From Prevotella sp. UBA4268 (GTDB lineage: Bacteria > Bacteroidota > Bacteroidia > Bacteroidales > Bacteroidaceae), in contig DGWC01000030.1 in the NCBI GenBank assembly GCA_002395135.1, positions 1 through 38,416 on the forward strand: a stretch of 38,416 nt of DNA. The letters are read 5' to 3'. The notes beneath the pieces were generated by a model. It had not been told where the DNA came from, did not search any database, and worked only from the letters and a program-made list of their open reading frames with translations. Shown here one piece after another: positions 1 through 38,416 of the stretch. The position numbers and the translations under genes are program-made. Positions within the stretch are counted from its first letter, which is position 1. Each line of letters starts with the position of its first letter.

Positions 1-1248
1 CATCAGCGCATTCATGCAGTCGGCAAGATTCCACACAATGCCTAAATTAACAACGGCTCCGATAAACAAAACCAGGATGTAGAGAATGCGGTAAGGGCGG
101 CGCAGGCGGCTGTCTAAGTATTCAACAGCACGTTCACCATAGAGTTCCCAACCCAGAATGGTGGAGAAAGCAAAGGTGAGCAGGCCGAATGTGAGCAGCG
201 GTGCACCGATATAAGGTATCTTGCTGAATGCCACTTTTGTCAGCGTGGCTCCATTTTCATAAGAAATGTCGGGGTAGGCGATGATGCTGCTCACAATCAC
301 CAGTCCGGTGAGCGCACAGATAACCACCGTATCCCAGAAGGTTCCACTACTCGATACCAATGCCTGACGGACCGGGTTGCGCGTCTGAGCGGCAGATGCA
401 ACGATGGGCGCACTACCCATTCCCGACTCATTGGAGAACAATCCGCGCGCGATACCGAAGCGTGCGGCCATCATCACCGTGCTTCCCACAAATCCGCCAC
501 CTGCTGCCTCGGGGTTGAAAGCAGCCTCGCAAATCAGTTTTATGGCTGGCCACACGTAACTGCCGTTCATGAAAAGGATGACAATACAGCCGAGAATGTA
601 GAACAAAGCCATGAAGGGCACGAGCATGGTGCATACGCGAGCAATGCTTTTGATGCCACCCAGCACCACGGCTCCTGCAAGCAGCATGATGAGCGTGCCG
701 GTGATATAGGGCGAAATGTGATAGGTTTCATACGTGAGAGTGGCTATGGCATTGGCTTGCACTGTGTTTCCAATGCCGAAGGAGGCCACGGCTGTGAACA
801 GGGCAAAGAGCACCGCCAGCCATTTCCAGCCCAGTCCGCGCTCCAAAGCATACATCGGACCACCCAGCGTGCGCCCTTCTGCGGTCTTCACACGATATTT
901 CACGGCAAGCAGACCTTCGGCATATTTCGTGGAAATGCCAAACAGGCCGGTCAGCCAGCACCATAACACGGCTCCGGGACCACCAAGAGCAACGGCCGTG
1001 GCCACGCCGATGATGTTGCCTGTGCCTATCGTGGCAGCCAATGCCGTGGCAAGTGCACCGAATTGCGACACATCTCCGCTTGCGTCCTTGTCTCTTTTGA
1101 CACTCAGACGGATAGCCGTCCACAGGTGGCGCTGGGGAAAACGCAGGCGGATGGTGAGAAACAGGTGGGTGCCGAGCAGCAGGATAATCATCGGCCAGCC
1201 CCATAGCAGGGAGGAAAGATCGGTGAGAATCTGATTGAAATCGTTCAT
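1..1248 (-). CDS. Alanine/glycine:cation symporter (AGCS family), 3' end cut by window
   Basis: The minus-strand frame is open from an ATG at 1248 to the window edge: 416 codons, beginning MNDFNQILTDLSSLLWGWPM. It shows repeated hydrophobic helices and AGCS hallmarks: an ATIGTGNIIGVATAV segment near residues 65-80, GGPMYALERGLGWKWLA, and FSNESGMGSAPI-type loop residues. The family imports alanine or glycine with Na+ or H+ across the inner membrane. The family is usually about 450-500 residues, so only the last helices and C-terminal tail are missing. No clear TAnnTTTG box lies directly upstream. The substrate cannot be fixed from sequence alone. Confidence 0.93.
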   Translation of the reverse strand, partial: MNDFNQILTDLSSLLWGWPMIILLLGTHLFLTIRLRFPQRHLWTAIRLSVKRDKDASGDVSQFGALATALAATIGTGNIIGVATAVALGGPGAVLWCWLTGLFGISTKYAEGLLAVKYRVKTAEGRTLGGPMYALERGLGWKWLAVLFALFTAVASFGIGNTVQANAIATLTYETYHISPYITGTLIMLLAGAVVLGGIKSIARVCTMLVPFMALFYILGCIVILFMNGSYVWPAIKLICEAAFNPEAAGGGFVGSTVMMAARFGIARGLFSNESGMGSAPIVASAAQTRNPVRQALVSSSGTFWDTVVICALTGLVIVSSIIAYPDISYENGATLTKVAFSKIPYIGAPLLTFGLLTFAFSTILGWELYGERAVEYLDSRLRRPYRILYILVLFIGAVVNLGIVWNLADCMNALM

Positions 1249-1283
1249 GTGCAGATGGTGTAATATGCTTAGTAAGCGGTTCT

Positions 1284-1997
1284 TTATTTCCTTTTTACGA
1301 TGTCTGTAGGCTCTTCCATGCGCACCCTGACATTGTCGAAGCCCATGGAACGCATCATCTGGTAGAACTGCTTGGTGGCATTCTGCTCGGCCGAGGCAAT
1401 ATTCTCTTTGGTCATACAGCGTTGCTTCATTCGTTTATATGCGCGCTGATAGAGCATCTCTCGGTCCTGGTCGCTCCATTTGCCCGATTCGAAGAACGAT
1501 TTTGTGCGTGCTTCGTCGATGAAACGCTCATCGAGCAGTTTAACGGGTGGGAGAAGCACGTCGATGGTGTCCTTGTCTTTCTTGATCCACCCGTCTTTTG
1601 CGTCCTTCATGTCGATGCCTAAGCGCAGCGTACCATAGTAAATGCGAATCAGTTCATCGTCCTTGAAGAATCCGTTTCTCACCGTATCCACGAGTTCTTC
1701 ATCGGCAATCGACAGGAATTCCCATTCGCCGATGGTCTTCATCGACTCTATCTGCGTGGGTGTGATGCCGATGCGCTTGTCAATCTCTATGCTCGCGCTG
1801 GTGTCGCCCATCTTCTGCATGGTGATATACCCAATCAGGGCAATGAGTGCAGCGATGGCCAGGATGCCGATAACGGTCCATTTGCCCAGTCTCCCCACCA
1901 TTTGGAAAAGGGCGGAGAGGATGACTTCAATGCCGCTTTGGCTGGTTTCGTCGGTCGTTTTGCGGCTTTTCCTTGGGGTGGTGCTCTTCTTTGTCAT
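1284..1997 (-). CDS. DUF4230 family membrane-anchored protein
   Basis: 237 aa. A Lys/Arg/Ser/Thr-rich N-terminus (about 1-30) is followed by one membrane helix (about 38-60, WTVIGILAIAALIALIGYI) and a soluble domain. The domain resembles DUF4230, with an IGITPTQIESMKTIGEWEFLSI segment and a late NATKQFYQMMRSMGFDNVRVRME segment. The function is unknown. It is the second gene of a pair: its ATG overlaps the stop of the upstream DUF4230 lipoprotein by 4 bp, so the two are translationally coupled and probably act together in the envelope. The topology suggests a cytoplasmic N-terminus and an extracytoplasmic domain. Confidence 0.8.
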   Translation of the reverse strand: MTKKSTTPRKSRKTTDETSQSGIEVILSALFQMVGRLGKWTVIGILAIAALIALIGYITMQKMGDTSASIEIDKRIGITPTQIESMKTIGEWEFLSIADEELVDTVRNGFFKDDELIRIYYGTLRLGIDMKDAKDGWIKKDKDTIDVLLPPVKLLDERFIDEARTKSFFESGKWSDQDREMLYQRAYKRMKQRCMTKENIASAEQNATKQFYQMMRSMGFDNVRVRMEEPTDIVKRK

Positions 1998-2674
1998 CTT
2001 GCAATGGATTTTGCGTCAAACAATGAACGTATGTCGTTGATTGTAAATTGTTTGCGGAATGTTACTTTAATATTTTCTTCGGGGAATCCCAAGGCAGTAA
2101 TCATCGGGATAATCGTGTTGGCTGCATTCTCTTGTGCCATGTTGATAATGCCCATTCGCGGTATGTCGTTGATGATAGAAGCCCTGCCCTGATTCTCATA
2201 ACTTGCCATTTCCTCGTCGTTGAAGTTGGAACGCAGGATGGATACCTGTTTTTTGATTTCAGCATGGTTTATCTTGCTGCTGGTGAGTTCCACCTTCGGA
2301 TCGGGCAGAATGATTTCTATTCTGTTGCCGTTTCTATGGATATTGCTTTCCGAGAAAGTGCTGAAGTCCACGTATGCCTTCAGTGTGGCATCCATGGGAA
2401 TGGCTATTTTGCGGTTGCCGATGGGCAGCGTGATGTTGAAATCCTGCGCCAGGATGCTCCCTTTGAGTTTCATCTGGTCGTCGTGAGTCACTATTTTGTG
2501 CACTTGATACTCCGCTGTGTAGAGTTTCGCACACTTCTGTATCTGCATGATCATCATCGGAATGGTGTCTATCGGCTGCTCTTCCTGCCGGGGCGCAGCC
2601 TTTTCGTCGCAAGAGCAGATGGCAAGCCAACAGGCAGCAACGATGCAGATCATGGCTAATATCTTCTTCTTCAT
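1994..2674 (-). CDS. DUF4230 family lipoprotein
   Basis: 226 aa. A lipoprotein-type signal (MKKKILAMICIVAACWLAICSC) has several possible lipidation cysteines, with ICS|C the most likely. The rest resembles DUF4230: an N-terminal IQKCAKLYTAEYQVHKIV segment, a central beta-rich stretch ending IEIILPDPKVELTSSKI, and a C-terminal helix ending MITALGFPEENIKVTFRK. It is first in a two-gene unit with the membrane-anchored paralogue, sharing a 4-bp overlap. A TAnnTTTG box sits about 30 bp upstream of the start. No enzymatic motif is visible; the molecular role is unknown. Confidence 0.82.
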   Translation of the reverse strand: MKKKILAMICIVAACWLAICSCDEKAAPRQEEQPIDTIPMMIMQIQKCAKLYTAEYQVHKIVTHDDQMKLKGSILAQDFNITLPIGNRKIAIPMDATLKAYVDFSTFSESNIHRNGNRIEIILPDPKVELTSSKINHAEIKKQVSILRSNFNDEEMASYENQGRASIINDIPRMGIINMAQENAANTIIPMITALGFPEENIKVTFRKQFTINDIRSLFDAKSIAR

Positions 2675-2702
2675 ATTCTTGAATCAGGGTATTTTCTTAT
2701 TG

Positions 2703-2710
2703 CAAAGATA
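2703..2710 (-). promoter_or_regulatory. Bacteroidetes -7 box (TATCTTTG) for the DUF4230 pair
   Basis: The reverse strand reads TATCTTTGC 29-36 bases upstream of the ATG at 2674. A clear -33 TTTG is not visible. Confidence 0.6.
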
Positions 2711-2794
2711 GTAAAAAAATGTCATTATGGATATAATTGAATTAAAAATTTCATTTTTTGGCAGGCAGATGCCGTTGTTTTCGGCAAAATGTTT

Positions 2795-2802
2795 TAATTT
2801 TG
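2795..2802 (+). promoter_or_regulatory. -7 box (TAATTTTG) for the DUF4738-like lipoprotein
   Basis: TAATTTTGT lies 15 bp before ATG 2818 and 30 bp before ATG 2833. A TTG 17 bp upstream is a weak -33 element. The position favours the second ATG as the start. Confidence 0.55.
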
Positions 2803-2832
2803 TACATTCTTTAACGAATGATTCTAATAGAA

Positions 2833-3423
2833 ATGAGACAAATTTTGAACAAAATATCGAAAGGTATAGCATTGGCAATTGTCGTGTTGGCAATGGCTTC
2901 ATGCAGTGGAGAGAAAAAGACAAATGTAATTATCGTTCCCAAGACAGAGGCTCCCAAGCCGCAGATGCCCGTGAAGATGAGCGAATTCACGCATCAAGAC
3001 GATGTGCAATGGATTGGTAAGACCTATAAAGTGGTAGTTCATCGGTTCGTGGCCGACAGTCTGCCGATGGTAAAAGATGAGCAGGGAACGAAATATTTTG
3101 ACAATCTGATACGCGTGAAGGTGTTTCGTCCCGACGGAACTGAGTTTTTCAACCGTCTTTTTTCTAAGAAAGCCTTCAACGATTACCTGGATGCTACCAC
3201 GCGCGAGAGCGGTGTGCTGCTCGGCATTGTGTTCGACCGCGCCGAGGGCGATGACTTGATTTTCGGTGCGAGCGTAGGTTCGGCCGACAAACTGAGCGAT
3301 GAGTACATACCAATGGTGATCAGACTCAACAGAATGGGCAATGTGAGCATTGCCCGTGACACACAGTTGGACTCGGCAGAACCGCAGACTGAGAATACCG
3401 CAGACGAGGAAAACGGTGTATAG
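2833..3423 (+). CDS. Lipoprotein, DUF4738-like
   Basis: 196 aa from ATG 2833; an in-frame ATG at 2818 would add five residues. I prefer 2833 because it gives a compact lipoprotein signal (MRQILNKISKGIALAIVVLAMASC) and a normal leader from the promoter at 2795. The mature protein has a Pro/Lys-rich linker, then a single domain containing WIGKTYKVVVHRFVADSLPMVKDE and FNRLFSKKAFNDYLDA, and an acidic tail. The overall layout resembles Bacteroidetes DUF4738 lipoproteins. It is a monocistronic + strand gene, convergent with the 3455 gene. Function unknown. Confidence 0.78.
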   Translation: MRQILNKISKGIALAIVVLAMASCSGEKKTNVIIVPKTEAPKPQMPVKMSEFTHQDDVQWIGKTYKVVVHRFVADSLPMVKDEQGTKYFDNLIRVKVFRPDGTEFFNRLFSKKAFNDYLDATTRESGVLLGIVFDRAEGDDLIFGASVGSADKLSDEYIPMVIRLNRMGNVSIARDTQLDSAEPQTENTADEENGV

Positions 3424-3454
3424 ACCACATCGTCTCACCGCCTTTTTATTGCTT

Positions 3455-3841
3455 TTATTTTCCTCTTACCAGTGATCGGAAACTGTCTTCAAACTGCTCT
3501 GGATGTTTCCCGATGAAGATGCTGTTGATGAGACAGTTGGCTGCTATCTCTTCATCTGTTAGTTCAACTTCTTTTCCTTTTATAACATTCCTTCCGGCAA
3601 GTTCTTCCCACGTGGCTTTGAAATTGCTGTCGGGCGCGCCGTAGAAGTAGTCTTTTGAGAATTGCGATTCAATAATCTGGTATTTGATGTTCTTCTTCGA
3701 CACAATCGGACGCAGGGTTGTCAGCAGGTCGTATGCATCCTTGAACTCCTTTCTGTGACGTTTGGCATTGGGATACATGTTTGCCACGGCCGGGAATAAG
3801 TCCTCGAATTCGAAAGAACGTAAGAGTAATTGTAGGTTCAT
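3455..3841 (-). CDS. Conserved hypothetical protein (possibly DUF6557-like)
   Basis: 128 aa, soluble, with no signal peptide or membrane helix. It opens MNLQLLLRSFEFEDLFPAVA followed by MYPNAKRHRKEFKDAYDLL, a pattern I associate from memory with Bacteroidetes DUF6557 proteins; this is tentative. It ends with an LTDEEIAANCLINSIFIGK segment. It starts 33 bp after the exonuclease III stop on the same strand, so it is probably the second gene of that transcript. No catalytic motif is visible. Confidence 0.7.
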   Translation of the reverse strand: MNLQLLLRSFEFEDLFPAVANMYPNAKRHRKEFKDAYDLLTTLRPIVSKKNIKYQIIESQFSKDYFYGAPDSNFKATWEELAGRNVIKGKEVELTDEEIAANCLINSIFIGKHPEQFEDSFRSLVRGK

Positions 3842-3874
3842 GTGATGATTTGTGATATGGTGTTTACAGTATAA

Positions 3875-4633
3875 TTATAGTGAGATGGTGAGTTCCACGG
3901 GACAGTGGTCGCTTCCGTACACATCGGTGTGTATCTTGGCATCCTCCATTTGTGGGGCAATCCTGTTGGAAACCACGAAGTAGTCGATGCGCCAACCAGC
4001 ATTTTTCTCCCTTGCCTTGAATCGGTAACTCCACCATGAATAGATGTCTTTCTGGTCGGGATAGAAATAGCGGAATGAGTCGGTGAACCCGTTTTCGAGC
4101 AGGACGGTGAACTTCTGCCGCTCCTCATCTGTGAATCCCGCGTTCTTGCGGTTGGTTTTGGGATTCTTCAAGTCTATTTCCTTGTGGGCAACGTTCATAT
4201 CCCCGCATACGATAACAGGCTTCTTTTCGTCCAGTCTTTTCATATACTCGCGGAAATCATCCTCCCATTGCATGCGATAATCAAGTCGCCGTAACCCGTC
4301 TTGTGAGTTTGGTGTATAGACAGTGATGAGATAGAAATTCTCCATCTCAAGTGTAATCATCCTTCCTTCATGATCGTGCACGTCGATACCCATGCCATAG
4401 GTAACGTTGAGCGGCTTATGCTTGGTGAAGATGGCCGTTCCGCTATAGCCTTTCTTGTCAGCATAGTTCCAGTACGACTCATATCCGTCGAAGGCAATGT
4501 CCAACTGCCCCTCCTGCATCTTCGTTTCCTGCAGGCAGAAGAAGTCGGCATCCAGCGTTTTAAATGCCTCGCTGAAATATCCTTTGCCTTCACAGGCTCT
4601 CAGCCCGTTCACATTCCAACTGATAAACTTCAT
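3875..4633 (-). CDS. xth: Exodeoxyribonuclease III (AP endonuclease, ExoA/Xth family)
   Basis: 252 aa, full length for the family. It hydrolyses the backbone 5' of abasic sites and acts as a 3' exonuclease in base excision repair. Endonuclease/exonuclease/phosphatase-fold motifs appear in order: the N-terminal SWNVNGLRA, LQETKM with the metal-binding Glu, YSGTAIFT, VCGDMNVAH, and the C-terminal SDHCPVELTI with the catalytic Asp-His. It has its own promoter at 4657-4687 and is divergent from the repeat element and the gene cluster that follows. Confidence 0.97.
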   Translation of the reverse strand: MKFISWNVNGLRACEGKGYFSEAFKTLDADFFCLQETKMQEGQLDIAFDGYESYWNYADKKGYSGTAIFTKHKPLNVTYGMGIDVHDHEGRMITLEMENFYLITVYTPNSQDGLRRLDYRMQWEDDFREYMKRLDEKKPVIVCGDMNVAHKEIDLKNPKTNRKNAGFTDEERQKFTVLLENGFTDSFRYFYPDQKDIYSWWSYRFKAREKNAGWRIDYFVVSNRIAPQMEDAKIHTDVYGSDHCPVELTISL

Positions 4634-4656
4634 GATTCATTATTCTTTTTCGTCGG

Positions 4657-4687
4657 CAAAGATACGAATAAGCGAGCGAAATACAAA
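4657..4687 (-). promoter_or_regulatory. Promoter of xth (-33 TTTG, -7 TATCTTTG)
   Basis: On the reverse strand TTTG (4687-4684), a 19-bp spacer and TATCTTTG (4664-4657) match the Bacteroidetes consensus. The start codon is 24 bp downstream. Confidence 0.75.
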
Positions 4688-4760
4688 ATAAAACCCATTT
4701 TTTATTTTTATGCCCTCATTAACACCACCACCCGCACCGAGCGGTTCTCGTTCCTAAAAC

Positions 4761-5170
4761 TGTCATGGAAAATCCGAATTTTGGCCTCTCATACGGGCGA
4801 TAATGGTCACGGACGGTCAATTGGGCGTGAAATACGCGAATTACAACACACTTCATGCAACTTGTTGATTAACAAATTGTTATGCCGAAAACGGAGTTCT
4901 CTTGAACGAAAGAATCAGATTTTTACTGAAAAAAGCATAGGTTTTGGGTTGCAAAACCATAGTTTTTGAGGTGCGAAACCATAGTTTTTGGGCTGTAAAA
5001 CCATAGTTTTTGAAGTCTGAAACCATAGTTTTTGAGAGTCGAAATGTGTGCTGTGGTAATGATTCTTTACGTTTTCACGTTTTCAGCGCCCATTTTCTTC
5101 AAAATCCATTTCTATTTTGAAGAAAACCACCAACATGATTTTGTCGCGTTTTTTCGAAACATCAGCATGC
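4761..5170 (+). repeat. 410-bp intergenic repeat element, copy A
   Basis: No credible gene lies here. The stretch aligns along its whole length with the reverse complement of 32882-33291, which is also 410 bp. Both copies start TGTCATGGAAAATCCGA, continue with GGCCTCTCATACG, contain a five-unit palindromic array (4931-5041), then GGTAATGA, CAGCGCCCATTTTC, a hairpin (5093-5126) and TTTTGTCGCGTTTTTTC. The outer parts are the most conserved and the stretch before the array has diverged most. I do not recognise it as a known insertion sequence, and terminal inverted repeats are not obvious. Direction is assigned arbitrarily. Confidence 0.85.
4931..5041 (+). repeat. Five-unit 22-bp-period palindromic array in copy A
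   Basis: There are five units of the type AAAACCATAGTTTTTG plus a 5-7-nt linker; unit lengths are 22, 23, 21, 23 and 22, summing to 111 bp. Each unit is a short palindrome (AAAAC/GTTTT around CATA). Linkers differ between units but match the equivalent linkers of copy B, so the array was duplicated as a whole. Confidence 0.88.
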
Positions 5171-5325
5171 TGTTTGATGGCGAGAAATAGGGTTTTATGG
5201 CATGTTTAGAAAGGCATTGTTATGGAATACCTTATCAATCCTATTCTTTTTTTATACTTTTCTTAAAGACTCCAGTTTCACAAGCCTTGCGAATGCGCAA
5301 CCCCGCAAAAAACATCTTTATTCAC

Positions 5326-5356
5326 TTGGATGTGTTGCAATTATTATATATTTTTG
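5326..5356 (+). promoter_or_regulatory. Promoter of the 59-aa gene
   Basis: TTG at 5326-5328, a 20-bp spacer and TATATTTTTG with the -7 box at 5349-5356. The segment GCGAATGC...ATTCACTTGGA upstream is shared with the promoter at 5611. Confidence 0.65.
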
Positions 5357-5384
5357 CAAAAGAAAACAACATAACTACGAACTT

Positions 5385-5564
5385 ATGGTGAATTACTTGA
5401 TTAGCGAAGCAATTGGTGACATTGCCTGTCCCATGGCCTACGCCTATTACAAGAAGATGCCCAGTACCTTAGTCTATCAGGCAATGAAAAAACTACCAGA
5501 TTGGATGGTAGAAGTTAACGAAATGTTTGATGAGGTGATGGAAAGCAAACGGATAAGTTTATGA
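5385..5564 (+). CDS. Small hypothetical protein (59 aa)
   Basis: The frame is open upstream to an ATG at 5202, but that start would lie before the promoter (-7 box 5349-5356). The ATG at 5385, which gives MVNYLISEAIGDIACPMAYA, is therefore the better choice. The product is soluble with an amphipathic, acidic C-terminal half (DWMVEVNEMFDEVMESKRISL). It is the first of four uncharacterised + strand genes. I recognise no family. The promoter and start position support it as a real gene, but a short length keeps doubt. Confidence 0.55.
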   Translation: MVNYLISEAIGDIACPMAYAYYKKMPSTLVYQAMKKLPDWMVEVNEMFDEVMESKRISL

Positions 5565-5610
5565 CTTCCACGGGGCTGCGAATGCCCCCCCAATAATCAT
5601 CCCCATTCAC

Positions 5611-5640
5611 TTGGAGAATTCGCTGTTTTTTATATCTTTG
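5611..5640 (+). promoter_or_regulatory. Promoter of the four-TM protein / 472-aa gene unit
   Basis: TTG at 5611-5613, a 19-bp spacer and TATCTTTG at 5633-5640. It shares GCGAATGC and CATTCACTTGGA with the promoter at 5326. Confidence 0.7.
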
Positions 5641-5705
5641 CAGAAGAAAAATGAAGAATATATGACTGAGGTGTATGTATGTTTGATACTGATTATAACT
5701 GAATT

Positions 5706-6008
5706 ATGAAATACGTTCCAATTTGTCTTGCAGCCCTCTTGCTGCTCTGCCTAGTCCCGATGCCTTACGGATATTATCAGTTGGTGAGGTTTGTGTCTAT
5801 GGTGGTATTTGCTGTCATGGCATATCAGTATTATGTAAAGATGCAGGAGATGTGGGCGGTGGTATTTGGCGCACTTGCACTACTCTTCCAGCCGTTATTC
5901 AAAATCGCGCTTGGAAGAACAATGTGGAACATCGTTGATGTCGTTGTTGCAGTCTTGTTGCTTATCGTCTTTTTCCATGAAAGGAAAAATGAAGGGGATT
6001 TAATATAA
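5706..6008 (+). CDS. Small four-helix membrane protein (DUF6804-like)
   Basis: 100 aa, almost entirely hydrophobic, with four predicted membrane helices (about 4-20, 27-43, 48-65, 72-89) and a short charged cytoplasmic tail (HERKNEGDL). The phrases MPYGYYQLVRF and ALLFQPLFKIALGR look like the Bacteroidetes DUF6804 family from memory. It is transcribed from the promoter at 5633 with a leader of about 60 nt. The next gene starts 8 bp after its stop, so the two are probably co-expressed. Function unknown. Confidence 0.75.
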   Translation: MKYVPICLAALLLLCLVPMPYGYYQLVRFVSMVVFAVMAYQYYVKMQEMWAVVFGALALLFQPLFKIALGRTMWNIVDVVVAVLLLIVFFHERKNEGDLI

Positions 6009-6016
6009 GTATTTGG

Positions 6017-7435
6017 TTGATTTTTGCCATTTTTATTTGGGTGTTCCTTAGTGGAGGAATGCTGTTTGCATGCCTGTCTGAAGATAATAAAAAGAAAAGT
6101 ACGATTGATAATGACTGGAAGTTTAATACGGTGGTTATTGTACTTGCGCCATTAGTAATTGCCTTTATGATTGTAATTTGGTTCCTAATGTATCTTCATG
6201 ATGTATGGGACGAAGGCGGCTTTATTAAGTATTACAAGAATGAAAGGCAAAGAAAGGTAGAGTATGAAGCAATGCTAGAAGCGGACAGAATTCAACGTGA
6301 AGAAGATGAACGAATAGAAAAAGCGTATCTTAGTGGAAAACTGGGAAGGACAGAGTTGCCCAGGAAACTGAATGCACTTGATAAGTTTGAGTTCAATGAG
6401 GAAATGGGACTAAGGGCGGAGGAATATAAGGAAGTTCGAGAAATTGTTTACGTAGAAAACGGGTATAATGAGTGTCTTAACAAATTCTTCATGACTCATG
6501 CTGATTTGCGCCTATATCACATGTACAAATTTGTATATCTTCCTCGCTTGTCGGAGCAATTGAAGAGTGATGAACAGTTTCTTAAATACATTTGTCCAAA
6601 CATTGGAGGGGATGAAAAGGAGAATCTTTCGTTAGACTCATCATATCCTCTTCAGTTCTTGTCTTATCCTGAAGACTCTGAAAAGATTAAACAGGGTATG
6701 TTCTTTTTTGTAGGTGACAGGAATAATCATGGGGCTGGATTCATTGAGGGACACTATTATCGATTGGAAGATGGGGATGATGAAAGCATCATCAAGCAAT
6801 TGGACATGATTGTAAAAAAAGTTCATTATGACTATAGTCGGGCTGCATTATATTCTACGATTAAGAAGCCAGAGACGGAAGAGGGAACAACAGATGAGTA
6901 TGCGGATGAACTTTTTTCATGGATTGTAGCAGACAATGATGTCGCACTATTGGTAGAAGAGATTAAGGAGAGGATAAGGTTGCTGGATGAGCGTGGGCTT
7001 CCTAGAAACCTTCTTATGAAGTTGTTTGAAGAGAAAACAAGGCTTAGCAGGCTTGTGGTTACGAAAGATTTTCGTATTTTTCTACCAGATTATAATAATA
7101 TGGAAATCAAGATGGAACCTTTGGTGAAGGCAACCTATCTTCTGTTTTTACGTCATCCTGAAGGTATTATTTTCAAGTACTTGCCCGACTATAGAGAAGA
7201 ACTGGCTGATATATACCAGAGAATCAAACCCTTTGGACTGAATGAACGTGCCTTGCGCAGCATCGAGGATGTGACGAATCCATGTCTTAATTCCATTAAT
7301 GAGAAATGTGCTAGAATAAGAGGTGCCTTTATTTCAAAGTTTGATGAAAGATTGGCAAAGAACTATTACATATTTGGCTCAAGAGGAGAACCCAAGAAGA
7401 TTACTTTGCCGCGTGAGTTGGTCACATGGGAATAA
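6017..7435 (+). CDS. Uncharacterised membrane-anchored protein (472 aa)
   Basis: The start is TTG at 6017 or in-frame ATG at 6059 (458 aa). TTG is preferred because it completes the first membrane helix (about 2-19); a stop at 5990 rules out much further extension. A second helix lies about 38-60. A charged coiled-coil-prone segment follows (about 75-110), then a large soluble region. The C-terminus has motifs I recall from a common Bacteroidales hypothetical family: RHPEGIIFKYLPDYREELADIY, SINEKCARIRGAF and a final GEPKKITLPRELVTWE. The function is unknown. Lower G+C than the flanking core genes is apparent by eye, consistent with accessory DNA. Confidence 0.75.
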   Translation: MIFAIFIWVFLSGGMLFACLSEDNKKKSTIDNDWKFNTVVIVLAPLVIAFMIVIWFLMYLHDVWDEGGFIKYYKNERQRKVEYEAMLEADRIQREEDERIEKAYLSGKLGRTELPRKLNALDKFEFNEEMGLRAEEYKEVREIVYVENGYNECLNKFFMTHADLRLYHMYKFVYLPRLSEQLKSDEQFLKYICPNIGGDEKENLSLDSSYPLQFLSYPEDSEKIKQGMFFFVGDRNNHGAGFIEGHYYRLEDGDDESIIKQLDMIVKKVHYDYSRAALYSTIKKPETEEGTTDEYADELFSWIVADNDVALLVEEIKERIRLLDERGLPRNLLMKLFEEKTRLSRLVVTKDFRIFLPDYNNMEIKMEPLVKATYLLFLRHPEGIIFKYLPDYREELADIYQRIKPFGLNERALRSIEDVTNPCLNSINEKCARIRGAFISKFDERLAKNYYIFGSRGEPKKITLPRELVTWE

Positions 7436-7504
7436 TCGGGAATAATCTTTCTTTTTCGCAAGCCTTGCGACGGAAAATGTTCCTTTCGTTTACTATTTAT
7501 TTCA

Positions 7505-7512
7505 TATCTTTG
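7505..7512 (+). promoter_or_regulatory. -7 box (TATCTTTG) for the 372-aa gene
   Basis: TATCTTTGC is followed by a leader of about 70 nt. An imperfect -33 lies in TCCTTTCG. A small palindrome, CGCAAGCCTTGCG (7457-7469), lies upstream and echoes AAGCCTTGCG near 5283. Confidence 0.6.
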
Positions 7513-7585
7513 CAGTTGGTATGATGCAATAGGATTTGCCGTGTTTAATACATAATAAAGAAATCAAGAAAAGTGTTGTTGGAAT

Positions 7586-8704
7586 ATGAAAAAACATGAA
7601 TTGGGAATTGTGGCAGCGGTTGTGATTGGTATCGTGGCGCTGATTCTTTCTAAGGATTTACAAACGAAATACATTACCGAAACGCAGCAGGTAAAGGTGG
7701 AAGTGGATGCCAAGGATGCTGATGATAAGGGGGAATATGGTGATGATGAGTATTTCATTAGAACCATGTCGGACGGTGATATCTATTTCGAACCAGACAC
7801 GGTGGTGCCCAAGAATGCCGTTTTGGACGACATGATGGATGTGGCAAATGGTTATGCCATCTTGCGGGCGGTGTGTTGTGATGCGGAACTTTGGTTTCGG
7901 TTTGGTGTGGTTGTCAACAACGAGATTGCTCAGATAAAGACGGACGTGATAAAAGATGATGTTGTCCGTCATGCTGCCGTCGACTTTGTAAAGACAATAA
8001 CGAACATTCTTCCTCGCGATACCACATTGTGGGACCCTGATGATGATACTGTTTGGAAGAAGGTGTCGCCGGTCATTAGTTCCTTCGGCGTAAGACTCAG
8101 GCACAGGTATGCCTTGGAACGTTATGGGACAATTGATGATAAAAAGGCGGCTGCATATTTGAGTCCGCGAAGCATGATGAGTAATTATGATTCTATCTAT
8201 AGTTTACGAATCGATCAGTCGGAGCAGAATGAGCGTTTTCTGCTGAAAATGGTAGAGCAGGCTTCGGATTTTGACAAGCAGTGTCTCTATGCTGTGGAAT
8301 ATGCACATCAGAACAGATATGCGGTCGATCATCCTGCCATACCTGTGTTGGAGAGACTGATGAAACAAGGAAAGGCTTCTCGGTATTTACATATTGTGTG
8401 GCGCACATGGCGCTATCTGTGTCAGTTTGAAGTGAGTCTTTCGCGTGATGGCGTGATCCTAAACCAGAAATACAATAAGATGCGCATGCGGTGTATGAGG
8501 ACGATATACCGACAGATATGCAAGAATCCCAAGGATATCTGGGCAATCAACGACTTCTGTTATCTGGCCACTTTTAATAATATAGTCCGCATTTGTGACT
8601 CTTATTTCGGCAATTCCGTGCTCTTGGAGCAGATGGATTTGTTCCCGGAAGTGCTGATAGAAGATGATGAGACAGAAGATGATGAGACAGAAGAGGATGA
8701 ATGA
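7586..8704 (+). CDS. Uncharacterised membrane-anchored protein (372 aa)
   Basis: An N-terminal membrane anchor (about 6-24, LGIVAAVVIGIVALILS) is followed by a soluble, acidic, largely helical region and a C-terminal acidic direct repeat (EDDETEDDETEEDE). The anchor has no lipobox, so the protein is probably a single-pass inner-membrane protein. I recognise no catalytic motif or family. It has its own promoter and is the last gene before a strong bidirectional terminator, closing the four-gene accessory stretch 5.3-8.7 kb. Confidence 0.72.
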   Translation: MKKHELGIVAAVVIGIVALILSKDLQTKYITETQQVKVEVDAKDADDKGEYGDDEYFIRTMSDGDIYFEPDTVVPKNAVLDDMMDVANGYAILRAVCCDAELWFRFGVVVNNEIAQIKTDVIKDDVVRHAAVDFVKTITNILPRDTTLWDPDDDTVWKKVSPVISSFGVRLRHRYALERYGTIDDKKAAAYLSPRSMMSNYDSIYSLRIDQSEQNERFLLKMVEQASDFDKQCLYAVEYAHQNRYAVDHPAIPVLERLMKQGKASRYLHIVWRTWRYLCQFEVSLSRDGVILNQKYNKMRMRCMRTIYRQICKNPKDIWAINDFCYLATFNNIVRICDSYFGNSVLLEQMDLFPEVLIEDDETEDDETEEDE

Positions 8705-8753
8705 CCAGGAGCCGTACAGGAGGAAACAGAGTGACCGGATATAGGGGATATAT

Positions 8754-8799
8754 AATAAGAGGAACGGGTGCGACCATCATCGCACCCGTTCCTCTTATT
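8754..8799. terminator. Bidirectional intrinsic terminator, 20-bp perfect stem
   Basis: AATAAGAGGAACGGGTGCGA pairs perfectly with its complement 6 nt later, and T-rich tracts follow on both strands. It separates the convergent 372-aa gene and ribH. Confidence 0.93.
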
Positions 8800-8820
8800 T
8801 TTTATTCTGCTTTTCTTTAC

Positions 8821-9297
8821 TCAGAACTTAGCCATTTTGATGGCTACCACAGCACATTCATCTCCCTTGTTTCCGTATTTACCGCCTGCACGGTCTTTTG
8901 CCTGCTGCAAGTCGTTGGTGGTGAGAAGACCATATACAACGGGTATTTCGCTGGTGGCATTGAGCCTTGCGATGCCTACTGTGACACCTTGGCAGATGTA
9001 ATCGAAGTGTGGTGTTTCACCTCTGATGACGCTGCCGAGTATGATGATGGCATCATATCCGCCGTTGAGTGTCATCTGATGAGCACCGTAAATCAGTTCA
9101 AAAGAACCGGGAACGGTCTTCACATGAATGTTCTCAGGCAGTGCTCCGTGCTTTTCGAGCGTTGAAACGGCTCCTTCGAGTAGGGCACCCGTTATTTCCG
9201 GGTTCCATTCAGCGACCACGATGCCGAAGCACATGTTGCTGGCGTCAGGAACTTTCGAGAAGTCGTAGTCGGATAAATGATGCTGTGCTGTTGCCAT
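8821..9297 (-). CDS. ribH: 6,7-dimethyl-8-ribityllumazine synthase
   Basis: 158 aa, normal length. It condenses 5-amino-6-ribitylaminouracil with dihydroxybutanone phosphate in riboflavin synthesis. Family motifs are present in order: [15 protein letters not shown], the [14 protein letters not shown] substrate loop, [20 protein letters not shown] with the catalytic-region His, and [21 protein letters not shown] near the end. Its ATG overlaps the stop of the upstream TPR gene by one base (TAATG), indicating translational coupling. It ends at the bidirectional terminator. Confidence 0.97.
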
Positions 9298-9986
9298 TAT
9301 TTCACAGAAGCGCGTTCAATGTATTTGTCGATTTCCGACCAAACGGCGGAATTGACATACTTTTTCTTGATATCCTGATAGATTTTCAGGGCCTCGTCGT
9401 TCTTCTTCTGGCTCTCAAGAATCTGTGCTGCCTTGATGAGGAAGGTGGGTGAGAGACTGTTGTTGGTGTTGTCCTCTGCATTGCTGTCAGCCATGCTTGC
9501 TGCTTTCTTGAAGGCAGAAACGGCTTTGTCGAGTTGATTCAGGTGGGCATAGGCATCACCGAGTGCCGACATGGCAGCGGGGCTTACCATCACGTCGTCA
9601 GCAGCAGAGTATTTGTCGAGGAACTTCACTGCATCTTCCCATTTGTCCATATTGGCATAGCAAAGACCGGCATAGAGGTTTGCCAGGTTGCCGGCAGCGG
9701 TGCTGCTATAGTCGGAAGCAATCTTCAAGAAACCTGCATATCGGGTGCTGTCGCCATTAAGGGCCTTTTCGAACATCCTGTCTGCAAAGAGTTCCTGTCC
9801 TTTTGCCAGTTCTGTACTTGCCTTTGTCTCACGTGGAGTCTTCACATAGTTGTTGTAGAGAATAGTACCAGCAATAATCACAATCAGTGCAATTGCTGCA
9901 TAGATAATAGCCTTCCTGTACTTCATGAAGAGGGCTTCTTTCTTGTTGAGTTCCTCAACGTTTTGTTGTTCTTTTACTTTTGCCAT
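9297..9986 (-). CDS. Tetratricopeptide-repeat membrane protein
   Basis: 229 aa. A charged N-terminus is followed by one membrane helix (about 29-48) and then helical TPR-type repeats, for example [53 protein letters not shown] and [21 protein letters not shown]. The layout is like YfgM/ancillary TPR proteins that face the periplasm. It is co-transcribed with ribH through a 1-nt overlap and divergent from recF. A scaffolding or assembly role is likely for the family; nothing more specific is shown. Confidence 0.87.
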
Positions 9987-10022
9987 TTTATTGTTTGTTT
10001 TTTAATTTTCTCATTTGGGATG

Positions 10023-10030
10023 CAAAATTA
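10023..10030 (-). promoter_or_regulatory. -7 box (TAATTTTG) for the TPR-ribH unit
   Basis: The reverse strand reads TAATTTTGC about 37 bp before the ATG at 9986. Confidence 0.6.
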
Positions 10031-10094
10031 AGGAATTTAATTCACATATTGAAATTTATCTGTGACTTTTTTCGTTTTTCAATAATAAAAGGTG

Positions 10095-10102
10095 TATCTT
10101 TG
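10095..10102 (+). promoter_or_regulatory. -7 box (TATCTTTG) for recF-dciA
   Basis: TATCTTTGC lies 25 bp before ATG 10128. It overlaps the upstream GTG codon at 10092 and so rules that start out. Confidence 0.7.
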
Positions 10103-10127
10103 CCTACTCAAAAGACGAATGCGGAGA

Positions 10128-11252
10128 ATGATACTGAACAAAATCTCTATAATTAATTATAAGAATATCAAGGAGGCCACGCTGGATTTGTCGCCCAAGA
10201 TGAATTGTCTGATCGGCATGAATGGAGTGGGGAAGACGAATTTATTGGATGCTGTGTATTATCTGTCATTCTGCCGGAGTGCCTATACCAGCATTGACTC
10301 GCAGGTGATCAGGCATGGCGAGCCGTTTTTCGTACTGGAAGGCTCGTATGAGAGCGACCTTGGCGACCCTATGCAAGTGTATTGCGGGATGAAGCAGGGG
10401 ACGAAAAAGCACTTCAAACGAAACAAGAAGGAATACAAGCGGTTGTCAGAACATATCGGAATCATACCTCTTATCTTCGTCTCTCCTGCTGACACGCTGC
10501 TCATTGAAGGCGGAAGTGAGGAGCGCAGACGGCTGATGGACGTGGTGATTTCTCAGTATGACCGCGGTTATATAGATGCGCTAAACCGGTATAACAAGGC
10601 CCTCCAGCAGAGGAATACGCTGCTCAAACAGGAGGATGAGCCCGACGAAATGCTCATGGGCATCTGTGAAGAGCAGATGGCGGAAGCGGGAAAGGTGGTC
10701 TACGAGAAGCGTGATGCTTTCGTGAAAGAACTGATTCCGCTCTTCCAGCATATCTATCAAAGTGTTTCAGAAGACCGCGAAGCCGTGTCGCTCAACTATA
10801 TTTCGCATTGTCAGCGCGGTGATCTGCTGGATGTGATACGTCGTGACCGGTTTAAAGACCGTGCTGTGGGCTATTCGCTTCACGGCATTCATCGCGACGA
10901 TCTGGAGATGACGCTTGGCGGCTATCCTATCAAAAGAGAGGGCAGCCAGGGACAGCATAAGACTTTTGTGATTGCATTGAAACTGGCGCAATTCAGTTTT
11001 TTGAAGCGCACGCCCGGCAATACCACACCCTTGTTGCTGCTTGACGACATCTTCGACAAACTCGATGCCAACCGGGTGGAGCAGATTGTTCGTCTGGTTT
11101 CAAGCGATGAATATGGTCAGATCTTCATCACCGACACCAATCGCGACCATCTTGACAAGATATTGAGCCGCACGGGATTCGACTATAAGATATTCTCTGT
11201 GGATAACGGGGAAATCAGTGAGAAGAAGGCAAAGGAGGTGAAAGATGTTTAA
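10128..11252 (+). CDS. recF: DNA replication/repair protein RecF
   Basis: 374 aa. An SMC-like ABC ATPase that loads RecA at gapped DNA with RecO and RecR. Visible motifs are Walker A GMNGVGKTN (30-38), a signature-like EGSQGQHKTFVIALKLAQ and Walker B PLLLLDDIFDKLD. The frame extends upstream to GTG 10092 and ATG 10119. ATG 10128 (MILNKISIINYKNI) fits the usual RecF N-terminus and lies downstream of the promoter. dciA overlaps its 3' end by 8 bp. Confidence 0.96.
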   Translation: MILNKISIINYKNIKEATLDLSPKMNCLIGMNGVGKTNLLDAVYYLSFCRSAYTSIDSQVIRHGEPFFVLEGSYESDLGDPMQVYCGMKQGTKKHFKRNKKEYKRLSEHIGIIPLIFVSPADTLLIEGGSEERRRLMDVVISQYDRGYIDALNRYNKALQQRNTLLKQEDEPDEMLMGICEEQMAEAGKVVYEKRDAFVKELIPLFQHIYQSVSEDREAVSLNYISHCQRGDLLDVIRRDRFKDRAVGYSLHGIHRDDLEMTLGGYPIKREGSQGQHKTFVIALKLAQFSFLKRTPGNTTPLLLLDDIFDKLDANRVEQIVRLVSSDEYGQIFITDTNRDHLDKILSRTGFDYKIFSVDNGEISEKKAKEVKDV

Positions 11253-11535
11253 GCGTGATGTGTTGCCCGTTGCCGATGTTGTGAATATGTTTCTGCGGCA
11301 GAACGGTCTTGAAACGCCCCTGTTGCAGAACAGGCTCGTGGATGCCTGGGATGAGGTTGCGGGGAAGGCTGTTGCCCGTTACACCGAAGACAAATACATC
11401 CGCAACCAGGTGTTGTTTGTGAAGTTAACAAGTCCAGCCTTGCGGTCAGACCTCTCGATGATGCGCACTGCACTGGTAGACAAACTCAACCAGTATGTGG
11501 GTGCTCGCATCATTGTGGATATACGTTTTTATTAG
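11245..11535 (+). CDS. DUF721 / DciA-like protein
   Basis: 96 aa. It resembles the DUF721 domain, which in many bacteria is the replicative helicase loader/operator DciA. Characteristic parts are VADVVNMFLRQNGLETPLLQNRLVDAWDEVAGKAVARYTEDKYI and the following LFVKLTSPALRSDLSMMRTALVDKLN. It is short, containing only the core domain. It overlaps recF by 8 bp, so the pair is translationally coupled, and it is followed by an intrinsic terminator. The helicase-loader role is inferred from the family. Confidence 0.9.
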   Translation: MFKRDVLPVADVVNMFLRQNGLETPLLQNRLVDAWDEVAGKAVARYTEDKYIRNQVLFVKLTSPALRSDLSMMRTALVDKLNQYVGARIIVDIRFY

Positions 11536-11602
11536 TCAGTGAGTCAATAGGATGACAATTATCAGTAATCTGGCAGGTATCTAAGTATTACGAATCATTT
11601 AT

Positions 11603-11650
11603 AAAACTTGTCGCTGACGTGCCATTTCGGCACATCAGCGACAAGTTTTT
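11603..11650. terminator. Intrinsic terminator after recF-dciA
   Basis: An AAAACTTGTCGCTGACGTGCC arm pairs with GGCACATCAGCGACAAGTTTT with a single mismatch, followed by a T-rich stretch. On the opposite strand it can also stop the transcript of the 54-aa peptide gene. Confidence 0.9.
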
Positions 11651-11652
11651 GT

Positions 11653-11817
11653 TTACTCTTCCATCCACACCCAAATGCCTTTGGAGTGGGCATTCTCTGG
11701 TTTCACCACATCGGGATTCACAGGTATTTCCTCGTCTCCGTCAGATCCGGCCAGGATGGTTTGCGGTTCAATAGCCTTTATTTTGATGTCAGGGATGATA
11801 TAGCGTTTCTTTTCCAT
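11653..11817 (-). CDS. Small peptide (54 aa) downstream of the LRR protein
   Basis: An ATG at 11817 opens a clean frame to TAA at 11653-11655. The product begins MEKKRYIIPDIKIKAIEPQ, then TILAGSDGDEEIPVNPD, and ends IWVWMEE. Many Bacteroidales encode short proteins with the same layout: a basic start, a tyrosine-Ile/Val-Pro segment, and a hydrophobic stretch ending in (A)GS. They have no agreed function that I know of. It begins 42 bp after the LRR gene on the same strand and is followed by a terminator hairpin, so it is probably the second gene of that transcript. Confidence 0.75.
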   Translation of the reverse strand: MEKKRYIIPDIKIKAIEPQTILAGSDGDEEIPVNPDVVKPENAHSKGIWVWMEE

Positions 11818-11859
11818 AATTGTTTACTGTTTTAAAAATTTGTATTTTGTGATGTTTGA

Positions 11860-13812
11860 TTATTTTCTGATCATCTTTTTTCCATTGACGATCACCACTC
11901 CCTTATAACCGGGCCCCACGCGCTGTCCGCTCAGATTATATGCAGGCTGGTTGCTTGCGCTGTTGTCTGCGTCGATATGTTCGATGGCCGTGGTGCCAAT
12001 TTCGCTTTCATCGTCGGCCAAGACAAAGGTCAGTTGCTTGGCTCCCGCGGGCAGTTCAGACGTAGGAACCTGGGCATAAGCCTTTCCGCTTGCCAGTGTT
12101 CCGGCGGTGGTGTTGTGGAATTCGCCGTTGTAAAGCACGAAATTGGTGTTCCCTCCATCTGTGGCATTAATCTTGGTATCGGCTGTGACACCCACCAAGA
12201 TGTTCTCGTTCAATGGGTAGGCGGAGCCTTGGTTTCTGGAAATCAGATACATCTTGTCAGGTGTAGCCTTCATGATAAGGCCGACGGCAGGCTGCACATT
12301 GGAGGTTACTTTCCATAGGTCTATTTTCTTTGAACCCTTGCCATGGGTTGCGCGATATGCTGTCAGGCCCTCCACCTGATGTACGGCGAGTGCCTTGTTG
12401 GCACAAAACGAGAAGTATTCAGTAGTCGGTTTCACCCATACTCCCATATAAGACTTGTAGTAGGTACCGATATTGCTTGCCAGATAGGCATTTACTGATC
12501 GATAGGGTACGTAAATATTGAGTTTTTTTGCTCTCTCTAAGTCATCCATCCCTGAGCATGTGGTATTATTGCCATCAGTTGGTGGCGTGGGATTCATGAA
12601 TATCACCTTGCTTATATTATAATTTCCCGTAAATGTATTATTTCCCACCTTGACGATGTTCTTGGGGAATGTGAACTCTTCCATGGCTGTTTGCTGGAAT
12701 GCATTGTCGCCAATTTCTTCCAGGTTGGCACCTTCGTTTGAATAGACCACCTTTTTCAATGCACTGCATCCATTAAAGCAACTCACCCCGATTTTTGTGA
12801 TGCCGCTTGGAAGCGTAATCTGTTGCAGCGAAGTGCATTTGTTAAACATATAGTCAGATAGTTCCAGCGCGCTGGTGCCGGTATTGAAAGTAACGCTACT
12901 CAATGCCTCACATTGATTGAAAGCCGCTACTCCGATGGATGTCACATTCTTGGGAATCATGATGTATGTAAGTGCTTTGCAGCCAGTGAATGCGTAATCT
13001 CCAATCTTTGTCAGGTTCAGCCCGGAGTTGGCAAAGAGGACACTTGTCAGAGCACTACAAGAATTGAAGCAAGAATTACCGATGGAGGTGACATTGGCAG
13101 GAATGGTGATCGACTGCAGCGAAGAGCAACCGCTGAACATTGAAACAGCCAGTTCGGTAGCCTTGATTCCTGCTTCGAAAGTCACTTTCGTGAGTTTGCT
13201 ACAATTTCGAAAACAACCTTCACTGAAGGTTGTGATGCTGGCCGGGATCAGTGAAACCTCTTTCAACGAACTTAGACTGGAGAATGCTTTCGGCAGGGAG
13301 GTCATCTTGCTTCCACTGGCAAAACTAACTGTTTCGAGTGCAGCACAGCCATTGAAACAGGTCTCGTCAATAGAGGTAATGCTGGCGGGCACTGTGAATT
13401 CCTGTAGCGAAGTGCAACCATAGAACATGTTAGCAGGCAGTGAGGTGGCGCTGAATCCGCTGTCGAAGTATACTTTTTTCAGAGCCGTGCAATTTCGGAA
13501 TGCATTACTGCCGATTTTAGTAACTGCCGACGAGATGCTGGCCCATGTGAATATAGCACCCTCCAGCGCATATGGATAGATTTCGGTGACGGTGTAAGTG
13601 GTGTTTCCTTTCGTCACGGTCTTGGGCATGTTGTAGTCGGTTGCGGCGCTTGCCCTCATTGATGTCAGTACGACTTCTCTTGGCGACTCACTTGTAATTT
13701 CGTAAATTTCTGTGAAACTGCCGTGTGTATAAGAAAAGGTGTCGCCAACTTTTGCGCTGACATTGATGGCTGTTGCCGCAAATGCCAGAAACGTGAATAG
13801 TAATTTCTTCAT
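11860..13812 (-). CDS. BspA-like leucine-rich-repeat surface protein
   Basis: 650 aa with a Sec signal peptide (MKKLLFTFLAFAATAINVSA). From about residue 60 to 430 there are about a dozen BspA/LRR_5-type repeats of the form SITSIDETCFNGCAALETVSF. A beta-rich region follows, and the tail YNLSGQRVGPGYKGVVIVNG resembles the Prevotella C-terminal sorting-domain type used for secretion and surface anchoring. BspA-like proteins bind host or bacterial surfaces; the ligand here is unknown. It is expressed from a promoter at 13871 and followed by the 54-aa peptide gene. Variation in repeat number between strains would be expected. Confidence 0.92.
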   Translation of the reverse strand: MKKLLFTFLAFAATAINVSAKVGDTFSYTHGSFTEIYEITSESPREVVLTSMRASAATDYNMPKTVTKGNTTYTVTEIYPYALEGAIFTWASISSAVTKIGSNAFRNCTALKKVYFDSGFSATSLPANMFYGCTSLQEFTVPASITSIDETCFNGCAALETVSFASGSKMTSLPKAFSSLSSLKEVSLIPASITTFSEGCFRNCSKLTKVTFEAGIKATELAVSMFSGCSSLQSITIPANVTSIGNSCFNSCSALTSVLFANSGLNLTKIGDYAFTGCKALTYIMIPKNVTSIGVAAFNQCEALSSVTFNTGTSALELSDYMFNKCTSLQQITLPSGITKIGVSCFNGCSALKKVVYSNEGANLEEIGDNAFQQTAMEEFTFPKNIVKVGNNTFTGNYNISKVIFMNPTPPTDGNNTTCSGMDDLERAKKLNIYVPYRSVNAYLASNIGTYYKSYMGVWVKPTTEYFSFCANKALAVHQVEGLTAYRATHGKGSKKIDLWKVTSNVQPAVGLIMKATPDKMYLISRNQGSAYPLNENILVGVTADTKINATDGGNTNFVLYNGEFHNTTAGTLASGKAYAQVPTSELPAGAKQLTFVLADDESEIGTTAIEHIDADNSASNQPAYNLSGQRVGPGYKGVVIVNGKKMIRK

Positions 13813-13870
13813 GTCTTAATCATTTTTAGTTATTGTTTGTTTTACTATTTGTTTTTGCATATTGCAACGA

Positions 13871-13878
13871 CAAAAATA
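13871..13878 (-). promoter_or_regulatory. -7 box for the LRR surface protein
   Basis: The reverse strand reads TATATTTTTG, with TATTTTTG at 13878-13871 about 59 bp before the ATG at 13812. The rest of 13813-14128 (316 bp) holds AT-rich sequence and the hairpin at 14012-14085; I see no gene in it. Confidence 0.6.
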
Positions 13879-14011
13879 TAAATAATATTTTTTAAAGATT
13901 CCCCCCACCGTGTTAATAATGTTTAAAATTAGCGCATTTTTCTTAGATTTTTACTTTTTGAGATAGAATAAGCGTGTTTGCCGCGTTATGTGGGCTGTGT
14001 GTGTTATAAAA

Positions 14012-14085
14012 GTATTCATGCCACTCTGTGTAAGCCTCCATCGTTGAAAGAGTATGTCGGCTTAGTGGCAGAGTGGCATGAATAC
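14012..14085 (-). terminator. Large-loop hairpin, probable terminator of the 14.1-18.9 kb operon
   Basis: GTATTCATGCCACTCTG pairs perfectly (17 bp) with CAGAGTGGCATGAATAC. Inside it, TAAGCC pairs with GGCTTA, leaving a loop of about 22 nt. On the minus strand a short ACTTTTAT tract follows. Confidence 0.65.
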
Positions 14086-14128
14086 GCTTTTCTGGCGTTA
14101 TTTCAGTGTTGATTGTCTCTGATTTTGG

Positions 14129-14659
14129 TCAGATGATTTCGTCCATTTTCATGTCGTGTTCATCAGCGGGAATGCCGGGAAGTTTCTGGAAATCGAAACA
14201 CACGCCCAGTTTGTAGGCATTCGTTAGTAGTGGAAGCAGGCGGTCGTAATAGCCTTTTCCGCGTCCCAGACGGTTGCAGCGCGAATCGAAAGCCATGCCG
14301 GGGATGATGGCTGTGTCCACCTGGTGATAGTCGGTGAAGGTTTTTCCCACGGGTTCCATGATGTTGAAGAATCCTCCGATAAGGTCTTGCGGTCCTTCAT
14401 AGCATCGCAGTTCCATCTCTGTGTCGCTCAGCACGGCAGGCAGCAGCACGGTTTTCCCGTCTTTCACCAGAGTGTTGATAACCTCGTGAGTGTACACTTC
14501 GTCGGAAAGCGAATAATACATCAGTATGGTTTGCGCCTGCTTCACGCGCGGGTGCGCGTACATTCTTTTAATAATAGGCAGCGAAAGTTGTTCGAGTTCC
14601 TTGTCGGTAAACTGTGCTTTCTGCATGCGGATGAACTTGCGCAAGTCTTTTTTGTCCAT
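14129..14659 (-). CDS. 5-formyltetrahydrofolate cyclo-ligase
   Basis: 176 aa, usual length. It converts 5-formyl-THF to 5,10-methenyl-THF using ATP. Family marks are the basic N-terminus MDKKDLRKFIRMQKAQF, TILMYYSLSDEVYTHEVI, a DTAIIPGMAFDSRCNRLGRGKGYYDR glycine-rich ATP/substrate loop, and a late LGVCFDFQ segment. It starts 21 bp after the S41 protease gene and is the last gene of the operon. The cellular link to the proteases is unclear. Confidence 0.95.
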   Translation of the reverse strand: MDKKDLRKFIRMQKAQFTDKELEQLSLPIIKRMYAHPRVKQAQTILMYYSLSDEVYTHEVINTLVKDGKTVLLPAVLSDTEMELRCYEGPQDLIGGFFNIMEPVGKTFTDYHQVDTAIIPGMAFDSRCNRLGRGKGYYDRLLPLLTNAYKLGVCFDFQKLPGIPADEHDMKMDEII

Positions 14660-14680
14660 ACTCTTCTTTGTCGTTGATGA

Positions 14681-16396
14681 TTATGCCATGGCAACCATGC
14701 GGTATTTGCGTGTAAGATCTCTGAGCACATAGCCCGTGGTGACGGCTACTTTCTGGCCTTTGCTTCCTGTTTCTTCAGCCTTTTCGGGCTTCTTGGGGAA
14801 AGCCTCATTCTTGTTGAACACATCCTGAGCCGCCTTGATCACCGGGTCGCCGATGTTCAGATACTGCACCCATGCGTCTTCGTCCATGATGTTATAGATG
14901 ATGCGGCTGTTGATATACCTTTCCAGCAGCGAGTGGCTCTTCTGTATCATCAGGTTTCTGCGCTGCAATCCATGCTTGTCTGCATAGGTGGCAAATAATT
15001 CCACGGTGTTTTGCTTCACAAGATAGTCCGACAGTTCCATCATTTCCTTGAACGTGTTGAGTTTCACGCGGTTGTCGTCGGTATAGGTGAAGGCAAACTG
15101 CAAGATAAGTCCGCTCATGCTCGCACGTTTGTAATAGGAAGTCATACCCAATGTGTCTTCCGGAACGAAAATGTCGGGCGTGATGCCGCCGCCGCCATAT
15201 ACTTCGCGCCCGTTGCTGGTGTGATAGGCAGGCCCTACATGCTTGATACTGTCTTGCGAGAAGAATTCTCCATGCTCATATCTTGCCAGCAAATCGTCCT
15301 CATAGCCGTTGGTGTTGCCCATGGAGTAGGGTTTCTGAATGCATCGTCCGGATGGTGTATAGTAGCGGGCTATGGTAAGACGGATCATAGAACCGTCGGT
15401 GAATGCCAATTGCTGCTGCACAAGTCCTTTGCCAAATGAGCGCCGGCCGATGATAGTGGCGCGGTCGTTGTCCTGCATGGCACCGGCGAAAATCTCAGAG
15501 GCCGAAGCACTGCTCTCGTTGATGAGCACAATGAGCGGTATTTTCTGATAACTGCCACGTCCGTCGCTGCGATATTCCTGTCTTGGAGACTTGCGTCCCT
15601 CGGTATATACTATCAGTTTGTTGGTCGACAGGAACTCATTGGCAATCTGCACAGCCGATTGCAGATAGCCGCCCGTGTTGTCGCGCAGGTCGATAATCAG
15701 GTTGCCGAATCCTTCCTGAGACAACTTTGCAAGCGAAATAAGCATCTCCGGATAGGTGTTTTCCCCAAAGTTCTTGATACGGATATAGCCAGTGGTGTCG
15801 TCAAGCATATAGGTGGCAGTGACACTGCGTGTGGGTATCTCACCACGTGTCACAGTGAATGTCTTCTCTTTCTTCTCTCCATAGCGCAGCACACCGATGG
15901 TCACCTTTGTGTCTTTCGGTCCTTTCAGACGGTGCTGAGCCTCTTCGTTGGTCACGATTTTGCCTACAAAAGGCTTGCCGTCTACGCTGATGATCTTGTC
16001 GCCAGCAAGAAGTCCGGCCCGTTCAGCAGGACTGTTCTTCACAACACCTTGTATGTGGACGGTGTCTTCTCTGATAACAAACTCTATGCCCACGCCAGAG
16101 AACGAGCCTTTCAGGTCGTCTGTGGCTGTCTGCACATCCTTTGCGCTGATGTAGACAGAGTGCGGATCGAGGTCGGACAATATCTGCGGGATGGCCTTCT
16201 CCACCAGCGAGTCGATGTTCACGGCATCTACGTATTGGTCGTCAATGATGCGCAGCAAGTTGTTCAGCCTGTTGCTGCCGCTGTTGATGATGTTCAGTCG
16301 GTTGCTGGAAAAGTGCTTGGCAAAGAATGTTCCTATCACAATGCCGATTACTACGCACAACGCCAGCATCAGTGGCATATATCTGTTGGATTTCAT
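14681..16396 (-). CDS. C-terminal processing protease, S41 family with PDZ domain
   Basis: 571 aa. An N-terminal signal anchor (about 8-26) is followed by a PDZ domain (about 95-165, GVGIEFVIREDTVHIQGVVKNSP and AGDKIISVDGK) and the S41 protease core. The catalytic pair matches the Prc/CtpA pattern: Ser298 in ESSASASEIFAGA and Lys323 in RRSFGKGLVQ, with the usual 25-residue spacing. A long C-terminal helical extension follows. The protein is periplasmic, and the family trims C-termini of envelope proteins. It lies between the dCMP deaminase gene (64 bp away) and the folate gene in one operon. Confidence 0.95.
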   Translation of the reverse strand: MKSNRYMPLMLALCVVIGIVIGTFFAKHFSSNRLNIINSGSNRLNNLLRIIDDQYVDAVNIDSLVEKAIPQILSDLDPHSVYISAKDVQTATDDLKGSFSGVGIEFVIREDTVHIQGVVKNSPAERAGLLAGDKIISVDGKPFVGKIVTNEEAQHRLKGPKDTKVTIGVLRYGEKKEKTFTVTRGEIPTRSVTATYMLDDTTGYIRIKNFGENTYPEMLISLAKLSQEGFGNLIIDLRDNTGGYLQSAVQIANEFLSTNKLIVYTEGRKSPRQEYRSDGRGSYQKIPLIVLINESSASASEIFAGAMQDNDRATIIGRRSFGKGLVQQQLAFTDGSMIRLTIARYYTPSGRCIQKPYSMGNTNGYEDDLLARYEHGEFFSQDSIKHVGPAYHTSNGREVYGGGGITPDIFVPEDTLGMTSYYKRASMSGLILQFAFTYTDDNRVKLNTFKEMMELSDYLVKQNTVELFATYADKHGLQRRNLMIQKSHSLLERYINSRIIYNIMDEDAWVQYLNIGDPVIKAAQDVFNKNEAFPKKPEKAEETGSKGQKVAVTTGYVLRDLTRKYRMVAMA

Positions 16397-16460
16397 ATCG
16401 CTTAATGGTGTTTGTTTGTTGATGATAACTGATATGTGGGGTGTTAATCTTAACGGATGC

Positions 16461-16895
16461 CTAAATGGCGTTTACATCTATGAACTGCACTTCGATGCCG
16501 GCGCGTTCCAGCAGTCTGATGCCGTCGTCAAGGCGGTATTGCTCACCATAGACCACGCGCTTGATGCCCGCCTGGATAATCAGTTTGGCACATTCTATGC
16601 AAGGCGATGCCGTGACGTATAGTGTGCTGCCGTCACTGTTGTTGCTGCTCCGCGCCAGTTTGGTGATGGCATTCGCCTCAGCATGCAGCACGTAGGGCTT
16701 GGTTACATTGTTTTCGTCTTCGCATACGTTCTCGAATCCGCTGGGCGTTCCGTTATAGCCGTCGCTGATAATCATTTTGTCTTTCACCACCAGAGCGCCT
16801 ACTTTGCGTCGCTGACAGTAACTGTTCTCGGCCCAGATGCGCGCCATGCGCAGATAGCGGCGGTCAAGATTCTTTTGCTTTTCGTTTAATTCCAT
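16461..16895 (-). CDS. dCMP/cytidine deaminase (ComEB-like)
   Basis: 144 aa. Zinc-dependent deaminase: HAEANAI (His71, Glu73) and PCIECAK (Cys99, Cys102) form the zinc site. The NGTPSGFENVCEDE segment is typical of deoxycytidylate deaminases, which make dUMP for thymidylate synthesis. Its start overlaps the end of the M3 peptidase gene by 32 bp. The upstream ATG is kept because the N-terminal EKQKNLDRRYLRMARIWAEN stretch is part of the conserved domain. Confidence 0.93.
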   Translation of the reverse strand: MELNEKQKNLDRRYLRMARIWAENSYCQRRKVGALVVKDKMIISDGYNGTPSGFENVCEDENNVTKPYVLHAEANAITKLARSSNNSDGSTLYVTASPCIECAKLIIQAGIKRVVYGEQYRLDDGIRLLERAGIEVQFIDVNAI

Positions 16896-18960
16896 TTCTC
16901 TTCAATAATGCTTCGATTGTGGGTTCCTGCCCTCTGAAACGCTTATAGAGCGTCATGGGGTGCTCAGTGCCGCCTTTGCTCAGGATGCAATCGCGGAAAC
17001 GCTGGGCGGTTTCTTGATTGAAGATGCCGTTTTTCTTGAATACGCTGAAGGCATCGGCATCGAGCACTTCTGCCCATTTATAACTATAATACCCGGCGGC
17101 ATAGCCTCCTGCCATGATGTGCGAGAACTGCACGGTCATGCAGGTCACCGGATTTTTCTTCGGTTTCAGTATGCTTGCCTTCGCCCATGCTTTCTTTTCG
17201 AAGGGGATAATGTCGTCGGTGAACGGCTCTTTCTTGGTATAGTAGGCCATGTCGAGCAGTCCGAAACTCACTTGGCGCAGACATCCCATGGCCACATTGA
17301 AGTTGCGGCTCCTTACGATGCGACGTATCAGGTCGTCGGGAAGGGGCTCGCCTGTCTGGTAGTGGTAGGCGAAAGTGCGCAGGAAATCCTTTTCTATGGC
17401 ATAGTTCTCCATGAACTGCGACGGCAGTTCCACGAAATCCCACCATACGTTGGTGCCGCTGAGGCTCTCGAAACGGCTGTTGGCGAACATGCCATGCAGT
17501 GAATGACCGAACTCGTGCAGGAAAGTTTCCACCTCTCCCAGCGTCAGCAGTGCCGGCTTTTCGTCTGTGGGCTTCGTCAGATTCATCACCACACTGACGT
17601 GCGGACGCACATTCTCTCCCTTGCGGTCAATCCACTGACCTTGAAACTCTGTCATCCATGCGCCGCCCTGCTTTCCTTTTCTTGGATGGAAATCGGCATA
17701 GAATACGGCCAGATAGGACCCATCTTTGTCGAAAACCTCGTAGGCCTTCACGTCAGGATGGTACACGGGAATGTCTTTGTTCTCTTTGAATGTGATGCCG
17801 TAGAGCCGGTTGGCAAGGCCGAACACGCCGTCGATGACCTTAGACAGTTCGAAATAGGGACGCAGCATTTCTGCATCGAGGTTGTATTTCTTCAACTGCA
17901 GTTGATGGGCATAGAATCCCTGGTCCCACGGCTCCATCTTAAAAGTACTGCCTTCGGCCTTCTTTGCCAGTTTCTCTATTTCGGCATATTCTTTCTGTGC
18001 GGTCGGTTTATAGGCCGCAATGAGATCGTCGAGCAACTTGTATACGTTCTTCACCTTGCTGGCCATGCGGTGTTTCAATACGTAGTCGGCATAGGTCTTG
18101 TAGCCCAGCAGTTGTGCTATTTCGCGCCGCAGGTTCACCAGCCGCTTGCAAATGTCAAGGTTGTTCTCCGGGTTGTCGTGTGTGCAGACGGTGTTTCTTG
18201 CCATATACATCTGCTCGCGGAGGTCGCGTTGGGTGCTGTATGTCATAAACGGACTGTAACTGGGCATGTCGAGTGTGAACACCCACCCGTCCATCTCGCG
18301 CTCCTTGGCAGCCTGTTTGGCCGCCTCGCGTGCTGTGTCGGGCAGCCCGTCGAGTTTCTTTTCGTCGGTGATATGCAGGATGAAGGCCTTGTTTTCTTTC
18401 AGCAGATTCTGCGAAAACTGCAACGAAAGCATGGAAGCCTCCTCTGTCAGCGTGCGAAGTCGTTCCTTTCCCTCTTCATCAAGCAGTGCACCGCTGCGCA
18501 CGAACCCGTCGTAGCAGTTGTCGAGCAGCATCTTTTCTTCTGCAGAAAGTCTTCGGTGATGCAGATGAACATACTTTACCCTTTCGAAAAGACGCTTGTT
18601 CAGCCTCACATCATTGGCATGCTGGGTGAGAATGGGCTGCATTTTCTGAGCCAAAGCATCGATTTCGTCGTTTGTTTCTGCGCTCATCAGGTTGAAAAAC
18701 ACCGTGCTTACCCTGCCCAACAGGTCGTAATAGCCGTCTTTGTCTTCTTCTGCACTGATGATTGTGTTGTCGAAGGTGGGCTTCTCGGGGTTATTGATGG
18801 TCTTTTCTATCTGTTCGTTGTTGCGGCGAATGCCTTCCAGGAAGGCTTCCTCAAAATCTTCCACCTTGATACGGTCGAATGGGACCGTGTCGTGCGGTGT
18901 CCCATAATCTTCAAAAAAAGGGTTTATTCTCTTTGCTTTCTCTGCCATGTTCTCATTCAT
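16864..18960 (-). CDS. M3 family metallopeptidase (oligopeptidase A / Dcp-like)
   Basis: 698 aa from ATG 18960. The frame extends to ATG 18978, but that codon overlaps the -7 box at 18976-18983, so 18960 (or 18948) is the start. The zinc motif HEFGH lies at about residues 482-486 within VETFLHEFGHSLHGMFAN. Other M3 parts include the N-terminal INPFFEDYGTPHDTVPFD, FYADFHPRKGKQGGAWM and ILKPKKNP. The enzyme degrades short peptides in the cytoplasm or periplasm; no signal peptide is visible. It is the first gene of the operon 18.96-14.13 kb. Confidence 0.94.
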   Translation of the reverse strand: MNENMAEKAKRINPFFEDYGTPHDTVPFDRIKVEDFEEAFLEGIRRNNEQIEKTINNPEKPTFDNTIISAEEDKDGYYDLLGRVSTVFFNLMSAETNDEIDALAQKMQPILTQHANDVRLNKRLFERVKYVHLHHRRLSAEEKMLLDNCYDGFVRSGALLDEEGKERLRTLTEEASMLSLQFSQNLLKENKAFILHITDEKKLDGLPDTAREAAKQAAKEREMDGWVFTLDMPSYSPFMTYSTQRDLREQMYMARNTVCTHDNPENNLDICKRLVNLRREIAQLLGYKTYADYVLKHRMASKVKNVYKLLDDLIAAYKPTAQKEYAEIEKLAKKAEGSTFKMEPWDQGFYAHQLQLKKYNLDAEMLRPYFELSKVIDGVFGLANRLYGITFKENKDIPVYHPDVKAYEVFDKDGSYLAVFYADFHPRKGKQGGAWMTEFQGQWIDRKGENVRPHVSVVMNLTKPTDEKPALLTLGEVETFLHEFGHSLHGMFANSRFESLSGTNVWWDFVELPSQFMENYAIEKDFLRTFAYHYQTGEPLPDDLIRRIVRSRNFNVAMGCLRQVSFGLLDMAYYTKKEPFTDDIIPFEKKAWAKASILKPKKNPVTCMTVQFSHIMAGGYAAGYYSYKWAEVLDADAFSVFKKNGIFNQETAQRFRDCILSKGGTEHPMTLYKRFRGQEPTIEALLKRNGIKRKAKES

Positions 18961-18975
18961 ACTAAATGTCAAGTG

Positions 18976-18983
18976 CAAAGTTA
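18976..18983 (-). promoter_or_regulatory. -7 box (TAACTTTG) for the M3 peptidase operon
   Basis: The reverse strand reads TAACTTTGCA 15 bp before ATG 18960, giving a short leader. Confidence 0.65.
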
Positions 18984-19135
18984 CATTATTTTATCTGTTA
19001 CTCCTTATTCTCCTTGATATTTTTAACGAAATTTATTCACTCCATCATCATCGGCCGCGATGCCTGGAAAATGAGTACCCGCTTCTCAGCGAATTGACCA
19101 TTCCCCAAAAAGAACGCATAACTGGCGCATTGTTT

Positions 19136-19807
19136 CTACCTGATGAGTTGTTCAAGTGCTGGAATATGAATGACACCACGTGTGCATTCTATCTCCCCGT
19201 TGCGTTGCATCTGCCTGAGTTCGCGCGATACGTTCAACCTACTTTCGGCAATGTAACTGGCAAGTGTTTCCATTTTGATATGCAGTGTTTTTGTTCCTGC
19301 GGGGCGAAGACTGCGCGATTCCACGAATCTGATTATCTTGCTGCGAATACTTTGTGGTGGTATTCGCCATGGCTGATGGTCGGCTCGTTGGCTGTGGGTG
19401 CTGATAATGTTGAGCATATTGAGCCGGAAAATGAAGTTCTGTTCCGACAGACGGAGCACTTCCTGCTTGTTAATGCTGATGAGATTGCTGTCTTCGATGG
19501 CTGTGAACGTCTTGGTATATCGTTGTGTGAGGCCGAATATCCGTTCTGCCTGCAGGATGGCGGGCGCGTGGATGGTCTCTTCCAGTGAGTAACTGTTGTC
19601 GTCGGCTTGTGTAAGGGAGCAGAGTTTACCACTGGTAAGCAGAAAGATGTGTTCGCAAGCCTCACCCTCGCGAATCAGGATTTTGCCTCGCTGCACCTTG
19701 TGGAAACCGAACTTCGTCTGTCCCACGATGGTGTTCAGGTCGTTGTGGCTCATTCCCTGAAACAGAGGAAGTTCGAGCAGACGTTCAAAAAGTGTGGTAA
19801 AAGGCAC
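19136..19807 (-). CDS. Crp/Fnr-family transcriptional regulator
   Basis: 223 aa. An N-terminal cyclic-nucleotide-binding-like beta barrel (about 20-125; RGKILIREGEACEHIFLLTSGKL) is joined by a long helix to a C-terminal winged helix (about 165-215; METLASYIAESRLNVSRELRQM is the HTH). There is no Fnr-type Cys cluster at the N-terminus, so oxygen sensing by Fe-S is not supported. The ligand and targets are unknown. It lies 81 bp downstream of apbE on the same strand, possibly as a separate unit. Confidence 0.92.
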   Translation of the reverse strand: MPFTTLFERLLELPLFQGMSHNDLNTIVGQTKFGFHKVQRGKILIREGEACEHIFLLTSGKLCSLTQADDNSYSLEETIHAPAILQAERIFGLTQRYTKTFTAIEDSNLISINKQEVLRLSEQNFIFRLNMLNIISTHSQRADHQPWRIPPQSIRSKIIRFVESRSLRPAGTKTLHIKMETLASYIAESRLNVSRELRQMQRNGEIECTRGVIHIPALEQLIR

Positions 19808-19888
19808 GTCGTTTGTCTTTGTTAGGAATGTGGATGATGTGGTAAATATTGCTTGAGTGGCGTATGATTCTCACCGTAGCGATACGTT

Positions 19889-20911
19889 TCACTCCCCGAT
19901 GATTTTGTCTCTCATCGATGGCGAGTACCATACGGCATAGTTGCCGTGCTCGTCGTTATAGATGAGATATGCCATCAGTTCCGGGTGCTTTTGCAGAATC
20001 TCTTTGGCTCCGCTGAGTCCCATCACCATGAAAGAGGTGGCATAGGCATCGGCGATGGCGCACGACGGGGCGATGACAGTGGCAGAAAGGATGTTGTGCT
20101 GTACGGGATGGCCTGTTTTCGGGTTGATGGTATGCGCATATTTCCTACCATTTTTATAGTAGAAATTACGATAGTTGCCGCTCGTTGCCATTGCTTTGTC
20201 TGTCACATTGAGCACTGTTTGCAGTTCTTGGCTCACATTGAGCGAGTCGTCGTTGGGTTTTGTCACTCCAATACGCCAGGGGGCGCGCTTGGGACTGATG
20301 CCGCTGGTGACGATTTCGCCACCTATTTCCACCATAAAATTCTGTATCCCTTCTTTCCTTAGCAGTCGTGCCACCACGTCACTGCCGTATCCTTTGGCAA
20401 TGGCAGAGCAATCGAGTTTGATGCGAGGGTCTTTTTTCTGTATGTGTCCTGCTGTGAGACTCACCTTTTCATAGCCCACGGTCTTCATAATACTATCAAT
20501 GGCGTGTGGGGTAGGGGCGGTTCCCTTTTCAAAACCGAATCCCCATGCGTTGACAAGCGGTGCCACGGTGATGTCGAAAGCCCCGTTGGTTTCTTGGGAT
20601 ATCTGCTGCGCCAACTGAAACACATCCATGAACATGTTGTTCAGCGTGGTTTCTTCGTTGCGGTTGATATGCGAAATGATGGAATGTTCGTTGAACGGCG
20701 ACAGCGCATTGTCCACTTTCTGCAGTTCTTCTTCAATGCGTTTCTTGAGGTTTTGGTCGCTTTGGTAAGTAATGTTGTATACAGTGCCGAACACCATGCC
20801 CGAATCCTGCTGATAGGGCATGTCCTGCTGGTGTCTGATAATGAGCACTGTGGCGATGATGAGGAAGGCGAGAAAGGCCAGTTGCCACATGCTTTTTTGC
20901 TTCTTGTCCAT
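19889..20911 (-). CDS. apbE: FAD:protein FMN transferase (ApbE)
   Basis: 340 aa. It flavinylates Thr residues of target proteins such as NQR/RNF subunits, on the periplasmic face. A signal anchor covers about 8-25 with no lipobox Cys in place. The ApbE core is visible: GMVFGTVYNITYQ, the LDCSAIAKGYGSDVVARLL loop, IGGEIVTSG, SGNYRNFYYKNGRKYAHTIN-PKTGHPV and CAIADAYATSFMVMG with the metal-binding Asp. It is the last gene of a five-gene envelope operon, starting 23 bp after the DUF6048-like gene. Confidence 0.95.
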   Translation of the reverse strand: MDKKQKSMWQLAFLAFLIIATVLIIRHQQDMPYQQDSGMVFGTVYNITYQSDQNLKKRIEEELQKVDNALSPFNEHSIISHINRNEETTLNNMFMDVFQLAQQISQETNGAFDITVAPLVNAWGFGFEKGTAPTPHAIDSIMKTVGYEKVSLTAGHIQKKDPRIKLDCSAIAKGYGSDVVARLLRKEGIQNFMVEIGGEIVTSGISPKRAPWRIGVTKPNDDSLNVSQELQTVLNVTDKAMATSGNYRNFYYKNGRKYAHTINPKTGHPVQHNILSATVIAPSCAIADAYATSFMVMGLSGAKEILQKHPELMAYLIYNDEHGNYAVWYSPSMRDKIIGE

Positions 20912-20934
20912 GTGTTGAGGTGGTTATTCCCTGT

Positions 20935-21630
20935 TTAGAGTTCGAAGATAATGTTGAAAGTGCCGCTGATAACCGATTTTCCGGCTTTTCCGAAACCAGG
21001 TACATACCAGGCGTTATCCATCTCGCCGGTGTCGTGGAACAGGCGGTTGCGGTATCTGACACTCCATCCGAGGTGGAAAGGACCGGCAATTGACGCGTCA
21101 ACACCGAATACAATCTCAAGCCAATGGTAGTTGCTCTTCACCTGGTGAGCAGCATAGTCCACGTTGCCTCCCCATACCGGGTCGTGAACTGTGGGGTTCA
21201 TCAGATCAAATTTGAAGTTGGTGTATCCATATCTGGCACCTCCGTAGAGCCTATAGATATCATGTTTGTCCTTCAGCAGGTTGTAGTCAACGCCGAGACG
21301 TATGTAGGGCGCACTCGTCTTATAATAGGTGCGAGTGGCCACATCTGTCTTTTCGGTCTGGCCTACACCTATTTCCACAATGGGGAAATATCTGTCACGA
21401 AGATTCACGCGCAGCGCTCCCTCGTACTGACCATAGTCGCCCAGTATTTTCATACCTGCTCCCAGCAGGTCGGCCGATATGGCAAACCCGTTGAAAAGCG
21501 GCACCGTGTCGGGTGCGTGCACGATTGCCACTTTCTTTTTCCCGAACTGGGCCGATGCCTTCATGGGGATTAGCGTCAGAAAACTAATCGTGAGACTTGA
21601 AATAAATATGGAAATGCTCTTTGGTGACAT
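20935..21630 (-). CDS. DUF6048-like outer-membrane beta-barrel protein
   Basis: 231 aa. The signal peptide ends near LTLIPMKASA|QFG. The remainder is rich in alternating polar/aromatic strands (NLLKDKHDIYRLYGGARYGYTNFKF, YHWLEIVFGVDASIAGPFHLGWSVRYRNRLFH) and ends in the strand SGTFNIIFEL, as in small outer-membrane barrels. From memory it matches DUF6048. Its start overlaps the end of the preceding DUF6452-like gene by 47 bp, so the pair is tightly coupled. Function unknown. Confidence 0.78.
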   Translation of the reverse strand: MSPKSISIFISSLTISFLTLIPMKASAQFGKKKVAIVHAPDTVPLFNGFAISADLLGAGMKILGDYGQYEGALRVNLRDRYFPIVEIGVGQTEKTDVATRTYYKTSAPYIRLGVDYNLLKDKHDIYRLYGGARYGYTNFKFDLMNPTVHDPVWGGNVDYAAHQVKSNYHWLEIVFGVDASIAGPFHLGWSVRYRNRLFHDTGEMDNAWYVPGFGKAGKSVISGTFNIIFEL

Positions 21631-22177
21631 CGTAGTTTACTTGAGAATTGTTGATAACGATGGAGTCGATGCCGTTGCGCGTGTATTCCACTCCCGTAAT
21701 GGTGTGGAAAAATGCTGGGTTACAGTCGATCGACTCAAAATGTTTACGGTCTTCCTTCTTCAGTTTCACCGTGTCTGCAATCATGGCAGTGATCGTGTTG
21801 GTTACTTCCTGGGTGTTTCCGTTCGCATCTGTCACCTCGGTTGTGATGGTGTATGGGAACGTCCTGACGAAATATAACACGTCTTCAGGCGACTCATAAC
21901 TGACGGGAATGTTGATGCCCGTTGCGTTTATGTCGCGGTTGATGATGGTATCGCGCTGTTCCGGCCCGTGCTTGGTGGTGATAATGTAGAGAGTGTCGGT
22001 AAGTGTGTATTGCGAACCGTCAGCCTGATAGAAGCCGTAAATAGCGTGCACGGTGTTGCTCAGCACACAATCGATGGACGTGCATGAGGCAGCACAGAGA
22101 AGCACAATGGACGACAAGACCGGCGCGATGAGCCTCCTGGTACGCCTCTTTCTATTTTCAATGCTTGTTTTTACCAT
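21584..22177 (-). CDS. DUF6452-like lipoprotein
   Basis: 197 aa. A basic N-terminus is followed by a lipoprotein-type hydrophobic segment ending LLCAASC. The mature part begins TSIDCVLSNTVHAIYGFY and has YTLTDTLYIIT, VLYFVRTFPYTITTEVTDANG and a C-terminal NYDVTKEHFHIYFKSHD, consistent from memory with DUF6452. The start is 12 bp downstream of the glycosyltransferase stop, and the 3' end overlaps the barrel gene by 47 bp. A lipoprotein/barrel pair in the outer membrane is the natural reading; the substrate is unknown. Confidence 0.78.
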   Translation of the reverse strand: MVKTSIENRKRRTRRLIAPVLSSIVLLCAASCTSIDCVLSNTVHAIYGFYQADGSQYTLTDTLYIITTKHGPEQRDTIINRDINATGINIPVSYESPEDVLYFVRTFPYTITTEVTDANGNTQEVTNTITAMIADTVKLKKEDRKHFESIDCNPAFFHTITGVEYTRNGIDSIVINNSQVNYDVTKEHFHIYFKSHD

Positions 22178-22189
22178 GTCGGGTTGTCC

Positions 22190-23170
22190 TTATTGCTGTG
22201 GTTCGCTGTCGCTGATATTCAGTTCCTGTTCAATCTGATAGTCGTTCCTTCCGGCGGAATTGCGGCTGATGAGGTCGCCGAGGAAGCCTGCAAGGAACAA
22301 CTGGGTGCCAATCATCATCATGGTGAGCGATATATAGAAATAAGGTGAATCGGTGACCAGCCGCTGCGGTATGCCGTGAGCCAGAGCCCACAGTTTGTCT
22401 GCACCGATGATGAAAGCGGCAATGAGTCCGATGAAAAACACAATGGTGCCCAGGAATCCGAACACATGCATGGGCTTGCGGCCGAAGGTGCTCAAGAACC
22501 AGAGTGTCATTAAGTCAAGGTATCCGTTCACAAAACGGTTCAGCCCCATGAACTTCGACTTGCCGTATTTCCTGGCTTGATGGTGCACAACTTTCTCGCC
22601 AATCTTGTCGAAACCGGCGTTCTTGGCCAGGTATGGGATGAAACGGTGCATCTCTCCGTATACCTCTATGTTTTTCACCACGTCGCGGCGATAGGCCTTC
22701 AAGCCGCAGTTGAAATCGTGCAAGTTGTGAATTCCGCTCACTTTTCGGGCCGTGGCGTTGAACAGTTTGGTGGGTATGGTCTTCGAAATGGGATCATATC
22801 GTTTCTGCTTATATCCGGAAACCAGGTCGTAGCCGTCGTTCATGATCATGGCATACAGCCCAGGTATCTCGTCGGGAGAGTCTTGCAGGTCGGCATCCAT
22901 GGTGATTACCACGTCGCCCTTGGCCTCTTTGAAACCGCAAAACAAGGCTGGACTTTTGCCGTAGTTGCGGCGGAACTTGATGCCTTTGACACTTTTGTGC
23001 TTACTACTCAACTCACTGATCACTTCCCATGAGTGATCGGTGCTTCCATCGTTTACGAAGATCACTTCATAAGAGAAATGATTCTCGTTCATCACGCGGT
23101 CAATCCATCGGTATAGTTCTGGGATCGACTCATCCTCATTATATAAAGGTATTACTACAGATATATCCAT
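22190..23170 (-). CDS. Glycosyltransferase family 2 (DPM1/GtrB-like)
   Basis: 326 aa. The GT-A domain begins DISVVIPLYNEDESIPELYRWI, with the nucleotide/metal motif TMDADLQDSPDEIPGLY and the FNCGLKAYRRDVV acceptor loop. Two C-terminal membrane helices (about 235-260 and 275-300) follow. The family moves sugars from NDP-sugars to polyprenyl phosphate, or modifies lipid A-like acceptors, at the inner membrane. It starts 3 bp after the DUF4199 stop. The exact sugar cannot be told from sequence. Confidence 0.92.
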   Translation of the reverse strand: MDISVVIPLYNEDESIPELYRWIDRVMNENHFSYEVIFVNDGSTDHSWEVISELSSKHKSVKGIKFRRNYGKSPALFCGFKEAKGDVVITMDADLQDSPDEIPGLYAMIMNDGYDLVSGYKQKRYDPISKTIPTKLFNATARKVSGIHNLHDFNCGLKAYRRDVVKNIEVYGEMHRFIPYLAKNAGFDKIGEKVVHHQARKYGKSKFMGLNRFVNGYLDLMTLWFLSTFGRKPMHVFGFLGTIVFFIGLIAAFIIGADKLWALAHGIPQRLVTDSPYFYISLTMMMIGTQLFLAGFLGDLISRNSAGRNDYQIEQELNISDSEPQQ

Positions 23171-23173
23171 GAT

Positions 23174-23722
23174 TTATACTCTTTTTCTGATTCTTTTCCT
23201 TGTCATAATCGCTGCCACAGGCAAACTGATGAAGAATCCCATCATGATGTCGGTGGAGAAGAACTGCAGGGCTATCTCAATGGGGCGCAGCGATGCAATG
23301 TTGTCCATGGCCAGTTTCACGTCTTCTGGGTTCATTCCGTATACTTTCATCATGTCGGTGAATTCCTTCGACGTTGCCACGCTCATATACTGGGTCATCA
23401 GGCTGCCATGGTCCAGAAACTGGAAATAGATGTATTGCACCATGGCAAACAGCAGGGACGCATAGAGATAGGTGAGCAGGCTGTAGGTGAAAGCGCGTCG
23501 GAACGATATGATTCCATCGAGCACCTGGTCGCGGAAACGCTTGAGCCGCAATGCCGCAAACACCAGCGACAGCGCACCGATGATGAAGAACAACTTGCCG
23601 AACATGGGGTTATAGAAGTTGCCAACGAAGCACGCGAAACTGCCCGACCACATCAGTGCGACAAGAGCACCGTCGATGCGGGCGAAAGCCTTCACTTGTT
23701 CATATTCCTGAGGTGTAGCCAT
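23174..23722 (-). CDS. DUF4199 membrane protein
   Basis: 182 aa with four membrane helices (about 21-38, 44-60, 75-100, 150-170). Soluble loops hold MATSKEFTDMMKVYGMNPEDV-like residues. DUF4199 genes often sit directly before a GT2 gene in Bacteroidetes, as here, and probably act with it in envelope glycan or lipid transport. It is the first gene of the operon. The -7 box lies only 8 bp before the ATG, so the mRNA may be nearly leaderless. Confidence 0.9.
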   Translation of the reverse strand: MATPQEYEQVKAFARIDGALVALMWSGSFACFVGNFYNPMFGKLFFIIGALSLVFAALRLKRFRDQVLDGIISFRRAFTYSLLTYLYASLLFAMVQYIYFQFLDHGSLMTQYMSVATSKEFTDMMKVYGMNPEDVKLAMDNIASLRPIEIALQFFSTDIMMGFFISLPVAAIMTRKRIRKRV

Positions 23723-23730
23723 AACGCTTG

Positions 23731-23738
23731 CAAAGGTA
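23731..23738 (-). promoter_or_regulatory. -7 box (TACCTTTG) for the DUF4199-GT2 operon
   Basis: The reverse strand reads TACCTTTGC with only 8 bp to the start codon at 23722, implying a leaderless or near-leaderless message. Confidence 0.7.
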
Positions 23739-23942
23739 CGAATAAAAAACTGAAGAACAATGAATCACGGATAAATAATTATGATTACTTAATAAAAGAG
23801 GTGTATCTGCTGGTTCCAGATACTCCAGATTCTTCGGTTCGAAATCTCTGTCCCTTGATTGCGTTTTGTTGGTTTAAAAGGTTGAATATCAGTTTATTTG
23901 CGCTCATTATCTGTCTTTTTGCAATGTAATACCTATTTATTA

Positions 23943-24037
23943 AAAAAGTAAAACAAGTTGTTTTGGTGCGTGAAACCATAGGTTTTGCACTTCAAAAGCA
24001 TAGGTTTTGAAAGGTAAAACAACTTGTTTTACTTTTT
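23943..24037. repeat. Palindromic repeat array C bounded by a 22-nt perfect inverted repeat
   Basis: The arms at 23943-23964 and 24016-24037 are perfect reverse complements, and each contains a palindrome: AAAACAAGTTGTTTT and AAAACAACTTGTTTT. Between them are two units of the A/B type (AAACCATAGGTTTTG and AAAAGCATAGGTTTTG), keeping a period of about 22 bp. Further single half-units lie at 24040-24095. The flanks do not match elements A and B. The rest of the gap 23739-24239 holds a 7-bp hairpin (23803-23823) and AT-rich DNA with no gene. Confidence 0.85.
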
Positions 24038-24239
24038 GTTCATATAGGTTTTGTATGGCAAGAGTGGTGAATCGGTTTTGCCATAGGTTGCGTTTGGTGG
24101 TGAGTGATGTATGAGATGGTGTCGATACGGGCAGAAAAGAAGTGCAGCAGGGTATAGTCGTGATTGTTAAAAACTGATAAAAACTGGCAGTATTTCTTAA
24201 TTCTTCGTTTCTGTTGATGCTTACTTCATTTTTTATTTG

Positions 24240-24247
24240 TAATTTTG
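24240..24247 (+). promoter_or_regulatory. -7 box (TAATTTTG) for SRP RNA / tRNA-Thr
   Basis: TAATTTTGC lies about 20 bp before the first helix of the SRP RNA. No second promoter is seen before the tRNA. Confidence 0.65.
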
Positions 24248-24264
24248 CATCCGCTTAAAAATAC

Positions 24265-24366
24265 ACGGGTAAGTCCCGTACGGCCAGCTCCCTTCGAATC
24301 CTCCAGGACGGGAACGTAGCAAAGGTAGTTGGTTGTAGCGGCGCGATACGGGTCGCTTGCCCACCC
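24265..24366 (+). ncRNA. ffs: Bacterial small signal recognition particle RNA (4.5S type)
   Basis: A rod-like RNA of about 100 nt. The outer helices GGGTAAG/CTTGCCC and CCCGTA/TACGGG bring together an apical part carrying the SRP-binding signature CCAGGACGGGAACGTAGCAA, which corresponds to CAGG-GGAA-AGCA of helix 8. It scaffolds Ffh for co-translational membrane targeting. The 3' end runs to within two bases of the tRNA-Thr acceptor stem. Confidence 0.88.
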
Positions 24367-24440
24367 GCCTCTTTAGCTCAGTTGGCCAGAGCACGTGATT
24401 TGTAATCTCGGGGTCGTTGGTTCGAATCCGACAAGAGGCT
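24367..24440 (+). tRNA. tRNA-Thr (anticodon TGT)
   Basis: GCCTCTT/AAGAGGC acceptor stem, D arm AGCTCAGTTGGCCAGAGC, anticodon loop TTTGTAA, T arm GTTGG-TTCGAAT-CCGAC, discriminator T; CCA is not encoded. The anticodon stem CGTGA/TCTCG has one U-U pair in the middle. Confidence 0.97.
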
Positions 24441-24445
24441 CAAAA

Positions 24446-24474
24446 AGAGCATCCTTTCACACAGAGGATGCTCT
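24446..24474 (+). terminator. Terminator after SRP RNA-tRNA-Thr
   Basis: AGAGCATCCT pairs with AGGATGCTCT across a 9-nt loop, then ATTTTAT. The remaining stretch to groES (24475-24725) holds a small hairpin CGACTGA/TCAGTCG (24614-24634) and a degenerate box TACTATTTG near 24670; no CIRCE repeat was found. Confidence 0.85.
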
Positions 24475-24725
24475 ATTTTATGTATGTGTTGCTTCTTTGT
24501 GTTCGTAGATGACATCGTTTGTTTTGTGTCATTGGCTTTCTCTGAAAACTGGGAAAGGCGATGCGGCGGGGCAGGTGTCGGCACTGTCACAAGCAGGACT
24601 GACGCACACAAACCGACTGACATTTTTTCAGTCGTGGGTGACAAAAACGGGCGTTATGTCAGTTTGGCATACTATTTGCATTGTAGTGGTTAGAAATTTT
24701 ATAACAACTTAAATATTTTATCATT

Positions 24726-24995
24726 ATGAAAATTCAACCATTAGCAGACAGAGTTCTGATTGTCCCTGCACCGGCAGAGGAGAAAATCGGTGGTATTATC
24801 ATTCCTGATACCGCCAAGGAAAAACCATTGCGTGGCAAAGTGGTAGCCGCTGGATGTGGCACCAAGGACGAGGAGATGATTCTCAAAGAAGGCGACGAAG
24901 TGCTTTATGGCAAGTATGCCGGCACGGAATTGGAATACGAAGGCGAGAAATATCTGATGATGCGCCAGAGTGACGTGCTCGCAGTTCTTAAATAA
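24726..24995 (+). CDS. groES: Co-chaperonin GroES (Cpn10)
   Basis: 89 aa. It caps the GroEL ring during folding. Family motifs are the N-terminal [18 protein letters not shown], the mobile loop [20 protein letters not shown], and a C-terminal [31 protein letters not shown]. It is followed by groEL 38 bp downstream, the usual operon. No CIRCE operator is visible upstream, so HrcA control is not supported by the sequence. Confidence 0.98.
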
Positions 24996-25027
24996 TTATC
25001 AATCAATAAAATAGTAAAAAAAGATAA

Positions 25028-26665
<1,638 letters not shown>

Positions 26666-26698
26666 AAATGTCATATTGTAAAGTTTACATGTCAAAAA

Positions 26699-26726
26699 GA
26701 AGAGGCTTGCTATTCCGCAAGTCTCT
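26699..26726 (+). terminator. Terminator after groEL
   Basis: AGAGGCTTGC pairs with GCAAGTCTCT (one G-U) around TATTCC and is followed by a T-rich run. Confidence 0.85.
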
Positions 26727-26771
26727 TTTTCTTTATATTTTGTTTCCTAACACGAAAAAATGTCTAAAAAA

Positions 26772-26803
26772 TTTGTGAGATATTCAGAAAGTGCTTATCT
26801 TTG
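26772..26803 (+). promoter_or_regulatory. Strong consensus promoter for a candidate small RNA
   Basis: TTTG at 26772-26775, a 20-bp spacer and TATCTTTG at 26796-26803 match both consensus boxes. No gene starts in the next 120 bp. Confidence 0.78.
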
Positions 26804-26809
26804 CAGCCG

Positions 26810-26928
26810 TAAAAGAATAGTATCGGGTTTTCCCGTTTAAAGATATTTTTTTGATTTGTTTTAGTAGATTAGTTTTTAAGTAGTTTGTTTTTGAAAATCG
26901 GGCGTCGTGATGACATCCGATTTTTTTT
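26810..26928 (+). ncRNA. Candidate small RNA between groEL and the recycling locus
   Basis: About 118 nt run from the predicted start to the end of an intrinsic terminator at 26894-26928. The terminator is AAAATCGGG paired with TCCGATTTT, with an inner GTC/GAC, then eight T. It contains no ATG-initiated frame. A 5' hairpin CGGGTTTTCCCG (26823-26834) and a very U-rich middle are the other visible features. ATCGGG occurs both near the 5' end and in the terminator, so alternative pairing is possible. I cannot assign it to a known RNA family. Confidence 0.55.
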
Positions 26929-27000
26929 GTACCCTGTCGGAAAGCAGAATGGGAAGATGAAAAATGTTGCGCTATTCTTTTCATTTACTGATATTTTTTG

Positions 27001-27008
27001 TACCTTTG
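27001..27008 (+). promoter_or_regulatory. -7 box (TACCTTTG) for the amino-sugar recycling locus
   Basis: TACCTTTG lies 19 bp before ATG 27028. The surrounding TTTTTTGTACC...TGTCGGAAA is echoed at 26922-26944. Confidence 0.65.
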
Positions 27009-27027
27009 TCGGAAAATTAAATGGAGA

Positions 27028-27216
27028 ATGGATGCTAACGACTTTAAACTGAGAAAATCGCAGATAGCCGCTTTCATGGTGATAGGTGCCGGATTGTATT
27101 ATCTTACCGGTTCGTTTCTGATGTCGCTTGGCATTATGCTTCTGTTGATTCTTGGTGTAAACCTGCTGGCTACATGGATTGTCAGCAAAAGAGAGCAGCA
27201 GGAAGAAGGCGAATAA
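27028..27216 (+). CDS. Small membrane protein (62 aa)
   Basis: ATG 27028 (MDANDFKLRKSQIAAF) is chosen over earlier codons because they overlap the promoter box. It has two membrane helices (about 13-29 and 34-52) and a charged tail ending KREQQEEGE. It is followed 11 bp later by the kinase-RapZ fusion, so it opens a co-transcribed unit. The family is not recognised. A membrane partner for the recycling enzymes is possible but not shown. Confidence 0.7.
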   Translation: MDANDFKLRKSQIAAFMVIGAGLYYLTGSFLMSLGIMLLLILGVNLLATWIVSKREQQEEGE

Positions 27217-27227
27217 CAAAGACGGTT

Positions 27228-28802
27228 ATGCAGAGATTAAATGCTTTATATAAAAGGTGGCGGGGTCAGGAGCCGAGCCGAGTGGAGAAACTTCCCGGTG
27301 CAGGAAGCAACCGGGCGTATTACCGAATGGTTGATTCAGATGGTCATTCGGTCATCGGAGTCATCGGAACAAGCAGGGACGAGAACCATGCTTTCGTTTA
27401 TCTGGCCAACCATTTTGCCAAGCGCAAACTGCCAGTGCCTAAGGTGTTGGTGGTCGATGATGACGAACTGCGCTATCTCCAGGAAGATCTTGGCAGCGTG
27501 TCGCTGTTCGATGCCATCCGGGGTGGCCGTGATGCCGGTGGCAGATATAATCAGAAAGAAAAGGAACTGCTGGTGAAAACGATTCGCGAACTGCCTAACA
27601 TCCAGATAAGAGGTGCGCGCGAACTCGACTGGTCTAACTGTTATCCGCAGCCAGAGTTCAATGTAGACAGTGTGCTCTTTGATTTGAATTATTTCAAATA
27701 CTGCTTTCTGAAGCCTACCGACCTCGATTTCCACGAACTGAAACTTGAAGCCAACTTCCGTTTGTTGGCCAAGGATCTCACCGCCGAGTATAGCGACAGT
27801 TTCCTTTATCGCGATTTTCAGGCACGCAACATTATGTTGGACTCCAGCGGAAATCCTTATTTCATTGATTTCCAAGGAGGCCGGAAAGGCCCGTTCTATT
27901 ACGACCTGGCCTCTTTCTTATGGCAGGCATCGGCAAAATATCCCGATAAGTTGCGCCGCCAGTTGATTTACGAGTATTATCAGTCGCTGAGCAACTATAC
28001 GGAAGTGCCTTCCAAGCGCCATTTTGTTGACCGTCTGTCGCTCTTTGTGCTGTTCCGCACATTGCAGGTTCTGGGAGCCTATGGTTTCCGAGGCTATTTC
28101 GAGCGGAAAAAACATTTCATCGACAGCATCCCGCCAGCCATTCAGAACCTTCGCGAACTGACTGGTATGGCAGACTCGGCTCAGTCGCCGCTTACTACGA
28201 ACCTGCTCAACCAGTATCCATACATGATGGATATGCTTCGCCGACTGACGGAGTTGCCGCGCTTTGCTCCGGAAAAGCAGCCTGCCATGAGTCGTGCTGA
28301 CGGGTATAAGATTACTGATCATAACCCTTACGAGGCGCATCCGCTGGACGGACCGGCCACTTTCTCCAAGTACGACAACAAAGGACCGCTGGTGGTGAGG
28401 GTGTTCAGTTTCTCTTACCGTAAGGGAATACCCGACGACGAGAGCGGTAATGGCGGCGGATATGTGTTTGATTGCAGGAGCACGCACAATCCCGGTCGCT
28501 ACGAACCCTATAAGCAACTCACGGGACTCGACGAACCTGTTATCCGTTTCCTGGAAGACGATGGTGAGATACTCACCTTCCTGGAAAGTGTGTACCGTCT
28601 GGCAGATGCCCACGTTGCACGCTATATCCAGCGCGGATTCACCAGTTTGATGTTCTCTTTCGGATGTACTGGCGGTCAGCACCGAAGTGTCTATTCCGCT
28701 CAACATCTTGCAGAGTATATCAACAACAAATATGGCGTGGAGGTACGGATATGCCATCGTGAGCAGAACATCACACAGGTGTTGCCGCGAAAAACGGTAT
28801 AA
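27228..28802 (+). CDS. AmgK-like sugar kinase fused to a RapZ C-terminal domain
   Basis: 524 aa from ATG 27228 (MQRLNALYKRW). The N-terminal two thirds is an APH-type kinase, with a P-loop-like PGAGSNRAYYRM, the catalytic FLYRDFQARNIM (Asp196; the usual His is Tyr) and metal-binding YFIDFQGGRKGPFYYDLASFLW (Asp214). This matches AmgK, the anomeric MurNAc/GlcNAc kinase of cell-wall recycling. The C-terminal domain (about 360-524) matches the RapZ C-terminal domain: RVFSFSYRKGIPDD, GGGYVFDCRSTHNPG and LMFSFGCTGGQHRSV. In RapZ this part binds glucosamine-6-phosphate. The substrate is inferred from the nearby MurU-like gene. Confidence 0.88.
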   Translation: MQRLNALYKRWRGQEPSRVEKLPGAGSNRAYYRMVDSDGHSVIGVIGTSRDENHAFVYLANHFAKRKLPVPKVLVVDDDELRYLQEDLGSVSLFDAIRGGRDAGGRYNQKEKELLVKTIRELPNIQIRGARELDWSNCYPQPEFNVDSVLFDLNYFKYCFLKPTDLDFHELKLEANFRLLAKDLTAEYSDSFLYRDFQARNIMLDSSGNPYFIDFQGGRKGPFYYDLASFLWQASAKYPDKLRRQLIYEYYQSLSNYTEVPSKRHFVDRLSLFVLFRTLQVLGAYGFRGYFERKKHFIDSIPPAIQNLRELTGMADSAQSPLTTNLLNQYPYMMDMLRRLTELPRFAPEKQPAMSRADGYKITDHNPYEAHPLDGPATFSKYDNKGPLVVRVFSFSYRKGIPDDESGNGGGYVFDCRSTHNPGRYEPYKQLTGLDEPVIRFLEDDGEILTFLESVYRLADAHVARYIQRGFTSLMFSFGCTGGQHRSVYSAQHLAEYINNKYGVEVRICHREQNITQVLPRKTV

Positions 28803-28852
28803 GCGGCTAAAAAAGAAATAAACCACTTACAGGACTAAATCATATCATCAAA

Positions 28853-29851
28853 ATGGGCAGAGAATTTCGTGTGGGCATCATCGGTGCCGGATGGATTGCA
28901 GAGAAGGCAGCCATCACATTAAAGGGTTTGAAAGGAATCAGTTGCTATGCCATCGCATCGCGCTCATTGGAGAAAGCCGAGGCGTTTGCTGCGAAATGGG
29001 GTGTGGAACGCGCATACGGATCCTATTCCGACCTGCTCGACGACGACCGTGTTGACCTGGTTTATGTGGCAACGCCCCATTCCCATCATTATGAGGTGAC
29101 ACGCCAGGCCATCGAGAAAGGCCGACCTTGCTTGGTTGAAAAGGCTTTCATGGCCAATCATGAGCAAAGTGAGTCGATTGTGAAACTGTCTGAAAGCCGC
29201 AAGGTGTTTCTTGCTGAAGCCATCTGGACGCGCTATCAGCCAGTGGTATCTATGGTAAAGAGTCTTATCGAAGACGGTCGCATTGGTACGCCGCGGCTTA
29301 TTACGGCCACGCTTGGCTACAGCATGGGGAACAAAGAGCGCATCATGAGACCCGATTTGTGCGGTGGTGCCTTGCTCGACCTGGGTGTTTATGCCATCAA
29401 TTTCGTGCGCATGTTCTGCGATGCCGACATCCAGCAGATAGAGTCGCAATGCGTAAAGAGCGAAACAGGCATCGATTTGAGCAATGCCATCTCTTTCCGA
29501 CTCTCCAACGGCGTACTTGCCAATGTGCAGTCGTCTGCCTGTTGCGTGGGCGACAATATCGGCGTGATTGCAGGAACCGCAGGCAACCTGATTATTGACA
29601 ACATCAACAATCCTCAACGCATTACTGTCAACACCCATGACCGTGTGTTTGTGGAGGAGATTGCCGTGCCGCAACAGATCACGGGCTATGAATACCAGTT
29701 CCTCGTGTGCAAGGAGTGCATCGCGAAAGGACTTTTAGAACCTGAACAGATGCCCCATCGTGAGACACTCTATGTGATGCAACTCATGGACGGATTGCGC
29801 AAGAAGTGGGGTGTTCATTATCCGATGGATGACGTTGCCTACGAGGTGTAG
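28853..29851 (+). CDS. Gfo/Idh/MocA-family oxidoreductase
   Basis: 332 aa. An N-terminal Rossmann domain (VGIIGAGWIAEKAAITLKGL) and the sugar-dehydrogenase motif region LVEKAFMANHEQSE, where the usual EKP reads EKA, are followed by the C-terminal alpha/beta domain (GGALLDLGVYAINFVRMF). Such enzymes oxidise or reduce sugar hydroxyls with NAD(P). It lies 50 bp after the kinase-RapZ gene and 90 bp before the MurU-like gene, so it is probably an accessory of the same amino-sugar pathway. The substrate is not known. Confidence 0.9.
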   Translation: MGREFRVGIIGAGWIAEKAAITLKGLKGISCYAIASRSLEKAEAFAAKWGVERAYGSYSDLLDDDRVDLVYVATPHSHHYEVTRQAIEKGRPCLVEKAFMANHEQSESIVKLSESRKVFLAEAIWTRYQPVVSMVKSLIEDGRIGTPRLITATLGYSMGNKERIMRPDLCGGALLDLGVYAINFVRMFCDADIQQIESQCVKSETGIDLSNAISFRLSNGVLANVQSSACCVGDNIGVIAGTAGNLIIDNINNPQRITVNTHDRVFVEEIAVPQQITGYEYQFLVCKECIAKGLLEPEQMPHRETLYVMQLMDGLRKKWGVHYPMDDVAYEV

Positions 29852-29928
29852 AAAGGGTTCTCGCCGCATTCCTCTAAAGAAAACATAATTTCTTGAGCAC
29901 ACTGGCCCGAAAATCCAATTTTTTTATG

Positions 29929-29936
29929 TACATTTG
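29929..29936 (+). promoter_or_regulatory. -7 box (TACATTTG) at the MurU-like gene
   Basis: TACATTTGC ends 5 bp before ATG 29942, giving a leaderless message if used. Confidence 0.6.
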
Positions 29937-29941
29937 CACAC

Positions 29942-30685
29942 ATGAAGCAAGCAATGATTTTCGCTGCCGGTTTAGGAACTCGTCTGAAACCTCTCACCGA
30001 TACCATGCCCAAAGCATTGGTGAGAGTGGGAGGGGAGCCGCTTTTGCGGCATGTTATCCTTCGTTTGAAGGATGCCGGCTTTGAAAGAATCGTGGTAAAT
30101 GTGCACCATTTTGCGCAGCAGATAATCGACTATCTGTCTGCAAATTACAATTTCGGACTCGATATTCGCATCAGCGACGAGCGGGAGATGCTGCTCGACA
30201 CGGGCGGAGGTATCAAAAAGGCACTTCCGCTCTTCGATGATGCAAGTCCGATACTTATCCATAATGTAGATATTCTCAGCAATGTAGACCTTGCCGCATT
30301 CTATTCGCAGGCCGTCAGAGGTGATTGCGAAGCCTCGTTGCTGGTAAGCAAACGGTCCACATCGCGCTATTTGCTGTTCGATAAGCGGTCCATGCTCGTT
30401 GGCTGGACGAATATCAAGACAGGCGAGGTGAAGAGTCCTTGGCCGTCATTGAACCCGGCAGGCTTGGATCATTTCGCTTTCAGCGGCATACATGTCATCG
30501 CTCCGTCGCTGTTTGCCTGCTTTCAAGAGATGCCCGACAAGTTCGGCATTGTGGACTTCTATCTGAAATACTGTGAAAACCATCCGCTCAAAGGTTTTCT
30601 GAAAGACGATTTGCAACTGCTTGACGTGGGAAAACTCGACACGCTGGAGCAGGCGGAGTTGTTCTTGAACGAAGTAAAAGAGTAG
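29942..30685 (+). CDS. MurU-like nucleotidyltransferase (NDP-sugar pyrophosphorylase)
   Basis: 247 aa. A Rossmann-type nucleotidyltransferase with the signature AGLGTRLKPLTDTMPKALVRVGG near the N-terminus, VNVHHFAQQIIDYL, the substrate loop LDTGGGIKKALP and HNVDILSNVDL. Length and order fit MurU, which makes UDP-MurNAc from MurNAc-1-phosphate, the step after AmgK. Together with the upstream AmgK-RapZ fusion this implies the short cell-wall recycling route to UDP-MurNAc. A leaderless promoter (29929) suggests it can also be transcribed alone. Confidence 0.88.
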   Translation: MKQAMIFAAGLGTRLKPLTDTMPKALVRVGGEPLLRHVILRLKDAGFERIVVNVHHFAQQIIDYLSANYNFGLDIRISDEREMLLDTGGGIKKALPLFDDASPILIHNVDILSNVDLAAFYSQAVRGDCEASLLVSKRSTSRYLLFDKRSMLVGWTNIKTGEVKSPWPSLNPAGLDHFAFSGIHVIAPSLFACFQEMPDKFGIVDFYLKYCENHPLKGFLKDDLQLLDVGKLDTLEQAELFLNEVKE

Positions 30686-30718
30686 AGAAAAACTGTTTAA
30701 TACATTATTATATAAGTC

Positions 30719-32344
30719 ATGCAACAAAAAATAATCATCCTCGATTTCGGGTCGCAAACCACGCAACTCATCGGGCGACGCGTGCGAGAACTCGACACCT
30801 TCTGTGAGATTCTGCCCTATAATAAGTTTCCCGTGGGCGACGAATCCGTGATTGGCGTCATCCTCAGCGGCTCGCCCTATTCCGTGCACGACCCTGAAGC
30901 GTTCAAAGTAGACTTGAGCCAGTTCGTGGGAAAGGTGCCAGTGCTGGGCATCTGCTATGGTGCGCAGTTCATTTCTTATAGCAATGGCGGCAGAGTGGAG
31001 AAGGCTGGCAGCCGCGAATACGGACGGGCGCATCTGGAAACCGTCGATACCAGCAACCCGCTGTTCCGTGGGTTCGACCAGCATTCGCAGGTTTGGATGA
31101 GCCATGGCGACACCATTACTGCCATTCCCGATGGTTTCCAGTGTATCGCCTCCACCAAAGATGTGAGGTATGCAGCCTATGCCATTGACCATTTTACAAA
31201 AGATTCATGTCCTGTATTTGCCGTTCAGTTCCATCCCGAGGTGTTCCATACGGTGCAGGGTTCGCTGCTGTTGAAAAACTTTGTGGTGGATATTTGCGGT
31301 AGCAGGCAAGACTGGAGTGCCGCCTCCTTCGTAGATACCACAGTGGCAGAACTCAAGCAACAGGTGGGCAACGACCGTGTCATCCTCGGACTTTCTGGTG
31401 GTGTTGATTCCAGCGTGGCAGCCGTATTGCTCAACAAAGCCATAGGCAGCAACCTCACTTGTATCTTTGTAGACCACGGAATGTTGCGTAAGAATGAGTT
31501 TACTCAAGTGATGGAAGACTATAAGGTGCTGGGTCTGAACGTGATTGGTGTGGATGCTTCGGAGAAATTCTTTGCCGATTTGGCCGGTGTAACCGATCCT
31601 GAGCAGAAACGAAAGATTATCGGCCGTGATTTTGTGGAGGTTTTTAATGCCGAAGCAAAGAAGATTACCGATGCCAAATGGCTAGCGCAAGGCACCATTT
31701 ACCCAGATCGCATTGAGAGTTTGAATATAACGGGAAAGGTCATCAAGAGCCATCACAACGTGGGCGGACTACCCAAGGAGATGAATCTGCAGTTGTGCGA
31801 ACCGCTGAAATGGCTGTTCAAGGACGAGGTGCGCCGTGTGGGTCGCCAGTTGGGCATGCCCGAGCACTTGATAACACGTCATCCCTTCCCGGGCCCTGGC
31901 CTTGCTGTGCGCATCTTGGGTGATATCACTCCCGAAAAAGTACGTATCTTGCAGGATGCCGATGATATTTATATCCGCGGATTGCGTGATTACAAAGTGA
32001 AACTGTCAGGTGATGAGGCTCGCCGCGTATTGGCTGCCGGTGTGCCCGCATCTATGCAGGACGGCGAAATAGAAGTGTCGCTCTACGACCAGATATGGCA
32101 GGCTGGTGCCATCCTGCTCAGCACCGTCCGCAGCGTCGGTGTTATGGGCGACGAGCGCACATACGAACATCCCGTTGCCCTGCGAGCCGTCACTTCCACT
32201 GATGCCATGACTGCCGACTGGGCTCATTTGCCCTATGACTTCATGGCTCGTGTGTCGAATGAGATTATTAATAAGGTGAAGGGAGTCAACCGCGTCTGCT
32301 ACGACATCTCCTCAAAGCCACCATCGACCATCGAGTGGGAATAG
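30719..32344 (+). CDS. guaA: GMP synthase (glutamine-hydrolysing)
   Basis: 541 aa. It converts XMP to GMP in purine synthesis. The class I glutamine amidotransferase domain has Cys79 in LGICYGAQ and His172/Glu174 in FHPEVFHT. The ATP-pyrophosphatase loop is [13 protein letters not shown] (226-232 region), and the C-terminal dimerisation domain ends in the conserved [11 protein letters not shown]. Slightly longer than the 525 residues of E. coli GuaA. It starts 33 bp after the MurU-like gene and is followed by a strong terminator. Confidence 0.98.
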
Positions 32345-32353
32345 AAACAAATA

Positions 32354-32394
32354 TTGAGGTTGATATGCGCCCATCTGGCGCAAATCAACCTCAA
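32354..32394 (+). terminator. Terminator after guaA
   Basis: TTGAGGTTGAT pairs with ATCAACCTCAA, and an inner GCGCC pairs with GGCGC around a 5-nt loop; an A/T-rich run follows. The gap 32345-33452 otherwise holds the hsd remnant, repeat copy B and one promoter. Confidence 0.88.
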
Positions 32395-32462
32395 ATTATA
32401 TAGAAAAGCACGCAAATACGAAAAAGATGGTAGCCCTTTTTTCATCAATCGGTTTTTTTATT

Positions 32463-32470
32463 TATCTTTG
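32463..32470 (+). promoter_or_regulatory. -7 box (TATCTTTG) of the former hsd operon
   Basis: TATCTTTGC lies 27 bp before the hsdM start codon at 32498 and is intact despite loss of the genes. Confidence 0.65.
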
Positions 32471-32497
32471 CAATGAATTAATGAATGACTTACCAAT

Positions 32498-32864
32498 ATG
32501 ATAACAGGCGAGATAAAGAACCGAATCGACAGCATCTGGGACACCTTTTGGACCGGTGGCATTACCAACTCACAACCATGGCAGCAATGTTGCCGTCTTT
32601 ATACGTTCCATGGTGGGCGTTGACAGGAAGAATGCGGTGAGACGTTTCTCAACGTTCATATCGGGCAATGACCTGAATGCCGAGCAAGAAGATTTCCTCA
32701 TGACCATCATTGCATACGTCTGTGAGAACGGCGACATTACAAAAGAGATTGTTGTGAACGAAGCACCGTTTGACGAAAGGCTGTCGGTCTTCACTCCGTA
32801 TATGTTTCCACTGGCGAAATACATTGATAGTATTCACACCGTCATCACGCCACAGACAGCGTGA
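32498..32864 (+). pseudogene. Type I restriction-modification remnant: hsdM 5' end joined to hsdR 3' end
   Basis: From ATG 32498 the frame reads MITGEIKNRIDSIWDTFWTG and GITNS, the hallmark N-terminus of type I methyltransferase HsdM, then leaves the family and stops at 32623. In a second frame the DNA to 32864 encodes NVAVFIRSMVGVDRKNAVRR, ISGNDLNAEQEDFL and YVCENGDITKEI, which I recognise as the C-terminal end of the HsdR restriction subunit. The join lies near 32572-32586. Everything between (most of hsdM, hsdS and most of hsdR) is absent, so the operon was removed by a single large deletion. The promoter survives. Confidence 0.82.
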
Positions 32865-32881
32865 TGTCACCCTCTTTGGAG

Positions 32882-33291
32882 GCATGTCGATGATGGGAAA
32901 AAACGCGACAAAACCATGTCGGCGTTTTTCCTCGAAAAAGAAATGGATTTTGGGGAAAATGGGCGCTGAAAAGACGGAAACGTAAAGATTCATTACCGCG
33001 ACGCACTTTCCGGCGCGCAAAACCTATGCTTTCATGCTTCAAAACCTATGGTTTTACACGCCAAGAACATAGGTTTTACACCTCAAAAACTATGTTTTTG
33101 CAACCCAAAACCTATGCTTTATTCAGCAGACACGCGGTTTTTCAGTTCAAGAAAAATGTGTATTCGTTGTAATCGGTTGTTAGTCAATGTGTTGCGGAAA
33201 CTGCTCCAATACTCGCGTATTTTGCGCCCGACGGATGGTTAGTGACCAGCATCGCGCGTATGAGAGGCCAAAAATCGGATTTTCCATGACA
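32882..33291 (-). repeat. 410-bp intergenic repeat element, copy B (inverted relative to A)
   Basis: Read on the minus strand from 33291 it begins TGTCATGGAAAATCCGA and follows copy A to the end, including the array (33120-33011) and the CAGCGCCCATTTTC block. It is the same length as copy A. It starts 17 bp after the end of the hsd remnant. No gene is visible in it or in 33292-33375. Confidence 0.85.
33011..33120 (-). repeat. Five-unit 22-bp-period palindromic array in copy B
   Basis: On the minus strand there are five units corresponding one to one with those of copy A. Linkers GGTTGC and AGGTGT match linkers one and two of copy A (AGGTGCG there). The third unit carries the loop inverted (CCTATG instead of CATAG). 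Confidence 0.85.
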
Positions 33292-33375
33292 ATCATATGT
33301 AATGGACTCACGTTGGGTTGGTCATTGTTTTATAGGCATCGGGTTAGTTAAACTTTATTATAATATGACGGTTTC

Positions 33376-33408
33376 TTTGGTCAGTTTACTGAAGAATCCG
33401 TATATTTG
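33376..33408 (+). promoter_or_regulatory. Promoter of the DUF6565-like lipoprotein
   Basis: TTTG at 33376-33379, a 21-bp spacer and TATATTTG at 33401-33408, with a leader of about 40 nt. Confidence 0.72.
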
Positions 33409-33452
33409 TAGCGATAATATATTCGTATTTATATGAATTTAAACAGAATGAT

Positions 33453-33827
33453 ATGAAGACAAAGACACTGGTTGTGGCCCTGTTGATGGCCGTTGGAACA
33501 TCGATAATGCTGAGTTCGTGTGCTACGAAGGAGCGTGCTATCAGCAGACTGGAGAACTTTTCGTATGAATTGCGCGACCATAGTGCCTACTATGATCTGG
33601 AGGATTGGAAAAAGGCAGGTGAGAAGTTTCTGGACATCCGCAAGGAGATCAGCAAGCACGAACTTGAATATACCTCTGAGCAGAAGGCACGTATCGGCCA
33701 GTTGGAAGGCAAATGTGCCGGTTATATGTCGAAGGGAGCCAAAGAGGGTATCTTTGATAAGATTAAAGGTTTTGGCACAGAACTGAACGGTATTATCAAA
33801 GGAATATTGAATGCCGTGACAGAATAG
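33453..33827 (+). CDS. Small lipoprotein, possibly DUF6565-like
   Basis: 124 aa. Lipoprotein signal ending IMLSSC, then a helical mature domain (RLENFSYELRDHSAYYDLEDWKKAGEKF, EISKHELEYTSEQKARIGQLEG) and a C-terminal helix KGFGTELNGIIKGILNAV. It resembles Bacteroidetes DUF6565 lipoproteins, from memory. It is a single-gene unit with its own promoter and terminator. Function unknown. Confidence 0.78.
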   Translation: MKTKTLVVALLMAVGTSIMLSSCATKERAISRLENFSYELRDHSAYYDLEDWKKAGEKFLDIRKEISKHELEYTSEQKARIGQLEGKCAGYMSKGAKEGIFDKIKGFGTELNGIIKGILNAVTE

Positions 33828-33836
33828 GCGAGACAG

Positions 33837-33872
33837 AACGAGGGCGCACCAGCAGTAGGGTGCGCCCTCGTT
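33837..33872. terminator. Bidirectional terminator between the lipoprotein and the HMA gene
   Basis: AACGAGGGCGCACC pairs with GGTGCGCCCTCGTT across a 7-9-nt loop; TTTTG follows on the + strand. Confidence 0.9.
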
Positions 33873-33928
33873 TTGTTCTTTCGAATGAGGTTTGCGGGCA
33901 TCATTCGAATAGGCATCGCTTCGAAGCG

Positions 33929-34426
33929 TTATTTCTTGTCCTTGCAGCAGTCTGCCTTCTTCTCAGTTTCGCATTTGCCGCAGCACTCTTTCTTCTCAGT
34001 TTCACACTTGCCGCCGCATTCTTTCTTGGCAGCCTCGCATTTGCCACAGCCTGCTTTTTCTTCACCAGCCTGACACTTGCCGCAGCATCCTTTGTTCTCG
34101 GCATTGTTGCATTTGGCATCGCATTTCTTTTCGCTCTCAGGGGCAGCAGCGGGTTCTGTGGCCTTGTAGCCGAACTTGTTGAATGCCTTCTTGATGTTCT
34201 CGGCCGTGTTCTTGTCGGCATCGTAGGTGATGGTAACGCGCTGCTCCTCGACGTTGGTCTCAATCTTCTTGATGCCCTTTTCGAACTTCAGGTTCTCCTT
34301 GATTTTGTTTTCACAACTTTCGCAGTGCATAACGGGGTTGGTGGTCACTACGAGTGTCTTGATGTCTTTTGCATTTGCTGCAACTGTTGCAAGCACGCAA
34401 AGCATGGTTAAAACTAATTTTTTCAT
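33929..34426 (-). CDS. Exported heavy-metal-associated (HMA) protein with metallothionein-like Cys tail
   Basis: 165 aa. A signal peptide (1-19, ending VAANA) is followed by an HMA domain (about 20-90) with the metal site MHCESC (Cys35, Cys38) and KKAFNKFGYKA at its end. From about residue 99 the protein is a low-complexity Lys/Glu/Cys tail with 14 cysteines in 66 residues, as repeated CCGKC, CGKC and CGGKC blocks. This is a metallothionein-like stretch rarely seen attached to an HMA domain. It lies 107 bp downstream of the TonB receptor on the same strand and probably binds the imported metal, copper or zinc, in the periplasm. Confidence 0.85.
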   Translation of the reverse strand: MKKLVLTMLCVLATVAANAKDIKTLVVTTNPVMHCESCENKIKENLKFEKGIKKIETNVEEQRVTITYDADKNTAENIKKAFNKFGYKATEPAAAPESEKKCDAKCNNAENKGCCGKCQAGEEKAGCGKCEAAKKECGGKCETEKKECCGKCETEKKADCCKDKK

Positions 34427-34533
34427 CTTTTTATTTCAGTTTAAAAGGTTGTTGAATAATGTTTATTGTTTTTTTATGAATAATGTTGCTTAAATGGATA
34501 TGCTCACAGCGTGATAGCCGGAAGACGGTTTGT

Positions 34534-36669
34534 TCAGATCCTGTCTTTCTTTTCCAGGTTGAACCGGATGCCGAGATAGAACATGGCACCCTGCACAGGA
34601 CCGTAGATGAGCGTGGGATCGAAGCGCATGCTCCATGGTGAGTCGGCATTGATAATCGGATTCTTCTGCTTGAAACCAGTGAGGTTCTCACCGCCCAGGT
34701 AGATGCTGAAGTGACGGAACCAGCGGGTTACCTGCGCACTAACCTGCTCGAAGCCCTTGAAAGTGGAAGCCCACGACGGCGTTCCGTCTTCGTTTTGATA
34801 GGGCTTGGGCATGCGTCCGCCGCCGTTGAGTTGGAGTGTGGCATCGAATTGCCATAGTCCGATGCCTGGTTTATACGATACGGTGAACAGCCCTTTGTAT
34901 TTGCTCTGCAGGGGTTTGTCGAGCAGTTGTCCGTCGTAGGTGCTCTTTACGATGTTGCGACGATAGGCTGCGGTAACGGTCATGCCCTGTATGAGCGGGT
35001 AGGTGGCATCAATCTGGAATGTGTGAGAGTAACTCTTGTCCTTTGTGTTGACAATGTACAGGAAGTCGGGGGACGTGTCATAGTCGATGATGGTCTGCTG
35101 TTTGAAGTCGGTATAGTAATACTCGGCATTCAGTTGCAGTGTCTTGCCGAACAAAGGGATGTTCATGGCTGTGCTCACACCGTAGTTCCAGGCCTCTTCG
35201 AGTTGGGGTTCGCCGGGTTGGAAGGTATAGGGGCTCACGGGACTATTGCTTATAAGTGCCGGTGAAGGATCGATGTATGCGTATTTGATATGGCGGGCGC
35301 TACCAAGCAGATAACTGTTCTCAGCCAGCGGATGCACATAGCGGTGGCCTTTGCCAGCCGAGGCGCGCAGCGAAATGATATCGTTGGGTGCCCATTTGAT
35401 ATGTGTTCGCGGTGTGAAGAACGATTTCCCGTCGATGGTCTTGTCGCCTCTGATGCCAGCCATGATAATCAGTTTGTCGTTGAGATTGAAGGTATACTGC
35501 GCATAAGCGCCGTATGTGGTCTCTTTCATGGCTGATTTGCCCTTCAGATTCATGATGGGTGCATAGGTCATGCTGGTGCTCGCGAGCGTATAATCCATGG
35601 TCTTATACCACTCATTATAGTATTCATGGTTGAGACTCAGTCCGGTTGCCAGATTGTGCATGGGTGTGAAATCGGTTTCAAAGAGCAGTTGTGCATAGAG
35701 ATTACGCTGGATAACGTCGAAGTATTTCACGCCATACTGTGAGTCCATCTGATGAAAACTTCCATTGAGAATGAGAGCCACGTTGCTGTTATGTTCCTGA
35801 TCGAAGATGAAAGCATTCTTGGCGAAGGTCTCATATCGCTGTGTCTGCAGTCCGATTATGTAGAGCCCATACTTGCTGTCTGCCATGGCATGTCCGCCGT
35901 GCATGGTTTGTCCGCCGTTGCGGTCCTCTTTCAGTGCCCTGACACCCGCCTGATAGATGTAGTTGGGTGAGAAATAGGCCCATCGCAACTGGCTGTTGTA
36001 CTGTCGCACGTTGGGTTCGTCCATGAATCCGTCGTGGTTTTCGTCATGGTCTTTGTATTTGTCCTCATAGTGGAGCATCATGCCCACACTCCATTTGTCG
36101 GTGAGATGGATGCTGCCGTCGGCATTTGCCTCGAACTTAGCCATGCTGTTGCCGTAGACGTTGGCGTTCACCTGGTCGGTGAGTTGCGGTTTCTTGTATT
36201 CCACGTTAATCTGTCCGGTAATGCTTTCATATCCGTTTTTCACCGAAGAGGCACCTTTCGACACCTGAATGCTCTGCATCCACGGTCCGGGAATATAGCC
36301 GAGAGAGTAGGGGGCCGCCACTCCGCGGAAGTTGGGGATATTTTCAGTGAGCATCTGCACGTAGGTTCCCGACAGTCCGAGCAACTTGATTTGCTTGGCA
36401 CCTGTAGCGGCATCGCTGTAACTAACGTCTACCGACGGGTTGGTAGTGAAACTTTCGCCCAGGTTGCAGCATGCTGCCTTGGTGAGTTCAGCGCTGGTAA
36501 TGGTGGCTGCATTGACAGCGCCTCGGCTTCTGATCATACCTGGTCGGCGTGTCACCACCTGTACTTCCTGCAGTGTCTGGTCTTTCAGTTGTTTCACACT
36601 GTCTTGTTGTGCATTCATCTGCATAGGCATCGTCGTGGCAATGGCTATGCAGGCCAATAATTGTTTCAT
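34534..36669 (-). CDS. TonB-dependent receptor, metal-uptake type
   Basis: 711 aa. Signal peptide (MKQLLACIAIATTMPMQMNA), then a plug domain (TLQEVQVVTRRPGMIRSRGAV, then KAACCNLGESFTTNPSVDVSY and IKLLGLSGTYVQMLTENIPN) and a 22-strand-type barrel with periodic aromatic strands to the C-terminal YLGIRFNLEKK. The double cysteine in the plug (AACCNLGESF) is typical, from memory, of receptors placed next to HMA proteins. It imports an unknown metal chelate, most likely copper, through the outer membrane using TonB. No starch-type SusD partner is present. Confidence 0.92.
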   Translation of the reverse strand: MKQLLACIAIATTMPMQMNAQQDSVKQLKDQTLQEVQVVTRRPGMIRSRGAVNAATITSAELTKAACCNLGESFTTNPSVDVSYSDAATGAKQIKLLGLSGTYVQMLTENIPNFRGVAAPYSLGYIPGPWMQSIQVSKGASSVKNGYESITGQINVEYKKPQLTDQVNANVYGNSMAKFEANADGSIHLTDKWSVGMMLHYEDKYKDHDENHDGFMDEPNVRQYNSQLRWAYFSPNYIYQAGVRALKEDRNGGQTMHGGHAMADSKYGLYIIGLQTQRYETFAKNAFIFDQEHNSNVALILNGSFHQMDSQYGVKYFDVIQRNLYAQLLFETDFTPMHNLATGLSLNHEYYNEWYKTMDYTLASTSMTYAPIMNLKGKSAMKETTYGAYAQYTFNLNDKLIIMAGIRGDKTIDGKSFFTPRTHIKWAPNDIISLRASAGKGHRYVHPLAENSYLLGSARHIKYAYIDPSPALISNSPVSPYTFQPGEPQLEEAWNYGVSTAMNIPLFGKTLQLNAEYYYTDFKQQTIIDYDTSPDFLYIVNTKDKSYSHTFQIDATYPLIQGMTVTAAYRRNIVKSTYDGQLLDKPLQSKYKGLFTVSYKPGIGLWQFDATLQLNGGGRMPKPYQNEDGTPSWASTFKGFEQVSAQVTRWFRHFSIYLGGENLTGFKQKNPIINADSPWSMRFDPTLIYGPVQGAMFYLGIRFNLEKKDRI

Positions 36670-36884
36670 GATACTATTATTCCTTTTTATCGTTTATTGT
36701 TTTGTTCTTCTTTTTGTTTTGCCGGATACCCAGATGCTGTTCACGGATGCGATTCGTGATGAAGGGTGCGCCATGCAGCAGTTGTTTAGGTATCGCGGAT
36801 GATTGCATACCCTCGGCAAGGCGGGAGTGATGCAATACAATTGTTGGGATAATCCGGGCGATTATCCGTTTGAGAAGAACAAAA

Positions 36885-37313
36885 TCAAATGATAAGCACG
36901 CGCGTCAGCGCAAGATACCTTCGTGGAGGTATAGGAATCTTGTCGGGACAGAAGTCTTCCCGCTGCTGGTAAATATGAATGGATGATAGTTGTTCGGTAG
37001 GGAAGCCAACGGTGAAGAGCACGGGCTGGTCTACGCTGAAGTTATGTGCAAAGACATAAGGCTGCACCGAATCAGAAAGTTTTTCCACGGAATGCTTCAT
37101 GCAGTCCTTTTTCGTCAAGGACGAAGAGGCCATTTTGGCGCACGCAGGCTCCATCTTCTGGCGTATGTCTTCATAATTGCTCTTGTCGAAAGGATTCAGA
37201 ATGTGGGTGATTCCCGTGCACTGGCACTGTACAAAAGATGCGCCCACTGTGAGGTATACCACCAGCAGCGAGAGCAAAACAGACATTGCCATTGTGCAGA
37301 GTTTCTTCGTCAT
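36885..37313 (-). CDS. Exported Cys-containing hypothetical protein (possibly HYC_CC_PP-like)
   Basis: 142 aa. A signal peptide (KLCTMAMSVLLSLLVVYLTVGAS) precedes QCQCTG, KMEPACAKM and KKDCMKHSVEKLS, and the protein ends IPIPPRRYLALTRVLII. The PP-R-YL ending recalls small Bacteroidetes proteins of the HYC_CC_PP type. It lies 215 bp upstream of the TonB receptor on the same strand, so it may share the metal function. The intervening stretch (36670-36884) holds a hairpin GGATAATC/GATTATCC (36847-36867) and no gene. Confidence 0.68.
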   Translation of the reverse strand: MTKKLCTMAMSVLLSLLVVYLTVGASFVQCQCTGITHILNPFDKSNYEDIRQKMEPACAKMASSSLTKKDCMKHSVEKLSDSVQPYVFAHNFSVDQPVLFTVGFPTEQLSSIHIYQQREDFCPDKIPIPPRRYLALTRVLII

Positions 37314-37338
37314 TCTGTAAGTTTTCTGATTTCGGCCG

Positions 37339-37346
37339 CAAATTTA
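37339..37346 (-). promoter_or_regulatory. -7 box (TAAATTTG) for the exported Cys protein
   Basis: The reverse strand reads TAAATTTGC about 26 bp before ATG 37313. Confidence 0.55.
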
Positions 37347-37410
37347 GCGATATTTCTGATACGAAGGATAATTAGTCGTTTTAATTTAAGTTTTTTTATC
37401 AATCAAAAAA

Positions 37411-37510
37411 GGCGAACCAATCCTGCTGATATCACCACGATGCCATCACACTGACAGATGCAGATGAGACATATATAAAATAGGTGGTGCGTCAGCGGGG
37501 TTGGTTCGCC
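37411..37510 (-). terminator. Large-loop terminator of mscL with 26-bp arms
   Basis: GGCGAACCAATCCTGCTGA pairs with TCAGCGGGGTTGGTTCGCC with two mismatches, extended by CACCA/TGGTG. The loop is about 47 nt. On the minus strand the stem is followed by TTTTTTGATTG, so it acts for mscL. Confidence 0.8.
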
Positions 37511-37532
37511 AGACTGGAAAAAGCGCGCTTGC

Positions 37533-37928
37533 TTATTTGTTCTTCAGCAAATCGCGGATCTCAGCCAGCAATTCTTCCTGTGTAGGACCTGCCGGTGCCT
37601 CTGGTGCGGGCTCTTCTTCCTTCTTGCGGTTCAGTTTGTTGATACCCTTCAGCATGAGGAAAATACAGAATGCAACGATGAGGAAGTCAACGATGTTCTG
37701 AATGAAAGTACCATACTTCAGCACGGCTGCTGTCTCACCTTCGCCGATTTTGCAAACCAGATTGGTGAAATCCACGTTGCCGGTCACCATACCAATGGCT
37801 GGCATCAGCACGTCGTCAACCAATGATGAAACGATTTTTCCGAAAGCACCACCGATGATAACACCGATTGCCATGTCCATTACGTTGCCTTTCATGGCAA
37901 ACTCTTTGAATTCTTTAAAAAATCCCAT
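37533..37928 (-). CDS. mscL: Large-conductance mechanosensitive channel MscL
   Basis: 131 aa. The pore helix TM1 carries [33 protein letters not shown], as in all MscL proteins. TM2 is about 85-102, and a charged cytoplasmic helix follows ([18 protein letters not shown]). It opens on strong membrane tension to release solutes during osmotic down-shock. It is a single gene with a strong terminator. Confidence 0.97.
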
Positions 37929-38208
37929 AGTTGTAATTGTTTTAATTATGAATTGTATGTTTGTAAATGATTTCGCTGTATGATGCTCGCATGGCCCTCA
38001 CATATCTTATCTCTGTAAGCGACACAACTTGCATGCTGTTTTCCCCTCCTCATTATTCGTGCCATGTGAATCGCTAACTGCCGCATTTTGCAAACTGCAT
38101 TTTGCAATCTTTCGTCAAATGATTCCAATTAGCACTTTTTTCTATCCCGAATCTTCAATTTTCAATTAATTAATACTCAAATCTGATGCAAATATAGAAA
38201 AAAAATAG

Positions 38209-38216
38209 TAACTTTG
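38209..38216 (+). promoter_or_regulatory. -7 box (TAACTTTG) for gap
   Basis: TAACTTTGC is followed by a leader of about 125 nt before the gap start codon. The gap between mscL and gap (37929-38348) otherwise holds a direct repeat GCATTTTGCAA (38083 and 38097) and no gene I can support. Confidence 0.7.
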
Positions 38217-38348
38217 CACTCGATTTAAGAAAAAAATGCAGCGGAAGCATGAAATTTCTTACATTTTGTCCGATTTTGGGCATTTAAGGTAAAATAAATT
38301 GAGATAGTTGAGGATAATTTTAACCCTTTAATAAATATAAAGAAGAAA

Positions 38349-38416
38349 ATGACAAAAGTTGCTATTAACGGCTTTGGCCGTATCGGTCGCCTCGCTTTCC
38401 GTCAGATGTTCGAGGC
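38349..38416 (+). CDS. gap: Glyceraldehyde-3-phosphate dehydrogenase, 5' end only
   Basis: ATG 38349 opens MTKVAINGFGRIGRLAFRQM, the NAD-binding N-terminus of GAPDH (GFGRIGR motif). The gene is cut by the window edge after 22 codons. The enzyme oxidises glyceraldehyde-3-phosphate in glycolysis. Confidence 0.95.
   Translation, partial: MTKVAINGFGRIGRLAFRQMFE

Follow-up and report, generated by a model that had tools for sequence, protein, structure and literature searches.

An old IS982-derived MITE family in Prevotella with decayed ends, a body of nearly constant length and a 22-bp array predicted to be curved

The repeat at 4761-5170 of the window, by which we mean the whole 38,416-nt stretch of DNA that was analyzed, is only the body of a MITE of about 534 bp, and we are highly confident that the family to which it belongs originated as an IS982-derived MITE. 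MITEs are usually pictured as passengers in which the ends matter and the middle does not. This Prevotella family inverts the usual picture, with ends that rot and a middle that nearly keeps its length, which suggests that the middle has a use. By a narrow preference, we read the repeats as an old IS982-derived MITE family whose body may be kept as a fixed-geometry, protein-bound site of bent DNA. Judged by titles, abstract openings, and the nearest papers, we did not find this repeat family described in the open-licence literature.

Copies in the window, the genome and the genus

The first-pass annotation had described a duplicated 410-bp element, and the duplication itself was borne out: 4761-5170 (copy A, L001; + strand) and the reverse complement of 32882-33291 (copy B, L019; - strand) were 77% identical in an alignment of positions 1-410 (E 1.2e-87), with ungapped blocks of 314 nt (78%) and 79 nt (84%). 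The 410-bp limits did not hold as ends of the element, and the two copies proved to be members of a family of at least 42. Copy A, aligned with 39 other copies from the genome, was 86.8% identical to the family consensus without a gap or insertion column. Its body consists of a left segment that starts TGTCATGGAAAATC (4761-4931, from the alignment), an array of five 22-bp units with A- or T-tracts about every 11 bp that is predicted to be curved (4932-5041, from repeat finders and a curvature model), and a conserved right segment (5042-5170, from the alignment), all on the + strand. Body columns 1-14 were 85-100% conserved across 40 copies. Homology to the arm of longer copies begins at -34, marking a left-arm remnant derived from the IS982 3' end at 4727-4760 (+ strand). 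The five-unit array that had been claimed was recovered by the repeat finders in both copies, at 33011-33120 (- strand) in copy B with limits taken over from the alignment with copy A. The setting of copy A was also as annotated, with an Exo_endo_phos (xth-type) gene on the - strand on one side and + strand ORFs on the other.

In its own genome (G000; a draft of 3.15 Mb in 108 contigs, 84.7% complete), the family comprises at least 42 dispersed copies, 41 full-length and 1 partial. Copy A as a query gave 40 near-full-length places (the best 40 of 77 candidates) and one overlapping fragment, and queries with the left 170 bp (best 40 of 44) and the right 131 bp (best 40 of 50) added two more, a full-length copy on contig C47 (104-512) and a partial one on contig C54 (30864-31084) that covers body columns 182-402; a few further low-ranked copies beyond these 42 are possible. 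Mean pairwise identity among 40 copies was 75.7% (67-97%), and only one pair, L024/L031, exceeded 90%. Among the best 15 pairs, those above approximately 0.84 lay nearly all inside a subfamily formed by L024, L026, L031, L033, L037, and L040.

A search of 60 genomes, the own genome included (best 11 or fewer candidates each), found matches in G000, G006, and G017; G006 has a single body (L041, 77%) besides numerous array-only matches, and G017 has arrays only. An exact array pattern was present in 7 of 398 same-genus genomes, G000 among them. One pattern-positive genome (G369) contained one full body (76%), and G192, G063, G203, and G358 contained only arrays among the matches scored (best 40 of 144 in G192 and best 40 of 127 in G063). 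The array module thus recurs without the body in several genomes of the genus, and since the body was found in three genomes only, any function that it has would be dispensable in the genus. Order-wide, the array pattern was found in 1 of 393 genomes, which was G000 itself; a looser order-wide pattern was near-empty and is little informative, as it detected only one array even in G000. A pattern scan of named genomes, which may omit records of the own genome, matched a single contig, JAFUVB010000024.1, which belongs to Prevotella sp. RGIG4852 from the rumen of roe deer. Plasmid, phage, and viral collections gave no matches.

Ends of the element and relation to a resident IS982

The absence of clear terminal inverted repeats (TIRs) had been taken to argue against a simple MITE. 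This argument did not survive, because the repeats sit beyond the limits that had been chosen and are eroded in most copies. Better-kept copies (e.g., L005, L006, L008, L011, L015, L025, and L040) share a left extension of up to 133 bp, and homology continues about 20 bp further right. The best-kept copy, L040, is 534 bp long with perfect 13-bp TIRs (AACGTGAGTTCGA...TCGAACTCACGTT), or 18-bp TIRs if two changes are allowed. By eye, target duplications of 4-5 bp flank L040 (AAATA), L014 (GGAGT), and L025 (AACT); in L006, in which both ends were also placed, the flanks are unalike and show no target duplication by eye, so that three of four copies have one. The L040 site is empty in G006 where it could be followed, with alignment on one flank only.

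A scan for the 13-mer end with at most one mismatch gave 18 sites in G000 against zero in the control. Two of these sites enclose a resident 1026-bp element (C10:261-1286). The protein that it encodes, 298 aa long with the start chosen here, is an IS982-family transposase by NF033520 (E 8.3e-81; 271 bits, the cut-off being 130), with the Pfam domain DDE_Tnp_1_3. The resident copy itself has no clear target duplication. The left ends of L040 and the resident element agree over 22 bases with one mismatch, and their right ends over 18 bases. An alignment of the first 54 bases of L040 was also obtained with the other end of the resident element (score of 53 versus no more than 28 in 30 shuffles). 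Furthermore, the left-arm consensus encodes on its minus strand AGFIVYDLLPKKPSVNIEIIEKSRFIA, which matches the transposase C terminus (residues 272-298) at 74% over 27 aa. By tblastn, this match had an E value of 4.7e-11 for the one consensus and of 1.3e-4 to 3.4e-4 for L008, L006, and L016 singly. Matches in the body were not significant, with E values of 2 or above for the consensus and no better than 0.27 for any single copy; the alignments of L006 and L016 reach slightly past the arm into the left edge of the body. Ends identical in type to those of the resident IS982, together with the transposase homology of the left arm, identify the element as an IS982-derived MITE. It also has the usual attributes of a MITE, being without a functional transposase, within 50-1000 bp in length, and present in many copies. 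The earlier suggestion of a mobile non-coding element is supported by TIRs, by target duplications in three of the four copies with both ends placed, by a resident IS982 that shares these ends, and by an arm homologous to a transposase.

The ends are lost in most copies, copy A included. At two or fewer mismatches, the left TIR was recognized in 6 and the right TIR in 6 of 40 copies, with none for either in the reversed-motif control. Allowing three mismatches gave 11 left (control, 3) and 7 right (control, 0), and allowing four gave 14 left (control, 10) and 9 right (control, 4). Both TIRs were present in 1, 3, or 5 of the 40 copies at up to two, three, or four mismatches, respectively. The left inverted repeat of copy A is unrecognizable, the best left-TIR match having 6 of 13 mismatches, which is not significant. 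Copy B may retain a worn left inverted repeat at 33302-33314 (- strand; at -23, with 3 of 13 mismatches), a weak candidate in that the reversed-motif control also reaches three mismatches in 3 of 40 copies.

Two observations concern arms and ends elsewhere in the family. The left arms of L007, L012, and L028 carry 44-45-bp insertions that by eye are tandem duplications. Two further stretches of G000, C88:1-1874 (L155) and C46:33009-33340 (L166), show by eye the same inverted repeats around pieces of IS982 transposase genes and are possibly MITEs in the making.

Length constraint on the body and predicted curvature of the array

At a moderate gap cost, columns 1-385 of the body in 40 copies contained 2416 substitutions (15.7%) and 10 single-base indels. 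Whole-unit changes occurred in L029 (+22) and in L039 and L040 (-22), and apart from these, 31 of the 40 copies had no body indel. The left arms of 14 copies, hand-picked for a recognizable left arm, contained 304 substitutions (19.5%) and 22 indels, among them deletions of 7, 11, and 12 bp and the 44-45-bp insertions; the bodies belonging to these arms had 822 substitutions and 4 indels (Fisher p 2.3e-9). The contrast kept its direction at the loosest gap cost (body, 45 events to 2347 substitutions; arms, 163 to 636), the arm figure at this setting being inflated in part by unrelated flank. The 41st full-length copy, on C47, has four units and body insertions of 20 bp and 1 bp, bringing the body total to 12 indels in 41 copies. 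The first 40 copies may thus be slightly biased toward indel-free ones, and with C47 counted, the body indel rate is still far under the arm rate. We lowered our estimate of constraint because of the C47 insertions and consider it probable that the body is selected for a fixed length. Five units are present in 37 of the 41 full-length copies.

This constancy is not that of a gene. In keeping with the earlier statement that the stretch holds no credible gene, only one copy in one frame was stop-free among 40 copies read in six frames, and the 40 copies showed no 3-base periodicity. We rejected a protein-coding origin of the body on the closed frames and the absence of periodicity; the significant tblastn match to the transposase was confined to the arm.

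The units of the array mostly read AAA-N-CATAG-K-TTTTG followed by a variable spacer and are near-palindromic (AAAACC-ATA-GGTTTT); variation in their outer pairs (G/G, A/G, and C/T) is often non-complementary by eye. In the family consensus, A- and T-tracts alternate at 0, 10, 21, 32, 44, 53, 66, 75, 87, and 98, approximately one helical turn apart. Under a single wedge model with Bolshoy-type parameters, the predicted curvature of the array was 0.321 versus 0.067 in dinucleotide shuffles, and z was above 2 in every one of the 40 copies. Body columns 1-111 were mildly curved by prediction (0.131 versus 0.047; mean z 3.3), and other tested parts were hardly so. Controls with columns permuted at a period of 22 matched the observed mean curvature in 0.13% of cases. 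Predicted curvature also depended on unit spacing, with a value of 0.32 at 22 bp, a peak of 0.42 at 21 bp, and values of 0.03-0.09 at 16-18 or 24-28 bp. The predicted curvature and the fixed spacing strengthen the possibility, raised from the outset, that this is a DNA-structuring site.

We also analyzed array-only relatives at 50 loci (one of them without an array), which have four to eight units each. Unit chaining admitted only steps of 20-24 or 43-45 bp; among 195 chained steps in all, 190 fell in the 20-24-bp range and 181 were exactly 22 bp. Unit orientation in these relatives often flips once, from minus to plus. In G006, 19 of 19 tested arrays exceeded the best of 16 other windows per locus in predicted curvature. 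In G017, three of five loci have common flanks, which by eye are partly inverted. These loci (L042, L045, and L048) form a repeat of about 200 bp with A/T-rich flanks, in the middle of which lie 22-bp units that include a CCTACGG-type center.

According to the explanation that we narrowly prefer, the resident or a similar IS982 transposase would have scattered the copies, the elements would then have stayed put with their mobility lost, and selection would keep the body as a fixed-geometry DNA-protein site. A putative dimeric or multimeric DNA-binding protein could occupy the near-palindromic units on one helix face, two turns apart, and additional protein contacts may lie in the conserved left and right body segments. 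The outcome would be bent nucleoprotein complexes at intergenic sites dispersed in the genome. That the body serves the host as a protein-bound site of curved DNA is a component of this model that we put forward tentatively. What maintains the body could also act on the pool of transposons instead of on the host. A broader and speculative proposal, which we regard as rather unlikely, is that curved 22-bp-phased arrays at least 25 kb apart are chromosome-organizing (nucleoid or supercoil-domain) sites of one Prevotella species, transposon derived and largely immobile, with the array module recruited separately in sister species as free-standing arrays and as arrays inside other repeats. If the arrays bind protein, they would offer an accessible test system for chromosome organization in Bacteroidota and for the spread of such sites as hitch-hikers on insertion sequences.

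Genomic placement, competing explanations and known repeats

All 40 copies checked are intergenic by simple gene calls, with neighboring genes that are divergent in 13 cases, convergent in 9, tandem in 16, and undetermined in 2. Element orientation had no clear relation to that of the neighboring genes across the 40 copies (tandem cases, 10 '-,-' versus 6 '+,+'). The 11 gaps between copies on the same contig span 25.4-110 kb, nine of them 25-45 kb and none under 25 kb. For the minimum gap, P was 5e-6 given the counts per contig, 3.5e-4 over the whole draft genome with the 79 other contigs assumed equal in size, and 5e-4 without contig C41 (the minimum of which is 28.1 kb). This effect was spotted post hoc in a draft of 108 contigs, with 8 of 40 copies no more than 2.3 kb away from a contig end; the C47 and C54 copies lie on other contigs and leave the result unchanged. 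In G006, judged from positions without simulation, at least nine gaps between array-only relatives measure 7.2-18.5 kb, indicating no mutual avoidance. The array alone thus does not enforce spacing, which is a property of the MITE family and could be caused by target immunity, loss of close pairs, or selection.

Some copies share one flank. L018 (G000 C10:17011-17407) and L041 (G006 C72:9407-9791) have about 226 bp of right flank in common and different left flanks. We dropped an interpretation of this pair as an orthologous insertion because of these differing left flanks and because the genes further out bear no relation to each other. L024 and L031 likewise have only a right flank in common (305 bp). 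These shared right flanks possibly reflect one-ended spread or recombination between copies.

The most serious competing explanation, which we consider plausible without favoring it, is a plain decaying MITE without host function, whose indel-poor body would reflect local mutation bias or past selection at the level of the transposon, for example if the body once aided transposition or replication. The hallmarks of a MITE, the patchy distribution, the 20-bp body insertion in C47, and the right end kept in three of six members of the younger subfamily (L033, L037, and L040; mostly 84-97% identity) all agree with this explanation. MITE movement is held to require only the ends, and simple decay does not readily account for ends that have decayed while the body is kept, nor for the absence of near-identical copies except L024/L031. 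We think it unlikely that the family consists instead of regulatory MITEs that supply promoters, terminators, or insulators to neighboring genes in the manner of BrickBuilt of Porphyromonas gingivalis. The intergenic location of 40 of 40 copies examined is consistent with such a role, as is the report of promoter elements acting in both directions in BrickBuilt segments (PMC4596501), but no clear orientation bias toward genes was seen, and the 385 bp of kept length exceeds the expected need of a promoter.

Less likely still are explanations that take the spacing of at least 25 kb as the main clue and invoke transposition (target) immunity or spaced chromosome-organizing sites. The smallest of the 11 gaps and its P value given contig counts are the argument in their favor, but the array-only relatives of G006 do not keep such distances, and the draft state of the genome, the copies near contig ends, and the post hoc nature of the effect all weaken it. 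The first-pass annotation had also proposed a structured RNA gene family, for which high copy number and conserved length alone would speak and which we rejected as highly improbable. Neither copy A nor copy B had an Rfam match at the gathering score, at which the whole window yielded only the Bacteroidales small SRP RNA and a tRNA, and a permissive Rfam scan of 4600-5300 returned nothing up to an E value of 1. The consensus fold of 39 sequences over 474 columns reached only -6.6 kcal/mol, with a covariation term of -1.9 and two-sided changes in 7 of 44 consensus pairs. Thus, from the first reading as a whole, the mobile element stands, and the RNA family and the argument from absent TIRs fall away.

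Compared with known systems, as portrayed in the consulted parts of the cited reports, the family resembles BrickBuilt, a MITE of P. gingivalis in which a minisatellite lies between a non-repetitive leader and tail and which is always intergenic (PMC4596501). Both have an internal tandem array and intergenic sites and rarely keep both TIRs (4 of 19 in BrickBuilt; PMC4596501). BrickBuilt units are 23 bp long, number 1 to 22.8, and expand or contract, and its GAGACC-type TIR was assigned to IS5 (PMC4596501), whereas the Prevotella family has 22-bp units, mostly five, and ACGTGAGTTCGA-type IS982 ends. The 23-bp unit and GAGACC-type ends that define BrickBuilt were therefore not found in our family. 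Another P. gingivalis element, MITE239, has a left end, ACGTGAGTTCGATATAAAGGAA, whose first 17 bases equal the L040 left end from its second base (PMC4596501, Table 2). This comparison covers the left end, and ISPg3 was placed with IS5 in that report, whereas the resident Prevotella element is IS982 by NCBIfam. MITECca01 of Cardinium is also IS982 derived, present in many copies, mostly intergenic, and accompanied by parental IS982 copies that are intact (PMC9769881). It differs in its length of about 240 bp and its 169 copies, and the consulted part of that report mentions neither a tandem array nor a constrained foreign body.

Within the genus, PINSR of Prevotella intermedia is similarly a high-copy, intergenic, non-coding repeat of one Prevotella lineage (PMC4755523). 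According to the part of that report consulted, it is 188 bp long, about three-quarters of its sites are common to two strains, and it lacks terminal inverted repeats, which the Prevotella MITE family has. The approximately 200-bp repeat of G017 with central 22-bp units is similar in length to PINSR, and a possible kinship of PINSR with the 22-bp arrays is a lead. The palindromic units, spaced groups, and changing orientation of the array-only relatives also recall REP and BIME elements as described in the parts consulted (PMC3733652 and PMC2817692). By eye, no G000 unit has a GTAG/CGTC tag at its ends, and in the G017 variant GTAG lies centrally.

Other repeats were also evident in the window. 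An array-only relative with 22-bp units and inverted flanks, lacking the 410-bp body, was found by the repeat finders at approximately 23951-24038, about 200 bp ahead of the small SRP RNA (24260-24366) and the tRNA (24367-24440). Tandem repeats of 33 bp occupy 33942-34087 in the coding region of a gene for an HMA (heavy-metal-associated) domain protein (- strand, 33929-34426). Finally, a 26-bp inverted repeat at 8748-8805, with arms 92% complementary and a 6-nt loop, lies at the end of an ORF and is perhaps a terminator.
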